Positions 1 through 64,000 of a DNA stretch of 64,000 nucleotides are shown here, in pieces. The notes beneath the pieces were generated by a model. That model did not search any database and had not been told where the DNA came from. It saw nothing but the letters and a program-made list of their open reading frames with translations. The stretch is from an uncultured Clostridia bacterium (GTDB taxonomy: Bacteria; Bacillota; Clostridia; Oscillospirales; Acutalibacteraceae), in assembly GCA_947598155.1 (NCBI GenBank), contig CANQFC010000004.1:62001-126000 (forward strand), written 5' to 3'. The position numbers and the translations under genes are program-made. Each line of letters begins with the position of its first letter. Positions within the stretch are counted from its first letter, which is position 1.

Positions 1-308
1 ACGGTGTTGCGCTTGCCAAGCCCGTGGATAATATCCGCGTGCGATTTGGTCATACAAACAAACAAATCCGTCGTGTTCAAGTCCTCAAAGCTCAGCCGGT
101 GCGAGCGGTGAGAGGTTAAATCGACCCCTCTTTCCCTGCAAACTTCCACGGCTTGTGCTGTCGCCGAATCACCTGCAAACGCCGAAACCCCCGCGCTTGA
201 CGCCTCTATTCCGTATATTTTGTTTTTTTCCAAATACGCTTTGTAAAGCGATTCCGCCATAGGGCTGCGGCAGGTATTTCCGCTGCAAACAAAAGTTACC
301 TTTCTCAT
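1..308 (-). CDS. Low-molecular-weight protein tyrosine (or arginine) phosphatase, N-terminal part, runs off the window
   Basis: Reverse complement from ATG at 306-308 reads MRKVTFVCSGNTCRSPMAESLYKAYLEKN, the LMW-PTP P-loop C-x4-CR-S; not in the supplied ORF list because it is open at the window edge. Confidence 0.85.
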   Translation of the reverse strand, partial: MRKVTFVCSGNTCRSPMAESLYKAYLEKNKIYGIEASSAGVSAFAGDSATAQAVEVCRERGVDLTSHRSHRLSFEDLNTTDLFVCMTKSHADIIHGLGKRNT

Positions 309-325
309 ATTAACCTCGCAAATAA

Positions 326-2914
326 TTAACCTTTAGCATCATACCAAGTTTTGCCTATGCCTACATCGGCTCTAAGCCGTACTTTCATCTTGCAGGCGTT
401 CTCCATCTCTTCGCTGAGAATTTGCGAAGCCTTTTCAATTTCATTTTCTGGGGCCTCAACTATAAGCTCATCGTGTACCTGCAAAATAAGTCGGGATTCC
501 ATATTTTCATCACGAAGCCTGTTATATACGCGAACCATCGCAATCTTGATTATATCCGCCGCAGTGCCCTGAATGGGCATATTCCTTGCAACTCGTTGGC
601 CGAATGCGCGCAGCATAGCGTTTGACGACGCAAGCTCCGGCAGATAACGGCGTCTGTTTTGAAGCGTCGTAACAAACCCCTGATTTGTCGCTGTTTTCAC
701 GATTTTTTCCATATATTCGCTTACTCCGCTGTAATGGTTAAGATACCCCTTAATATAATTGTCGGCCTCTTTCCTTGTAACGCCTATGTCCTTAGCCAAT
801 GAAAACGCGCCTATTCCGTAAACTATGCCGAAATTTACCGCCTTTGCGCGGCTCCTCATTAAGGGCGTAACCATCTCCTGCGGAATCCCGAAAACCTGTG
901 ACGCCGTTACAGTGTGAATGTCCGTTTCATCGTTAAAGGTTTCTATCATAACATCGTCGTCGGCAATATGGGCAAGCACTCTTAGTTCAATCTGCGAATA
1001 GTCGGCGTCGGCAAGCAGACAGCCTTTCGGGGCGATAAAAAATTTGCGCATTTCTTTGCCTATATCCTTGCGGACGGGAATATTCTGCAAATTCGGTTCC
1101 GTAGATGAAATTCTGCCCGTTCTTGTCTCGGTTTGAATAAAAGACGAGTGAATTCTTCCGTCGGCGCAGACCGCCTTTAAAAGGCCCTCGCAATATGTGG
1201 AATAAAGCTTTGTAAGCGTTCTGTACCAAAGTATTTTTTTGACTATCGGGTAATCGTTTTGAAGATTTTCGAGGATTTCGGCGTTTGTTGAGTAACCGCT
1301 TTTGGTCTTTTTGCCCGCCGGAAGCTTTAATTTTTCAAAAAGTATTACGCCAAGCTGTTTCGGGGAATTTATATTAAAATCCTCGCCCGCAAGGCTGAAA
1401 ATTTCAGAACGGACTGCATCAATATCCTTTTTAATTTTTTCGCTGAAAACAGCGATGCCGTCTGTATCTACCAGCACGCCGATATGCTCCATTGACGCCA
1501 AAACCTTTGCAAGAGGCATCTCTATTTCATATAGCAATTCCTTTTGCCCATTGGCCGCGATTTTGGAGGTCAAAATCGGCTCGGCGGCCCTTAAAACGGC
1601 GCAATTACGCGCAAAATTACTGTCACAGCTGACAGCGGGCGCGGGAATATGGTACTCGCCGCACAGCCTTAACGCCGAATAATCCGGTGCAGAAGGATTT
1701 AATATATACCCGGCAAGAGAAGTGTCAAGCGCAACGGCTCGAACATCAATATTATTTAAAAATCCGAATCTGTAAAGGCGCTTTGAATCGTCTGTTATTT
1801 TTTCAATACTTTCGTCTGACAATACAGATGAAATAAATCTTAATCCGTCAGAATCACCGGCAGATAAACGGTAAACGACATTGGAGTTTAAAAAGTAAAA
1901 ATCCGGCGCCGAAAGGTTGCAAAAATCCGCTGTAAAATAAAATTTACCAGAGCTTTTGATTTGAGCGAGCATTTCGCCTTTGTCAAAGTCTTCCGAAAAC
2001 TCAAGCTCTTGCTTTTTTGATTCAGAGTTGTTATCGTTTAAGCTTGTCTCTGAATCCAAATTGAGTTTTTCCAAAATTTTAAACATTTCAAGGTCGGACA
2101 GTATATATTTTACCTTTTCAAAATCGGCTTTAACAGGAATCAGCTCCTCCAGCGCGCCTATGGGTACGTCTTTGACGATTTTGCCGAGAGTATAGCTTAA
2201 AAACGCGCTTTCCCTGCCGTTTTGCAGCTTTGCGCGAAGGCTGTCTTTTATCGGCAGATTTTCCAAGTTATCATAAATATACTGAATGGAGCCGAAGTTT
2301 TTAATAAGCTCGTCCGCGGTTTTCGCCCCCACTCCGGCAACGCCGGGTATATTGTCCGAGCTGTCGCCCTGAAGTGCCTTAATATCAATCATTTGAACGG
2401 GCGATACGCCGTATTCCTCCATAATTTTTTCGGGAGTATAGCGGTCGGTCGCCGTTGTTCCGAATTTTGTGCGGGGCAAAATCACGGTAACGTTTTCCCG
2501 TACAAGCTGAAACGAATCTCTGTCGCCCGTGGCAACATAACACATATCGCTTTTGCCGCACATTGCTGAAACAGTGCCTAAAATATCGTCCGCCTCAAAG
2601 CCTTCTTTTTCAAGGATTTTGTAGCCGAGAGCCGTAAGCAATTCCTTGAGTACGGGCATTTGGCTTGCAAGCTCTGGGGGCATACCCTTCCGCCCCGCTT
2701 TATAGCCGTCATACATACTGTGGCGAAATGTTGGCGCGCGCAAATCAAACGCCACCGCAACTGCCTGCGGCTTTGTCTCATCAAGTAATTTGAGAAAAAT
2801 ATTCATAAAACCGTAAATTCCGTTTGTGAACCGCCCGTCCTTTGTGGTAAGAAGTTTTATTCCGTAAAAGGCGCGGTTAAGTATGCTGTTTCCGTCGATA
2901 ACAAGTACATTCAT
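326..2914 (-). CDS. polA: DNA polymerase I (5' exonuclease plus polymerase domains)
   Basis: MNVLVIDGNSILNRAFYG start, PNLQNIPVR, DADYSQIELRVLAHI, QVHDELIVEAP motifs; ORF opens at 2962 but the ATG at 2912-2914 is the likely start. Confidence 0.95.
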   Translation of the reverse strand: MNVLVIDGNSILNRAFYGIKLLTTKDGRFTNGIYGFMNIFLKLLDETKPQAVAVAFDLRAPTFRHSMYDGYKAGRKGMPPELASQMPVLKELLTALGYKILEKEGFEADDILGTVSAMCGKSDMCYVATGDRDSFQLVRENVTVILPRTKFGTTATDRYTPEKIMEEYGVSPVQMIDIKALQGDSSDNIPGVAGVGAKTADELIKNFGSIQYIYDNLENLPIKDSLRAKLQNGRESAFLSYTLGKIVKDVPIGALEELIPVKADFEKVKYILSDLEMFKILEKLNLDSETSLNDNNSESKKQELEFSEDFDKGEMLAQIKSSGKFYFTADFCNLSAPDFYFLNSNVVYRLSAGDSDGLRFISSVLSDESIEKITDDSKRLYRFGFLNNIDVRAVALDTSLAGYILNPSAPDYSALRLCGEYHIPAPAVSCDSNFARNCAVLRAAEPILTSKIAANGQKELLYEIEMPLAKVLASMEHIGVLVDTDGIAVFSEKIKKDIDAVRSEIFSLAGEDFNINSPKQLGVILFEKLKLPAGKKTKSGYSTNAEILENLQNDYPIVKKILWYRTLTKLYSTYCEGLLKAVCADGRIHSSFIQTETRTGRISSTEPNLQNIPVRKDIGKEMRKFFIAPKGCLLADADYSQIELRVLAHIADDDVMIETFNDETDIHTVTASQVFGIPQEMVTPLMRSRAKAVNFGIVYGIGAFSLAKDIGVTRKEADNYIKGYLNHYSGVSEYMEKIVKTATNQGFVTTLQNRRRYLPELASSNAMLRAFGQRVARNMPIQGTAADIIKIAMVRVYNRLRDENMESRLILQVHDELIVEAPENEIEKASQILSEEMENACKMKVRLRADVGIGKTWYDAKG

Positions 2915-3031
2915 ATCGTTTTCTCCGTTAAAACGCTGATTTTTTGTAATATATTGTATCACATATCCCGTTTATTTTCTATATAATTTTCCCATAATGG
3001 AATAAAAATTTAAAAAATATTGAAAAAAGTG

Positions 3032-3060
3032 TTGACAAAATTAAAATGCAGTGATAAACT
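3032..3060 (+). promoter_or_regulatory. Sigma-A type promoter of the Trp T-box transcript
   Basis: TTGACA (3032-3037), 17 nt spacer, TAAACT (3055-3060). Confidence 0.7.
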
Positions 3061-3084
3061 TTAGAAAAATCAATATTCCACGCA

Positions 3085-3346
3085 AACCTATGAGAAAGAG
3101 TAGTAGCTGTTGCGAAACGTTTTAAGAGAGCCGCCGTCGGTGCGAGTGCGGTAACGGTAATATCAGTGAATGGACTTTTGAGGGCAAACCGAACGGCAAC
3201 TATTAGGTGCGACGGAGGGCAACCGTTACAGTGCTTAGCGTATGTTTGTACGCAGTGAGTGCATATCGTTTCGATATGAATTCGGGTGGTACCGCAGGTT
3301 AAGTTTATTTCCTGTCCCGGTAAGTTTTTACCGGGGCATTTTTTAT
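3085..3346 (+). promoter_or_regulatory. T-box leader, specifier read as TGG (Trp)
   Basis: GAGAAAGAGTAGTA 5' region, AGAGAG and GGTGCGAG stem I elements, GAA-TGG-A-CTTTTGAG specifier context (TGG at 3171-3173), GGGTGGTACCGC T-box sequence near 3285-3297, then a CCCGGTAA..TTACCGGGGC-T-run terminator. Confidence 0.9.
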
Positions 3347-3460
3347 TTTTACGGAGGCGGTTTTTATGATTTTACTTAAAAAACGATGGCGTTGCTTAAA
3401 GTGACCCAAAAACAAAATCAACAAAAATTATAAAATTATTTATTTGAAAGGACAATTATT

Positions 3461-4573
3461 ATGAAAAAATATATTGCAATTATTCTTGCTCTTGTATTGG
3501 TAATCACTTGCTTTGCGGCTTGCTCAAACAAAAATGACGGCTCAGACAAAGCTCCGTCCACTTCGAGCGAAAAGATAGTAGGTCTTCTCTATGACCCCGG
3601 TCAGGACGCCTCCACAACCGCCATTAAAGAGGCTAAGGCTTTCCTTGACGAAAAGGGAGTTAAGTATAAGGAATACACCGGCACAACCGTTGACGAGGTT
3701 AGCCTTGCGGTTGATTCGGCTATTGCGGATAAGGTTTCCGCGCTTTTCACACCTTCGGACAACACAATTATGACTGCGGAGCTCTCAATTTACGAAAAGC
3801 TGGCTGAGGCTAAAATACCCCACTTTACAGGCGCGGATTCGTTCGCTCTTAACGGCGCTTACCTCGGGTACGGCGTTGACTATATAAACCTCGGCACCGA
3901 AACCGCAAATATGATAGCAGACGTTCTGGTAAACGGCAAGGATACGGCGTCTCTCGCGGTTAAGCAGTTTGACAACGGCACAGCCACAATAAACAAAGAA
4001 ATATGCGAAAAATTAGGCTATAATTTCAATGAAATTTCCGAAAAATATAAGCCTTACTGCCAAAAGATAAACGAAATCAAAACAGGCGAGGCTTTTGACG
4101 ACGGCCTTTCAAGCAATCCGGCTTCCGCTCTTGAATCAGGCAAGCTCGGCGCGGCAAATGCCGAAAAGAGCTTTAAGGTAGGTATCTGCAATTATGTTGA
4201 CGACGCTTCGCTCAATCAAATAGTAAGCAGTATCAAAATCCAGCTTGACAAAATCGGCAAAGAAAAGAATGTTGCTTTTGAAATTGATTATGACAACTGC
4301 AATGCGGATTCAAATGTTATGAACCAGATAATTGCAGGCTTTAACGCAGACAAGGTTGACCTTATGGTAGCTATTGCGACGCCTGTGGCAATGGCTATGC
4401 AGTCCGCAACCGAAGAGAGCAAAATTCCCGTAATTTTCGCGGCCGTTTCCGACCCGGTAAGCACACAGATTGTATCTTCGCTTGAGGCTCCCGGAAAGAA
4501 TATCACAGGCACTTCGGATTACCTTGATACAAAGGCGATTTTCAGCCTTATACTTGAAACAATCGGCGCATAA
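3461..4573 (+). CDS. trpX: ABC transporter substrate-binding lipoprotein, TrpX-like
   Basis: Lipoprotein signal MKKYIAIILALVLVITCFAACS; ABC substrate-binding family; Trp T-box upstream and permease/ATPase downstream. Confidence 0.8.
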   Translation: MKKYIAIILALVLVITCFAACSNKNDGSDKAPSTSSEKIVGLLYDPGQDASTTAIKEAKAFLDEKGVKYKEYTGTTVDEVSLAVDSAIADKVSALFTPSDNTIMTAELSIYEKLAEAKIPHFTGADSFALNGAYLGYGVDYINLGTETANMIADVLVNGKDTASLAVKQFDNGTATINKEICEKLGYNFNEISEKYKPYCQKINEIKTGEAFDDGLSSNPASALESGKLGAANAEKSFKVGICNYVDDASLNQIVSSIKIQLDKIGKEKNVAFEIDYDNCNADSNVMNQIIAGFNADKVDLMVAIATPVAMAMQSATEESKIPVIFAAVSDPVSTQIVSSLEAPGKNITGTSDYLDTKAIFSLILETIGA

Positions 4574-4654
4574 AACGGTAAAACAATAACGCTATGGCAA
4601 ACAGATAATCCGTTTGGATTATCTGTTTGTTAATACTTAAAGAGAAGTGATTTT

Positions 4655-5587
4655 ATGGATTTAAACTCAATTTTAAGTTTGGGTGAAAACGCGTTGCAGT
4701 TGGGGTTAATAAGCTCGCTGACTGTTTTGGCGCTGTTTTTAAGCTATTCAATGCTTAATGTGTGCGACCTTTCAACAGACGGCTGTTTTACCCTCGGCGC
4801 TACCGTCGGCGCGGCAGTTGCCATCGCCGGACATCCGCTTTTGTCAATACCTGCCGCTATGGCGGCCGGCATACTTTCGGGATTTATTACCGCGTTTTTA
4901 CAAACTAAAATGGGTATTAACAGTCTTCTTGCGGGAATTATAGTAAACACAGGTCTTTATTCCGTTAACATTGCGGTGATGGGTAATTCGTCATTGCTTA
5001 ATATGAACAGGACGAAAACTGTCTTTACAATGCTCAAAGACGCGCTTGCCAATACGCCGTTTTCGCAAAACTATGTACTTATAATCGCGCTGTTAGCAAC
5101 GGTGCTTGTTGTTATATTTCTTTCGCTTTTCCTGCGGACTAAGCTGGGACTTGCGATAAGGGCAACGGGCAACAACCCTGATATGGTACCTTCATCGTCT
5201 ATAAATCCCGTTTTTACGACTATTGTCGGCCTTTGCGTTTCAAACTCTTTTACCGCGCTTTCCGGCTGTCTGCTTGCGCAGTCGCAAAAATCCGTTAACA
5301 TTGACATAGGCACCGGTATGGTCACGATAGCGCTCGCCTCTCTTCTTATCGGCGGAATATTCCTCGGCAAGGGCAAAATACCGCTCAGAGCAATAGGCGT
5401 AGTTCTCGGTTCAATTATTTTCAGAGTAATTTACACAATAGCGCTTAGATTTGATATGCCCGCTTATATGCTAAAGCTCGTATCGTCAATTATTGTTATT
5501 ATTGCGATTTCGGCTCCTTATCTTAAATCAAAAATTCCCGAATTTAAACGCAAGATAGCGTTAAAGCGTGGAAAGGAGGCTGTATAA
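4655..5587 (+). CDS. trpY: ABC transporter permease, TrpY-like
   Basis: Multi-TM permease, overlaps/abuts ATPase gene; operon with TrpX-like protein. Confidence 0.8.
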   Translation: MDLNSILSLGENALQLGLISSLTVLALFLSYSMLNVCDLSTDGCFTLGATVGAAVAIAGHPLLSIPAAMAAGILSGFITAFLQTKMGINSLLAGIIVNTGLYSVNIAVMGNSSLLNMNRTKTVFTMLKDALANTPFSQNYVLIIALLATVLVVIFLSLFLRTKLGLAIRATGNNPDMVPSSSINPVFTTIVGLCVSNSFTALSGCLLAQSQKSVNIDIGTGMVTIALASLLIGGIFLGKGKIPLRAIGVVLGSIIFRVIYTIALRFDMPAYMLKLVSSIIVIIAISAPYLKSKIPEFKRKIALKRGKEAV

Positions 5588-6375
5588 TGCTTACTTTATC
5601 ACACATATCTAAGACGTTTAATCCCGGAACGGTAAACGCGAAAACTGCGCTTTCGGATTTGTCATTTCACGCGGATAAAGGCGATTTTATCACGATAATC
5701 GGAGCTAACGGAGCGGGTAAATCTACGCTGTTTAACGCTATATCGGGCAGTTTTATGACCGACAGCGGCAGAATTTTGCTCGATGGCGAGGATATTACTC
5801 TGATGCCGGAATTTAAAAGGGCAAAACAAATAGGCAGACTTTTTCAGGACCCTATGCTCGGCAGTGCGCCCGGAATGAGTATTGAAGAAAATCTTGCTCT
5901 CGCGGCTGGGCACGGCGGCTGGCTCAGTCATATTTCAAAAAAGGATAAGGAAAAATTCCGTGAACGCCTTTCGCTCCTTGAAATGGGGCTTGAGGACAGA
6001 ATGAAACAGCCCGTCGGGCTTCTTTCGGGCGGTCAAAGACAGGCTCTCACCTTAATGATGGCCACGTTCACCCCGCCTAAGCTGTTGCTCCTTGACGAAC
6101 ACACTGCGGCTCTTGACCCGGGAACGGCGGAAAAAGTCTTATCCCTTACAAGGGAAATTGTGAGCGAAAATCATCTTACCTGCCTGATGATTACACACAA
6201 TATGCAGTCGGCGCTCAACCTTGGCAACAGAACGGTTATGATGAACAACGGCAGCATAATTTATGACATTTCCGGTGATGAAAGAAAAAATCTTAAGGTT
6301 AACGATTTGCTTCTTAAATTCAAAGAATGCGTCGGCAAAGAGCTTGATAATGACAGAATGCTTCTTTCAGAATAG
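5587..6375 (+). CDS. trpZ: ABC transporter ATP-binding protein, TrpZ-like
   Basis: Walker A GANGAGKST, signature LSGGQRQALT, Walker B LLLLDEHTAALDP. Confidence 0.85.
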   Translation: MLTLSHISKTFNPGTVNAKTALSDLSFHADKGDFITIIGANGAGKSTLFNAISGSFMTDSGRILLDGEDITLMPEFKRAKQIGRLFQDPMLGSAPGMSIEENLALAAGHGGWLSHISKKDKEKFRERLSLLEMGLEDRMKQPVGLLSGGQRQALTLMMATFTPPKLLLLDEHTAALDPGTAEKVLSLTREIVSENHLTCLMITHNMQSALNLGNRTVMMNNGSIIYDISGDERKNLKVNDLLLKFKECVGKELDNDRMLLSE

Positions 6376-6393
6376 ACATTCAATAAAAATTTT

Positions 6394-6430
6394 AAAGCCT
6401 CTGAATTCAAACGGTTCAGAGGCTTTTTTC
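6394..6430 (+). terminator. Rho-independent terminator after trpXYZ-type operon
   Basis: AAAGCCTCTGAA-ttcaaacgg-TTCAGAGGCTTTTTT. Confidence 0.85.
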
Positions 6431-6452
6431 TACTTTGTTTTTAAATTTTTAT

Positions 6453-7811
6453 TTAGATTTCATCTTCTTTTGGCAGATGCTTAAAGAAATATGCCGTAAA
6501 CGGCACTGAAACTATAAAGGTTATTATATCAGCTACCGTCTGTGAAATTTCAACTCCCAAAAGTCCGTAAAGCTTTGTGAGGATTATTATTGTAGGAATA
6601 AAAGCAAGTCCGCTGCGAAGCATCGCAAGTAACGTTGCAGAAGCGTTTTTGCCAATACTTTGGAACAACATATTCGTACACACGCAAATAGGCTGGAAGA
6701 AGAGCGCCAAAAACTGTACTCTTAACGCGAACGTTCCTATTTCTATTACCTTGGGGTCGTCCCGGAAGATACCTACAAGATTTTTTGAGAGAAGTATTCC
6801 GACTACCGCAAGCAACCCTAAGAACAGCTCGCCGACAAAAAACGTGAAGAAAAACGCCTTTTTAACTCTCTTGTATTTTTTCGCGCCGTAATTAAACGAG
6901 GCAACCGGCTGAAATCCCTGCCCTATTCCAAGACCGATAGCAAATACAAAGAAACAGATTTTATTTACTATTGTCATCGCGGCAATGGCCGGGTCGCCGT
7001 AGAAGCCCGCGCAGAAATTCAGAACGGTAGTTGAAATCGAGGCAAGTCCCTGGCGGACAAGACTGGGAAATCCCGTAAACACAATAGATGAAACAACCGA
7101 ATACCGTAATGATACTTTTCTGATTTTGATTTTGCTTATAGTTTTACCCGTAATGAACATACTTAGCAAAATTGAAAAGCTTATCAGCTGTGAAACGGCC
7201 GTGGCAATGCCTGCGCCCTCAATACCCATTTTTAGCTTTTCCATTAAAAGCCAGTCGCCGAAAATATTTATAATACCGCCGGTAACTAAACCTATCATCG
7301 CAAAAGACGCCTTGCCCTCATACCGTAAAATATTATTGAGCACAAACGAAGCGCACATAAACGGCGCGGCGACAAGAATACACGAAGCATACTGTTTAGC
7401 GTAAGGCAGAATTGTGTCAGTACTTCCCAAAATTCTCATAAACGGCGTCAAAAAAATGAATCCGAACACCTCAATCAATATTCCGAAAAGTACACTGAGA
7501 AAAAACGAGGTTGACGCAATACACGTCGCGTGCTCCGTATCCTTAGCTCCGAGTCTTCTTGAAATAACGCTGCCGCCGCCGTGGCCGAACATAAATCCTA
7601 TTGCCTGAATTATCGCCATAAGTCCGAAAACTATGCCGACGGCGCCCGAAGCGCTTGTACCTATTTTGCCGACAAAATAGGTATCCGCCATATTGTAAAT
7701 ATTTGTTACAAGCATACTCACCGTTGTAGGAATTCCGAGCTGTATAACAAGCTTTGAGACTGGAGTTGTAGTTAAATATTCATATTGTTTTTGTTCATCT
7801 TGCTGTTTCAT
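6453..7811 (-). CDS. MATE family multidrug/Na+ efflux transporter
   Basis: MATE-like 12-TM protein; PVSKLVIQLGIPTTVSMLVTNIYNMADTYFVGKIGTSA. Confidence 0.9.
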   Translation of the reverse strand: MKQQDEQKQYEYLTTTPVSKLVIQLGIPTTVSMLVTNIYNMADTYFVGKIGTSASGAVGIVFGLMAIIQAIGFMFGHGGGSVISRRLGAKDTEHATCIASTSFFLSVLFGILIEVFGFIFLTPFMRILGSTDTILPYAKQYASCILVAAPFMCASFVLNNILRYEGKASFAMIGLVTGGIINIFGDWLLMEKLKMGIEGAGIATAVSQLISFSILLSMFITGKTISKIKIRKVSLRYSVVSSIVFTGFPSLVRQGLASISTTVLNFCAGFYGDPAIAAMTIVNKICFFVFAIGLGIGQGFQPVASFNYGAKKYKRVKKAFFFTFFVGELFLGLLAVVGILLSKNLVGIFRDDPKVIEIGTFALRVQFLALFFQPICVCTNMLFQSIGKNASATLLAMLRSGLAFIPTIIILTKLYGLLGVEISQTVADIITFIVSVPFTAYFFKHLPKEDEI

Positions 7812-7833
7812 TTTTTTACCTTTACACTCTCAT

Positions 7834-7863
7834 AAAAAAGGCGGGGCTATAAGCCCGCCGATT
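7834..7863 (-). terminator. Terminator downstream of fhs
   Basis: GGCGGGCTTATAGCCCCGCCTTTTTT on minus strand. Confidence 0.75.
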
Positions 7864-7879
7864 TTAATTTTTTCCTTTA

Positions 7880-9556
7880 TCAGAACAATCCCGAAATTTT
7901 ACCGTTTTCATCTACATCTATTTTTTCCGCCGCGGGAACTTTGGGAAGACCCGGCATTGTCATAATATCGCCCGTAAGCACAACAACAAAGCCTGCTCCT
8001 GCCGAAACCTTGACATTTTTAACCGTAACGGTAAAATTTTTCGGCGCGCCGAGTTTTGACGGGTCGTCGGAAAAGCTGTACTGCGTTTTTGCGATACATA
8101 CGGGGCATTTGCCGAAACCGAGAGCCTCAAGCTGGGCTATCTGCTTTTTGGCGTTGGGCATAACGGTTATTCCGTCGCCTCCGTAAATCTTTTTAACGAC
8201 CGCCTCAATTTTCTCCTCCAGAGACATATCGTCGCTGTATGAGAATGTGAAATCGCCTTTTTCCTCTTCGCAAAGGCGTACAACCTCTCTTGCCAATTCC
8301 TCGCCGCCTTTGCCGCCCTCTGCCCAGACGGTGGAAAGAACCGTGTTTACGCCGAGCTCACGGCATTTTTTGATAATAAAATCAATCTCAGCGTCAGTAT
8401 CTGTCGGAAATCTGTTTACCGCAACAACGCAAGGAAGCTTATATACGTTTTTGATATTTGAAACGTGGCGTAAAAGATTGGGTATTCCATTTTCAAGCGC
8501 GGTTAAATCCTCATTTCCAAGCTCTTTTTTGTCAAGGCCTCCGTGCATTTTAAGCGCTCTCACCGTTGCGACAACCACTACCGCGTCGGGAACGATGCCT
8601 GCCATACGGCACTTAATATCAAGAAATTTCTCAGCGCCTAAATCAGCGCCGAAGCCCGCCTCGGTTACAGCGTAGTCGCCCATTTTCATCGCCATTTTTG
8701 TGGCGATAACCGAGTTGCACCCATGCGCAATATTTGCAAACGGTCCGCCGTGGACAAATGCCGGCGTGCCCTCAAGCGTCTGAACAAGATTGGGCTTTAA
8801 CGCGTCTTTTAAAAGAGCGGTCATCGCGCCGACTGCTTTAAGGTCGCCCGCAGTTACAGGTTTATCGTCATAAGTATAGCCGACGATGATTCTTGAAAGT
8901 CTTTCTTTTAAATCAGCAATTGAATTTGCAAGGCAGAAAACGGCCATTATTTCAGAAGCGACCGTAATGTCAAAGCCGTCCTCTCTCGGCGTGCCGTTAG
9001 CCTTTCCGCCGAGTCCGTCCGTTATAAAACGAAGCTGTCTGTCGTTCATATCGACACAGCGTTTCCAAGTGATTTTTCTAACGTCAATGCCTAAACTGTT
9101 TCCCTGCTGAATATGGTTGTCAAGCATAGCGGCAAGCAGATTGTTGGCAGCTCCTATGGCGTGAAAATCGCCCGTGAAATGAAGATTTATATCCTCCATG
9201 GGGACTACCTGCGCGTATCCGCCGCCGGCAGCTCCGCCCTTTACGCCGAAAACAGGCCCCAGCGACGGCTCACGCAGGGCAACGACAACGTCTTTACCTA
9301 TTCTTTTAAGGCCGTCCGCAAGACCTATTGTGGTGGTGGTTTTGCCTTCGCCCGCAGGCGTCGGAGTTATGGCGGTAACAAGTATCAGCTTGCCGTTCTC
9401 TTTTTTGCTTTCGTCAAGCATTGAAAGGTCGATTTTCGCCTTGTAATTGCCGTACTGCTCAAGGTACTTTTCATCAACGTGAGCGGTTTTCGCAATTTCT
9501 TTTATATGTTTCATTTCGCACCGCTGTGCAATTTCAATGTCGGTTAAATACTCCAT
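7880..9556 (-). CDS. fhs: Formate--tetrahydrofolate ligase
   Basis: [58 protein letters not shown]. Confidence 0.97.
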
Positions 9557-9573
9557 AATTTCCTCCGGATATT

Positions 9574-11079
9574 TTATTTAACGGTGGGTGTCGTGTCTTT
9601 CTGAATTACATCATGCGCTCCGCCCTCAACAATACTTGTAGCGGAAACGAGCGTAAGCTTGGCCTTTTTCTGAAGCTCCGGAATTGACATCGCGCCGCAG
9701 TTGCACATTGTGGATTTAACCTTGCTCAGCGACAGCGCAACGTTATCTTTAAGCGTGCCCGCGTACGGAACGTAGGAGTCAACGCCCTCTTCAAAGGAAA
9801 GCTTTTTGTCGCCGCCAAGGTCATATCTCTGCCAGTTTCTCGCCCTTGCCGAGCCCTCGCCCCAATACTCTTTATAATAAGTGCCGTTTATGCTGACTTT
9901 GTTTGACGGACTTTCGTCAAAACGGGCGAAATATCGGCCTAACATTATGAAATCCGCGCCCATAGCGAGCGCAAGGGTCATATGGTGGTCGTAAACTATG
10001 CCGCCGTCGGAGCAGACGGGTATATAAACTCCTGTTTCCTCAAAATATTCGTCTCTTGCTTTGCAGACGTCAATAAGAGCGGTAGCCTGCCCCCTGCCGA
10101 TTCCCTTTGTCTCTCTTGTAATACAAATGGAGCCGCCGCCGATGCCGACTTTTATAAAGTCCGCTCCGCAGTCCGCAAGAAAACGGAAACCGTCCGCGTC
10201 GACTACATTTCCTGCGCCGACTTTAACACTGTCGCCGTATTTTTCCCTTATCCATTCAATCGTAAGCTTTTGCCATTCGGAAAAGCCTTCCGAAGAATCT
10301 ATGCAAAGAACGTCTGCTCCCGCGTTTATAAGAGCGGGAACGCGAACCGCGTAATCCCTTGTATTGATACCCGCGCCGACAACATAGCGCTTATGGGAAT
10401 CAAGAAGTTCATTTGGATTTTGCTTGTGCGAATCGTAATCTTTACGAAAAACCATATAGCAAAGCTTTCCGTCATCTGAAATTATAGGAAGAGAATTGAG
10501 CTTGTGGTCCCAAATAATATCGTTAGCCTCTTTTAAAGTTGTGCCTTCCTTTGCCCATATAAGCTTGTCAAAAGGAGTCATAAATTCGCTCACCTTTAAG
10601 TCCGGCTCCATACGGCTTACTCGGTAATCTCTGCTCGTAACTATGCCGAGAAGTTTGCCGCTGTGAGTGCCGTCATCGGTAACGGCTACCGTTGAGTGAC
10701 CTGTTCTTTTCGTAAGTTCGACAACATCTCCCAACGTGTCGTCGGGTTTTACGTTTGAATCGCTCTTAACAAATCCCGCCTTATACGACTTTGCCCTTGC
10801 AACCATAGCCGCCTCGTCCTCAACGGACTGCGAGCCGTAAATGAATGAAACTCCGCCCTCAGTTGCGAGCGCAACAGCCAGCCTGTCACCCGAAACTGCC
10901 TGCATAATAGCCGATACAAGCGGAATATTCATTGTCATTTCGGGCTCTTCGCCTTTTTTGAATTTTACAAGAGGCGTTTTAAGCGATACGTTCGCCGGAA
11001 TGCAAGTGCTGTCTGAATAGCCCGGAATCAAGAGGTATTCATTAAAGGTATGCGACGGTTCGTTAATAAAAGTAGCCAT
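9574..11079 (-). CDS. guaB: IMP dehydrogenase with CBS domains
   Basis: IMPDH barrel with CBS pair; [44 protein letters not shown]. Confidence 0.92.
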
Positions 11080-11222
11080 ATTTAATCCTCCTTAATGCTC
11101 GTTAAATTATTTTTACTATTATAACATATCATAAGGGCTTTATGAAATAGAATTTTACAAAATTCTTCAAAATTCATACACAAAAAAGACAAGCGGTTTA
11201 CAACATTTTTTGTTAAGGCTGA

Positions 11223-12959
11223 CTATTGCGTATTTTCCGAGCGGAATTGAAGTTTGTAAAGCTGGGCGTACATACCGTTACGCGATATAAGCTCCCCATG
11301 ACTTCCCTGCTCCGTTATTTTGCCGTCCGCGACCACCGCAATTTCGTCTGCGTTTTTTATTGTAGAAAGCCTGTGGGCGACAATAAGAGTCGTTCTGCCC
11401 TCGCAAAGGCTGTCAAGCGCTTGCTGAATTAAAATTTCCGTTGAATTGTCAAGCGCGCTTGTCGCCTCGTCAAGAATTAAAATCGGAGGATTTTTAAGGA
11501 ATACCCTGGCTATTGAAAGGCGCTGCTTTTGACCGCCCGAAAGACGTATTCCCCTTTCGCCTATCTGCGTATCGTAACCGTTCGGCAAAGACATAATGTA
11601 ATCGTGTATGCTTGCCTTTTTCGCCGCCTCAACGACCTCTTCATCGGTTGCGTCAAGTCTGCCGTAAAGAATGTTATCCTTTACAGAAGCGTTAAATAGG
11701 TAAATATCCTGCTGAACAATTCCAATATTTTTTCTCAGCGATTCCATTGTCATCGTATGTATTTCTTTACCGTCTATAAAAATTTCGCCGTCGGTTACGT
11801 CGTAAAAATGCGGTATTAAATGGCATATGGTCGTCTTTCCCCCGCCTGACGGACCGACGAGCGCGAATTTTTTGCCCTTTTCAATGACAAAACTGACATT
11901 GTCAAGAACGTCGTTCTCACCGTCATAAGCGTAGCTGACATTTTTAAACTCAATTCGTCCCGAAAGCGTGCCCGCGTCTTTTGCGCCCTCGCTGTCTTTT
12001 TCCGGTTCCGAGTCCATAATATCAATAAATCTTTCAAATCCCGTAACGCCGTTCTGATACTGCTCCATAAAGCCTATTAAATTCAGTACGGGAGATACGA
12101 ACATATTTATTGAAATGATAAACGCCGAATAGTCTCCTAAATTGATTTTGCCGCGGTACAAAAACAGTCCGCCGGCAATCAGCACAACGACGTTAAAAAT
12201 ATCCGTTACAAATGTATTGCCCGAATGGAACTGCCCCATTGCCTTGTAAGCGTCTTTTCGGGCGCTTACAAATTTTTTGTTCCCTATTTCAAATTTTTTG
12301 CGTTCCTCCGCGGAATTGTTAAAAGACTTAGTCACTCTTATTCCGGAAATACTGCTCTCAAGAGACGCGTTTATCTCCGCTATTGAAACTCGGCTGTCCA
12401 TAAACGCTTTTCTCATTTTTTTGCGCAGAGCTCCCGAAATGCCTATCAGGAACGGAACGCAAATAAAAGAAACGAGCGCAAGGTATATGTTGACCGTGCT
12501 CAAATAAATAAACGCAATTATGACCGACGCAGATGAAATAATAAGATTTTCGGGGCCGTGGTGCGCAAGCTCGGAAATATCCATTAAATCGTTCGTCATT
12601 CTTGACATTATTTTTCCGGTTTCGTTGTCGTCAAAAAAGCCGAAAGGCAGGGACTCCAATTTATTAAACATATCGGAACGCATTTGCGCCTGCATTCTCA
12701 CGCCCATTACGTGGCCGTAATACTGGACAAAATAATTTAGCAACATTTTGATGAAATATATTCCTAAAAGCATTATTCCGAACACGACTACAAGGTTATA
12801 ATTCCTGTTCGGAATCAGGTCATTAAGCATTTTGCGCGTAATAATCGGGTAAACTATTCCGATAAGCGACAAAAGCATTGACGACGCCATATCCGCGTAA
12901 AATATTTTTCTGTGCGGTCTGTAATAACTCAAAAATCTTTTAAGCAAATGTTTTTTCAT
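11223..12959 (-). CDS. ABC exporter (TM domain fused to ATPase)
   Basis: ABC TM domain plus GPSGGGKTT, LSGGQKQRLSIARVFLKNPPILILDEATSALD. Confidence 0.93.
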   Translation of the reverse strand: MKKHLLKRFLSYYRPHRKIFYADMASSMLLSLIGIVYPIITRKMLNDLIPNRNYNLVVVFGIMLLGIYFIKMLLNYFVQYYGHVMGVRMQAQMRSDMFNKLESLPFGFFDDNETGKIMSRMTNDLMDISELAHHGPENLIISSASVIIAFIYLSTVNIYLALVSFICVPFLIGISGALRKKMRKAFMDSRVSIAEINASLESSISGIRVTKSFNNSAEERKKFEIGNKKFVSARKDAYKAMGQFHSGNTFVTDIFNVVVLIAGGLFLYRGKINLGDYSAFIISINMFVSPVLNLIGFMEQYQNGVTGFERFIDIMDSEPEKDSEGAKDAGTLSGRIEFKNVSYAYDGENDVLDNVSFVIEKGKKFALVGPSGGGKTTICHLIPHFYDVTDGEIFIDGKEIHTMTMESLRKNIGIVQQDIYLFNASVKDNILYGRLDATDEEVVEAAKKASIHDYIMSLPNGYDTQIGERGIRLSGGQKQRLSIARVFLKNPPILILDEATSALDNSTEILIQQALDSLCEGRTTLIVAHRLSTIKNADEIAVVADGKITEQGSHGELISRNGMYAQLYKLQFRSENTQ

Positions 12960-13034
12960 ATTAGGCTTTCTTTCTATGTTTTATTGAGATTTATAGTAAA
13001 TTTTAACACAATTAAAAGCTTTTAACAACCAAAA

Positions 13035-13067
13035 ATTTAAAAGCTGCCCTATAGGACAGCTTTTAAA
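13035..13067 (-). terminator. Terminator downstream of the Leu T-box operon
   Basis: AAAAGCTGTCCTATAGGGCAGCTTTTAAATTTTT on minus strand. Confidence 0.75.
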
Positions 13068-13889
13068 TTATTCATCTAAATTAAACAGCCTTACGGTATT
13101 TTCCGAAAGAATTTGTCTTCGCTCATTATCGGTCAAATCAAGCGCCATAAATCTTTTTATCTCATCGTATGGCGACCACATTGGGTAATCCGTGCCGAAA
13201 AGCACCCTGCCCGCGCCGTAACGGCGGATAATCTCCACCGTTTTTTCAGCGTCGAGACAATACATACTTGACGAGCAATCGACATAAAGGTTGGGAATAT
13301 GAGCAAGCTTTTTTGACGCGTCCTCCCACATTGACCAGCCGCCGAAATGGGCGCCGATAACGGTAAGATTTTCGTAAATCTCCAAAACAGGCAAAAGTCT
13401 GTTTGGATTTGAGTTGTCATACCGGCTGTCACCCGTGTGCATTAAAATGGGCAGACCTGCCTTTTCGCATAGCTTATATATTTTAAGACAGCGGTAATCG
13501 TCAATCTTAAACCCCTGTATATCGGGGTGGAGCTTAACGCCGTGTAGCCCTAATTTAATAATATTGTCTATATCGGCCTGCACATTTTCTCTGTCAGGGT
13601 GAAGTGTTCCAAGGCCGATAAGTCGCCCGCCGCTGTTCCTGACGGTTTCCGAGATAAACCGATTGATGCTGTCGACCTGATGCGGATTAGTTGCAACGGA
13701 CTGAACGACGAACCTGTCAATGCCGGCGTCTGTGCCTTTTTTTAAAAGCATAGCGGTGGTGCCGTCACCGTAGGGCTTTATTTTAACTGAATTATAAAAT
13801 TCACATATTGCCTCTGCCGCCTTATTAGCTATTTTATCGGGGTAAATATGACAGTGCGCGTCTATGCAGTGAAATTTGCCGTCTATCAT
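13068..13889 (-). CDS. Amidohydrolase-family TIM-barrel hydrolase/decarboxylase
   Basis: IDAHCHIYPDK, GVKLHPDIQGF, ILMHTGDS, VLFGTDYPMWSP. Confidence 0.85.
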   Translation of the reverse strand: MIDGKFHCIDAHCHIYPDKIANKAAEAICEFYNSVKIKPYGDGTTAMLLKKGTDAGIDRFVVQSVATNPHQVDSINRFISETVRNSGGRLIGLGTLHPDRENVQADIDNIIKLGLHGVKLHPDIQGFKIDDYRCLKIYKLCEKAGLPILMHTGDSRYDNSNPNRLLPVLEIYENLTVIGAHFGGWSMWEDASKKLAHIPNLYVDCSSSMYCLDAEKTVEIIRRYGAGRVLFGTDYPMWSPYDEIKRFMALDLTDNERRQILSENTVRLFNLDE

Positions 13890-16408
13890 GCCGTTACCAC
13901 GCTATCCGCCTTTTGAAGTCCGAGTTTTTCAACCGCGTCCTTGCGCATTTGATATTTAAGAATTTTACCCGCGGCATTCATCGGGAACGAATCCACAAAA
14001 TCCACATATCTCGGAACCTTATGGCGAGCCATAGAGGCGGCGACAAACTGTTTCATCTCATCCTCTGTCATAGTTTCTCCCTCTTTAAGGATTACGCATG
14101 CCATAATTTCCTCGCCGTACTGCTCATCGGGAACGCCGATAACCTGAACGTCGCTGACTTTTGGATTAGTATAGATAAATTCTTCGATTTCTTTCGGATA
14201 AATGTTTTCTCCGCCGCGGATAATCATATCCTTAAGTCTGCCCGTAATCTTGTAGTTCCCTTCGGGCGTGCGGCAGGCAAGGTCGCCGGTGTGGAGCCAG
14301 CCGTCCTTATCTATCGCGGCGGCGGTAGCCTCGGGCATCTTGTAATATCCCTTCATAATGTTATATCCGCGCGCGACAAATTCTCCCGTCACATTGTCGG
14401 GGCATTCCTCCCCTGTCTCCGGGTCAACAATTTTACACTCGATTTCCGGAAGCTCCCTGCCAACCGTTGCAACGCGTACCTCAAGAGGGTCGTCGGTCGA
14501 GCTCATTGTGCATCCCGGGGAGGCCTCAGTCTGACCGTAAACTATCGTGATTTCTCTCATATTCATTTTATTGACAACATCTTTCATAGCCGAAATGGGG
14601 CAAGGACTGCCTGCCATAATACCCGTTCGCATATATGAAAAATCGGTTTTGGGGAAATCTGGGTGCTCAAGCATTGCGATAAACATTGTGGGAACGCCGT
14701 GGAAAGCCGTTATATGCTCGTTATTGATACAGGCGAGCGCGGGTTTCGGCGAGAAATACGGCAACGGCAAAATTGTGCCGCCGTGCGTCATTGTCGCGGT
14801 CATGGCAAGCACCATTCCGAAACAATGGAACATAGGAACCTGAATCATCATTCTGTCCGCAGTAGACAAATCCATTCTGTCGCCTATGCACTTGCCGTTA
14901 TTGACAATGTTATAATGAGTAAGCATAACGCCTTTCGGGAACCCTGTTGTACCGGATGTGTACTGCATATTGCAGACATCGTCACGGTTAACTTTCGCCG
15001 CCATTCTGTAAACCTCTTCTAAAGGCACCTGCGAAGCTCTTTCAAGAGCCTCGTTCCATTCAAGACAGCCTTTCTGGCGGAACCCGACAGTAATTACGTT
15101 GCGTAAAAAAGGCAGTCTTTTGCTGTGGAGAGGAGAACCCGGTTTCGTGTTTTCGAGCTCAGGGCAAAGCTCGGCGACTATTTCGCCGTAGTTTGTATCT
15201 TTAGCGCCTTCGGTCATAACAAGCGTATGCGTATCCGACTGCTTTAAAAGGTATTCCGCCTCGTGAATTTTATAAGCTGTGTTAACGGTGACAAGAACAG
15301 CGCCTATCTTAACTGACGCCCAAAACGTGATATACCACTGCGGAACATTTGAGGCCCATACCGCAACGTGAGTGCCCGCCTTAACACCCATGGAAATAAG
15401 CACTCTCGCAAATTCGTCAACATCGTCACGGAATTGAGAATATGTCCTTGTATAGTCAAGAGTTGTGTATTTAAATGCGTATTGGTCGGGAAACTCCTCA
15501 ACCATTCTGTCAAGCACGCCTGAAAACGTCTCGTCGATAAGCGTTTCCTTTTTCCAAACGTATTTACCCGTATGCGCGTTGTTTGAAAACAGCGTCTTTT
15601 GATTTCGCGAGGTTGGGGCGAACTGTTTCATATAGTTTACGAAATGGGAAAAAATGATTTCCATATCGTCAAGCTCTTCGCACCAAGACGGGTCCCAAAC
15701 AAGCGAAATAAATCCGTCAAAGTTGACCGAACGGAGAGCTAAAATCATATCGTTTATGGGGAGCTGGCCCTCGCCTATAAGGCAGTATTCAATGCCGTCG
15801 TCTGTCTTTACCGCGTCGCTTATGTGAACGTGGCGTACATAAGCGCCCAAATTTTTAATGATTTCTTCTGGCTTTTCGCCTGATGTGAAATAAGCCGCGG
15901 AAACATTCCAAAGTGCCGCAAGATTATCGCAGGCAAAGCGCTCTAACATATCGCGGAGAACCGATGTATCGGCAAACATTCCCGACGTTTCAAGCAGTAA
16001 AGTAACGCTGTTTTCCTCTGCCTGCGGAATAATGTTTTTGAGAAGAGTTTCAACCGCCGAAAAAATTTCTTCGCTGTATTCCTTTTCCGCACGCAGTCTT
16101 ACATACGGGATTTTAAGATTTTTTGCTATTTCAATACAGCTTTTAATTTCTGTCATTGTATCGTCATAAGCAGAATTGTCGGAAACGTCGCATACCGCGT
16201 CAATACAAGTGAGCTGTAAATTCTTTTCATAAAGCTTGCGCAAGGTTGCGGCGGCCGCGTAATCGTGAAACGCGCCGTCCTTATCGGTGAAAAGGCGGTT
16301 ATGAATGTTGTGTAGCTCAATGCCTTCAAATTTAAGCTCCTGAGCTATATCGCAAAAATCCTCAAAACGGGCATCATGCCAGCCCTTTGTTGAAAACGAA
16401 AGTTTCAT
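13886..16408 (-). CDS. Fusion: xylose-isomerase-like TIM-barrel (sugar phosphate isomerase/epimerase) domain plus AMP-forming acyl-CoA ligase (FadD-like)
   Basis: N-terminal ~270 aa MKLSFSTKGWHDARFEDFCDIAQELKFEGIELHNI...; C-terminal YTSGTTGFPKGVMLTHYNI, YGQTEASPG, GWLHTGDLACRTPEGNYKITGRLKDMIIRGGENIYPKEIE. Confidence 0.88.
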   Translation of the reverse strand: MKLSFSTKGWHDARFEDFCDIAQELKFEGIELHNIHNRLFTDKDGAFHDYAAAATLRKLYEKNLQLTCIDAVCDVSDNSAYDDTMTEIKSCIEIAKNLKIPYVRLRAEKEYSEEIFSAVETLLKNIIPQAEENSVTLLLETSGMFADTSVLRDMLERFACDNLAALWNVSAAYFTSGEKPEEIIKNLGAYVRHVHISDAVKTDDGIEYCLIGEGQLPINDMILALRSVNFDGFISLVWDPSWCEELDDMEIIFSHFVNYMKQFAPTSRNQKTLFSNNAHTGKYVWKKETLIDETFSGVLDRMVEEFPDQYAFKYTTLDYTRTYSQFRDDVDEFARVLISMGVKAGTHVAVWASNVPQWYITFWASVKIGAVLVTVNTAYKIHEAEYLLKQSDTHTLVMTEGAKDTNYGEIVAELCPELENTKPGSPLHSKRLPFLRNVITVGFRQKGCLEWNEALERASQVPLEEVYRMAAKVNRDDVCNMQYTSGTTGFPKGVMLTHYNIVNNGKCIGDRMDLSTADRMMIQVPMFHCFGMVLAMTATMTHGGTILPLPYFSPKPALACINNEHITAFHGVPTMFIAMLEHPDFPKTDFSYMRTGIMAGSPCPISAMKDVVNKMNMREITIVYGQTEASPGCTMSSTDDPLEVRVATVGRELPEIECKIVDPETGEECPDNVTGEFVARGYNIMKGYYKMPEATAAAIDKDGWLHTGDLACRTPEGNYKITGRLKDMIIRGGENIYPKEIEEFIYTNPKVSDVQVIGVPDEQYGEEIMACVILKEGETMTEDEMKQFVAASMARHKVPRYVDFVDSFPMNAAGKILKYQMRKDAVEKLGLQKADSVVTA

Positions 16409-16411
16409 TTT

Positions 16412-17791
16412 TTACGCCTCCTCATAAACAATTTTATTGATTGCGTTTATGTAAGCGCGAATGCTCGCCCCTACAATGTCGGTAGAAATACCGTTGCCCG
16501 AATAGACCTTTCCGCCCGCGCGAAGCTTTACAATAGCGGAGCCCATGGCCTCTTTACCCTCTGTGACTGCCTGAATCTGAAAATCGTCAAGCTCATAATG
16601 ATGACCGATAATTTTATCTATTGCGATGAAAGAGGCGTCAATGGGGCCGTCGCCTATTTCGATGCCCTCCATATTTTTGCCGTTTTTATCAAGCGTTATG
16701 TGAGCGGAAGCGGTGATAATATTGCCGTTGTTTATAACGTAGCTTACCAATTTGTATGTCGCAGGAACCTGTAACGCCGCCGACGCAACGATTGCGTCAA
16801 GTTCTTTCGCGCCTACCGCGTTTTTCTTTCTCGCAACGCGTTTAAACTCATTGAAAACCTTTGCCGAATCTTCCTCAGACAAGTCATAGCCGAGCGCCGT
16901 AACGGCCGCCGCTACTGCGGCCTCATCGTCATTTTTGTCAAGAAGAATTGAGCTTTCCGAGGGCTGAACCGTAACGGCGGTCTTTTCATTCTTGGCGTTT
17001 TCCGTTATCCAATTTATCTGCTTAACCGTTCTGTTGAGTTCCGTGTAACGGACAGACGAGCAAAATCCGTATTTTTCGCCGCAGTTTTTGATTATAGAGG
17101 CAAATGTTTCAAGGGAAGCCGTTTCGCCGCCGACTGCGGTTTTAACACAATTTGCCCCCCTGCGCACCGCAAGAATGCTCTGCGCCTCCGCAAATCCGTT
17201 TTTATTGTTGCATTTTACGCCAAGCGGTAAACTGATTTTTTCTTCAAGTTCAGAGATAAAATCCGCAAAATCATCGGGGAGCATAACCGACGCACTGTCG
17301 CAAACCGAAACGCAGTCAGCCCCTGCCGAAACCGCCGTTTCAATAGCTTTTATAAGAAAATCCTCTTCCGTTCTTGTGGCGTCCGCCGCGCAAAATTCAA
17401 CTGTTTCGGCAAAGCCTTTTGCACTTTTTACCGCAAAATCAATCCAGTCAATCATTTTGGCGTCTTTTTTGTGGCAAGTATATTCCATTCCCACGGGGGA
17501 AAGCGGAAGCTCGATTCTTATTCTTGAATGCGCGGCAGAGGAAAGAGCCGCGGCGGCATCCTCAATACTCTGCGCGGTAATGCCCGCCGCTACTGAAATT
17601 ACACTGTTCTTAACGAATGAAGAAATTGTGCGTACAAGCAAAATATCCGTTTTAATATTTTTAATTTCAGGTAGTTCAATAACGTCAACGTTCAGCTTTT
17701 CAAGCTGACGTGCAATCTCAATTTTTTCTTTAAAACTGAATGCGCTGTCTTCACGGCAAAGCGTCGTGTCTGCAATTTTGATTTGTTTCAT
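16412..17791 (-). CDS. 2-isopropylmalate synthase (LeuA)-like protein with HMGL-like and LeuA allosteric domains; catalytic motifs degenerate
   Basis: IADTTLCREDSAFSFKEKIEIARQLEKLNVDVIEL aligns with LeuA FDTTLRDGEQ...; C-terminal GNGISTDIVGASIRAYINAINKI matches the LeuA regulatory domain. Confidence 0.85.
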   Translation of the reverse strand: MKQIKIADTTLCREDSAFSFKEKIEIARQLEKLNVDVIELPEIKNIKTDILLVRTISSFVKNSVISVAAGITAQSIEDAAAALSSAAHSRIRIELPLSPVGMEYTCHKKDAKMIDWIDFAVKSAKGFAETVEFCAADATRTEEDFLIKAIETAVSAGADCVSVCDSASVMLPDDFADFISELEEKISLPLGVKCNNKNGFAEAQSILAVRRGANCVKTAVGGETASLETFASIIKNCGEKYGFCSSVRYTELNRTVKQINWITENAKNEKTAVTVQPSESSILLDKNDDEAAVAAAVTALGYDLSEEDSAKVFNEFKRVARKKNAVGAKELDAIVASAALQVPATYKLVSYVINNGNIITASAHITLDKNGKNMEGIEIGDGPIDASFIAIDKIIGHHYELDDFQIQAVTEGKEAMGSAIVKLRAGGKVYSGNGISTDIVGASIRAYINAINKIVYEEA

Positions 17792-17822
17792 TACTGTTTC
17801 TCCTTTTTGTAAAAATAGAAAA

Positions 17823-18090
17823 ATAAATCCCCGAAGCTTATAGCTTCAGGGACGAATAAAATCCGCGGTACCACCCTAATTGATTTGAGTTAACAAATCC
17901 GCTTTGTAAGGTTCTAACAAACCCTTTGCCATGATAACGGGGCACGCCGTAACTGCTTACTTACATTTCCGCAGCTCTGCTCGAGAATGAGGCTCGTTAT
18001 CCGTTCATACTGCCTTTCACCGCACGGCAGCTCTCTGAAATGAATTTAGGATAACAATTAATTCCTTCATTGCATTTGAGATATTGAAAT
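17823..18090 (-). promoter_or_regulatory. T-box leader, specifier read as CTC (Leu)
   Basis: AGGGTGGTACCGCGG T-box sequence (RC of 17862-17876); GAGC-CTC-A-TTCTCGAG specifier context (CTC = plus-strand 17989-17991); CAGAGAG stem I element; GTTATCC/GGATAAC helix; CCCGAAGC/GCTTCGGGG terminator hairpin. Confidence 0.87.
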
Positions 18091-18092
18091 GT

Positions 18093-18121
18093 ATTTTATC
18101 ACAAAGAAATATTACTGTCAA
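18093..18121 (-). promoter_or_regulatory. Sigma-A type promoter of Leu T-box operon
   Basis: Minus strand TTGACA-N17-TAAAAT. Confidence 0.75.
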
Positions 18122-18237
18122 GTGTTTTTTTATTAAATATAAAATTATAAAAACAAAAAAACACTAAGTAATATCAGCCTTATTTTTCCCGTCAGGCAGA
18201 GGTCGGCGGAACCTACAAATTTTGTTATTTATGCCTT

Positions 18238-18702
18238 TTATGACACAGACTTACTCTCAGACGGAAGTTTTTCCGCAGTATTGGACTTTTCAACCCATTT
18301 TGTTTTGATTTTTCCGTTATCGTTAAATACCCAAAGCTCGGTACAAATTTCTCCGGCAGAGGTATATTGCTTTGATTCTTCTGTTATATTATGCTGAAGT
18401 ACTGTATTTATCTCTACAACGGAAACGTTTTTAGTATTTGAAATAATACGGTACACATAGTTGCACAAAATATCTTCAGCCTCATATTTATTAAATCCGT
18501 CGATATAATTCTTAATTTCACTGTTAATTTTGTCTGTTTCGGACTCATCTGCTCCGCGTACAGACGACGCCGTAATCATAAACCCGTCAACATCCCAATC
18601 CACTGCTTTTGAAAATCCGCTTTTCTCATATACAGTTAAAGATAAGATTACAAGAAGTTGTACAAGCACTGCCGAAGTAAATATCAATATCTTTTTCATC
18701 AA
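18238..18702 (-). CDS. Hypothetical protein with N-terminal TM/signal segment
   Basis: ORF with MMKKILIFTSAVLVQLLVILSLTVY; RBS-like upstream; no family recognised. Confidence 0.6.
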   Translation of the reverse strand: MMKKILIFTSAVLVQLLVILSLTVYEKSGFSKAVDWDVDGFMITASSVRGADESETDKINSEIKNYIDGFNKYEAEDILCNYVYRIISNTKNVSVVEINTVLQHNITEESKQYTSAGEICTELWVFNDNGKIKTKWVEKSNTAEKLPSESKSVS

Positions 18703-18714
18703 TTTGTACCTCCT

Positions 18715-19158
18715 TTATTTAACGATTGTCATATAAGGCGTCTCATTCTCAAAGGTTATCCAAACCTCCCAAACTGCGCCGTTTTCCGCTCCGGATATTT
18801 CGTAACAGAAATCGTTTGAAGAGGCGGACAGCTTTTTTATGTTAATGTTTTGTGTAAACCCGTTTTCTCTTATGTAATCTGCCGAAATATTTTCATTCAT
18901 CATCGTCATATAAAGATCGTTCACAGCCTTTGGACTGCCGGCCTTTCTTTCCACACTGTCCTGCCCCGGTCTTGCAAAATACTTTACATTCGCCACACTT
19001 ACAGTACCGTTGCTGTTTATTTGAGAAACAGATGAATTTTCTCTTATTTCCCATTTTGCAGGCATTATTTTTAAAACCGAAAATACTAACATAGCAACTA
19101 AAATTATTTCAACCGCAACAGCCAAAATGACTGCCGGTATTTTATTTTTATTTTTCAT
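18715..19158 (-). CDS. Hypothetical membrane-anchored protein
   Basis: ATG at 19156-19158 preceded by GGAGGATAAT; MKNKNKIPAVILAVAVEIILVAMLVFSVL. Confidence 0.6.
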   Translation of the reverse strand: MKNKNKIPAVILAVAVEIILVAMLVFSVLKIMPAKWEIRENSSVSQINSNGTVSVANVKYFARPGQDSVERKAGSPKAVNDLYMTMMNENISADYIRENGFTQNINIKKLSASSNDFCYEISGAENGAVWEVWITFENETPYMTIVK

Positions 19159-19172
19159 ATTATCCTCCCGAA

Positions 19173-19880
19173 TTATATTTGCGGAATCGTCGGTCCAGCA
19201 AGAGAATATGGTGTTGTAAATATTGAAATTGTACACGATTTCAATACACTGTGTGCAATAAAGCTGAATTTTCCAAACTGGTATATTGACGGAGAGTGTT
19301 GAAATCTAAAGCCTCCTATAACACTGCAATCTTTATCCATCATCGTATAAGCAAACCATTTATCTTTTTGTGAACTGTAATAGTAATAAGTAATATTAAG
19401 ATTGTTATCATTTACACTGAACAAAGGTCTTTTATGTTTCGACGATTTTATAACTACTGCGCTGTGAGAACGACAAAACTTAAACGGTTTTGTATTAAAA
19501 AAGTCCTCATCTAAGCCCGTTGCAGTAAAAGAATATTCACTTGAATTAACATTGCTGTCAAAGTTCGACAAATCAATAAAATCAGAAGGTGCGGATCTTT
19601 GCATATTCTGATTTTCATTATGCGGTATTTCCAAATTTAATTCATAAATCAAATCCTCGTCAGTCACTTCCAAAGAAGGTAAACTTAAAGCAATCCCAAT
19701 TTTTTCACCGTTAATCTTCTGATACGGCATACCGTATTCATCTAAATAGTATTCTATTTCGCTCCCGTCTTCTGCTATAAAAATATTTGGCTTATCGGCA
19801 TTAATGTTAACCGCAAATGTTTCAACTGACATTGCAAATATAAACATTACTACACTTAAAATACTTATAAATTTTTTCAT
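19173..19880 (-). CDS. Hypothetical secreted protein
   Basis: Signal peptide MKKFISILSVVMFIFAMSVETFAV; no family recognised. Confidence 0.6.
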   Translation of the reverse strand: MKKFISILSVVMFIFAMSVETFAVNINADKPNIFIAEDGSEIEYYLDEYGMPYQKINGEKIGIALSLPSLEVTDEDLIYELNLEIPHNENQNMQRSAPSDFIDLSNFDSNVNSSEYSFTATGLDEDFFNTKPFKFCRSHSAVVIKSSKHKRPLFSVNDNNLNITYYYYSSQKDKWFAYTMMDKDCSVIGGFRFQHSPSIYQFGKFSFIAHSVLKSCTISIFTTPYSLAGPTIPQI

Positions 19881-20036
19881 AATTTTCTCTCCTAATTGTA
19901 TTTAATAAATAAAATTCGACAAATTCAGTTTATTTCACCATCGGAATCACCCCCTTCGCTAAGTCTTACATACCATATATTTCCATATTTGTCAAGAGTT
20001 TTCACACAAATGCAGAAAATTTACGTTCAAAATATG

Positions 20037-20900
20037 TTAATTTCCGCCCGAAGAAGAGAGTAAATGCTCTTTGCGATACGCCGTCGGAGTAGCTCCTTTA
20101 AGCCGAAAAAACATACGCGAAAAATAGCTCATATCGTTAAATCCGCATCCGAAAGCTATGTCTGTGACGGAGTTTGACGTTAGAATTAGCCGCTCACCCG
20201 CAAGCTCAATTCTGTAATAGTTAAGGTATTCAATCGGCGTCCTGCCCGTAAGAATTGCAAACGCGCGACAAAAGTATCGTGGGGTCATACCGGCGACCTC
20301 GGCAAGCTCGGAGAGCGTAATCGGATTCTCATAATTATTGCGAATATATGTCAGCACGTTTTTTAGACGCAGAATCTGCCTGCGATTCTTAGGCGAGCAG
20401 GGCACAGCGCTCTTTACTCCTATCATACTGCCCATAAGCTGCCACATAAGGCCCACCGTTGTCCACTCATAACCCTTTTGTTCCTTTTCCATAGCCTCAA
20501 AGACCTTGTCGGCAAGTACGGCCTGAACGCTCCCCTTCTTAAAGACGGATGTACAGCCGTTTTCATCCGCCAAAAATTCGGACGTACTGCGGGCGCAAAT
20601 CGGTGTGTCGTCAAGAAGAGTACCCAAATCGAACACGACGCATTCATAGACGCAGTCGCTTGGCACGCCGCCGTGAACGACTCCGTCGCCGACCCATGCG
20701 CAGTCGCCCTCGCAAAGTTCAAAGCTTTCTCCGTCAAGAAAGAGCGTCAAACTGCCCTTCAGAACGAGAATAAGTTCATACTCCAAATGCCAATGCAACG
20801 GCATTTGATAACGAGGCGATGACTCGTCGACATAATAAAGTTCAATAGGAAAATCAAATGTACCGCGTCTTTTGTTTTCGTGCAGTTCGCTGTAATTCAT
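20037..20900 (-). CDS. AraC-family regulator with N-terminal cupin
   Basis: Cupin LHWHLEYELILVLKGSL; two HTH motifs typical of AraC C-terminus, FGCGFNDMSYFSRMFFRLKGATPTAYRK; divergent from fuc operon; start may be the ATG at 20910-20912. Confidence 0.9.
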   Translation of the reverse strand: MNYSELHENKRRGTFDFPIELYYVDESSPRYQMPLHWHLEYELILVLKGSLTLFLDGESFELCEGDCAWVGDGVVHGGVPSDCVYECVVFDLGTLLDDTPICARSTSEFLADENGCTSVFKKGSVQAVLADKVFEAMEKEQKGYEWTTVGLMWQLMGSMIGVKSAVPCSPKNRRQILRLKNVLTYIRNNYENPITLSELAEVAGMTPRYFCRAFAILTGRTPIEYLNYYRIELAGERLILTSNSVTDIAFGCGFNDMSYFSRMFFRLKGATPTAYRKEHLLSSSGGN

Positions 20901-20935
20901 ACCAATCTCCAAAAAGTGAATATTGTCTTATTAAA

Positions 20936-20952
20936 TTGACGTAATACGTCAA
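20936..20952. promoter_or_regulatory. Perfect 8-bp inverted repeat in the araC/fuc divergent intergenic region, candidate operator
   Basis: TTGACGTA-A-TACGTCAA. Confidence 0.4.
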
Positions 20953-21024
20953 GCAAAGCGAATAATATTGTAATATAATATTATCATAACTTTAATACTA
21001 TGTCAAAGCCGAGGAGGCAAGTAT

Positions 21025-21738
21025 ATGCAGAATCCGAATGAAATAAAAGAACAAATTTGCGATGTTTGTCACAAAATGTGGCAGCTCGGCTGGGTTGCCG
21101 CAAACGACGGCAACGTCAGCGCGCGCCTTGACGACGGAAGAATCATCGCAACGCCTACGGGAATCAGCAAATCGTTTATTACTCCGGAAAAGCTCATTAT
21201 GCTTGACAGCGACGGCAACGTGCTCGAATCTGCCGAGGGGTTCAGACCGTCAAGCGAAATCAAAATGCACCTTCGTTGCTATGAAAAGCGCGATGACGTT
21301 ATGAGCGTTATTCATGCGCATCCGCCGGGAGCAACTGGCTTTGCCGTCGCGCACAAAGCTATGGATATGTATAATATGATTGAGGACGTCGCGGCAATCG
21401 GCTCCGTTCCGCTGACACCGTACGGTACGCCTTCTACTTCGGAGGTACCCGATGCGATTGAGCCTTATTTAGACGAGCACGACGTTATGCTTCTCGAAAA
21501 TCACGGTGCGCTCGCAGTCGGCAGCGATGTTATAACAGCGTTTTATCGTATGGAGAGCTTGGAGCTTTGGGCGAAAATTACGATAAATGCCGTCATTTTG
21601 GGCGGCAGCCACGACATTTCAAGAGAGAATATTCAAAAACTCATCGACCTTAGAGGATACTACAAGATTACAGGCAGACATCCCGGCTATAAAGTGTTCA
21701 ACCCGGACGATGATATTTTACATAAAGGAGAAGACTGA
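21025..21738 (+). CDS. fucA: Class II aldolase, L-fuculose-phosphate aldolase
   Basis: Class II aldolase fold; VAANDGNVSARL, VIHAHPPGATGFAVA, LLENHGALAVG; operon with fucI. Confidence 0.85.
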   Translation: MQNPNEIKEQICDVCHKMWQLGWVAANDGNVSARLDDGRIIATPTGISKSFITPEKLIMLDSDGNVLESAEGFRPSSEIKMHLRCYEKRDDVMSVIHAHPPGATGFAVAHKAMDMYNMIEDVAAIGSVPLTPYGTPSTSEVPDAIEPYLDEHDVMLLENHGALAVGSDVITAFYRMESLELWAKITINAVILGGSHDISRENIQKLIDLRGYYKITGRHPGYKVFNPDDDILHKGED

Positions 21739-22175
21739 TGCTTAAAGGGATACCGAATGTACTGTCGCCCGAACTTTTAAAGGCGCTCGCGCAGATGGGT
21801 CACGGCGACGAGCTTGTGATTGCCGACGGAAATTTTCCCTGCCACAGCGTCGGTAAAAATGCAGTTGTAATCCGCGCAGACGGTCACGGCGTGCCGGAAT
21901 TGCTCGACGCGGTGTTAAGCTTGGTTCCGCTTGATTCATACGTCGAAAAGCCGGTCGCGCTTATGAGTGTAGTTGAGGGCGACGACTGCCCGACTCCGCC
22001 GATTTGGGGCAAATATGAAAAAATCCTTAAAAAACACGAGCCGAATAATCATACCGTCGAATTTATGGAACGATTTGATTTTTACAGACGCGCCGAAAAT
22101 GCGTTTTTAATTATTGCAACTGGCGAAAAGGCAATTTATGCTAACATCCTGCTCAAAAAAGGGGTAGTTAAATGA
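21738..22175 (+). CDS. fucU: L-fucose mutarotase, RbsD/FucU family
   Basis: MLKGIPNVLSPELLKALAQMGHGDELVIADGNFPCHS. Confidence 0.92.
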   Translation: MLKGIPNVLSPELLKALAQMGHGDELVIADGNFPCHSVGKNAVVIRADGHGVPELLDAVLSLVPLDSYVEKPVALMSVVEGDDCPTPPIWGKYEKILKKHEPNNHTVEFMERFDFYRRAENAFLIIATGEKAIYANILLKKGVVK

Positions 22176-23587
22176 AAACCGTTTTAGCATTTGATTTCGG
22201 AGCGTCGAGCGGCAGAGCGGTCAAAGGCGTTTTTGACGGCGAAAAAATTCGTTACGAGGAAATTCACAGGTTTAAAAACGCGCCCCTCACCGTCGACGGA
22301 CATATTTGCCATGATATTCCGATGATGCTCAGCGAGATAAAGACTGCTCTCGACAAGGCAGGCAACATTGATTCGCTTGCTTTTGACACATGGGGTGTGG
22401 ACTATGCTCTTTTGGACGCAAACGGAGAGCTTGTACATGCGCCGTACCATTACCGTGACGAGCGGACGTCCGGCATCCTTGAGAAAGCGGAGAAAATTAT
22501 GCCCCGCTCGGCTCTTTTTTCGCATACAGGCAATCAGATTATGAACATAAACACTCTGTTTCAGCTTATGTGCGACGAAAATTTAAAAAGCGCCGACACG
22601 CTTTTGTTTATGCCCGACCTCTTTTCTTTTTTGTTGACGGGCAATAAGGTGTGCGAACAGACGATAGCCTCGACCTCACAAATGCTTGACCCGCGCATAA
22701 AAATGTGGAGTGAACCGGTGTTGTCGGCTTTCGGAATCAATAAAGAGATTTTCGCGCCGCTTGTCAAGACGAACACCGTCGCTGGCGAATACAATAACGT
22801 CAAGGTAATCTCTGCCGCAGGGCACGACACACAGTGCGCCATTGCCGCGATGCCATACTCCCAAAAAACAGCGGCATTTCTCTCTTGCGGAACGTGGTCG
22901 CTAATCGGCTGTGAGCTTGATGAACCGGTTTTGAGCGAAAAGGCCGAAAAGAGCGGCCTTTCAAACGAACTGGGTGCAAACGGCAAGATAAACTTTCTCC
23001 AAAATATAAGCGGACTTTGGCTTATTCAGGAGTTTCGCCGCTGTCTTGCTCTTGACGGCAAAGAGTACGGCTGGAATGATTTGGAAAATGCCGCAAGGGG
23101 CTCGACGCCGTTTTTGTGCTTTATCGACCCCGACTGCGAGGAGCTTTCGCTTTTCGGCAAACTACCGCAAAAGCTTGAAGACTTTTGCAGACGAACTAAT
23201 CAACGCGTACCGCAGAATGTCGGCGAATATATGCGCTGTATCTATGAAAGTCTGGCGCTCAAATACCGCTCGGCAATTAAAAATATTGAGGACTGCACGA
23301 ACAAGAAATTTGAGATTTTGCACCTTTTCGGCGGCGGAGCAAACGATGCGCTCTTATGTGAACTTGCGGCAAATGCTCTCGGCATACCTGTGACGGCAGG
23401 CCCTACGGAGGCTACGGCGCTCGGCAACATAATTCTTCAGTTGATCGCCTTAGGCGAAATAAAGAGCGTTGACGAGGGCAGACAAATTCTGTCAAAAAGC
23501 GAGAGCCTGAAAATTTATGAACCGCGCCATTCAAATGAATGGGACGACGCATACAAAAAATTTATAAAGCTGTGCGGCGAAAACTAA
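22172..23587 (+). CDS. FGGY carbohydrate kinase, rhamnulokinase-like, presumably L-fuculose kinase
   Basis: LAFDFGASSGRAVKG, SLAFDTWGVDYALLDANGELV, LHLFGGGANDALLCELAANALGIPVTAGPTEATALGN. Confidence 0.88.
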   Translation: MKTVLAFDFGASSGRAVKGVFDGEKIRYEEIHRFKNAPLTVDGHICHDIPMMLSEIKTALDKAGNIDSLAFDTWGVDYALLDANGELVHAPYHYRDERTSGILEKAEKIMPRSALFSHTGNQIMNINTLFQLMCDENLKSADTLLFMPDLFSFLLTGNKVCEQTIASTSQMLDPRIKMWSEPVLSAFGINKEIFAPLVKTNTVAGEYNNVKVISAAGHDTQCAIAAMPYSQKTAAFLSCGTWSLIGCELDEPVLSEKAEKSGLSNELGANGKINFLQNISGLWLIQEFRRCLALDGKEYGWNDLENAARGSTPFLCFIDPDCEELSLFGKLPQKLEDFCRRTNQRVPQNVGEYMRCIYESLALKYRSAIKNIEDCTNKKFEILHLFGGGANDALLCELAANALGIPVTAGPTEATALGNIILQLIALGEIKSVDEGRQILSKSESLKIYEPRHSNEWDDAYKKFIKLCGEN

Positions 23588-23614
23588 TCGGCGCATACAA
23601 ACGGAGGGAATATT

Positions 23615-25399
23615 ATGATGTATCCGAAAATAGGAATAAGGCCCGTCATTGACGGGCGTTGGGGCGGCGTTCGCGAGTCGCTTGAAGAAAAGACCATGAA
23701 TATGGCAAAGGCGGCTGCGAATCTTATAGCGGAAAATTTACGTTATCACGACGGCGCGCCTGTGCAATGCGTTATCAGCGATACTACAATCGGCGGCGGT
23801 GCAGAGGCCGCGCGCTGTGCCGAGCAATTCTCTAAAGAGAACGTAGTCGCAACGCTGACGGTCACTCCCTGCTGGTGCTACGGCTCAGAAACATTTGATA
23901 TGAGTCCTGATACAATCAAGGCGGTTTGGGGCTTTAACGGAACGGAGAGACCAGGCGCTGTATATCTTGCGGCGGTTATGGCCGCTTATGCTCAAAAGGG
24001 TCTGCCTGCCTTTTCGATTTACGGACGCGACGTTCAGGACATCGACGACAATTCCGTGCCCGCAGACGTAGCCGAAAAAATTCTTCGGTTTGCACGCTCT
24101 GCTATCGCCGTAGGCTGGATGAAAAATAAGGCATATGTCAACCTCGGCGGTGTGGCGATGGGCATAGCGGGCAGCTACTGCAACGCGGATATATTCCAAA
24201 AATATTTCGGCATTCGCGCAGAGTGGGTCGATATGACAGAGATTTGCCGCAGAATCACTCTCGAAATTTATGACCACGACGAATACGACAGAGCGCTTAA
24301 ATGGGTCAAAGAGAATTGCAAAGAGGGCTTTGATTGCAACGCAGGCAAGAATCTGCCTGAGATAATCAGAAAATCAAAAGTTGTTCCGCCCGATAAGGAT
24401 TGGGAATTTATCACAAAGATGACGCTTGTTATCCGCGATATTCTCTATGGCAACAAAAAGCTTGACGAAATGGGCTGGCACGAAGAGGCTCTCGGCAAAA
24501 ATGCGGTTGCGGCAGGTTTTCAGGGGCAGCGCAACTGGACTGACTGGCTTCCGAACGCAGACTTTACCGAGGCTATTATGGCAAGCACATTTGACTGGAA
24601 CGGCATTAAAGCCCCCACACCATTTGCAACGGAGAATGACACCCTCAATGGCGTTTCTATGATGTTGGGAACGCTTTTGACAGGTTGCGCGCCGTGTTTC
24701 CACGACGTTAGAACATTTTGGAGCGCGGAATCCTGCAAACGCGTTACGGGTTATGCTCCGACAGGCACTGCCGCAAACGGATTTATTCACCTTATTAACT
24801 CCGGCGCGACCGCGCTTGACGGCTCGGCGGCAAGCAAAAATTCAAATGGCGAACCTTGTATGAAACCGTTTTGGGATATGACTGAGGCTGACGTCGGCGC
24901 ATGCTTAAAGGCAACAGATTGGTGTAGGGCGAATTACGAATACTTCAGAGGGGGCGGATTCTCAAGTCACTTCAGGTGCAGAGCAGAGATGCCCGTCACA
25001 ATGCTGCGTGTTAACATCGTAGATGGCGTAGGCCCTGTTTTGCAGCTTGCAGAGGGCTACACTGTCGATTTGCCCGACGAAATCCACACAGTTATTGACA
25101 AGCGCACAGATCCGACTTGGCCGACAACATGGTTTGTGCCGAGACTTACCGGCAAAGGCGCTTTCAAAGACGTTTACAGCGTTATGGCTAATTGGGGCGC
25201 AAATCACGGCGTTACCGTTTACGGCCACATCGGCGCGGACATAATCACACTTGCATCAATGCTGCGAATCCCCGTCAATATGCATAATGTGGACGAATCA
25301 AAAATCTTTCGTCCGCACTCTTGGGCATCGTTCGGAACTAACGACGCTCAGGCGGCAGATTTCAACGCGTGCAAATTCTACGGTCCGTTATATAAATAA
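23615..25399 (+). CDS. fucI: L-fucose isomerase
   Basis: [35 protein letters not shown]; ~594 aa. Confidence 0.95.
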
Positions 25400-25496
25400 T
25401 TAGTATCCGCTCAACAAAGCCGAATTTTTTCATAAGGCTTGTTCAGCATATATTTTTCAAGAGCAACACACTGATTTTACCTTTTACGAAATATAT

Positions 25497-25530
25497 AAAA
25501 AAGCAGAGGAACAAATCCTCTGCTTTTGCT
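25497..25530. terminator. Terminator hairpin between convergent fucI and ilvE
   Basis: AAAAGCAGAGGA-acaaa-TCCTCTGCTTTT. Confidence 0.75.
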
Positions 25531-25565
25531 TTTAATGAATTCAACATTTTACAGCGCTTTAAATA

Positions 25566-26630
25566 TCAGTCAATGGGGAGAGTCCAGCCGTAAGTGTCCT
25601 CAATTTTACCCCACTGAATACCTGTAAGGGTATCGTAAAGATGCTGTGTAACCTCGCCGATTTTACCGCCGTTAACTGTATATTTCATATCCTTGTAGCA
25701 AAGCTCGCCTATAGGTGAAACAACAGCCGCCGTTCCCGTGCCCCAAGCCTCTTCAAGAGTGCCGTTCTTCATAGAATCGGCAAGCTCGTCAACGGAAATT
25801 CTTCTCTCAACAACCTTGTATCCCTCTTTGCGGAGTACCTCAAGGCAAGATTTTCTTGTGATACCGGGAAGTATTGAACCTGTAAGCATAGGTACTACAA
25901 CCTCACCGTTAATTTTGAACATAACGTTCATTGCGCCTACTTCTTCAATGTACTTTCTCTCAACGCCGTCAAGCCAAAGAACCTGTGAATAGCCTTTTTT
26001 CTCCGCTCTTTCGCCTGCTCTGTTAGACGCGGCATAGTTACCGCCGCATTTTGCCTCGCCTGTTCCGCCGACAACCGCGCGGACATCCTCGGACTCAATC
26101 ATAATTTTAACGGGGTTAATGCCCTCTTTGTAATATGAGCCTACGGGCGAAGCGATAATCATAAATGTCGCATTATGTACCGCGTGAACGCCGAGGGATT
26201 CGTCGTTGCCGAACATAAACGGGCGAATGTAAAGCGATGTGCCCTCTGCCGACGGGGTCCAGTCCTTTTCAACCTCAACAAATTTGGTGTAAATTTCAAG
26301 CGCCATATCCTCGGGAATTTTCGGCAAACAAAGACGGTCTGCCGAGTTATTCATTCTGCGGATATTTTCAATGGGTCTGAAAAGCTGAACCTTGCCGTCC
26401 GCTCTTCTGTACGCCTTAAGTCCCTCAAAAATTTCGGAGCCGTAATGAAGACATGTTGAAGCGGGGTGGATTGAAAGGTTTGCAAAGGGAATTATTCTTG
26501 CGTCCTTCCAGCCTGTATCCTTATTCCAGTCCATTGCAAACATATAGTCTGTAAAAATCTTGCCGAAACCGAGCGTTGCAGGGTCCGGTTTTTCCTTTAA
26601 AACATCTGCTTTTACAAATTTAATATCCAT
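25566..26630 (-). CDS. ilvE: Branched-chain amino acid aminotransferase
   Basis: LHYGSEIFEGLKAYRRADGKVQLFRP, YIEEVGAMNVMFKINGEVV, GSILPGITRKSCLEV. Confidence 0.95.
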   Translation of the reverse strand: MDIKFVKADVLKEKPDPATLGFGKIFTDYMFAMDWNKDTGWKDARIIPFANLSIHPASTCLHYGSEIFEGLKAYRRADGKVQLFRPIENIRRMNNSADRLCLPKIPEDMALEIYTKFVEVEKDWTPSAEGTSLYIRPFMFGNDESLGVHAVHNATFMIIASPVGSYYKEGINPVKIMIESEDVRAVVGGTGEAKCGGNYAASNRAGERAEKKGYSQVLWLDGVERKYIEEVGAMNVMFKINGEVVVPMLTGSILPGITRKSCLEVLRKEGYKVVERRISVDELADSMKNGTLEEAWGTGTAAVVSPIGELCYKDMKYTVNGGKIGEVTQHLYDTLTGIQWGKIEDTYGWTLPID

Positions 26631-26643
26631 ATGTATCTCTCCT

Positions 26644-27180
26644 TTATTCGTAATCTGCTCCGAGCTTCATAGCGTTGAGATTTACCTCAAGCATATCTGC
26701 GTGCTTTGCCGAAACAACCTTGCCGAGCGCCGCCCTTACGGCCTCGTCGCTGAATTCGCCGAGCACCTTTAAAATCTTGCCGACAATAATCATATTCGCA
26801 AGGGTGGGAGTGCCGTTTTCGCTTGCAAGCCTTGTCGCGGGTATGTAATAAACCGTTACATCGTCGCGTTTAACCTTTCTCTCAATAAGGGTTGAATCCG
26901 CAAAGATAACGCCGCCGGGAACAACTGCGTCCTCATATCTGTCCAAAGAGGGAAGATTCATCGCAATAAGCATATCGGGATTTGAAACTATCGGAGAGCC
27001 TACGGGTTCGTCACTTACGATTACCGAACAGCTTGCCGTACCGCCTCTCATCTCAGGCCCGTATGACGGGAGCCAGCTTACCTGTTTATTCTCTATAAGC
27101 CCTTTGTACGCAAGGAATTTTCCGGCAAAAAGTATGCCCTGCCCGCCGAATCCGGAGAACAAAAACTGTTTTGTGCTCAT
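26644..27180 (-). CDS. 2-oxoacid:ferredoxin oxidoreductase gamma subunit
   Basis: [50 protein letters not shown]. Confidence 0.92.
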
Positions 27181-27182
27181 AA

Positions 27183-27941
27183 TTATTCAGCCTCCTTTTC
27201 TGCGCTTCTGTCCTTATATACGCCCAAGGGGTAATAAGGTATCATTTTATCATCTATCCATTTAAGCGCCGCCTGCGGCGTCATACCCCAGTTTGTGGGG
27301 CAGGAGGAGATAACCTCGACCAGCGAGAAACCCTTGCCGTCTATCTGATTTTGGAAAGCCTTTTTAATAGCCTTTTTAGCTGTTCTTATGTTCTTTACAC
27401 TGTTTACGGTTACTCTTTCAAGGTATTCGGGACCCTCAAGCTCAGAGAGCATTTCGCACACCTTAATGGGGAAACCGCAGTGCTTTGTGTCTCTGCCGTA
27501 GGGAGAGGTCTGAGTTACCTGACCGGGGAGCGATGTAGGAGCCATCTGACCGCCCGTCATACCATAAATCGCATTGTTAATGAAAATAACGGTTATATTT
27601 TCGTTTCTTGCGGCGGCGTGAACCGTCTCAGCCATACCTATGGAGGCAAGGTCGCCGTCGCCCTGATATGTAAATACAATATGGTTCTCGGGGTCTGCCC
27701 TCTTAACGCCTGTCGCCACTGCCGGTGCGCGTCCGTGCGCCGCCTCTATCATATCGCAGTTAAAATAATTGTAAGCCATAACAGAGCAGCCAACGGGTGC
27801 AATGCCGATAGTTTTGCCCTCGATGCCCAATTCATCAATAACCTCTGCCACAAGACGGTGAATTATGCCGTGGGTGCAGCCGGGGCAGTAATGCAGCGGC
27901 ACATCTATGAGCGCATGCGGTTTATCAAATACTACTGCCAT
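27183..27941 (-). CDS. 2-oxoacid:ferredoxin oxidoreductase beta subunit (TPP-binding)
   Basis: [60 protein letters not shown]. Confidence 0.93.
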
Positions 27942-29005
27942 TATTTAACACCTCCGTTGTTTACTTCGATAATTGATTTTAATACCTGCTCGGGGCTCGG
28001 TATCATACCGCCTACCCTGTTGCAGAGCGTTACGGGTACTTTACAGCTTGTAGCAAGCTTAACATCTTCTATCATCTGACCCATTGAAAGCTCAACGGAG
28101 ATAAACGCATTGGCGTGTTCAACGGCCTTTTCAAACGGAGCTTTCGGGAACGGCCAAAGGGTAATCGGACGGATAAGCCCCGCCTTTATGCCCTGCTTTC
28201 TCGCCTCGTTTACCGCATTCTTTGAAACACGGGCGGCAATGCCGAAAGCGGCTATTACTATATCGGCGTCGTCAACCATATATTCCTCATACATAGTTTC
28301 GCTCTCTTCAACTATTTTATATCTCTCGTAACGCTTTATATTGAGCATTTCAAGCTCTTCGGGGACGAGTGAAAGCGAGTTTACTATGTTATGTTCTCTT
28401 TCGAGCTTTGTGCCTGTTGTTGCCCAGGGCTTTTCGGGCGCGGGCTTTATGTCAAAGTCAAGCGAAACAGGCTCCATCATCTGACCCATGGTTCCGTCTG
28501 CAAGAATCATAGATGTCATTCTGTATTTGTCCGCAAGGTCAAAGCCCTTGACGGTAAGCTCCGCCATTTCCTGAACGGAGGCCGGAGCAAGCACTATCAT
28601 ATGATAATCTCCGTGTCCTCCGCCCCTTGTCGCCTGGAAATAATCCGACTGCGACGGCTGTATTCCGCCAAGTCCCGGGCCGCCTCTCTGAACATTTACT
28701 ACGAGCGCCGGAAGATCCGAGCCGGCAAGATATGAAAGTCCCTCGCCCTTAAGTGAAATTCCGGGGCTTGAAGAAGATGTCATAACCCTTTTGCCGGCAG
28801 AAGATACGCCGTAAACCATATTTATAGCGGCTATCTCGCTTTCTGCCTGAAGAAAGCAACCGCCGATTTTCGGCATTTTCTTTGCCATATAAGCGGCAAC
28901 CTCAGTCTGAGGCGTTATAGGATAGCCGAAATAATGACGGCAGCCTGCAATAATAGCAGCTTCTGCAATAGCTTCGTTGCCTTTCATTAAAACTTTATCT
29001 GCCAT
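27941..29005 (-). CDS. vorB: 2-oxoacid:ferredoxin oxidoreductase alpha subunit, VorB type
   Basis: MADKVLMKGNEAIAEAAIIAGCRHYFGYPITPQTEVAAYMAKK, SSSSPGISLKGEGLSYLAGSDLP. Confidence 0.88.
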   Translation of the reverse strand: MADKVLMKGNEAIAEAAIIAGCRHYFGYPITPQTEVAAYMAKKMPKIGGCFLQAESEIAAINMVYGVSSAGKRVMTSSSSPGISLKGEGLSYLAGSDLPALVVNVQRGGPGLGGIQPSQSDYFQATRGGGHGDYHMIVLAPASVQEMAELTVKGFDLADKYRMTSMILADGTMGQMMEPVSLDFDIKPAPEKPWATTGTKLEREHNIVNSLSLVPEELEMLNIKRYERYKIVEESETMYEEYMVDDADIVIAAFGIAARVSKNAVNEARKQGIKAGLIRPITLWPFPKAPFEKAVEHANAFISVELSMGQMIEDVKLATSCKVPVTLCNRVGGMIPSPEQVLKSIIEVNNGGVK

Positions 29006-29016
29006 TGCCTGTCACC

Positions 29017-29223
29017 TTACCTTTCAACCTTAATTATACAATCGGGACACATCATTGCACAGGAAGCGCAGCCTACGCACTGCTCCTGGTCGGTAATTTC
29101 CGCCGGATGATGGCCTTTTTTATTGATTTTGTCCTGAGCTAACCGCAAAAGCTTTTTGGGACAAGCGTCAACGCAAAGTCCGCAGCCCTTACAGTTATCA
29201 GTTTTAAATGTAAGTTTTGCCAT
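29017..29223 (-). CDS. 2 x [4Fe-4S] ferredoxin-type delta subunit of the oxidoreductase
   Basis: CKGCGLCVDACPKKLL ... CVGCASCAMMCPDCII. Confidence 0.93.
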   Translation of the reverse strand: MAKLTFKTDNCKGCGLCVDACPKKLLRLAQDKINKKGHHPAEITDQEQCVGCASCAMMCPDCIIKVER

Positions 29224-29299
29224 ATTCTCTGCTCCTTCTTGTTTTTATATTGATTTAATATACATACATTATTTATTATAAAATTAAATTGCCATAATG

Positions 29300-29980
29300 T
29301 CAAACCACAGGTTTTTCCTGCAATTTCAACGGGAAAAGATTAGGAATTTTACCAAATAGGCTTTCAAATAAATCCTGCTTTACGGTGGTGGCAATAATGG
29401 GAAGACCCGATTTTTCAGAAACAGAATTTGCATATTCAACGGAGCCTATAACATCTTCAACGGTTGTTTCCTCACCTAAATTTGAATTATTTACAATTCC
29501 TGTAAATCCTATTCCTCCTGCCGCCTCAACCTCGCGCATTACCTCAACGGTAGAAGAGGCGTCTGGCGTTAACGGTCTGAATTTATTTATTACCATAAGC
29601 ATTTCATAGTCGTTTTCCCTAACGATTTCAGGCGCTATTCTTCCAAGAGCCAGCGCTCCTCTGTCGTCGCCGCCGATGTCAAGTATAACTTTGAGCGATT
29701 TATCATCGGTAATCGCGTACATATCCTGAGGAAGCGCGGGAATATCCAAATTCGAGTTTGCGTATTCCGAGCAAATCAAACGGATATTCATTTTTTTAAA
29801 GTCCTCTGACGAATCCTTTGTACGGAAATAAGGATTTACTATATCGAGGTCGGCTACGGCTACGTTGTCATATTGCTTTTTTAAATCAAACGCCATATTT
29901 ACCGCAACGTTTGTTTTGCCGCTTCCGTAATGCCCGCAAAGAAGCGTTAATCTCTTGTACTTTATGATAATTACCTCCAA
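29300..29980 (-). CDS. P-loop ATPase, ParA/MinD/CobQ-like, uncharacterised
   Basis: LTLLCGHYGSGKTNVAVNMAFDLKKQYDNVAVADLDIVNPYFRT. Confidence 0.8.
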   Translation of the reverse strand: MEVIIIKYKRLTLLCGHYGSGKTNVAVNMAFDLKKQYDNVAVADLDIVNPYFRTKDSSEDFKKMNIRLICSEYANSNLDIPALPQDMYAITDDKSLKVILDIGGDDRGALALGRIAPEIVRENDYEMLMVINKFRPLTPDASSTVEVMREVEAAGGIGFTGIVNNSNLGEETTVEDVIGSVEYANSVSEKSGLPIIATTVKQDLFESLFGKIPNLFPLKLQEKPVV

Positions 29981-29990
29981 AAAGATTAAA

Positions 29991-32306
29991 TTACAGCTTG
30001 TTTCTCTGAATTTTGCCGCTTGTAGTCTTTGGAAGAGAGTCGCGGAAAACGACTATTCTCGGATATTTATAAGGCGCTGTATGAGTCTTAACGTAATTCT
30101 GAATTTCCTTTTTAAGTTCTTCGGTGCCCTCAACGCCGTCTACCAAAACGATACTCGCCTTTACAACTTGCCCTCTTATCTCATCGGGAGCCGCCGAAAC
30201 GCCGCATTCAAGGACATAGGGCAGTTCCATAATAACGCTTTCAATCTCAAACGGTCCTATACGGTAGCCCGAGGACTTGATAACGTCGTCAACACGGCCG
30301 ACGTACCAGTAAAATCCGTCTTCGTCTTTCCAGGCGGCGTCGCCCGTGTGGTAATAGCCGTCGTGCCAAACTTCCTTGGTCTTTTCCTCATCTCCGTAAT
30401 AGCCTACAAAAAGGCCGCACGGAGCGCCGTTTTTGACATTTACAACGATTTCTCCCGTTTCGCCTACGGGAACGGGTTTGCCGTCCTTATCCAAAAGCTC
30501 AATGTCATATATAGGAGCGGGCTTGCCCATAGAGCCGACTTTGTGCTTTGCACCTCTCATATTGCCTATGAGCATAGTGCCCTCTGTCTGACCGAAGCCC
30601 TCAAGAATCTGAAGCCCCGTAAGCTGTTCAAACTGTTTGTAAACCTCGGGATTCAGCGCCTCGCCAGCAGTTGTCATATGCTTTACGGACGATAAATCGT
30701 ATTTTGAAATATCCTGCTTAACGAGCATACGAAGCATAGTAGGAGGAGCGCAGAAAGTAGTTATGTGATATTTCGCGAACATCGGCAGAATATCCGCCGC
30801 GTCAAATCGGTCAAAATCGTAAACAAAGAGCGCCGCTTCACACATCCACTGCCCGTAAAATTTGCCCCAAGCTGATTTTGCCCAGCCTGTGTCCGAAATA
30901 GTCAAATGAAGTCCGTCGGGGTCAACGCAGTGCCAATATTTTGCCGTGTGGAAATGTCCGAGCGGATATTTATAGTTATGAGCCGCGATTTTCGGATAGC
31001 CCGAAGTGCCCGATGTAAAGTACATAAGCATTAAATCATCGCCGCCGGGAGCGTCGTCGGGCCTTTCGTAATGACTGCTGTAAAGCACATATTCCTCGTT
31101 AAAATTGTGCCAGCCTTCTCTTTCGCCGTTTACTATAAGCTTTCTCTCAAGCTCGGGGTAGCTTTGCGCCGCAATATCTACCTGATGCGCTACGTCGCCG
31201 TCGGCGGTGCAGATAACGGTCGTCGCTCCCGAAGATACAAGGCGGTACTCAATATCGTGAGCCTGAAGCTGAGCAACCGCAGGTATGCCTATTGCCCCTA
31301 TCTTCATAAGTCCGAGCATTGCCATCCAGAACTGGTAATGGCGTTTAAGAATAAGAATTACCCTGTCGCCGCGCTTTATTCCTATTGATTTAAAGTAGTT
31401 AGCGCATTGATTTGACAAATGGCGTACATCGTTAAACGTAAACCTGCGCTCCTCTTTTTCTCTTGAAACGTGGAGCATCGCGAGCTTGTCGGGGTCTTTC
31501 TTCGCAATCTCATCCATAATGTCAAATGCGAAGTTGAACCTGTCGTGATTTTTAAAGGTTATTTTTACCGGGGTGCCGTTTTCATTCTTGACAACGTCGA
31601 TATACTTTTTATATATTCTCTCTTTTTTATCTTCTTTTGCCTTAATTATGCTCACAATCGGCTTTTGCGCGCGGCTGAGCTCGGGAATAGGCTCGCCCGA
31701 GGGATTGAGCACTATGGCGTAGAAAACGCAGTCCTCGCCGAGAGCCGCCCTCATACCGTGGGGCGTGCCGCTGTCATAATATATTGTGTCGCCGGGATTT
31801 AAAACCTCCGTATGCGTGCCCACCTGTACCATAAGGTGGCCTGAAATAACAATATCCATTTCCTGGCCGTCGTGCGTTGTAAGCTCGATTTCCCTGTTTT
31901 CCGCCTCGGCATTGTAATCGCACTTAACATAGAGCGGATCCGCTATTCTGTTTTGGAAAGCGGAGGCGAGGGAGTAATAAACCATACCGTGAGCATGCTC
32001 TATCATCTGCCCCTGACCGTTTCTTGTCACAACATATGAACGAAGCGTGGGGCTTACGCCCTCGATAATATCGGTAACATCTACGCCGAAAGCCTGCGCA
32101 CAGCGGTAAATAAAGGCAAAGTTCAAATCGCTGTCGCCGTTTTCGCATTTAAGATATTCTTCTACCGAAACGTCCGTTTTTGACGCCATTTCCTCAGGCG
32201 TAAATTTTGTAATTTCTCGAAGTTCACGGATTCTTTCGGACATTTCCTTGATTTTCAAATCAAGACCCGTTAATTTTTGCATACCATTTTCTCCTTTAAG
32301 GGACAA
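29991..32306 (-). CDS. Three-domain fusion: XRE-type HTH + cupin + AMP-forming acyl-CoA ligase (ACSM/MacS-like)
   Basis: HTH-like IRELREITKFTPEEMASKTDVSVEEYLKCENG; cupin GQEMDIVISGHLMVQVGTHTEVLNPGDTIYYDSGTPHGMRA; ligase YFTSGTSGYPKIAAHNYKYPLGH, EGFGQTEGT, GDAAWKDEDGFYWYVGRVDDVIKSSGYRIGPFEIE, PKTTSGKIQRNKL; start may be the internal Met of MQKLTG at ~32280. Confidence 0.9.
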   Translation of the reverse strand: MSLKGENGMQKLTGLDLKIKEMSERIRELREITKFTPEEMASKTDVSVEEYLKCENGDSDLNFAFIYRCAQAFGVDVTDIIEGVSPTLRSYVVTRNGQGQMIEHAHGMVYYSLASAFQNRIADPLYVKCDYNAEAENREIELTTHDGQEMDIVISGHLMVQVGTHTEVLNPGDTIYYDSGTPHGMRAALGEDCVFYAIVLNPSGEPIPELSRAQKPIVSIIKAKEDKKERIYKKYIDVVKNENGTPVKITFKNHDRFNFAFDIMDEIAKKDPDKLAMLHVSREKEERRFTFNDVRHLSNQCANYFKSIGIKRGDRVILILKRHYQFWMAMLGLMKIGAIGIPAVAQLQAHDIEYRLVSSGATTVICTADGDVAHQVDIAAQSYPELERKLIVNGEREGWHNFNEEYVLYSSHYERPDDAPGGDDLMLMYFTSGTSGYPKIAAHNYKYPLGHFHTAKYWHCVDPDGLHLTISDTGWAKSAWGKFYGQWMCEAALFVYDFDRFDAADILPMFAKYHITTFCAPPTMLRMLVKQDISKYDLSSVKHMTTAGEALNPEVYKQFEQLTGLQILEGFGQTEGTMLIGNMRGAKHKVGSMGKPAPIYDIELLDKDGKPVPVGETGEIVVNVKNGAPCGLFVGYYGDEEKTKEVWHDGYYHTGDAAWKDEDGFYWYVGRVDDVIKSSGYRIGPFEIESVIMELPYVLECGVSAAPDEIRGQVVKASIVLVDGVEGTEELKKEIQNYVKTHTAPYKYPRIVVFRDSLPKTTSGKIQRNKL

Positions 32307-32586
32307 GAAAAAACCCGTCCCAAAGTTAATTCTTTGAGACGAGCGTTAAACTTAGATTTAATACCCGCGGTACCACTCAAATTGCAACCGAAATTGCCAC
32401 TCAGGCTCTGACAAGCCGTATGCATTAACGCAGCAGTCACGGAGAAGTTCTACTAAGCAAATTGCCGTTCTTCCTCTCGGCTCAGAAGCTACAACAGAAA
32501 CAGCAGTTCCGACAACTCGCACCAACCGTTGCCTCTCTTTAGGCACGCTCCGTTTCTGAACTCTTCTTCAACGCTTTTGTTGAATA
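32290..32586 (-). promoter_or_regulatory. T-box leader, specifier read as GTA (Val)
   Basis: GAGTGGTACCGCGGG T-box sequence; AGAGAGGCAACGGTTGGTGCGAG stem I; TT-GTA-G-CTTCTGAG specifier context (GTA = plus-strand 32490-32492); terminator CCCGTC...GACGGGTTTTTT. Confidence 0.88.
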
Positions 32587-32588
32587 GT

Positions 32589-32617
32589 ATTATAAATCAA
32601 CTTTTTCTCTTTGTCAA
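32589..32617 (-). promoter_or_regulatory. Sigma-A consensus promoter of Val T-box operon
   Basis: Minus strand TTGACA-N17-TATAAT. Confidence 0.85.
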
Positions 32618-32641
32618 TGGTAAATATTAAAAATTGCAGTA

Positions 32642-34912
32642 TTAAAGCTTATTTCTTTGAATTTTGCCGCTGATAGTCTTTGGAAGTTCATCTTTGAACA
32701 CGACAATTCTCGGATATTTGTAAGGCGCCGTATGTGTTTTTACATAATCCTGAATTTCTTTTTTAAGCTCTTCGGTGCCGTTTGTGCCGTTAGTAAGAAC
32801 GATGCTAGCTTTTACCACCTGACCCCTGACCTCGTCTGGGGCGGCCGAAACGCCGCATTCAAGAACATAGGGCAGTTCCATAATAACGCTTTCAATCTCA
32901 AAAGGCCCTATACGGTAGCCCGAAGACTTGATAACGTCGTCAACACGCCCGACGTACCAGTAAAATCCGTCTTCATCTTTCCAAGCCGTGTCGCCCGTGT
33001 GGTAATAGCCGTCGTGCCAAACTTCATTGGTCGCCTCTTCGTTGTCAAAATACCCCGAGAAAAGGCCGCAGGGAATTTTTTCGCTTGTCTTAATGCAAAT
33101 TTCACCTGTTTCGCCTACGGGAACGGGATTTCCGTCAAAGTCAAGTATCTCGCAGTCATAAAGCGGCGAGGGCCTGCCCATAGAGCCTATCTTATGCGAG
33201 TAGCCCATAAGATTGCCTATTACCATTGTGGTTTCAGTCTGACCGAACGCCTCTTTTATCTGAAGTCCGGTTGCCTTTTCAAATTGTTTGTAAACCTCTG
33301 GATTCAGCGCCTCGCCCGCCGTTGTCATATGGCGGATAGACGAAAGGTCGAACTTTGAAAGGTCCTGTTTAATCATCATACGAAGCATTGTGGGAGGCGC
33401 GCAGAAAGTTGTTATATGGTATTTTGCGAACATCGGAAGAATGGTATTTGCATCAAAGCGGTCAAAGTCGTAAGTAAACACCGCTCCCTCGCAGAGCCAC
33501 TGGCCGTAAAGTTTGCCCCAAAGAGCCTTGCCCCAGCCCGTTTCGGAAATGGTGAAGTGAAGTCCGTCCGGGCTTACACCGTGCCAATATTTTGCCGTGA
33601 TATAGTGACCGAGCGCGTATTTATAAGACTGAGTAGCAATTTTCGGGTAGCCAGTTGTACCTGATGTAAACAACATTATCATCGGGTCGTTTCCGCAGGC
33701 GGTATCCTCTGTGCGGTAATAGTGCGCGCTGAAGAGCTCGTATTCGCTGTTGAAATCGTGCCAGCCTTCACGCGTACCGCCTACAAGAATTTTTGTCTTT
33801 AACGTAGGCGAATTTTTCTGCGCCAAGTCTACCTGATGAGCGACGTCGCCGTCGGCAGTGCAGACAATAGCGTTAACCTTACCTGTGTTAAAGCGGTAAT
33901 CAAAATCGTGCTCCTGAAGCATATTAGTCGCGGGAATCGCAACCGCTCCGATTTTATGAAGAGCGAGAATAGAGAACCAGAATTGATAATGGCGCTTTAA
34001 CACGAGCATAACTCTGTCGCCTTTTTTAATGCCGAGAGACGTAAAGTAGTTTGCCACCTGATTAGAGGCGCGTTTCATATCGTTAAACGTGAATCTGCGC
34101 TCCGTCATATCTTTTGAGATATGTACCATCGCGGTCTTATCGGGAGATTTAGCGGCGATGGCGTCAACAACGTCGAACGCAAAGTTGAATTGATCCTCGT
34201 TTTTAAATTTAATAGCAGTAAGCCTTCCCTGCTCATCCTCAGTGCATTCAATAAACTTGTTGCTCACATATTCCTGCTCATCTGCCTTTTTCGGAATGAG
34301 CGTGTCGCGTACAAGCTCCTCTTTTGTCTCCGCTCCCGGCAAAACGACTGCAAGGAAAAGGCAGTCTTCGCCATTTATAGCTATCATACCGTGGGGAGTT
34401 GAGCTGTTATAATAAATGCTGTCCCCCTCGTTAAGCTCCTCAATATTGTTGCCTACCTGTACCTTAAGGCTCCCTTTAAGCACATAGTCAAATTCCTGAC
34501 CCGAATGGTTGGTCAAATGAATCGGTTTGTTTTGAAGCTGTTCGCTGTACTCATATTTTACAAAATGAGGCTCTGCGATTTTTTTGCTGAATTTGGGCGC
34601 AAGATTTACGATTTCAATTCCGTCTTCCTTTGCGGTCTTTTGACCGTGCCCCTTGCGCGTTACGGTGTAAGATTTAAGATGCGCGCTTTTGCCCTCAAGA
34701 ATATTTGTGATGTCAATGTCAAAAACGTGCGCGCACTTATGAAGGAAAGTAAACGGGAAATCGAGCTTTCCCTCCTCAAACAGTCGGTAATCGTCAACGG
34801 TAACCTCAGTTTCAACGGCCATTTCTTCCTGGGTTAGGCCGGAAATCTCCCTCATTTCGCGAATTCGCATTGCCACCTCTAAAAGTTTTTCTTTTTCTGA
34901 TGTGGTATTCAA
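32642..34912 (-). CDS. Three-domain fusion: XRE-type HTH + cupin + AMP-forming acyl-CoA ligase, paralogue of 29991-32306
   Basis: IREMREISGLTQEEMAVETEVTVDDYRLFEEG; cupin HSGQEFDYVLKGSLKVQVGNNIEELNEGDSIYYNSSTPHGM; ligase LFTSGTTGYPKIATQSYKYALGH; PKTISGKIQRNKL. Confidence 0.9.
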   Translation of the reverse strand: MNTTSEKEKLLEVAMRIREMREISGLTQEEMAVETEVTVDDYRLFEEGKLDFPFTFLHKCAHVFDIDITNILEGKSAHLKSYTVTRKGHGQKTAKEDGIEIVNLAPKFSKKIAEPHFVKYEYSEQLQNKPIHLTNHSGQEFDYVLKGSLKVQVGNNIEELNEGDSIYYNSSTPHGMIAINGEDCLFLAVVLPGAETKEELVRDTLIPKKADEQEYVSNKFIECTEDEQGRLTAIKFKNEDQFNFAFDVVDAIAAKSPDKTAMVHISKDMTERRFTFNDMKRASNQVANYFTSLGIKKGDRVMLVLKRHYQFWFSILALHKIGAVAIPATNMLQEHDFDYRFNTGKVNAIVCTADGDVAHQVDLAQKNSPTLKTKILVGGTREGWHDFNSEYELFSAHYYRTEDTACGNDPMIMLFTSGTTGYPKIATQSYKYALGHYITAKYWHGVSPDGLHFTISETGWGKALWGKLYGQWLCEGAVFTYDFDRFDANTILPMFAKYHITTFCAPPTMLRMMIKQDLSKFDLSSIRHMTTAGEALNPEVYKQFEKATGLQIKEAFGQTETTMVIGNLMGYSHKIGSMGRPSPLYDCEILDFDGNPVPVGETGEICIKTSEKIPCGLFSGYFDNEEATNEVWHDGYYHTGDTAWKDEDGFYWYVGRVDDVIKSSGYRIGPFEIESVIMELPYVLECGVSAAPDEVRGQVVKASIVLTNGTNGTEELKKEIQDYVKTHTAPYKYPRIVVFKDELPKTISGKIQRNKL

Positions 34913-34961
34913 ATCTTTCTCCTCCTTTTAAGAATATATATTGTAAAAATTTGAAAACAAA

Positions 34962-35250
34962 AAAATAAAAAACACTCGCCTCAAAAACTTTGAGACGAGT
35001 GTGAAAATCACATCCGCGGTACCACTCAAATTGCAAGCCTTTCGGCCGCCGCTCTCGGAATCCAACAATTCCTATGCCTTTACGCAGCAATCACGGGAAG
35101 CGCCTACTGAATGCGCAGCGCATTGTTCGGACTTCCGGCTCGGAAGGGATGGGCGTTCAAATGCTCAATGCCGGTTCACACCTGCCACCGACTCTCTGAA
35201 AAAGACTCATTTGTGCCGTCTTCGTCACAGCCTTTGTTTCAATTTGCACA
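34962..35250 (-). promoter_or_regulatory. T-box leader, specifier read as ATC (Ile)
   Basis: GAGTGGTACCGCGGA T-box sequence; CAGAGAGTCGGTGGCAGGTGTGAACCGG stem I; CC-ATC-C-CTTCCGAG specifier context (ATC = plus-strand 35148-35150); terminator ACACTCGTCTCAAAG..CTTTGAGGCGAGTGTTTTTT. Confidence 0.82.
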
Positions 35251-35251
35251 C

Positions 35252-35280
35252 ATTTTATCACTCTTTTTTTACGTTGTCAA
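35252..35280 (-). promoter_or_regulatory. Sigma-A type promoter of Ile T-box transcript
   Basis: Minus strand TTGACA-N17-TAAAAT. Confidence 0.8.
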
Positions 35281-35381
35281 GATTTTTTTAAAATAATTTT
35301 TGTTTTTTATATTTACGGCTTGAATTACATCCGCCGAGATATTATAATGCAGTAAAAGCAAATCTTTAAGCGGTGATTTAT

Positions 35382-36746
35382 ATGGTAATCAATTTAAAAT
35401 ATGCAAAACGGATGCAAACTGTTAAAGGATTCGGCACGTCAAGCTGTTGGTGGAGCCAATACTGCAAAGGGCAGGCGGCGGAAGATATAGCCGAGCTTTT
35501 ATACGGCAAAACAGGTCTTAACCTTAACATCTACCGCTACAATGTCGGCGGCGGCACCGACGAGCAAAACTGCCGCGTCACAAACCCTTGGCGAAAAACC
35601 GAAAGTATGTATGTATTTGATAAGGCGGCCGCGGAAGGCCATTACGATTTCTCGCTTGATAAAACCGCCGTGGACTTTATGAAACTCTGTCTCTCAAAGG
35701 GCAGTATCGACACGCTTATTTTGTTCGCTAATTCTCCGCACTGGTCGCTCCTTTCAACCGGGCAAACGTCCGGAAGTCTGCTTTGCCACACCTGCAATAT
35801 TCCAAAAATGAATTACAAAAAATTTGCCGATATATTTTTAAATATTACAGAGCATTTTTTAAACGACGGGCTGCCCGTTAATTACATAAGCCCCATCAAC
35901 GAACCGCAGTGGAAATGGGGAGGCCCCGACGTTTGGCAGGAAGGCTGTCATTACGAAACCGAGGAGTTAACCGAGGTTTATCACATTTTCGCGGAAGAAA
36001 TAATCAGAAGAAAACTTCCCGTAAAGCTGTGCGCCCCGGAAACCGGTGAAATGTTCGGAAAAACCGAGGAATATTTAAAGGCTCTGCTCGCAGATGAAAA
36101 AATTATGAGCGTTACGGATATTTTCGCGTATCACTCATATCACAGCGACGACAGCGCCGAAACAAGGGCCGAATTTAAAAGCAAAATCTCGTCAAAATAC
36201 CGAAATTTTCGATTTGATATGTCCGAATGGTGCGAACTGCCCAACAAAAGCCATACCAAAAATTTTAAAGGGGCGCTCATAACGGCGAGGATAATCGGTC
36301 AGGACTTGATATTCGGCGGGGCAGAGAGCTGGACCGCCTGGGTCGCGGTCAATCAAACGAGCGTCAAAGAGGACGGTTTTGACTACGCCGACGGAATGCT
36401 AAGCGCTAACGATGATTTTTCAAAATGGTACATCGCCGAGCGATATTACGCTATGGCGCATTTCGCTAAGTTTATTCCCGCAGGCTCGGTTTGCCTTGAC
36501 ACGGGCTTTTTCCCAGAAGAGAGCAACGATTTCAACGTATTTTCATTTCTCTCTCCTGAAAGCCAAACCGTCACGGTAATTGTAAATGAGTCAGAAGACA
36601 GGTCGGTAAGTCTTGACGGCAATTTCAGCAAAATGAAAATTGTCGTTTCAACTCAGGAAGAAAAGCTCAAAGAGACTTCACTCCCCTATTCAGGTGAAGA
36701 AATCGTATGCCCGAAAAACTCAATCGTCACAATTATTTGCGAATGA
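35382..36746 (+). CDS. Glycoside hydrolase family 30-like (beta-1,6-galactanase/glucosylceramidase type), no signal peptide
   Basis: QTVKGFGTSSCWWSQYC, SPINEPQWKWGGP acid/base region, FDMSEWCE nucleophile region; RBS-like GCGGTG upstream of ATG at 35382 (ORF opens at 35373). Confidence 0.8.
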   Translation: MVINLKYAKRMQTVKGFGTSSCWWSQYCKGQAAEDIAELLYGKTGLNLNIYRYNVGGGTDEQNCRVTNPWRKTESMYVFDKAAAEGHYDFSLDKTAVDFMKLCLSKGSIDTLILFANSPHWSLLSTGQTSGSLLCHTCNIPKMNYKKFADIFLNITEHFLNDGLPVNYISPINEPQWKWGGPDVWQEGCHYETEELTEVYHIFAEEIIRRKLPVKLCAPETGEMFGKTEEYLKALLADEKIMSVTDIFAYHSYHSDDSAETRAEFKSKISSKYRNFRFDMSEWCELPNKSHTKNFKGALITARIIGQDLIFGGAESWTAWVAVNQTSVKEDGFDYADGMLSANDDFSKWYIAERYYAMAHFAKFIPAGSVCLDTGFFPEESNDFNVFSFLSPESQTVTVIVNESEDRSVSLDGNFSKMKIVVSTQEEKLKETSLPYSGEEIVCPKNSIVTIICE

Positions 36747-36780
36747 AAAGGCAAACGGCTCCGTTTGAAATCATCATATA

Positions 36781-36852
36781 TTCAATAAGGTGATTGCCCC
36801 GTCATCAATGGGGCAAGGCGCGGCAACAGCCCGGTAAATCCGCTAATATTCC
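36781..36852 (+). repeat. Degenerate copy A of the structured repeat family
   Basis: TTCAATAAGGTGATTGCCCCGTCATCAATGGGGCAAGGCGCGGCAACAGCC shares the 5' module of the other copies. Confidence 0.6.
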
Positions 36853-36887
36853 GCCCCGCTGATTTAATATCAGCGGGGCGTTTTTCT
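36852..36887 (+). terminator. Intrinsic terminator
   Basis: CGCCCCGCTGAT-ttaat-ATCAGCGGGGCGTTTTT. Confidence 0.85.
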
Positions 36888-36892
36888 GTGAG

Positions 36893-37246
36893 TTATACTA
36901 AGCCGAAGCTTACATACAGCGCTCTGTTTACTTTTGACATATCTGTTTGAGACAGGTTTCCCATACGCTCACGAAGCCTTTGTTTGTCGAGCGTTCTGAC
37001 TTGTTCAAGCAACACGACCGAATCCTTTGAAAGGCCGCATCCGTCGCCGTTCACGTTTATATGCGTCGGCAGGCGGGATTTGTCCTGCTGGCTCGTTATC
37101 GCCGCCGCTATGACAGTTGGACTGTATTTATTGCCCACATCGTTCTGAACTATCAGTACAGGTCTTACTCCGCCCTGCTCGCTTCCCACAACAGGACTTA
37201 AATCAGCGTAATAAATGTCCCCTCTTTTAACATTCATCAATATCAC
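36893..37246 (-). CDS. MazF/PemK-type endoribonuclease toxin (EndoA-like)
   Basis: [48 protein letters not shown]. Confidence 0.95.
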
Positions 37247-37379
37247 TCTTCCGTAAAGGCGATTTAATTCGCCCGATTTTCTTATTACTATTTTTGCCGT
37301 TTTATTCCGTATTTAAACATAGGCGGCAAAATTTAGGGGAGCAATACATAATATTCAGTTTTGAGGGTGAAAGTCCCTG

Positions 37380-37874
37380 TCAGTTGTAAGAAAAACTTTT
37401 AAAAATAAATTCCTGCGAACCTACAATCAGTTTTTTAAAATTTTTGTCTGCGTCCGTATAAAGCCTGCAAGGTATATTATCAACATAATAAGCATATTCA
37501 AACAGTCCGTCATCAGTTTTTACGGGATAGGCTCCGCTGACGGCGTTTATGCAGTCGGATATTGCCCTGCACACCATTAACGGCGGAAGCTTGTCGGTTT
37601 GGAGCGTGAGCGTTAGTTTTTCTCCCGACAGAGTAAATTCGCCGTCTTTTCCGCTGACCGTCAAATTTTTAAGGAGTTTAGGAGAGTCGAAAACGAATTT
37701 ATATCCGTTAGCAAAATCAAAATTAACGCTTGACGAAATTTCAATTCCGTTTAAATCGGTCGTTATTACAGCATTAAAGCCGCTTAAAGTAAGCGGCTCT
37801 GTTTTTACGTCATTTTTCTTTGCACATCCTGCCAAAAGCATAAAGCATAAACAAATGCAAAGCAGTTTTTTCAT
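37380..37874 (-). CDS. Putative lipoprotein
   Basis: MKKLLCICLCFMLLAGCAKK lipobox. Confidence 0.75.
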   Translation of the reverse strand: MKKLLCICLCFMLLAGCAKKNDVKTEPLTLSGFNAVITTDLNGIEISSSVNFDFANGYKFVFDSPKLLKNLTVSGKDGEFTLSGEKLTLTLQTDKLPPLMVCRAISDCINAVSGAYPVKTDDGLFEYAYYVDNIPCRLYTDADKNFKKLIVGSQEFIFKSFSYN

Positions 37875-37881
37875 AATAACC

Positions 37882-39417
37882 TCATTCGTATTTTTTTAAA
37901 GTGAGAGGTATTTGCGCAAGAAGCTTAGACGGAGTATTTCCCCTCAGCGAATACTCTTCCGATACAGTATCACCTGCCTCACCGTGAATGTACACGCCCG
38001 CGACCGACGCTTTAAAAGGTGAAAGGCCCTGAGCGCAAAAAGAGGCGATAAGCCCCGCAAGGACATCTCCGCTGCCTCCCGAAGCCAAACCAGGATTTCC
38101 GGTAGTATTTATATAAATACTGTCGCCGCCCGTTTCACATACTAAAGTTGAAGCGCCTTTAAGCACCAAAACGGATTTATGGGCGGACGTGAATTCTTTG
38201 ACTACCCCGCCCCTGTTGGACTGAATCTCGCCGACGCTGCGCTTTGCGAGGCGCGCCATTTCACCCGGGTGCGGAGTTAAAATCACGGGAGATTTTGCTC
38301 TGTCTATTATATCTATATTATCTTTTATGGCATTTATTCCGTCGGCGTCAAGAATTATGGGAACGTCGGAATTTTCAATTACAAACCGCGCGATTTCCTC
38401 GGTGTCGCCGTCAACGCCCATTCCGCATCCGAGCACAACGGCGGAGCAGGTTTTCAGCTCCTTTGCTATTCTCGGAAGCGCCTTGCGTGAAATTCTGCCG
38501 CTTTCATTGCTCGGGAGGGGAATAAGCACCTGTTCAACGGTTTTTGACGCCAGCGCGGGATATGCCGCGTCGGGGAACGCCGCTTTTACTATCCCGGCGC
38601 CGCTGTTGACCGCCGCTGAAGTCGCCATAAATGACGCTCCCGGCATTTCATAACTGCCGCCGATAAACAGAACCGTACCGTAATCGCCCTTATGGCTGTC
38701 AAACCTATGTTTCGGAAAGAAATTTTTTATATCATCGCTTTTAAAGGCGATAAGCGGCGACGCAACTTTTTTGAAACATTCTTCGGGTATCCCTATATGA
38801 GCCAAGACCACCTGTCCGCAATCTGTGCAGGCAGGCTTTAATACGTGAACGGGCTTTAAGCACGTTACGGCAACGGTTATATCGGCTTTGACGTGAGCGC
38901 CGGGCGTTTCGCCGCTGTCGCTGTAAAGCCCCGAAGGCACGTCTACGCTCACAACCGCCGCAGATGAAGAATTTATCCTTTCAAATACGTCTGCGCTTGT
39001 TTCATCGGGAACGCCCTTAAATCCAATTCCGAAAACGCAGTCAACGATTATCTGCGCGTTACCGAAATAATCGTTCCGCGAATTTTGAGCGTCAAAATAT
39101 ACTATTGTCACTCCCGACGCGCGAATCCTCGCGAGCATTTCAGAGGATTCCTCATCTTTTGGTAGACCTGCCGTCATCATAACGGTTACATTATATCCGT
39201 TTTCAAGCAGTTTTCGGGCTATGACAAATCCGTCGCCGCCGTTTTTGCCTTTTCCGCAGACTATAAGGACGTTTCGCCTGTTAGTGCTGTCAAATGTTTT
39301 TCGGATAATCCTTGCGCAGTAAGAGCCTGCGTTTTCCATAAGCTGTAAATATGTCATACTGCTCTCATCTGCCGCTTGCTCAACAAGGCGGATGTCCTCA
39401 GCGGTCAATACTAACAT
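37882..39417 (-). CDS. nnr: Bifunctional NAD(P)H-hydrate epimerase / ADP-dependent dehydratase
   Basis: YjeF_N VCGKGKNGGDGFVIARKL; carbohydrate-kinase-like SGGSGDVLAGLIASFCAQG; likely start MLVLTAEDIRLVE (ORF opens at 39450). Confidence 0.93.
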   Translation of the reverse strand: MLVLTAEDIRLVEQAADESSMTYLQLMENAGSYCARIIRKTFDSTNRRNVLIVCGKGKNGGDGFVIARKLLENGYNVTVMMTAGLPKDEESSEMLARIRASGVTIVYFDAQNSRNDYFGNAQIIVDCVFGIGFKGVPDETSADVFERINSSSAAVVSVDVPSGLYSDSGETPGAHVKADITVAVTCLKPVHVLKPACTDCGQVVLAHIGIPEECFKKVASPLIAFKSDDIKNFFPKHRFDSHKGDYGTVLFIGGSYEMPGASFMATSAAVNSGAGIVKAAFPDAAYPALASKTVEQVLIPLPSNESGRISRKALPRIAKELKTCSAVVLGCGMGVDGDTEEIARFVIENSDVPIILDADGINAIKDNIDIIDRAKSPVILTPHPGEMARLAKRSVGEIQSNRGGVVKEFTSAHKSVLVLKGASTLVCETGGDSIYINTTGNPGLASGGSGDVLAGLIASFCAQGLSPFKASVAGVYIHGEAGDTVSEEYSLRGNTPSKLLAQIPLTLKKYE

Positions 39418-39541
39418 AAAATCACTTCCCGAAAATAAATGTTGTTTCAATAAGAACTTGCTTTATTATTATACCATATTTTATGAAAAAGAGCAATAAA
39501 AAAGGACTGCGCCGCAGTCCTTAATTTAAACTGTAATTTAA

Positions 39542-40792
39542 TCAGCCTAAAACGTAAATTGTAACGTTTCTCGCGCCCCAGGCATAGCACTGGCTTTTTG
39601 AATTCATATAAAGGTCAACGACAAATCTGCCCTCTTTGGCAAATCCGCCCGTATCGGCCGCAATAGCGTATCCGTAAACCACACCGTCATCGGAAACAAT
39701 ATACATTTCCGTGCCGTAGGGTATTTGCTCCGGGTTAACCGCGATATAACCGGGCTTTACCTTTTTGCCTGTCGACGTTGTACCGCCGGGAACACAGTAA
39801 GCCGCCGCCTTGCCCGTAATTTTGTATTTATAGTTTGCGGGAACCCCGTTTGAACCTATGGAGTACTTTGACGGCATTTTAAGCTCTGAAATCGCCGAAG
39901 AATTTTTGATAACTCCTTTGTTTCCGCCCGAGTATAAACCGATAGTCTTTATCTGCGGAATGGGGGCAAGAATTTCCTCGGAGCGCTCAACAGTCGTCTC
40001 AACAACCTCTCCGTTTACGGTTTTTTCTTTATAAAAAACGTTCTTTTGACCGTTAACGCCCTTTTGAGTAATCTTTGACGTGCCCTTGGACATTGTAGAT
40101 GAATACTCCGTTTTTTGGGTAAACGGAATCGTTTCGCTTTTGCTGTAAGAATTGTATTCAACTCTTAAAACGTTTACAGTGAGGTTTTCGGAAAGGGGCG
40201 TATCCTGAGAAGGCTCAACCTCGTCGTTCTCGCCGAGAGTGATTCCAAGCTCTTTAAGCAGTTCGCCGACATTTGCCGAAATTGAGGAGACCTTAACGCT
40301 TTCGCCGTCTGCATTAACGGTTACATTGTAAGGCGCCGTCAATACAATTTCCATACCGTCAAAGCAAATCGCAGTAGGACTTACGTTCAATACGGCTCCA
40401 TCACCTATCTCAATTTTCTGTGAATCAATAAACTCGCTTACCCTGCCCGCGAAAACAAATTCGCTTGTTTTTCCGTCTGCGTCTGTAAACTTGATTTTTG
40501 ATTCCCGGCAAACAATAATTTTGCTCTGGGAACCGGGCACAAAATCATCCAAAATCAATTTGTCATTTTCTGAAATTTCAATTTTTGCTTCGGCAAGAAT
40601 TGCATTCGCATCATTTTTAGACGTTTCAACTCTTGAAACCTGCGGGCCGTCGTATATGTCAACAGTGTACGGACCGTCAGCGGCAGCGAATGAAGTACCT
40701 ACGCCGGCTATAACAAGAGTCATAACAAGCGCAATGCAGCGGATAAGTAATCCGTTGGCAGTCTTCGCATACCCCTTGAAATTTGTAATCAT
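39542..40792 (-). CDS. YabE-like protein: DUF348 repeats, G5 domain and C-terminal 3D domain
   Basis: ANVGELLKELGITLGENDEVEPS, TQKTEYSSTMSKGTSKITQKGVNGQKNVFYKEKTVNGE (G5), IAADTGGFAKEGRFVVDLYMNS (3D). Confidence 0.88.
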   Translation of the reverse strand: MITNFKGYAKTANGLLIRCIALVMTLVIAGVGTSFAAADGPYTVDIYDGPQVSRVETSKNDANAILAEAKIEISENDKLILDDFVPGSQSKIIVCRESKIKFTDADGKTSEFVFAGRVSEFIDSQKIEIGDGAVLNVSPTAICFDGMEIVLTAPYNVTVNADGESVKVSSISANVGELLKELGITLGENDEVEPSQDTPLSENLTVNVLRVEYNSYSKSETIPFTQKTEYSSTMSKGTSKITQKGVNGQKNVFYKEKTVNGEVVETTVERSEEILAPIPQIKTIGLYSGGNKGVIKNSSAISELKMPSKYSIGSNGVPANYKYKITGKAAAYCVPGGTTSTGKKVKPGYIAVNPEQIPYGTEMYIVSDDGVVYGYAIAADTGGFAKEGRFVVDLYMNSKSQCYAWGARNVTIYVLG

Positions 40793-40799
40793 CAGTTTG

Positions 40800-41005
40800 C
40801 TCCTTTAATAAGCCGCGCCAAACATAAGACTTTGCAAATGCGCTATCCGCCTTACCGCCTTTGAAAAGGGGTTTAACGAATTGCCTAAGGCCCGACCGTT
40901 ATTCTCGCTAATTGATTTTATTTAAAGTCATTTGGCATACGGCAAAAATCCGTTTCTTCCAACGACTTTGTGTATTATATTCATAACTCAACGAAAAGTC
41001 AAATT
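40800..41005 (-). promoter_or_regulatory. Long, possibly structured 5' leader of the YabE-like gene
   Basis: ~190 nt non-coding leader with complementary segments AAAGTCGTTGG / CCAAATGACTTT and ACGG / CCGT; no riboswitch class recognised. Confidence 0.3.
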
Positions 41006-41221
41006 TTTCGACAAACACTTTTTGTGCAATTTACATAATACTCATCGTCAATTTTTGACTAAATGGCAGTTGAATCGTTTTTTATAAGCAATTTTTTGCG
41101 GTTATTTTTTCAAAAATTGTAACTTTTTTTGTGAGTTTTTTAAAAAAGTTGCAAAATATTACAAAACGGTTACAAAATTGGTTACGAATTGATACTTTTA
41201 AGCTCGTTTTTTTAGATATTT

Positions 41222-41358
41222 CACAAGAGGCTTGCCCAGTCAAGTGGCGCGGCAAGACGCGGTGTAAACCGCGCTGAGGAATCAGAGGGAGACCAAATCC
41301 CCGCTGATTCCGAAAACGGAGCCCGCCGCCTGAGGCGGGGTATGTCTCTTGCCTAAGT
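41222..41358 (+). repeat. Structured repeat copy B
   Basis: GGCAAGA...TCTTGCC outer helix enclosing CGCGG/CCGCG, GGAATCAG/CTGATTCC and CCCGCC/GGCGGG hairpins. Confidence 0.85.
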
Positions 41359-41500
41359 TCAATAAGGGGCTTGCCCCCGTCATTAAACGTGGCAAGACGC
41401 GGTGTAAACCGCGCTGAGGAATCGGGGAGGATACAAAATCCCCACTGATTCCGAAAACGGAGCCCGCCGCCTGAGGCGGGGTATGTCTCTTGCCTAAGTT
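41359..41500 (+). repeat. Structured repeat copy C, head-to-tail with copy B
   Basis: TTCAATAAGGGGCTTGCCCC...GGAATCGG/TTGATTCC-like stem with G.T...CTTGCCTAAG. Confidence 0.85.
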
Positions 41501-41633
41501 ATATGATAATTTTTCAAAAAATATTCATCTTTTTCTATACAATAATAATATAGGCAAAAAAATAAAACGTTATGCCGTTTTTTATAAAATCACATAAAAA
41601 AGCCCCCGAACGGGAGCTTTTTGAAAAAATAAA

Positions 41634-42032
41634 TTATCTCTTTGAGAACTGCGGTGCGCGGCGTGCGCCTTTGAGACCGTACTTCTTTCTTTCCTTCATT
41701 CTCGGGTCTCTTGTCAGGAAACCTGCTTTTTTGAGCTCCGCGCGAAGATTTTCATCATACTGGAGAAGAGCTCTTGAAAGTCCGTGGCGAATCGCGCCTG
41801 CCTGACCTGTTACTCCGCCGCCGTTTACGCGGCAAACTATGTCAAATTTATCTGTTGTGCCTGTCAATGTGAGAGGCTGACGAACGATAAGCTTGAGCGT
41901 TTCCAGGCCGAAATAATCGTCAATATCTCTGTCGTTGATTGTGATTTTACCTGTACCTGCGTAAACGCGCACGCGGGCTACGGATTTTTTTCTTCTGCCT
42001 GTACCGTAAAAATAAGGATTTGTTTCGTACAT
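41634..42032 (-). CDS. rpsI: 30S ribosomal protein S9
   Basis: [27 protein letters not shown] ... C-terminal RRAPQFSKR. Confidence 0.98.
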
Positions 42033-42051
42033 CTAAATTTGCCTCCCTTTC

Positions 42052-42480
42052 TTAAAATTCCCTAACTTCGGGTTTCTGTGCAGCGTGCTTATGCTCTGCG
42101 CCTGCGTAAACGCGAAGACGCGTAAGAGCTTGACGGCCGATTACGGAATCAGGTATCATACCTTTAACCGCTTTTGTTACTGCAAATTCAGGCTTTGTCT
42201 TCATTATAGTGCTGTATTTGATTTCTTTCATATTTCCGATATAGCCTGTGTGATGATAGTACATTTTCTGATTAAGCTTGTCACCTGTAAGAACAATCTG
42301 TGCCGCGTTGATGATGATTACGTGGTCGCCGCAGTCCGCGTTCGGCGTGAATGTCGGCTTGTGCTTGCCTCTTAAAAGCGTAGCCGCTTCAGCGGCAACC
42401 TTACCAAGCGGCTTGCCCGCAGCGTCAAGCACATACCAATTACGGGTAATATCGCCCTTTTTCGGCATATAAGTTGACAT
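42052..42480 (-). CDS. rplM: 50S ribosomal protein L13
   Basis: MSTYMPKKGDITRNWYVLDAAGKPLGKVAAEAATLLRGKHKPTFTPNADCGDHVIIINA. Confidence 0.98.
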   Translation of the reverse strand: MSTYMPKKGDITRNWYVLDAAGKPLGKVAAEAATLLRGKHKPTFTPNADCGDHVIIINAAQIVLTGDKLNQKMYYHHTGYIGNMKEIKYSTIMKTKPEFAVTKAVKGMIPDSVIGRQALTRLRVYAGAEHKHAAQKPEVREF

Positions 42481-42703
42481 AAAACTTACCTCCACTGATA
42501 TTTTTTATCGCCCGAAGATAATATCACATCTTTTTTTACTTGTCAATAATAATTTAATAATTTTTAACAAAACAAATAATTATCTCTTGTTTTCTTTTAT
42601 TTACTTTATTTTTTATATATTTTACTCGCAAACAAATTTTACGTATCCTTGTTTACTTTTTAATTGTAAAGATATAAAATATAGAAAAAACGAAGGTGAA
42701 ATA

Positions 42704-43414
42704 ATGCAAAAGCTGTTAAGTCTTGCCCGCGCGGCCGCAGAAAAATACGATATGATTGAAAACGGCGATAAAATTGCCGTGTGCGTTTCAGGCGGGAAAG
42801 ACAGCGTAGCCCTTTTAAAATGTATGGTTGAATTAAATCGCTTTTACCCAAAAAAGTTTGAACTTTGCGCGATTACAATCGACCCGTGCTTTTTCGGAAA
42901 AGAGGGCGACTATTCCGCAATAGAAACGCTTTGCGTCAATTCAGGCGTTCCATATACCGTTAAGCGTACAGATTTATATAACATAATATTTGAAACGAGG
43001 AAAGAAAAAAATCCGTGCAGTCTGTGCTCGCGAATGCGAAGAGGGCTTATTCACGACACTGCAAAGGAGCTCGGCTGTAACAAAATCGCGCTCGGGCATC
43101 ATATGGACGACGCCGCCGAAACTTTTATAATGAACCTGTTTTCAGGCGGAAGAGCAGAGTGCTTTTCCCCTGTTTCATATCTGTCGAGAAAAGATTTATA
43201 TATGATACGACCGCTGATATTCGCTTACGAATCCGATATTGAAAAAGCGGTCAGAAAAGAAAACCTGCCGATAATTAAAAGCGAATGTCCGGCAGACGAA
43301 AAGACTCACCGAGAAGAAACTAAGGCGCTTTTAAAGGAGCTTGAAAAGAAGTACCCCGCAATCAGGCAGAAAATTATCGGCGCTATGCAGACGGGAAATA
43401 TAAGCGGCTGGTAA
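42704..43414 (+). CDS. TtcA-like tRNA thiolation ATPase
   Basis: PP-loop CVSGGKDSVALL, CSLCSRMRRG, LGHHMDDAAETFIMNLF; ATG at 42704 with AAGGTGA upstream. Confidence 0.88.
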   Translation: MQKLLSLARAAAEKYDMIENGDKIAVCVSGGKDSVALLKCMVELNRFYPKKFELCAITIDPCFFGKEGDYSAIETLCVNSGVPYTVKRTDLYNIIFETRKEKNPCSLCSRMRRGLIHDTAKELGCNKIALGHHMDDAAETFIMNLFSGGRAECFSPVSYLSRKDLYMIRPLIFAYESDIEKAVRKENLPIIKSECPADEKTHREETKALLKELEKKYPAIRQKIIGAMQTGNISGW

Positions 43415-43480
43415 ATACTTGAAAAATCAAAACGGTTGATATATAATATATTCTAATTTAAATATGAACGGAGAATTACT

Positions 43481-44089
43481 ATGAGCGATATGAATATTGT
43501 ATGCCTTGACTTGGAGGGAGTATTGGTTCCCGAAATATGGATAGCCTTTGCCGAAGAGAGCGGTATTCCCGAGCTTAAAAAAACTACAAGAGACGAACCG
43601 GACTATGACAAGCTGATGAGGTACCGTCTCAGTATCCTTAAAGAGCACGGGTTAGGTCTTAAAGAGGTGCAGGCGACTATCGCAAAAATCGACCCTATGC
43701 CCGGAGCAAAAGAATTTCTTGACGAGCTTCGCTCTCTTACGCAGGTAATTATTATAAGCGATACGTTTACGCAGTTTGCCGGGCCTTTAATGAAAAAGCT
43801 CGGTATGCCGACAATTTTCTGCAATACTCTTGAGGTTGCGGAAAACGGGGAAATTACGGGCTTTAAAATGAGGATAAAGGATTCAAAGCTTACAACCGTT
43901 AAGGCGCTTCAGTCGATTGGATTTGAAACCATCGCAAGCGGCGACAGCTTTAACGACCTTGGTATGATAAAGGCAAGCAAAGCGGGCTTTTTATTCAAAA
44001 GCACCGATAAAATCAAGGCGGATTACCCTGAGCTCCCCGCTTTTGAAACTTATAGCGAGCTTATGGCGGCAATTAAGGCAAGTTTATAA
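43481..44089 (+). CDS. thrH: Phosphoserine phosphatase / homoserine phosphotransferase
   Basis: MNIVCLDLEGVLVPEIWIAFAEESGI, ISDTFTQFAGPLMKKLG. Confidence 0.93.
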   Translation: MSDMNIVCLDLEGVLVPEIWIAFAEESGIPELKKTTRDEPDYDKLMRYRLSILKEHGLGLKEVQATIAKIDPMPGAKEFLDELRSLTQVIIISDTFTQFAGPLMKKLGMPTIFCNTLEVAENGEITGFKMRIKDSKLTTVKALQSIGFETIASGDSFNDLGMIKASKAGFLFKSTDKIKADYPELPAFETYSELMAAIKASL

Positions 44090-44103
44090 TTGAGGTGATA
44101 GAT

Positions 44104-45387
44104 ATGGGATTCGACCCTAACCAAAAAATAGAAACAAAGTGCGTTCAGGGGGGCTGGCAGCCGAAAAGCGGTGAGCCGAGAGTTCTGCCCATATATGAGA
44201 GCACAACATATAAATATGATACATCCGCAGATATGGCAAAGCTTTTTGACCTTGAACCGGGGTATATGTACACACGTCTTGCCAACCCGACCAACGACGC
44301 TGTTGCGTCAAAAATTGCGGCGTTAGAAGGCGGATTTGCCGCTGTTCTCACATCGTCCGGCCAAGCGGCAAACTTCTTTTCACTTATAAATATACTCGGC
44401 GCAGGCGACCATTTCATCAGTTCCGCAACTATTTACGGCGGTACGTTCAATCTTTTCAACGTCACTATGAGAAAGCTCGGCATCGACGTAACCTTTGTTG
44501 ACCCGAGGGCTTCCGAGGAAGAGATTAAAGGCGCGTTCAAGCCCAACACAAAGGCCGTTTTCGGAGAAACGATTGCGAACCCGGCCCTTGACGTGCTTGA
44601 CATTGAAAAATTTGCCCGTATTGCCCACTCAAACGGCGTTCCGCTCATAATTGACAACACATTCCCCACGCCAATTAACTGCCGTCCTATTGAATGGGGA
44701 GCAGACATTGTCACTCATTCGACTACAAAATATATGGAAGGCCATGCTTCTACCATAGGCGGGTGCATAGTTGACAGCGGTAATTTTGACTGGTATCAAA
44801 ACGGCAAATACCCCTGTATGACCGAACCTGACGAAAGCTATCACGGCGCCGTATATGCAAAGGATTTCGGCAAAGCGGGCTATATTACCAAAATTGTTGC
44901 ACAGCTTATGCGCGATTACGGCTCAACGCCCTCGCCGTTTAACTCTTTTCTTTTAAATTTAGGGCTTGAAAGCCTTGCCGTAAGGGTTGAAAGGCACGTT
45001 GCGAACGCGCAAAAGGTAGCCGAATACCTTGAAAATCATAAAAAAATATCTTGGGTAAATTACCCGGGGCTTAAGTCAAGCAAAGATTATGAACTCGCTG
45101 AAAAATATATGCCGAACGGCACTTGCGGCGTAATTTCATTCGGAGTAAACGGCGGAAGAGCCAAAGCCGAGGAATTTATGAACAATTTAAGGCTTGCCGC
45201 TATCGTCACACACGTTGCGGACGCAAGAACCTGTGTTCTTCACCCGGCATCGTCAACGCACAGACAGCTTTCGGACAAAGAACTTATTGAGTGCGGCGTT
45301 ACGCCCGACCTAATAAGATTTTCGGTGGGTATTGAAAATGTTGACGACATAATTGCCGATATTGAACAGGCGCTCGGCAAAATATAA
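44104..45387 (+). CDS. metY: O-acetylhomoserine aminocarboxypropyltransferase/cysteine synthase
   Basis: ETKCVQGGWQPKSGEPRVLPIYESTTYKYDTS, VTHSTTKYMEGHASTIGGCIVD. Confidence 0.92.
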   Translation: MGFDPNQKIETKCVQGGWQPKSGEPRVLPIYESTTYKYDTSADMAKLFDLEPGYMYTRLANPTNDAVASKIAALEGGFAAVLTSSGQAANFFSLINILGAGDHFISSATIYGGTFNLFNVTMRKLGIDVTFVDPRASEEEIKGAFKPNTKAVFGETIANPALDVLDIEKFARIAHSNGVPLIIDNTFPTPINCRPIEWGADIVTHSTTKYMEGHASTIGGCIVDSGNFDWYQNGKYPCMTEPDESYHGAVYAKDFGKAGYITKIVAQLMRDYGSTPSPFNSFLLNLGLESLAVRVERHVANAQKVAEYLENHKKISWVNYPGLKSSKDYELAEKYMPNGTCGVISFGVNGGRAKAEEFMNNLRLAAIVTHVADARTCVLHPASSTHRQLSDKELIECGVTPDLIRFSVGIENVDDIIADIEQALGKI

Positions 45388-45389
45388 TT

Positions 45390-45411
45390 ACGGGGCAAGC
45401 CCTTATTAAAT
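45390..45411 (-). repeat. Fragment of the structured repeat, inverted
   Basis: GGGGCAAGCCCTTATTAAA is the reverse complement of the TTTAATAAGGGCTTGCCCC module. Confidence 0.45.
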
Positions 45412-45424
45412 AAATATCTGCATT

Positions 45425-45453
45425 AAAAGAGGCGGGTTTCCCCGCCTTTTTAT
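45425..45453. terminator. Terminator hairpin downstream of metY
   Basis: AGGCGGG-TTTC-CCCGCCTTTTT. Confidence 0.8.
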
Positions 45454-45489
45454 TTATGTATATTTGAAACGGAATAATGCGGCATCTTT

Positions 45490-46107
45490 TTAATAAACGC
45501 CGACCAAATTACCTTTTGAGTCATAAAACTTTACATCTGATATTACTTTTTTATAATCTTCATCAGTATTATTCAAACCGCAAAATCTCACATACCATAT
45601 AGAATGATCATTCTGAACATTTCCGCTGTACACATTTGAACCCTCTTTTACAGTCAATGTGTATTCATACGTACTGATGTCGGAATCTTTTTTTGAGCCA
45701 AAGAACAGCAAAGTGGAATCCGTGTCTTTTTCTCCGTCATCATTTATTGTGAAAAACTGTACGGAACCGAATTTTTCCTCGCCTTCTCTGCCGCTCTGCG
45801 TACTGCTCATAATAAATTCATATCTGGCAAGAGGACCGAAATATTTTCGCTTAAATATAAAAAGCTCCTGTGCTTTAGACGAATCACCGTCTGCCGCAAC
45901 ATAATATATATAACTCTCAATATAACGCCCGTCGCTAAATACAACAAAATCAGTCGCATTTCGCTGTGTATTCTCTATACAATATTCTTTGCATTCATCA
46001 GGCGACATAGTTGTAAAATAATAGTGTGCAAATACAGCGGCAAAAATCACCGCGGCAGATAAAACTGTAATCAAAATACCTCTTTTTATTATTTTCTTTT
46101 TTGTCAT
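45490..46107 (-). CDS. Hypothetical membrane-anchored protein
   Basis: N-terminal TM segment GILITVLSAAVIFAAVFAHYYF. Confidence 0.6.
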   Translation of the reverse strand: MTKKKIIKRGILITVLSAAVIFAAVFAHYYFTTMSPDECKEYCIENTQRNATDFVVFSDGRYIESYIYYVAADGDSSKAQELFIFKRKYFGPLARYEFIMSSTQSGREGEEKFGSVQFFTINDDGEKDTDSTLLFFGSKKDSDISTYEYTLTVKEGSNVYSGNVQNDHSIWYVRFCGLNNTDEDYKKVISDVKFYDSKGNLVGVY

Positions 46108-46590
46108 AAGCTCACCTTCCTACCTGTTAAAAGAAACATAATTATATAATTGCCATTGTTTATACTTAATACCCGTAGTAAAACTCAGCGGCACTCCGGC
46201 AGAAGGCTTTCAGCCATACGCCCGACTGCACATATATAATCGGGGCAAAACCCTTATTAAATCCACAGAATTCACTCCCTTTCTTTCTTCCCCTATAACA
46301 TAAATTTCAAGTTTTGTCAAGATGTTATGTAAAAATGCAGAAAAATCGCGCAAAAATGCAGAAAAACGTTCAAAATTACAGTTTTTCAAAAATTCAATTT
46401 CACCAAGACTTTTAAATCTTTTGCCCTAAAATTACCTTTTCCCCAAAAATTTACAATATTTTAATGATTTATTCTTTAAAATATATTATAATGATAGATA
46501 AGATAAATTGTGTTGTTATTAAATAACGGGTTTGACCCGTCATATAAGCCCGCAAATATTCCCCCCAAAAAAAGAAAAGGAGAATACAAA

Positions 46591-47949
46591 ATGAGTTACA
46601 CTAATGCTGAATTGAACAATTTTACTCGGACGCACGCTCAGATGTGTCTTGAAAACGGAAAAATCGACGCTGAGCTTTACGAAAAATTCGGCGTTAAACG
46701 CGGACTGCGCGATAAAAACGGCCAAGGCGTTATTGCAGGTCTTACCGCTATTTCCGAAGTTTTGGCGGTAAAAGAGACGCCAGAGGGCAGAATCCCCTGC
46801 GACGGTAAGCTGTCATACAGGGGTATAAACGTTATCGACCTTATAAAAGGCAGAGGAAATAACAGATTCGGCTTTGAAGAGGCAACTTACCTGTTGCTGT
46901 TCGGCAAACTGCCGTCGAAAAAAGAATTAGAAGAGTTTATAGGCATTCTCGCCGAGTTGCGCACACTGCCGACAAACTTTACACGCGACGTAATTATGAA
47001 AGCCCCCAGCAAGGACATTATGAATTCGCTCACGAAAAGCGTGCTTACGCTTGCCGCATATGACGACTTAGCGTCCGATTTAAGCATTGAAAACGTTCTC
47101 TGCCAGTGCCTTAGAATGATAAGCTGTTTCCCTATGCTTTCTGTTTACGCCTATCATGCGTACAACCACTATGAATGCAACGATTCGCTTTATATTCACA
47201 GGCCTGATCCGTCGCTTTCAACTGCGGAAAACATATTGCGTATGTTAAGACCCGATATGAAGTACACTGAGCTTGAGGTAAAAGTTCTTGACATCGCTTT
47301 AATACTTCATATGGAGCACGGCGGCGGCAACAACTCATCATTCACCACCCACGTTGTAACGTCGGCAGGTTCGGACACATATTCCACAATGGCGGCGGCG
47401 CTTTGCTCTTTGAAAGGGCCTAAGCATGGCGGCGCGAACATTAAGGTAATAGAAATGATGAACAATATTAAAGAAAATGTTCCCGACACAAAAGATGACG
47501 AGGCATTGCGCGGCTATCTTTCCAAAATTATAGATAAACAGGCTTTTGACAGAAAAGGGCTTATTTACGGTATGGGGCACGCTATTTATTCGGTATCTGA
47601 CCCGCGCGCTCAGGTTTTCCGCTCATTTGTCAAAGAGCTTGCCATTGAGAAAGGCAGAACCGATGATTTTGAGCTTTACAGCAAAGTTGAGACGATAGGC
47701 AAAGAGCTAATTTCGCAAAAGCGCAAAATTTACAAAGGAGTCAGCATCAACGTGGACTTCTTCAGCGGGTTCGTTTACAGCATGCTCGGTATTCCCGAAG
47801 AGCTGTTCACGCCTATTTTCGCCATTGCAAGAGTTGCAGGCTGGTCCGCTCACAGAATAGAGGAGCTTATAAACGCGGATAAAATTATACGTCCCGCGTA
47901 CAAGAGCGTCGGAAAAGGCCAAGAGTATCTGCCTTTGGACAAAAGATAA
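46591..47949 (+). CDS. Citrate synthase (Si-type)
   Basis: GKLSYRGINVIDLI, LHMEHGGGNNSSFTTHVVTSAGSDTYSTMAAALCSLKGPKHGGAN, GMGHAIYSVSDPRA; RBS AAGGAGAA upstream of ATG 46591. Confidence 0.95.
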   Translation: MSYTNAELNNFTRTHAQMCLENGKIDAELYEKFGVKRGLRDKNGQGVIAGLTAISEVLAVKETPEGRIPCDGKLSYRGINVIDLIKGRGNNRFGFEEATYLLLFGKLPSKKELEEFIGILAELRTLPTNFTRDVIMKAPSKDIMNSLTKSVLTLAAYDDLASDLSIENVLCQCLRMISCFPMLSVYAYHAYNHYECNDSLYIHRPDPSLSTAENILRMLRPDMKYTELEVKVLDIALILHMEHGGGNNSSFTTHVVTSAGSDTYSTMAAALCSLKGPKHGGANIKVIEMMNNIKENVPDTKDDEALRGYLSKIIDKQAFDRKGLIYGMGHAIYSVSDPRAQVFRSFVKELAIEKGRTDDFELYSKVETIGKELISQKRKIYKGVSINVDFFSGFVYSMLGIPEELFTPIFAIARVAGWSAHRIEELINADKIIRPAYKSVGKGQEYLPLDKR

Positions 47950-47972
47950 ACACCATTTATACAAATATACAA

Positions 47973-48003
47973 AATCCCCGACTATATATAGTACGGGGAT
48001 TCT
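47973..48003 (+). terminator. Terminator after citrate synthase
   Basis: AATCCCCGacTATATATAgtaCGGGGATT. Confidence 0.6.
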
Positions 48004-48070
48004 TGACTATTTTCTCATTAAATGATATTATGAAAACAGACCGATAAAAACTTGGAAAAGAAGTAACGGA

Positions 48071-48520
48071 ATGGAAAATAAAAAGCGAGTTTCTCTCAGT
48101 GAAATTTACCCCGCAATTAAAGACGCACTTGACGGCGGCGGAACGGTTGAACTGCCTATTACGGGAACAAGTATGTTTCCGCTGTTAAAGGCGGGCCGCG
48201 ACACGGTCATTATAAAAAAATCCGACAGCGGATATTCTGTCGGAGATATAATTTTTTACCGAAGAGATGACGGTCACTTTGTTCTGCACAGAATAGTCGG
48301 TTCCGATAAAAACGGATATATTCTGTGCGGCGATAACCAGACAGAGCCCGAAAGCGGTATTACAGACCGCCATATCATCGCAAAAGTAATTGAAATCAAC
48401 CGCGGCGGAAAAACTTTTTCGGCAAATGACCCGAAATATTTGCGAAAAGTACATCTCTGGATAAAAGCTCTGCCCCATCGCCGTTTACCTCTGATGATTA
48501 TGCACAAGCTGAAAAAATAA
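48071..48520 (+). CDS. S24/S26-family signal peptidase-like protein without visible TM anchor
   Basis: ITGTSMFPLLKAGRDTVII, VGDIIFYRRDDGHFVLHRIVG, LCGDNQTEPE. Confidence 0.8.
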   Translation: MENKKRVSLSEIYPAIKDALDGGGTVELPITGTSMFPLLKAGRDTVIIKKSDSGYSVGDIIFYRRDDGHFVLHRIVGSDKNGYILCGDNQTEPESGITDRHIIAKVIEINRGGKTFSANDPKYLRKVHLWIKALPHRRLPLMIMHKLKK

Positions 48521-48546
48521 ATAAAAACCTTTTTCTGTTGATTTTT

Positions 48547-48604
48547 TCAATAAGGGGCTTGCCCGTCATTTATGTGGCAAGAAACGGCGACTACTTGCCT
48601 AAAT
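48547..48604 (+). repeat. Structured repeat copy F, minimal form
   Basis: TCAATAAGGGGCTTGCCCGTCATTTATGTGGCAAG-AAACGGCGACTA-CTTGCCTAA: outer helix retained, internal hairpins missing. Confidence 0.75.
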
Positions 48605-48691
48605 TGTATTGTTTTATCTCTCCGTTTATGTTAAAATAAATTTGCGGTTTTATACGGTAAATCCGCAAAAGGGTAAAAGGAAGTGGAATAA

Positions 48692-50140
48692 GTGGAAAAA
48701 TCATCTCAGGCTAACGAAAAAAACGCAAACACCAATTCTAATAAAATCGGAATCAAAGAAGGTCTCGGTTATATGCTCGGCGACGCCGGCAACCTTTTTG
48801 TTCTGACTTATGTATCGTCTTTTTTAAAGGTTTTTTACACCGATGTTTTAAAAATCGCGCCTTCAAAAGTTGCTGATCTGTTCCTTTTTACAAGGCTTTG
48901 GGACGCGATAAACGACCCGATGTGGGGCGCTATTGTCGCAAAAAGGCGCCCCGGGAAGGACGGAAAATACCGTTCTTACATAAAGATAATAGCTGTTCCT
49001 GTGGCTCTTTCTCAGCTTTTATGCTTTTTTGACATAAGCAGAGTTACAAACAAGCAGTGGGTAATTCTCACATTTGCATACATTACATATATCGCGTTCG
49101 GTATGCTTTACACGGGTATTAACGTTCCATTCGGGTCGCTCGCGTCGGTAATTACCGACGACCCTGACGGCAGAACGCTTTTGTCAACATTCAGAACAAT
49201 CGGCGGCGGTATCGGCGGAGCCGCTCCCCTGCTCATAGCTCCGTTTATAATTTACACTAAGGTTCAAGACGCAGACGGTACTCCGCACAACGAGGCAAAT
49301 TCAAACGGAATGTTTATATTCGCGGCCGTTATGGCAGTATGCGCCATAATTTTTTACTTTGCCTGCTATAAATCTACAAAAGAGCGCGTTCCCTCTGACG
49401 ATAATCCGCAGGTCGATATGAAAAAAACATATCTGGGAATGTTAAAGAGCCGTCCGTTTATAGTGCTTGCGCTCACCGGCATACTCATAAGCGGTCAACT
49501 TCAGTTCGCGTCGCTCAACCAATATCTTTACAAAAACTATTTCTGCAACACGGGGCTTTCGGCCGTGGGCACCATTGCGCAGTATCTGCCTATGGCTTTG
49601 ATGATTCCTTTCGTCCCGAAACTTGTTAAGAAATACGGCAAAAAAGAGCTCAGCGGATTCGGCGCGTTTTTCTCGGCTATCGCCGCTATCGCATGCTTTA
49701 TATTAAAACCGAGACCCGACCAGTCATGGCTGTTTATGGTGCTTTTGTTTATAATAGGATTCGGCTATTCATTCGTTTCCATTACAAACTGGGCCGTCGT
49801 TGCCGATGTAATTGACTATCAGGAATACAAAACGGGTATTAAAACCGAGAGCGCGGTTTACGCTGTTTACACATTTTGCAGAAAGCTCGGTCAGACTATT
49901 GCCGATTACGGCGGGCTGAAACTTCTTGCCATTGTCGGATACGATGTAAACATTATGGCAAACGCGGGCTTTGTTGACGGCGTCAGCCAAGGTATTTTAA
50001 AGGTTTGCACGCTTATACCCGCAGTTACATATACGCTCATTTTCCTGCTTTATAAATTCGCGTATCCTCTTACAAAAGAAAAGCTCGTTCCAGTTTACGA
50101 GGCAGTCCGCAAAAGCAACGAAGAAAAAACGGATGCGTAA
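48692..50140 (+). CDS. MFS/GPH-family sugar transporter
   Basis: GTG start with AAGTGGAATAA upstream; GPH-like TRLWDAINDPMWGAIVAKRRPGKDGKYRSYI. Confidence 0.85.
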   Translation: MEKSSQANEKNANTNSNKIGIKEGLGYMLGDAGNLFVLTYVSSFLKVFYTDVLKIAPSKVADLFLFTRLWDAINDPMWGAIVAKRRPGKDGKYRSYIKIIAVPVALSQLLCFFDISRVTNKQWVILTFAYITYIAFGMLYTGINVPFGSLASVITDDPDGRTLLSTFRTIGGGIGGAAPLLIAPFIIYTKVQDADGTPHNEANSNGMFIFAAVMAVCAIIFYFACYKSTKERVPSDDNPQVDMKKTYLGMLKSRPFIVLALTGILISGQLQFASLNQYLYKNYFCNTGLSAVGTIAQYLPMALMIPFVPKLVKKYGKKELSGFGAFFSAIAAIACFILKPRPDQSWLFMVLLFIIGFGYSFVSITNWAVVADVIDYQEYKTGIKTESAVYAVYTFCRKLGQTIADYGGLKLLAIVGYDVNIMANAGFVDGVSQGILKVCTLIPAVTYTLIFLLYKFAYPLTKEKLVPVYEAVRKSNEEKTDA

Positions 50141-50145
50141 ACTGA

Positions 50146-50200
50146 GTTCAATAAGGGGCTTGCCCCCGACAATAGCGGAGGGGACATCACTTGCCTAAGT
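50146..50200 (+). repeat. Structured repeat copy G, internally deleted
   Basis: TTCAATAAGGGGCTTGCCCCCGACAATAGCGGAGGGGACATCACTTGCCTAAG: 5' module joined directly to the 3' hairpin. Confidence 0.75.
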
Positions 50201-50341
50201 TCAATAAGGGGCCTGCCCCGTCATTAAACGTGGCAAGATGCGCGGTGTAAACCGCGCTGAGGAATAGGTGGAAACCAAATCCCCACAGATTCCGAAATGT
50301 ATCCCGCCGCCTTTAGAGGCGGGGGACATCACTTGCCTAAG
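50201..50341 (+). repeat. Structured repeat copy H
   Basis: Full unit TTCAATAAGGGGCCTGCCCC...CTTGCCTAAG. Confidence 0.85.
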
Positions 50342-50481
50342 TTCAATAAGGGGCTTGCCCCGTCATTAAACGTGGCAAGATGCGCGGTGTAAACCGCGCT
50401 GAGGAATCGGTGGAAACCAAATCCCCACCGATTCCGAAGAGGTACCCCCTCGACAATAGCGGAGGGATACATCTTGTCTAA
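50342..50481 (+). repeat. Structured repeat copy I
   Basis: Full unit, GGAATCGGTGG/CCACCGATTCC 11-bp stem. Confidence 0.85.
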
Positions 50482-50626
50482 GTTCAATAAGGTGCCTGCC
50501 CCGTCATTAAACGTTGCAAGATGCGCGGTGTAAACCGCGCTGAGGAATCGGTGGAAACCAAATCCCCACCGATTCCGAAATGTATCCCGCCGACAATAAC
50601 GGCGGGATACATCACTTGCCTAAGTT
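50482..50626 (+). repeat. Structured repeat copy J
   Basis: Full unit, GTATCCCGCCG-ACAATAA-CGGCGGGATAC 11-bp stem. Confidence 0.85.
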
Positions 50627-50657
50627 ATAATTTAAACAATTTAGGGAATATATATTC

Positions 50658-50686
50658 TTGACATTATTTTAACATTGTGTTACTAT
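50658..50686 (+). promoter_or_regulatory. Sigma-A promoter of the riboswitch/P-type ATPase transcript
   Basis: TTGACA-N17-TACTAT. Confidence 0.75.
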
Positions 50687-50704
50687 TTATTTACAGTTAT
50701 TGTT

Positions 50705-50817
50705 CTTTGAAGGGGAGTAGCTTTTTATCGGCAATCAACAATTCCCGTCTTTTTAAAGACTGGTTGCCGTGCCTTTTTGGTAGCAAGACCTTCGGCAAAA
50801 TGCCGAAGGTCTTTTTT
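50705..50817 (+). promoter_or_regulatory. yybP-ykoY (Mn2+) riboswitch with terminator
   Basis: Conserved GAAGGGGAGTAG 5' element and TAGCAAGACCTTC 3' element; 3' hairpin AAGACCTTCGGCA-AAA-TGCCGAAGGTCTTTTTT at 50785-50817. Confidence 0.85.
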
Positions 50818-50963
50818 CAATAAGGGGTTAAGGGATTGCCCCGTCAAGCGGCGCGGCAAGGTACGGCAACTGCCGCGCGGAGAAATCAGGAAGGGACAAA
50901 ATCCCCTCCCGATGCCGAAACGAAACCGCCGACAATAGCGGCGGAGAACAATCTTGTCTAATT
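50817..50963 (+). repeat. Structured repeat copy K, divergent, in the 5' UTR of the P-type ATPase gene
   Basis: TCAATAAGGGG...GGCAAG...CCGCCGACAATAGCGGCGG...CTTGTCTAA. Confidence 0.75.
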
Positions 50964-50999
50964 TTTAAATCTTAATATAAAATTTAAGAGGTGTAAAAA

Positions 51000-53672
51000 T
51001 TGAAACATTATATTATGACGAGTGAAGATGTTTTCAGTTCTGTCAAAGCCTCCGCAAACGGCCTGAGCACAGCCGAGGCGGAAAAAAGGCTGGCTGAAAA
51101 CGGGAAGAACAAATTAAAGGAAGGCAAAAAGAAATCTATTATTAAAAGGTTCTTCGAGCAGTTTATGGACCCGATGATAATTATACTTATCGTTGCGGCC
51201 TTCATATCCGCTGTTACAGCTTCCGTCGGCGGCGAAAAAGAGGGATACGCAGACGTTATTATCATCTTAGCGGTTGTAATAATAAACGCGATACTCGGAG
51301 TCTACCAGGAGAGCAAAGCGGAGGCGGCAATTGAGGCGCTCCAGGAAATGGCGGCGGCAACATCCAAGGTTTTGCGTGACGGTAAGGTAGTGCAGATTCA
51401 CAGCGAAGACTTGGTAGTGGGCGATGTTATACTCGTTGAAGCGGGCGACGCCGTTCCGGCAGACGCAAGGATAATCGAGGCCGCAAGCCTTAAAATAGAA
51501 GAAGCCGCGCTTACGGGCGAAAGCGTGCCGGCAAACAAAATTGACGGCGTACTTTCACTCGACGGCGAAAAAGACATTCCCTTGGGCGACAGAAAAAATA
51601 TGATGTATATGGGCTCTACCGTAGTTTACGGGCGCGGCAAAGCAGTTGTCACCGCAACGGGTATGGACACCGAAATGGGTAAAATCGCCGATTCTCTTGC
51701 TCAGGCTGAGGATGGTCAGACTCCTTTGCAGTTAAAGCTCGCTCAGCTAAGCAAAATACTCAGCTATATTGTAATCGGCATATGCGTATTTATGTTTGCG
51801 TTCGGAATCGTAAGGCAGTTTATTGACGGCCAGTCTCCGAATTTCGAATTCTATCTTCACACATTTATGATAGCCGTTTCGCTTGCAGTCGCGGCAATCC
51901 CAGAGGGGCTTGCGGCAGTTGTCACAATAGTTCTCTCAATAGGCGTTACAAATATGTCAAAGAAAAACGCCATAATCAGAAAGCTTACTGCGGTTGAAAC
52001 ACTCGGGTGCGCGCAGATTATTTGCTCCGACAAGACAGGCACCTTAACTCAGAATAAAATGACAGTGGTCGACACCTTTACCGACGACAAAGAACTTCTT
52101 GCAAGGTGTATGTCGCTTTGCACCGATGTCAATATTGACGAGGAAGGAAATATTATAGGCGAGCCCACGGAGTGCGCGCTTGTAAACTTTGCTTTGAGCC
52201 TTGATTTAAACAAAAACGAAATGCTTAAAGACGCGCCGAGAGTCGCCGAGGCTCCTTTTGACTCAATGCGCAAAATGATGTCGACCGTTCACAAGACCGA
52301 AAAAGGTATTATTCAGTTTACAAAGGGCGCTCCCGACGAAATTCTTAAAAGATGCACGCAGATTCTTAAAGACGGCAAGGTAAGACCTATTACCGATGAA
52401 GACAAAGCGGAAATCCTCAAAGCGAACAAATCGTTTGCGGACAAAGCTCTGCGCGTTTTGGCGGCAAGCTTTAAAACTCTCCCGTCGGTTCCCGAAAACT
52501 GCGAACCTGATGAAATTGAAAATGAACTCATATTCTGCGGACTTACGGGTATGATTGACCCTGTCCGTCCCGAGGTAAAGGCCGCGATAGACGAATGCGC
52601 AACGGCAGGAATCCGCCCGATTATGATAACCGGCGACCACAAGGATACCGCTGTTGCGATAGCGTTGGAATTGGGCATAATAAAAGACGCGTCGCAAGCT
52701 ATAACCGGGTCGGAATTAAACGATATGTCCGATGAGGAATTCCTTGAAAATGTCGGCAACTATTCGGTATATGCGAGGGTTCAGCCCGAACACAAGGTAA
52801 GGATAGTCAACGCTTGGCGCAAAAAAGGCTTTATAACGGCTATGACTGGCGACGGCGTAAACGACGCTCCGTCAATCAAGAGCGCCGATATAGGCGTAGG
52901 TATGGGCATTACGGGTACGGACGTTACAAAGAATGTAGCGGATATGGTTCTCGCTGACGACAACTTCGCCACTATCGTTTCTGCGGTTGCGGAGGGCAGA
53001 AGAATTTACGACAACATCAGAAAGGCAATTCAATTCCTGCTTGCCTCTAACCTTTCGGAGGTTATGTCGATTTTCGTCGCAAACCTCATAGGCTTTACAA
53101 TTCTTGAGCCCACTCACCTGCTTTGGATAAACCTTATTACTGACTCATTCCCCGCTCTTGCCCTCGGTATGGAAAGACCCGAGGAAGATATTATGAGACG
53201 TCAGCCGAGAAAAGCGACCGACGGAATTTTCGCGGGCGGCGTAGGCGTGGATATTGCCTATCAGGGCGTGCTTGTTACAATTCTCACAATAGCCGCTTAC
53301 TATATAGGCCATTTCATTGAAACGGGCAACTGGAACGCCCACGCGGTTTCAAGTCCCGACGGCATTACAATGGCATTCCTCACAATGTCGATGTGCGAAA
53401 TCTTCCACTCATTCAATATGCGCTCACAGCGCCAGTCGGTCATCAAAATGATGTGCAAAGGCAGTCACAACAAGTTTATCTACCTTGCGACACTTGCCTC
53501 CCTCGTTCTGACAACGGCTGTTATCTATATTCCGTTCCTTAAAAACGCTTTCCACTTTACGGCTATAAGCCCCGTTGAATATGCAGTCGCCATGGCGCTT
53601 GCGTTTACGGTAATCCCGGTAGTGGAAATTATCAAGGCTATACAGCGGGCAATAGCCAAGAAAAAAGATTAA
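51000..53672 (+). CDS. P-type cation ATPase (Ca2+-ATPase-like P2 type; Mn2+ export suggested by riboswitch)
   Basis: TTG start with AGAGGTG RBS; ICSDKTGTLTQNKMTV, TGESVPA, MTGDGVNDAPSIKSADIGVGMG, AIPEGLAAVVTIVLSIG. Confidence 0.93.
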   Translation: MKHYIMTSEDVFSSVKASANGLSTAEAEKRLAENGKNKLKEGKKKSIIKRFFEQFMDPMIIILIVAAFISAVTASVGGEKEGYADVIIILAVVIINAILGVYQESKAEAAIEALQEMAAATSKVLRDGKVVQIHSEDLVVGDVILVEAGDAVPADARIIEAASLKIEEAALTGESVPANKIDGVLSLDGEKDIPLGDRKNMMYMGSTVVYGRGKAVVTATGMDTEMGKIADSLAQAEDGQTPLQLKLAQLSKILSYIVIGICVFMFAFGIVRQFIDGQSPNFEFYLHTFMIAVSLAVAAIPEGLAAVVTIVLSIGVTNMSKKNAIIRKLTAVETLGCAQIICSDKTGTLTQNKMTVVDTFTDDKELLARCMSLCTDVNIDEEGNIIGEPTECALVNFALSLDLNKNEMLKDAPRVAEAPFDSMRKMMSTVHKTEKGIIQFTKGAPDEILKRCTQILKDGKVRPITDEDKAEILKANKSFADKALRVLAASFKTLPSVPENCEPDEIENELIFCGLTGMIDPVRPEVKAAIDECATAGIRPIMITGDHKDTAVAIALELGIIKDASQAITGSELNDMSDEEFLENVGNYSVYARVQPEHKVRIVNAWRKKGFITAMTGDGVNDAPSIKSADIGVGMGITGTDVTKNVADMVLADDNFATIVSAVAEGRRIYDNIRKAIQFLLASNLSEVMSIFVANLIGFTILEPTHLLWINLITDSFPALALGMERPEEDIMRRQPRKATDGIFAGGVGVDIAYQGVLVTILTIAAYYIGHFIETGNWNAHAVSSPDGITMAFLTMSMCEIFHSFNMRSQRQSVIKMMCKGSHNKFIYLATLASLVLTTAVIYIPFLKNAFHFTAISPVEYAVAMALAFTVIPVVEIIKAIQRAIAKKKD

Positions 53673-53719
53673 CGGTAGATTAGAGATTTTACTAAATATC
53701 ACGCGTTAAAGTATTTAAA

Positions 53720-53755
53720 AAGTGATTGTCTATTTGGGTCAATCACTTTTTTATT
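53720..53755 (+). terminator. Terminator after the P-type ATPase gene
   Basis: AAAGTGATTG-tctatttgggt-CAATCACTTTTTT. Confidence 0.8.
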
Positions 53756-53826
53756 TAAGAGCAAACAGCAAAAAGCCTCGGTATTACCGAGGCTTTTGGG
53801 GGATACATCTTTTTGTACCCATTTAA

Positions 53827-53903
53827 TGGCGTGCCCGACTGGATTCGAACCAGCGGCCTTCAGAGTCGGAGTCTGACGCTCTATCCAACTGAGCTACGAG
53901 CAC
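53827..53903 (-). tRNA. tRNA-Arg (anticodon CCG), CCA encoded
   Basis: RC GTGCTCG TA GCTC AGTTGGATA GAGC G TCAGA CTCCGAC TCTGA AGGCC GCTGG TTCGAAT CCAGT CGGGCAC G CCA folds as a cloverleaf. Confidence 0.97.
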
Positions 53904-53979
53904 AAATATATTAAATTTAAATCAACCGCTGACATTAACCGCACTAACAGCCTGCCGGGCGGCTAAACCGCCGCCCTCC

Positions 53980-54008
53980 TGTTAAGTAATGGGCTTGCCC
54001 CGTCATTG
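53980..54008 (+). repeat. Fragment L of the structured repeat 5' module
   Basis: TAATGGGCTTGCCCCGTCATT. Confidence 0.45.
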
Positions 54009-54018
54009 TATTTTCATA

Positions 54019-55113
54019 TCAAACGTTAAATCTGAAGAGGACAATATCGCCGTCCTGCATAATGTAATCCTTGCCCTCGGAACGGATTTTCCCCTTTTCT
54101 TTTGCCGCCTGCATTGAGCCGAGCGCCATTAAATCGTCAAAAGAAATAACCTCTGCGCGAATAAAACCCCGCTCAATGTCAGAATGGATTTTACCTGCGG
54201 CCTTTGGCGCTTTTGTACCCTTTTTAATTGTCCAAGCCCTGACTTCCGGCTGACCTGCCGTCAAAAACGACATAAGTCCAAGAAGGTCGTAAGATTTTTG
54301 GATAAGAACGTCAAGTCCGCCCTTTTCAATGCCGAAATCGTTTAGGAACATCTCCTTTTCTTCCTTTGTCATAGAAGAAATTTCAGCCTCAAGCTCAGCG
54401 CAAATCGGCAAAACCTGAGCGCCCTCCGACTCGGCTATTTTTTTAACCGCGTTATACCTTTCATTGCCGTCAATTCCTGATGCAAAATCCTCTTCGCTCA
54501 TATTGCACGCATAAATTACGGGTTTTGCGGAGAGCAGAGGGACAGAAGCGAGTATCTCCCGTTCATCTTCGTCCGTCTCAACCGCTCTTGCGCTTATTCC
54601 GTTTTCAAGCGATTCCCTTACACGGCATAGAAAATCAAATTCGGGTTTTAAGGATTTGTCGCCCTTCATATCTTTTTCGGTTTTGGCAATTCTTCTGTCA
54701 AGAATTTCAATATCGGATAAAATCAGCTCAAGGTTTATTGTTTCAATATCTCTTACAGGGTCAACCGAGCCGTCGACGTGGGTAATATCGTCATTGTCAA
54801 AGCAACGCACAACGTGAATTATCGCGTCGACCTCACGAATATGAGAGAGAAATTTATTGCCAAGCCCCTCCCCTTTAGACGCGCCTTTAACAAGCCCTGC
54901 GATGTCCACAAATTCAATGCTTGCAGGCGTTGTTTTGACGGGATTATACATCTCCGTCAGCTTGTCAAGCCGCTCGTCGGGCACGGCAACTACCCCTACA
55001 TTCGGTTCAATAGTGCAGAAAGCGTAGTTAGCCGCCTGCGCGCCAGCATTTGTTATCGCGTTAAAAAGTGTACTTTTTCCAACATTCGGAAGACCGACGA
55101 TACCGAGTTTCAT
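54019..55113 (-). CDS. ychF: Redox-regulated P-loop ATPase/GTPase YchF
   Basis: [42 protein letters not shown]. Confidence 0.97.
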
Positions 55114-55213
55114 ATATTTTACATCCTTTGCTGAATTTCAATATGATATTATACACTATTGCGGATTTTTTTTCAATATGTTAAAATTATTTTAGCAGGC
55201 AGGAGATGATTTT

Positions 55214-55894
55214 ATGGATATATTTTCCCGTACAGAAAGGCTTATAGGCAAGTCTTCCCTTGAAAAACTGAAAAATTCAAATATCATTGTCTTTGGTTTG
55301 GGCGGAGTCGGCTCATACGCGGCGGAAGCGCTTGCGCGCTCGGGAGTGGGGCATATGACGGTAGTAGACAAAGACGCGGTGGATGTTACCAACATAAACC
55401 GTCAGCTTTACGCCTTGCACTCAACGATTGGCAGACCAAAGGCGGAGGTTGCAAAGGAAAGGATACTCGATATTAACCCTGAATGTGACGTTAACGCCAT
55501 TCAGAAAATGTACCTTCCCGAAAATGAAGATGAGTTCTGCCTGAAAAAATTTGACTACATTGTTGACGCAATCGACTGCGTTACGGCAAAGGTAAGCCTT
55601 GCGAAAGCGGCGCAGACATACTCGGTTCCGATTATTTCATCTATGGGAACGGGCAACAAGCTTGACCCTACTCAATTTAAAATTTCGGATATTTACAGTA
55701 CAAGAGTCTGCCCCCTATGCAGAGTAATGAGAACACAGTTAAAAAAGCAGTGCGTAGAAAAGCTGAAAGTCCTCTATTCGGAAGAAACGCCCCTAAACGA
55801 CGGAGAACGTACCCCTGCGAGCATTTCGTTTGTACCGTCGGTTGCAGGTCTTATTATCGCGGGCGAGGTCATTAAAGATATTATCGGGCAGTAA
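55214..55894 (+). CDS. tcdA: tRNA threonylcarbamoyladenosine dehydratase (E1-like)
   Basis: MDIFSRTERLIGKSSLEKLKNSNIIVFGLGGVGSYAAEALARSGVG, DKDAVDVTNINRQ. Confidence 0.92.
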   Translation: MDIFSRTERLIGKSSLEKLKNSNIIVFGLGGVGSYAAEALARSGVGHMTVVDKDAVDVTNINRQLYALHSTIGRPKAEVAKERILDINPECDVNAIQKMYLPENEDEFCLKKFDYIVDAIDCVTAKVSLAKAAQTYSVPIISSMGTGNKLDPTQFKISDIYSTRVCPLCRVMRTQLKKQCVEKLKVLYSEETPLNDGERTPASISFVPSVAGLIIAGEVIKDIIGQ

Positions 55895-55924
55895 AAAAGC
55901 GGTGGTTCATCACCGCTTTTTTTA
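55893..55924 (+). terminator. Terminator after tcdA
   Basis: AAAAAAGCGGTG-GTTCAT-CACCGCTTTTTTT. Confidence 0.8.
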
Positions 55925-55931
55925 ATTTAAG

Positions 55932-56852
55932 TTATTCTTTTGCTTTATCCTTTGATTTAAAGAAAACAAGCAGCGCGAAAAACGAGAGAATCATTAAAAT
56001 CCCGAGTATTATACCCGCCGCGGCATTAGACGAAAAGCTGTCAACAAGGGGTTTGAGCATTTGATAGCCTATCAAAGTTTTATCCTCCTGCGAGCTTTCA
56101 AATTTGCCTTGAAGAACTTTTATTACAATACCGAAAAGAAGAGAGGCGCCGCCAAAATGTAAAAGCAAATCAAATATACAGCCCAAATTGCAGATAACCA
56201 GCAATATTCCAGAAATAACTGCCGTCGTTGTCAAAGCGTTTGCCGTATTTTTTGAAAGAAGTACAATTATTTGGTCAGATGAAATACCTGAAGTGTTTTC
56301 TATCGTATTTATTATAAATGAACGGACATAAATCCTTATTGCTCCGTCAACCGTTTTGACATTTTCATAGGCCTTGGCGCTGTCAACTACCTGCGTTTCG
56401 CTGTTTAAGCGCTCCTTTGCAGCCTTCACATCGCTGTTAAGGTAATAATCCACGCAATCCATCATTGTAGATTTAACGATGGAATTGATTGTATCCGAAG
56501 AAATAATATCTTTCAGCATACGATTTGACATATTGCCGAAAATGGAATCTAAAATATTTGAATAATTCTTAACGGTCGACGGCATAAGCTCAGCCACAGC
56601 CTCGTAAACGTAATCGCTTGCGGTATAGGTTTTTCCGTTTGACGTAAATTTAACAGCATTTAAGTCGGTTTCGTTTACCAATTTTCTAAACTCGCCGTCT
56701 CCGAAGAAATGGCGCACTCCCGTTATCGCGACCGCGCCCAGAGTGGAAAGTAAAAATACAACAGTCAAAAACAGCGACAAAACCTTAAGCATTGCCTTTA
56801 ACAAAGAGCCGTTCGCTTTTTCATTCACCGTAAATACACCTGCCTGTGACAT
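55932..56852 (-). CDS. Hypothetical membrane protein with several TM segments
   Basis: TM segments near both termini; no family recognised. Confidence 0.6.
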   Translation of the reverse strand: MSQAGVFTVNEKANGSLLKAMLKVLSLFLTVVFLLSTLGAVAITGVRHFFGDGEFRKLVNETDLNAVKFTSNGKTYTASDYVYEAVAELMPSTVKNYSNILDSIFGNMSNRMLKDIISSDTINSIVKSTMMDCVDYYLNSDVKAAKERLNSETQVVDSAKAYENVKTVDGAIRIYVRSFIINTIENTSGISSDQIIVLLSKNTANALTTTAVISGILLVICNLGCIFDLLLHFGGASLLFGIVIKVLQGKFESSQEDKTLIGYQMLKPLVDSFSSNAAAGIILGILMILSFFALLVFFKSKDKAKE

Positions 56853-56902
56853 AAGCTAAAAAATACACCCCGTCTTATACGACGGGGTTCAGTTTTAAAA
56901 TT

Positions 56903-57430
56903 TTATTCAGCCTTTTTTTCCTTTTTCTTTGAAAAAAGAATTTTGTCAACGGGGAAATAAAGGAAGAACTGAATAGCTCCACAGCAAGCGCCTGAAATTG
57001 CGACAGCAGTACTCTCGCCTACATACTTCAAAAAGAAAGTTATGAGCGTGGGAGAAAGCCAAGCAGAGAAGCAAATAAGCGCAATGGTAAATATTATGTA
57101 AATAGGAAGCGTTATAGCGATATTTGCGTCTGAATTAAACGTTTTATCTCTGTTGATAAAGAATGAAACTATCTGCGCGATTACGTTGCTGATGTTTGCC
57201 GCAAGCCAAATGCCGAGGCCTACCTCCGCAGTTGATTTAAACAGACCCCAGTCAAAGGTCTGAAGTTTGAACGCCTCTGACATAGGAAGCTTTATAAGAA
57301 TAGGTAAAAATGTCTGAATGACGAATGCGCCGAGTGAAACTACAATAAATTTTACGAACTGCCAAAGAGTTTCAATACCCTTACCCTTTGAAGCGGCCGC
57401 ACTGTCAATATCTTTTAAACCTTTTGCCAT
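56903..57430 (-). CDS. GtrA-like membrane protein
   Basis: FVKFIVVSLGAFVIQTFLPILI ... ISNVIAQIVSFFINRDKTFNS, typical GtrA motif. Confidence 0.75.
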   Translation of the reverse strand: MAKGLKDIDSAAASKGKGIETLWQFVKFIVVSLGAFVIQTFLPILIKLPMSEAFKLQTFDWGLFKSTAEVGLGIWLAANISNVIAQIVSFFINRDKTFNSDANIAITLPIYIIFTIALICFSAWLSPTLITFFLKYVGESTAVAISGACCGAIQFFLYFPVDKILFSKKKEKKAE

Positions 57431-57547
57431 AAGAAAACCCCTTTTCACAATTAAATATACAACTGTATATTAACATATTTTAAATTATAAGTCAACAAAA
57501 ACCGCATATTAAGCGGCTTTTGTTGCTGTAAAAATTTGGTATTCGTA

Positions 57548-58870
57548 TCAATATTTCATCAGATAACGGTCAATTTCCCACTGGGAGACACGCCTGCTGT
57601 AATCCTCCCACTCGTGACGCTTACCTTTTAGGTATTTTGTAAATATATGCTCGCCGAGAACATCTTTGATAAACGGGTCGGCCTCAAATTCGTCAAGCGC
57701 CTCGCACAGCGACGAGGGCAGGCACTCAATGTGCGCGTCCTTTAATTCTTTCTTGCTCATTGAGAAAATATTTTGAGTAATTTCCGCGGGCGGAGTCAAT
57801 TTTCTTTTGATACCGTCAAGACCTGCCGCCAGGCAAAGAGCCATTTCAAGATACGGATTGCAAGACGGGTCCGGGCAGCGAAGCTCTACTCTTGTACCCA
57901 TTCCTCTTGTCGCGGGCACACGCACAAGCGCCGAGCGGTTTGACGCGGACCACGAAATATAAACAGGCGCTTCATAACCGGGAACAAGCCTTTTATAAGA
58001 ATTTATAAGCGGATTTGAAACTGCCGAAATACCCTTTATGTGGTCAAGAAGACCTGCAATAAAACTGTAAGCTATATCCGAAAGCCCATTTGCGTCGTCA
58101 GGGTCATAGAAAGCGTTTTTCCCGTCTTTCACAAGCGACATATTTGTGTGCATACCGCTGCCCGCAATACCGTAAACAGGTTTTGGCATAAAGGTTGCGT
58201 GCAGCCCCCTGCGCGTTGCGTAGCTCTTTACTACGTGCTTAAATGTGACGACCTTATCGGCGGCGTCCAGAGCCTCAACAAAGCGAAAGTCTATTTCATG
58301 CTGACCTGCCGCGCATTCGTGGTGCGATTGCTCAATCTCAAAATTCATTTTGCTCAAAGCAAGGCAAATATCACGTCTGCACTCCTCGCCTAAATCCGCA
58401 GGGCCAATATCAAAATACCCCGCAATATCATCGGTTTTTGTGGTGGGGTTGCCCTTTTCATCTCTTTCAAAAAGGAAAAATTCGCACTCTGGGCCTACGT
58501 TTAAGGTGTAGCCCATATCGGCGGCCTCCTCAATAACACGGCGATATACTCCCCTCGGGTCGCCCTCAAACGGAGTTGTCTTGTCTGATTTATACACATC
58601 GCATATTATTCTCGCAATATCCTCTTTCCACGGAAGAATTTCAAATGTGTTCAAATCGGGCTTTAAATACATATCGGATTCATTGATACGGACAAACCCT
58701 TCGATAGACGAGCCGTCAAACATTGAGCCGTTGTTTAAAACCTTTTCAATCTGAGAATCGGTAATGGCGACATTTTTCATCTGACCGAAAATATCTGTAA
58801 ACTGAAGACGAATAAATTTAATATTATTATCCTTAACAATTCTTAAAATATCTTCTTTAGTATAGCCCAT
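57548..58870 (-). CDS. glnA: Glutamine synthetase type I
   Basis: DGSSIEGFVRINESDMYLKPDLNTFEILPW, GSGMHTNMSL, NRSALVRVPATRG. Confidence 0.97.
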   Translation of the reverse strand: MGYTKEDILRIVKDNNIKFIRLQFTDIFGQMKNVAITDSQIEKVLNNGSMFDGSSIEGFVRINESDMYLKPDLNTFEILPWKEDIARIICDVYKSDKTTPFEGDPRGVYRRVIEEAADMGYTLNVGPECEFFLFERDEKGNPTTKTDDIAGYFDIGPADLGEECRRDICLALSKMNFEIEQSHHECAAGQHEIDFRFVEALDAADKVVTFKHVVKSYATRRGLHATFMPKPVYGIAGSGMHTNMSLVKDGKNAFYDPDDANGLSDIAYSFIAGLLDHIKGISAVSNPLINSYKRLVPGYEAPVYISWSASNRSALVRVPATRGMGTRVELRCPDPSCNPYLEMALCLAAGLDGIKRKLTPPAEITQNIFSMSKKELKDAHIECLPSSLCEALDEFEADPFIKDVLGEHIFTKYLKGKRHEWEDYSRRVSQWEIDRYLMKY

Positions 58871-58953
58871 AACAAGTTCCTTTCAAAAACTTAATGACAG
58901 TAATAAGTATAACAAAATTTTATTCTTTGTCAATGTTTTACGTTTTAAATCGC

Positions 58954-59880
58954 CTATTTAAAAAGAACAGTGCTGAAATACCGCTCGCCAGTATCGGGCA
59001 GAATCGTTACAACGGTTTTGCCTTTGCCGAGCGCCTTTGCGAGCCTTATCGCGGCGGCAACGTTTGAGCCGGAGGAAATGCCGCAGAGAAGACCCTCTTC
59101 CCGCGCAAGGCGCCTTGACGTTTCAAGAGCCTCTTCATCGGAAATCACACATATATCCTCATAAATCTCGGTATTGAGATTTTCAGGAATAAGCCCGTCG
59201 CCTATGCCCATTTGAAGGTGCGTGCCGATACTTCCGCCCGAAAGAATTGCCGCGTGCTCAGGCTCAACCGCCCAAATTTTTATATCAGGATACTGTCTTT
59301 TCAAAACCTCTCCTATCCCGGAAAGCGTGCCGCCTGTGCCGACTCCCGAACAAAAGCCGTGAACAGGCCCCTCAACCTGCTCAAGAATTTCAACAGCGGT
59401 ATGGTATTTATGTACAAGCGGATTGTCGGGATTTTCAAACTGCTGAGGAATATAAACGTTTTTGTCCTCTTTTGCCATTTGAAGTGCCATTTCAAGACAG
59501 CCCGCTATGCACTTTCCGATGTCGCCGTCATCGTGAATCAGAATGACCTCGGCGCCGTACTGCTCCACAAGTTTTCTTCTCTCCTCGCTGACGGAATCAG
59601 GCATAATAATTTTTACCTTATACCCCTTTACCGCTCCGACGAGCGCAATTCCTATCCCCTGATTTCCGCTTGTCGGCTCGACAATTATTGAATCTTTATT
59701 TATTTTTCCCTGCTTTTCCGCCTGAAAAAGCATATTGTATGCCACTCTTGTCTTTATACTTCCGCCGATATTCACGCCCTCATATTTTACAAGAATTTCG
59801 GCGCTGTTTTCGTCCGTAAGCTTATTGAGCCTTATCATCGGAGTTTTTCCGATAGCGTCAAGCACATTGTTGTAAATCAA
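58954..59880 (-). CDS. cysK: Cysteine synthase (O-acetylserine sulfhydrylase)
   Basis: DAIGKTPMIRLNKL, GGSIKTRVAYNML, EPTSGNQGIGIALVGAVKGYK. Confidence 0.93.
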   Translation of the reverse strand: MIYNNVLDAIGKTPMIRLNKLTDENSAEILVKYEGVNIGGSIKTRVAYNMLFQAEKQGKINKDSIIVEPTSGNQGIGIALVGAVKGYKVKIIMPDSVSEERRKLVEQYGAEVILIHDDGDIGKCIAGCLEMALQMAKEDKNVYIPQQFENPDNPLVHKYHTAVEILEQVEGPVHGFCSGVGTGGTLSGIGEVLKRQYPDIKIWAVEPEHAAILSGGSIGTHLQMGIGDGLIPENLNTEIYEDICVISDEEALETSRRLAREEGLLCGISSGSNVAAAIRLAKALGKGKTVVTILPDTGERYFSTVLFK

Positions 59881-60926
59881 AATGTATCCTCCGTACTATA
59901 TTTTTTTATTTCCGCAGGCGAAATGACGCCTTTTTCTGTTATAAACGCGGTGATTAAAGAGGCGGGCGTTACGTCAAACGCAAAATTTAAAGCGCGAACG
60001 CCTTTCGGCGCCATTTTCTGTTTATACCAAAAGTCTGTAACCTCATCGGCCGCCCTTTCTTCAATAACAATTTGCGAGCCGTCATCCAAAGCCGGGTCAA
60101 AGGTTGAAAACGGCATACAAACATAAAACGGTATTTTATAGAAATTTGCCAGAACCGCAACCGACAAAGTGCCGATTTTATTTGCGGCGTCGCCGTTTTT
60201 GGCGACTCGGTCGCACCCGACGAGCACCGCGTCGACAAGCCCTTTTGCCATAACCGCGGCGGCGGTGTTGTCACAAATCAAGGTTGCGTCTACTCCCGCG
60301 TTTTCAAGCTCAAACGCCGTGAGCCTTGCGCCCTGCAAAAGCGGACGGGTCTCATCTACATAGACCTTAATGTTTTTGCCACGCTCTTTCGCTATGTAAA
60401 CGGGAGCCAGTGCCGTTCCGTATTTCACTGCCGCCAGACTTCCGGCGTTACAGTGAGTCAAAATCGCGTTTTTATCTGCTAAAAGCTCAGCGCCGTATTC
60501 GCCGATTTTTCGGCAGACGGAAATATCGTCCTCCGCCATTTTAAGCGCCAGCGTTTTAAGATTTTGCTTTATATTTTCCCCGGAGCTTATTTTTCCCTCA
60601 CAAAGTACTTTTTCCAAAGCCCATTTAAGATTTACTGCGGTCGGCCGGCATTTCACAAAATCGGCGCAGATTTTTTCAACCTCGCCCATCAAAACGCCGT
60701 AATCGTTTGTTTTGATTTTATTTATTAAAACGGCGGCGCAAATGCCCGCAAAAACGCCTATTGCAGGGGCGCCCCTTACCTTTAAGGTTTTTACCGCGTC
60801 ATACATTTCGTCATAATTATCGGTAGATATTTCTTTGTATTCCAACGGCAAAAGCGTTTGGTCGATAAACACGGCTTTATTGTTTACCGCGTCATACCCG
60901 ACAGTCGCTCCGTTTAAAAAGCTCAT
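59877..60926 (-). CDS. mtnA: S-methyl-5-thioribose-1-phosphate isomerase
   Basis: LKVRGAPAIGVFAGICAAV, ILTHCNAGSLAAVKYGTALAPVYIA, YVDETRPLLQGARLTAFEL. Confidence 0.93.
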   Translation of the reverse strand: MSFLNGATVGYDAVNNKAVFIDQTLLPLEYKEISTDNYDEMYDAVKTLKVRGAPAIGVFAGICAAVLINKIKTNDYGVLMGEVEKICADFVKCRPTAVNLKWALEKVLCEGKISSGENIKQNLKTLALKMAEDDISVCRKIGEYGAELLADKNAILTHCNAGSLAAVKYGTALAPVYIAKERGKNIKVYVDETRPLLQGARLTAFELENAGVDATLICDNTAAAVMAKGLVDAVLVGCDRVAKNGDAANKIGTLSVAVLANFYKIPFYVCMPFSTFDPALDDGSQIVIEERAADEVTDFWYKQKMAPKGVRALNFAFDVTPASLITAFITEKGVISPAEIKKYSTEDTF

Positions 60927-61729
60927 TACATCTCACCCACAACGGCTCGGACTAATTTTTGCATAACGTTCGCCTTTTCCCTGCCTATATCAATTACCTC
61001 CTGCTCGGTAAGACGGTTATTTGACATTCCTGCCGCCTTATTTGCAACAAGAGAAAAACCTAAAACATCCATTTTGCAATGGTTAGCGGCAATAACCTCC
61101 ATAACGGTGGACATACCCACAGCGTCTGCTCCTAAAGCTCTGAACGCCCGTATTTCGGCAGGCGTTTCATAAGACGGGCCCGAACAGCCGATATAAACAC
61201 CCTCACGCAAAGTGATTCCCATTTTGTTTGCACATTCACAGGCCGTTTTTCTGAGTGAAGGAGAGTACGCAAAGGACATATCGGGAAACCTTACGCCAAA
61301 GCGAGCGTCATTTTTGCCCACAAGCGGGTTTACGCCCGTAAAATTTATATGGTCGGTTATCATCATAATATCACCGACATTAAAATTTTCGTTTATTCCG
61401 CCCGCCGCATTCGTCACTATAAGCTTTTTAACGCCCAAAAGTTTCATCACACGGACAGGCATAACAACGCTTTCGGGTGAATACCCCTCGTAATAATGGA
61501 TTCTGCCCTGCATACATATTACCTTTTTATTTCCGAGTGTTCCAAACACAAACCTGCCGATATGACCCGGCGCAGTCGATACGGGGAAATTCGGAATATC
61601 CGAGTAATTTACATAAATCGGATTTTCAACCGAATCGCACAAACCCCCAAGGCCGCTGCCGCATATTATGCCTATTTCATAACCGCCGTCAGTTTTGGAC
61701 CTGATAAATTCAGCCGCTTTTTCAACCAT
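60926..61729 (-). CDS. Purine nucleoside phosphorylase (PNP/MTAP family)
   Basis: GIICGSGLGGLCD, MQGRIHYYEGYSPESVVMPVRVMKLLGVKKLIVTNAAGGIN. Confidence 0.92.
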   Translation of the reverse strand: MVEKAAEFIRSKTDGGYEIGIICGSGLGGLCDSVENPIYVNYSDIPNFPVSTAPGHIGRFVFGTLGNKKVICMQGRIHYYEGYSPESVVMPVRVMKLLGVKKLIVTNAAGGINENFNVGDIMMITDHINFTGVNPLVGKNDARFGVRFPDMSFAYSPSLRKTACECANKMGITLREGVYIGCSGPSYETPAEIRAFRALGADAVGMSTVMEVIAANHCKMDVLGFSLVANKAAGMSNNRLTEQEVIDIGREKANVMQKLVRAVVGEM

Positions 61730-63017
61730 TTTGAACCTCGCTTACAACTTCTTTTACCACTCTGTTGACCTCAAAGCATATTTTTTCAATGTCGATAGTT
61801 AAAAATTCGCCGTTTCTATATAGAACCTCGCCGTCCGCCATTGTAAGCACAACATCGGATTTTCCGGCAGAATATACAATGTTATTTAAAATGTCAAAAT
61901 CAGGGTAAAGGTTTGGCTTGTCGGTGTCGATAACGCAAAGGTCGGCCTTAAAGCCCTCCTTTATAAGCCCAGAGTCAAACCTGCCCTGCGCCGCCGCTCC
62001 GCCGTAAGTCGCCATTTTAATAATTTCCTTTGCGGACAAAATATCCGCCTGCCTTCGCGTCCCTTTCGGCAGAAGGGCCGCCAAATACATCTCCCTAAAG
62101 CTGTCAAGCCCGTTATTGCTTGCTGCGGAGTCTGTTCCTATTGCGACGTTAACGCCCCTTTCTTTAAGCGCATATATATCGCATATTCCGCTGCCGAGCT
62201 TTAAATTACTTGCAGGGCAATGCGCAACCGTTGCACCCTTTTCCCTGAGAATGTCTATGTCGCCGTCTTCAATCCATACGCAGTGGGCAAAAAGCGACGG
62301 AGAATCAAGCACGCCTGAGTCGTAAAAAAGCTCCGTAGGAGTTTTGCCGTATTTTTTCTTACAGTCTTCGTGCTCGGATTTTGTTTCTGAAACGTGGATA
62401 TGATTTATAAGCCCCTTGCCTTTTGTGTATTCTCCGAACTGCTTAATCATTGAATAAGTATTTGTGTATTCGGCATGCAGAGCCATATCTATTTTAATTT
62501 TTCCGTTTTCGGTATTGTGATATTTTTCAACAGCCTCCAAAGCCTCAATCACTCTTATATCGTCAAGAAAATTCACATCGGAAAACGAAACTATTGAACG
62601 GCTGAAATTTATTTTGGCGCGCGCCTCTTTTACAGCCCTCATAACTCCGTCCTGAAAGAAATACATATCGGAAAACGACGTTGTGCCGCTTGAGAGCATC
62701 TCGGCTATTGAAAGCATTGTGCCGTAATATGCTCTGTCGGAATTGAGCCTGTCCTCAAAAGGAAACACCTTCTCATTTAGCCAACGCGAAAGCGCCAAAT
62801 TTTCTGCGTACCCGCGCAGCAAGGTCATTGGGGAATGTGTGTGCGCGTTGACAAATCCCGGTAAAATAACCTTGTTTTTACCGTCGTATTCTTCGCCGAA
62901 ATCTTCTTGAGGCGCAAGCTCGCCGATATAAGCGATTTTATCTTTACAAGTGCCCACAAACATATTTTTTTGTACGTCGAAATTCTCATCAAGAAGAGTT
63001 ATGTTCTTAAAAAGCAT
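61722..63017 (-). CDS. mtaD: Amidohydrolase, 5-methylthioadenosine/S-adenosylhomocysteine deaminase-like
   Basis: VILPGFVNAHTHSPMTLLRGYAENLALSRWLNEKVFPFEDRL, HCPASNLKLGSGICDIYALKERGVNVAIGTDSAASNNGLDSFREM. Confidence 0.9.
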   Translation of the reverse strand: MLFKNITLLDENFDVQKNMFVGTCKDKIAYIGELAPQEDFGEEYDGKNKVILPGFVNAHTHSPMTLLRGYAENLALSRWLNEKVFPFEDRLNSDRAYYGTMLSIAEMLSSGTTSFSDMYFFQDGVMRAVKEARAKINFSRSIVSFSDVNFLDDIRVIEALEAVEKYHNTENGKIKIDMALHAEYTNTYSMIKQFGEYTKGKGLINHIHVSETKSEHEDCKKKYGKTPTELFYDSGVLDSPSLFAHCVWIEDGDIDILREKGATVAHCPASNLKLGSGICDIYALKERGVNVAIGTDSAASNNGLDSFREMYLAALLPKGTRRQADILSAKEIIKMATYGGAAAQGRFDSGLIKEGFKADLCVIDTDKPNLYPDFDILNNIVYSAGKSDVVLTMADGEVLYRNGEFLTIDIEKICFEVNRVVKEVVSEVQNG

Positions 63018-63026
63018 TACAAATCC

Positions 63027-63620
63027 TCATTCCTCAACGGTTATTTTTTCGATTATTACGTCATTTTTCGGCTTATTGGTAAAGTAATCGGCGCTGACGC
63101 CTGCTATTGCGTCAACCGCGTCCATTCCCTCAAAAACCTGACCGAAAACCGTGTGATGATAATCCAGCCACGGCGTTCCGCCGTACTGCTCGTAAGCGTT
63201 TATGCACTCCGTTGGGAAATATTTTTCATCAGCCATTCTGAGCTGTTCAAGCATATCCTCGGAAACCTCTTTAGCCTGAACTATAAAGAATTGACTTCCG
63301 TTGGTACAAGGCCCCGCGTTTGCCATGGAAAGAGCGCCTCTTATATTGTGGAGCTCGGGGGTAAATTCGTCTTCAAAAGGCTCGCCCCAAATGCTTTCGC
63401 CGCCCGTTCCCGTTCCGTTCGGGTCTCCGCCTTGAATCATAAATCCGTCTATTACCCTATGGAAAATCAATCCGTCATAATATCCCTCTTTAGCGTGAGT
63501 TACAAAATTTTCAACCGCTTTAGGGGCAAATTTCGGGAATAGTCTAACTTTAATTACACCCATATTTGTAAAAATTGTCGCAGTTTTATCGCCTGCGGCG
63601 CGCTTTTCAAGCTGATACAT
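63027..63620 (-). CDS. Cyclophilin-type peptidyl-prolyl isomerase
   Basis: [49 protein letters not shown]. Confidence 0.95.
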
Positions 63621-63635
63621 AAAATTACCTCCGAA

Positions 63636-64000
63636 TTATTCAAATGAAAAAGATACTCTGTTTTTGCCGTTCGCCTTCGCGTTATACATTTGCGCATCTG
63701 CCTTTGAAAGGTGTTTTTCAACATCTGCGGCAGATGAAATTTTGCCTTTGTAAATGCCTATGCTTGCCGTAAGCATTGTATTCAAGCCGTCAATTTTAAT
63801 ATTTGTTATATCCTTTAATATTTTATTGGCGGAAGAGAGCAGTTCCGTTTTGCCGAACGAGGAGCTGACTATTGCAAATTCCTCACCGCCAAGACGGAAA
63901 AACTCTGTATTTTCAAATTCGCTTATCCCGTCTTTAATTACCTGAGAAACGGAAATAAGACATTCGTCGCCCATACCGTGACCGTATGTATCGTTTACAT
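63636..64000 (-). CDS. GGDEF-domain protein (diguanylate cyclase), C-terminal part, runs off the window
   Basis: Reading beyond the listed ORF gives NDTYGHGMGDECLISVSQVIKDG...FFRLGGEEFAIVSS, a GG(E)EF domain open at the window edge. Confidence 0.88.
   Translation of the reverse strand, partial: VNDTYGHGMGDECLISVSQVIKDGISEFENTEFFRLGGEEFAIVSSSFGKTELLSSANKILKDITNIKIDGLNTMLTASIGIYKGKISSAADVEKHLSKADAQMYNAKANGKNRVSFSFE

Follow-up and report, generated by a model that had tools for sequence, protein, structure and literature searches.

What can a protein of the LeuA type still do when the residues needed for catalysis are gone, its leucine-binding allosteric domain remains and its gene stands directly behind a leucine T-box? 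This question is raised by a locus of an uncultured Clostridia bacterium, whose genome is 99.7% complete, and the window considered here is the whole stretch of 64,000 nucleotides that was analysed around it (Table 1). A sequence-only reading of this DNA had described the protein, hereafter LeuA-like, as a pseudoenzyme, possibly a leucine sensor or a scaffold, with a conceivable link to the neighbouring ligase fusion.

Table 1. Features of the window bearing on the LeuA-like gene; functions and substrates are predictions
Feature	Coordinates	Strand	Basis
Fusion of a TIM barrel (AP_endonuc_2) with an AMP-forming acyl-CoA ligase, 840 aa; predicted isovalerate--CoA ligase	13886..16408	-	Pfam
TIM domain of the fusion, xylose-isomerase-like, with a partly degenerate metal site	15695..16351	-	AlphaFold pLDDT 93.8
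AMP-binding and AMP-binding_C ligase domains of the fusion	13964..15511	-	Pfam
Amidohydro_2 protein, overlapping the ligase stop by 4 nt	13068..13889	-	Pfam
Putative LeuA-like pseudoenzyme, 459 aa	16412..17791	-	ORF, ATG start, Pfam, alignment
HMGL-like (DRE-TIM) barrel, degenerate, residues 14-222, without the catalytic and metal-binding residues	17126..17752	-	Pfam PF00682, E 7.9e-32; alignment; fold match 3ewb
LeuA_dimer (leucine-binding allosteric) domain, residues 328-454, intact	16430..16810	-	Pfam PF08502, E 8.9e-30, 103.7 bits vs cut-off 24.9; most conserved region
Leu T-box leader (specifier CUC), 53 nt upstream of the LeuA-like ATG	17845..18079	-	RF00230, 134.4 bits
IlvE, branched-chain aminotransferase	25566..26630	-	NF009897, 481 bits, cut-off 307
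2-oxoacid:ferredoxin oxidoreductase gamma subunit	26644..27180	-	Pfam POR
2-oxoacid:ferredoxin oxidoreductase beta (TPP) subunit	27183..27941	-	
VorB, 2-oxoacid:ferredoxin oxidoreductase alpha subunit	27941..29005	-	NF005507, 535 bits, cut-off 399
HTH-cupin-acyl-CoA ligase, MbcS-like, 771 aa; predicted isobutyrate--CoA ligase	29991..32306	-	
T-box, specifier GUA (Val), before ligase 29991-32306	32332..32580	-	RF00230, 87.0 bits, E 1.4e-18, below gathering score 93
HTH-cupin-acyl-CoA ligase, MbcS-like, 756 aa; predicted 2-methylbutyrate--CoA ligase	32642..34912	-	
T-box, specifier AUC (Ile), before ligase 32642-34912	34988..35237	-	RF00230, 72.7 bits, E 7e-15, below gathering score 93

Regarding the catalytic machinery, alignment to LeuA of the same order shows that the catalytic Arg is replaced by Cys and the metal-binding Asp by Arg (DTTLRDGEQ reads DTTLCREDS), that the HxH metal motif reads KCN, its two metal His being changed to Lys and Asn, that the Glu of the EDATR motif is Ala (A136), and that GERAGN is shrunk to ETAS, its GERA part being deleted. 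The departures at DTTLCREDS, KCN and ETAS had been pointed out before and all reappear in the alignment, and the loss is larger than was then claimed, as about 45 residues including AFAHESGIHQHG...TYE are also deleted, a change that had gone unnoticed. In MAM/IPMS, the equivalent segment, its position being read from alignment, carries the general-base His and a stacking Tyr (PMC11532901). Likewise, in methylthioalkylmalate synthase, roles towards the substrate, the metal or acid/base chemistry are assigned to Arg89, Asp90, His288, His290, Glu227, His388 and Tyr399, and replacing Arg89, Glu227 or His388 mostly gives an inactive enzyme (PMC11532901). The equivalents of these residues, again as read from the alignment, are gone in LeuA-like and almost always in its relatives from gut Clostridia, a set of 99 full-length sequences (92 distinct), of which 9% retain the catalytic Arg; retention is 0% for the metal Asp, 0% and 3% for the two metal His, and 0% for the segment with the catalytic His. 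Thus, the LeuA catalytic and metal residues are lost in the window protein and in the 99 relatives, with the exception of occasional single residues, and since the same losses recur in relatives, sequencing error was rejected as their source.

Family and fold comparisons place the protein close to LeuA without making it a member. Its best NCBIfam score, against leuA_bact (TIGR00973/PRK00915 type), is 290 bits where 532 are required, and it falls equally short of the citramalate synthases (citramal_synth, 70 bits, cut-off 450) and the homocitrate synthases (nifV, 95 bits, cut-off 463), the metal site being lost as well. The AlphaFold model has a pLDDT of 84.9 and a pTM of 0.59, the latter leaving the packing of the domains uncertain; in Foldseek searches with this model, MAM and LeuA rank first, and the barrel matches 3ewb with a TM of 0.91 on the target and an rmsd of 1.7. 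LeuA-like therefore shares with LeuA the order of the two domains, the barrel fold and the LeuA_dimer domain, whereas it differs in lacking the catalytic and metal residues and the catalytic-His segment, in being shorter (459 vs about 500-515 aa), and in being followed by a ligase gene instead of other leu genes.

Besides these losses, the leucine domain, claimed earlier to be intact, has indeed been preserved, as it passes the Pfam cut-off of PF08502 and presents motifs that fit the leucine-carboxylate helices. GxGPxD (380-385) and GxGxSTDI (432-439) are invariant or nearly so in the relatives, and in the AlphaFold model they stand at the starts of helices at 383 and 439. In LeuA from M. tuberculosis, two helices of this domain hold the leucine carboxylate between their N-termini (PMC11057210), and the helices at 383 and 439 are inferred to correspond to those two, the motifs being in agreement. 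When the 99 full-length sequences are compared, 36% of the LeuA_dimer columns are at least 95% identical vs 11% of the barrel columns.

The gene is widespread and under purifying selection. It is carried by 21 genomes in a set of 60 closely related ones and by 31 among 149 genomes of the order, spread over 12 families, most of the genomes compared being metagenome assemblies; at least 587 stretches of GTDB genomes match it, and the 80 that were fetched come from gut Clostridia, mostly of ruminants. Its dN/dS is about 0.06-0.11, with dS saturated. The pseudoenzyme status proposed earlier is hence upheld by the loss of the catalytic and metal machinery across relatives together with purifying selection, and supports the description of LeuA-like as a putative catalytically dead LeuA paralogue, for which there are no activity data.

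The T-box ahead of the gene is real, as had been supposed, matching RF00230 at 134.4 bits and having a CUC specifier. The frame of the specifier was set by a Trp T-box of the same window (3081-3322(+)), where UGG stands six nucleotides before the conserved GAG; the reading UUC (Phe) instead of CUC was rejected, as this T-box has its UGG at the same spacing. In the ilv-leu operon of B. subtilis, control by leucine is conferred by a CUC specifier (Marta et al. 1996, as cited in PMC2494555). A T-box motif is found at 80 of 87 distinct relative loci, with a Leu codon in 73 of the 80, a non-Leu codon in three, and no recognisable T-box in about 8% of the loci; these codons were read by pattern at the fixed spacing and not by structure. 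The Trp T-box itself precedes an ABC transporter of the ABC_sub_bind type (3461-6375(+)), likely a tryptophan transporter. Three small ORFs with signal-like N-termini (18238-19880(-)) separate the Leu T-box operon from a regulator of the AraC type.

Concerning the link to the neighbouring ligase fusion, it finds strong expression in gene order, as the fusion begins 3 nt after the LeuA-like stop codon, and the TIM-ligase is the next gene, usually a few nucleotides away, at all 81 distinct loci where the sequence extends far enough to test the neighbour. In many relatives, the Amidohydro_2 gene comes third in the operon, and one genome has a second TIM-ligase and amidohydrolase copy, cut by the contig start (L063, G030:C53). 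In the first 20 relatives, the identity to the window is 71-96% for the ligase part and 41-80% for LeuA-like. The fusion occurs without LeuA-like in five genomes (G039, G046, G051, G055 and G057), and in three of these it is immediately preceded by a T-box that exceeds the gathering score and has CUC as its specifier. Because a ligase under a Leu T-box occurs without LeuA-like, the ligase can be taken as the core of the leucine regulon and LeuA-like as an add-on, which looks like an added regulator and not an enzyme of the pathway. Position 168 of the TIM domain (window 15695-16351(-)) is often Asn, and position 170 Ser or Tyr, at loci bearing LeuA-like, while fusions without it (L055-L059) have Asp and His, respectively; a loss of the TIM domain's own metal site may have accompanied the arrival of LeuA-like, although no tree stands behind this suggestion.

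The pathway to which a leucine signal could belong is indicated by what the genome has and what it lacks. A second, intact leuA was sought elsewhere in the genome and rejected, as none exists there, the sole other HMGL-like gene encoding a protein of the oxaloacetate-decarboxylase/transcarboxylase type; in the same genome, no LeuC above the cut-off and no IlvC were found. Without LeuA, LeuC and IlvC, leucine cannot be formed from pyruvate in this organism. This pattern extends to the relatives: in the 60-genome set, LeuC occurs in 1 of 21 carriers of LeuA-like vs 29 of the 39 others, ilvC in 2/21 vs 30/39, and VOR, the branched-chain 2-oxoacid:ferredoxin oxidoreductase, in 21/21 vs 13/39; among the 149 genomes, LeuC is present in 1 of 31 carriers vs 85 of 118 others, and VOR in 29/31 vs 68/118. 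The Fisher p values for these co-occurrences range from 9e-5 to 8e-13, ignoring phylogeny, and a single carrier in each set also has LeuC (G001 and G125). In about 20 genomes, VOR is no more than 15 kb away. The gene set expected for reductive carboxylation is thus in place, with an acid-CoA ligase, VOR and IlvE present and the IPM and IlvC steps absent. Rumen bacteria are known to carboxylate isovalerate to leucine (Allison et al. 1962, 1966, as cited in PMC7356843). The fit of the gene set strongly supports reductive carboxylation as a means of scavenging isovalerate, isobutyrate and 2-methylbutyrate, the entry of isovalerate carbon into leucine being inferred.

The assignment of the three acids to three ligases rests on the T-box codons. 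The Val and Ile T-boxes were found by a genome-wide T-box search; the orthologues of the 29991-32306 ligase show a GUA or GUC specifier in every resolvable case and those of the 32642-34912 ligase AUC in all resolvable cases, several loci remaining unresolved. The best family for the ligase domains of both HTH-cupin fusions is MbcS, known from Staphylococcus aureus, at about 434-441 bits vs a cut-off of 850 bits, so they are not MbcS equivalogs, and they differ from it in being fused to HTH and cupin domains and in standing behind Val and Ile T-boxes. MbcS activates isobutyrate and 2-methylbutyrate, and isovalerate poorly (PMC10026030). If the MbcS-like pair takes isobutyrate and 2-methylbutyrate, elimination and the Leu T-box leave isovalerate as the inferred substrate of the TIM-ligase. 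The fusion of a DNA-binding and cupin module to a ligase is unusual, and this module may be a second sensing layer.

The explanation that best accounts for these observations, and which is regarded as probable while still well short of secure, is that a dead LeuA has been kept as a leucine-sensing subunit of an isovalerate ligase, similar to HisZ, in an organism making its leucine from isovalerate, with the binding and the complex being inferred. When leucine is scarce, uncharged tRNA-Leu would open the Leu T-box and the operon would be transcribed; isovalerate, once taken up, would be activated by the TIM-ligase fusion of the same operon, VOR would reductively carboxylate isovaleryl-CoA to 2-oxoisocaproate, and IlvE would aminate the latter to leucine. 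Plentiful leucine would instead bind the pseudoenzyme at its LeuA_dimer domain; the proposal has the pseudoenzyme attached to the ligase, which it would then inhibit in the manner of HisZ acting on HisG-short in histidine synthesis. The catalytic loss, the leucine domain, the operon, the T-box codons, the absent pathway genes and the presence of VOR and IlvE can be read from the DNA itself; meanwhile, leucine binding, a complex of LeuA-like with the ligase and the sign of the regulation are inferred, there being no binding, activity or interaction data. A sensor role, as suggested earlier, is supported indirectly by LeuA_dimer being the most conserved region, by the Leu T-box and by the coupling to a fitting ligase.

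The barrel may speak against a purely regulatory protein. About 30 of its positions are at least 95% conserved in the 99 relatives, among them the new K109 and K217, and D137, R140 and D165 are kept, so the barrel may bind a ligand or have an unknown activity. For this reason, the main rivals include a barrel with a newly acquired activity: the metal site would have been swapped for a new active site serving a different step between isovalerate and leucine, with leucine feedback on the enzyme itself. However, the metal ligands, the catalytic His/Tyr and the Glu are lost, the barrel is twice as variable as the leucine domain, the route through ligase, VOR and IlvE needs no extra step, and some genomes have the fusion without LeuA-like, all of which makes such neofunctionalisation unlikely. 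The tight coupling within the operon would also be expected of a scaffold or chaperone that holds the ligase, and perhaps VOR, together, with the leucine domain kept only for dimerisation, since LeuA_dimer also dimerises LeuA; but its glycine-rich motifs, which fit the leucine pocket, are conserved throughout, probably beyond the need of a dimer interface alone, and with the Leu T-box context and the existence of ligases lacking a LeuA-like gene, only a small chance can be given to it.

VOR and acyl-CoA ligases are able to run catabolically, and iso-fatty acids are primed by isovaleryl-CoA, hence the operon could in principle serve the breakdown of leucine or isovalerate, or the supply of branched-chain fatty acids, instead of leucine synthesis. 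This is very improbable, as Leu, Val and Ile T-boxes turn genes on in response to a shortage of the amino acid, in agreement with synthesis, and as ilvC and leuC are missing in the same genomes. Finally, a functionless, decaying leuA remnant in a leucine auxotroph, to which the missing leuC and ilvC could point, was rejected by the conservation and the dN/dS values, the frame staying open in hundreds of stretches and across no fewer than 12 families of the order and the operon position being constant, so that hardly any credence is left to it.

The sensor-subunit explanation finds its closest precedent in HisZ, a dead paralogue of histidyl-tRNA synthetase. HisZ has no catalytic power, carries a histidine pocket and controls HisG-short, the first enzyme of the pathway (PMC9734150). 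Similarly, LeuA-like is, as far as its sequence alone can tell, a dead relative of a metabolic enzyme using the same amino acid, and its gene is coupled to that of a ligase also found without the regulator, the position of this ligase as the first committed enzyme being inferred. The fold and the pathway are different, and the complex and feedback demonstrated for HisZ are only predicted for LeuA-like. On the metabolic side, the ruminococcal isovalerate pathway (Allison et al. 1962, 1966, as cited in PMC7356843) has in common with the present system that isovalerate is carboxylated and aminated to leucine in gut Clostridia, many of them ruminant; the difference is that the present proposal comprises a ligase, VOR, IlvE, T-boxes and a sensor, and no paper naming genes, T-boxes or a regulator for that pathway was found in the literature searched, whose coverage was partial. 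A published pseudo-LeuA or an acyl-CoA ligase under a Leu T-box was not found either, within the same partial coverage. It is somewhat better than an even chance that this is a new kind of feedback, in which a dead LeuA serves an isovalerate--CoA ligase as its sensor subunit, this ligase being one of three branched-chain acid ligases in a regulon, each under a T-box for its own product (Leu, Val and Ile), giving a genetic basis to the rumen isovalerate route known since 1962.

Because LeuA-like resembles 2-isopropylmalate synthase, metabolic models based on homology may wrongly predict the usual leucine route in such organisms. The system also indicates that feedback control can outlive its pathway, as the sensor half of the lost enzyme appears to have been transferred to the enzyme that opens the replacement route, and it provides testable genes by which bacteria of the rumen and gut may turn isovalerate into leucine, a route that would account for their use of branched-chain volatile acids as growth factors.
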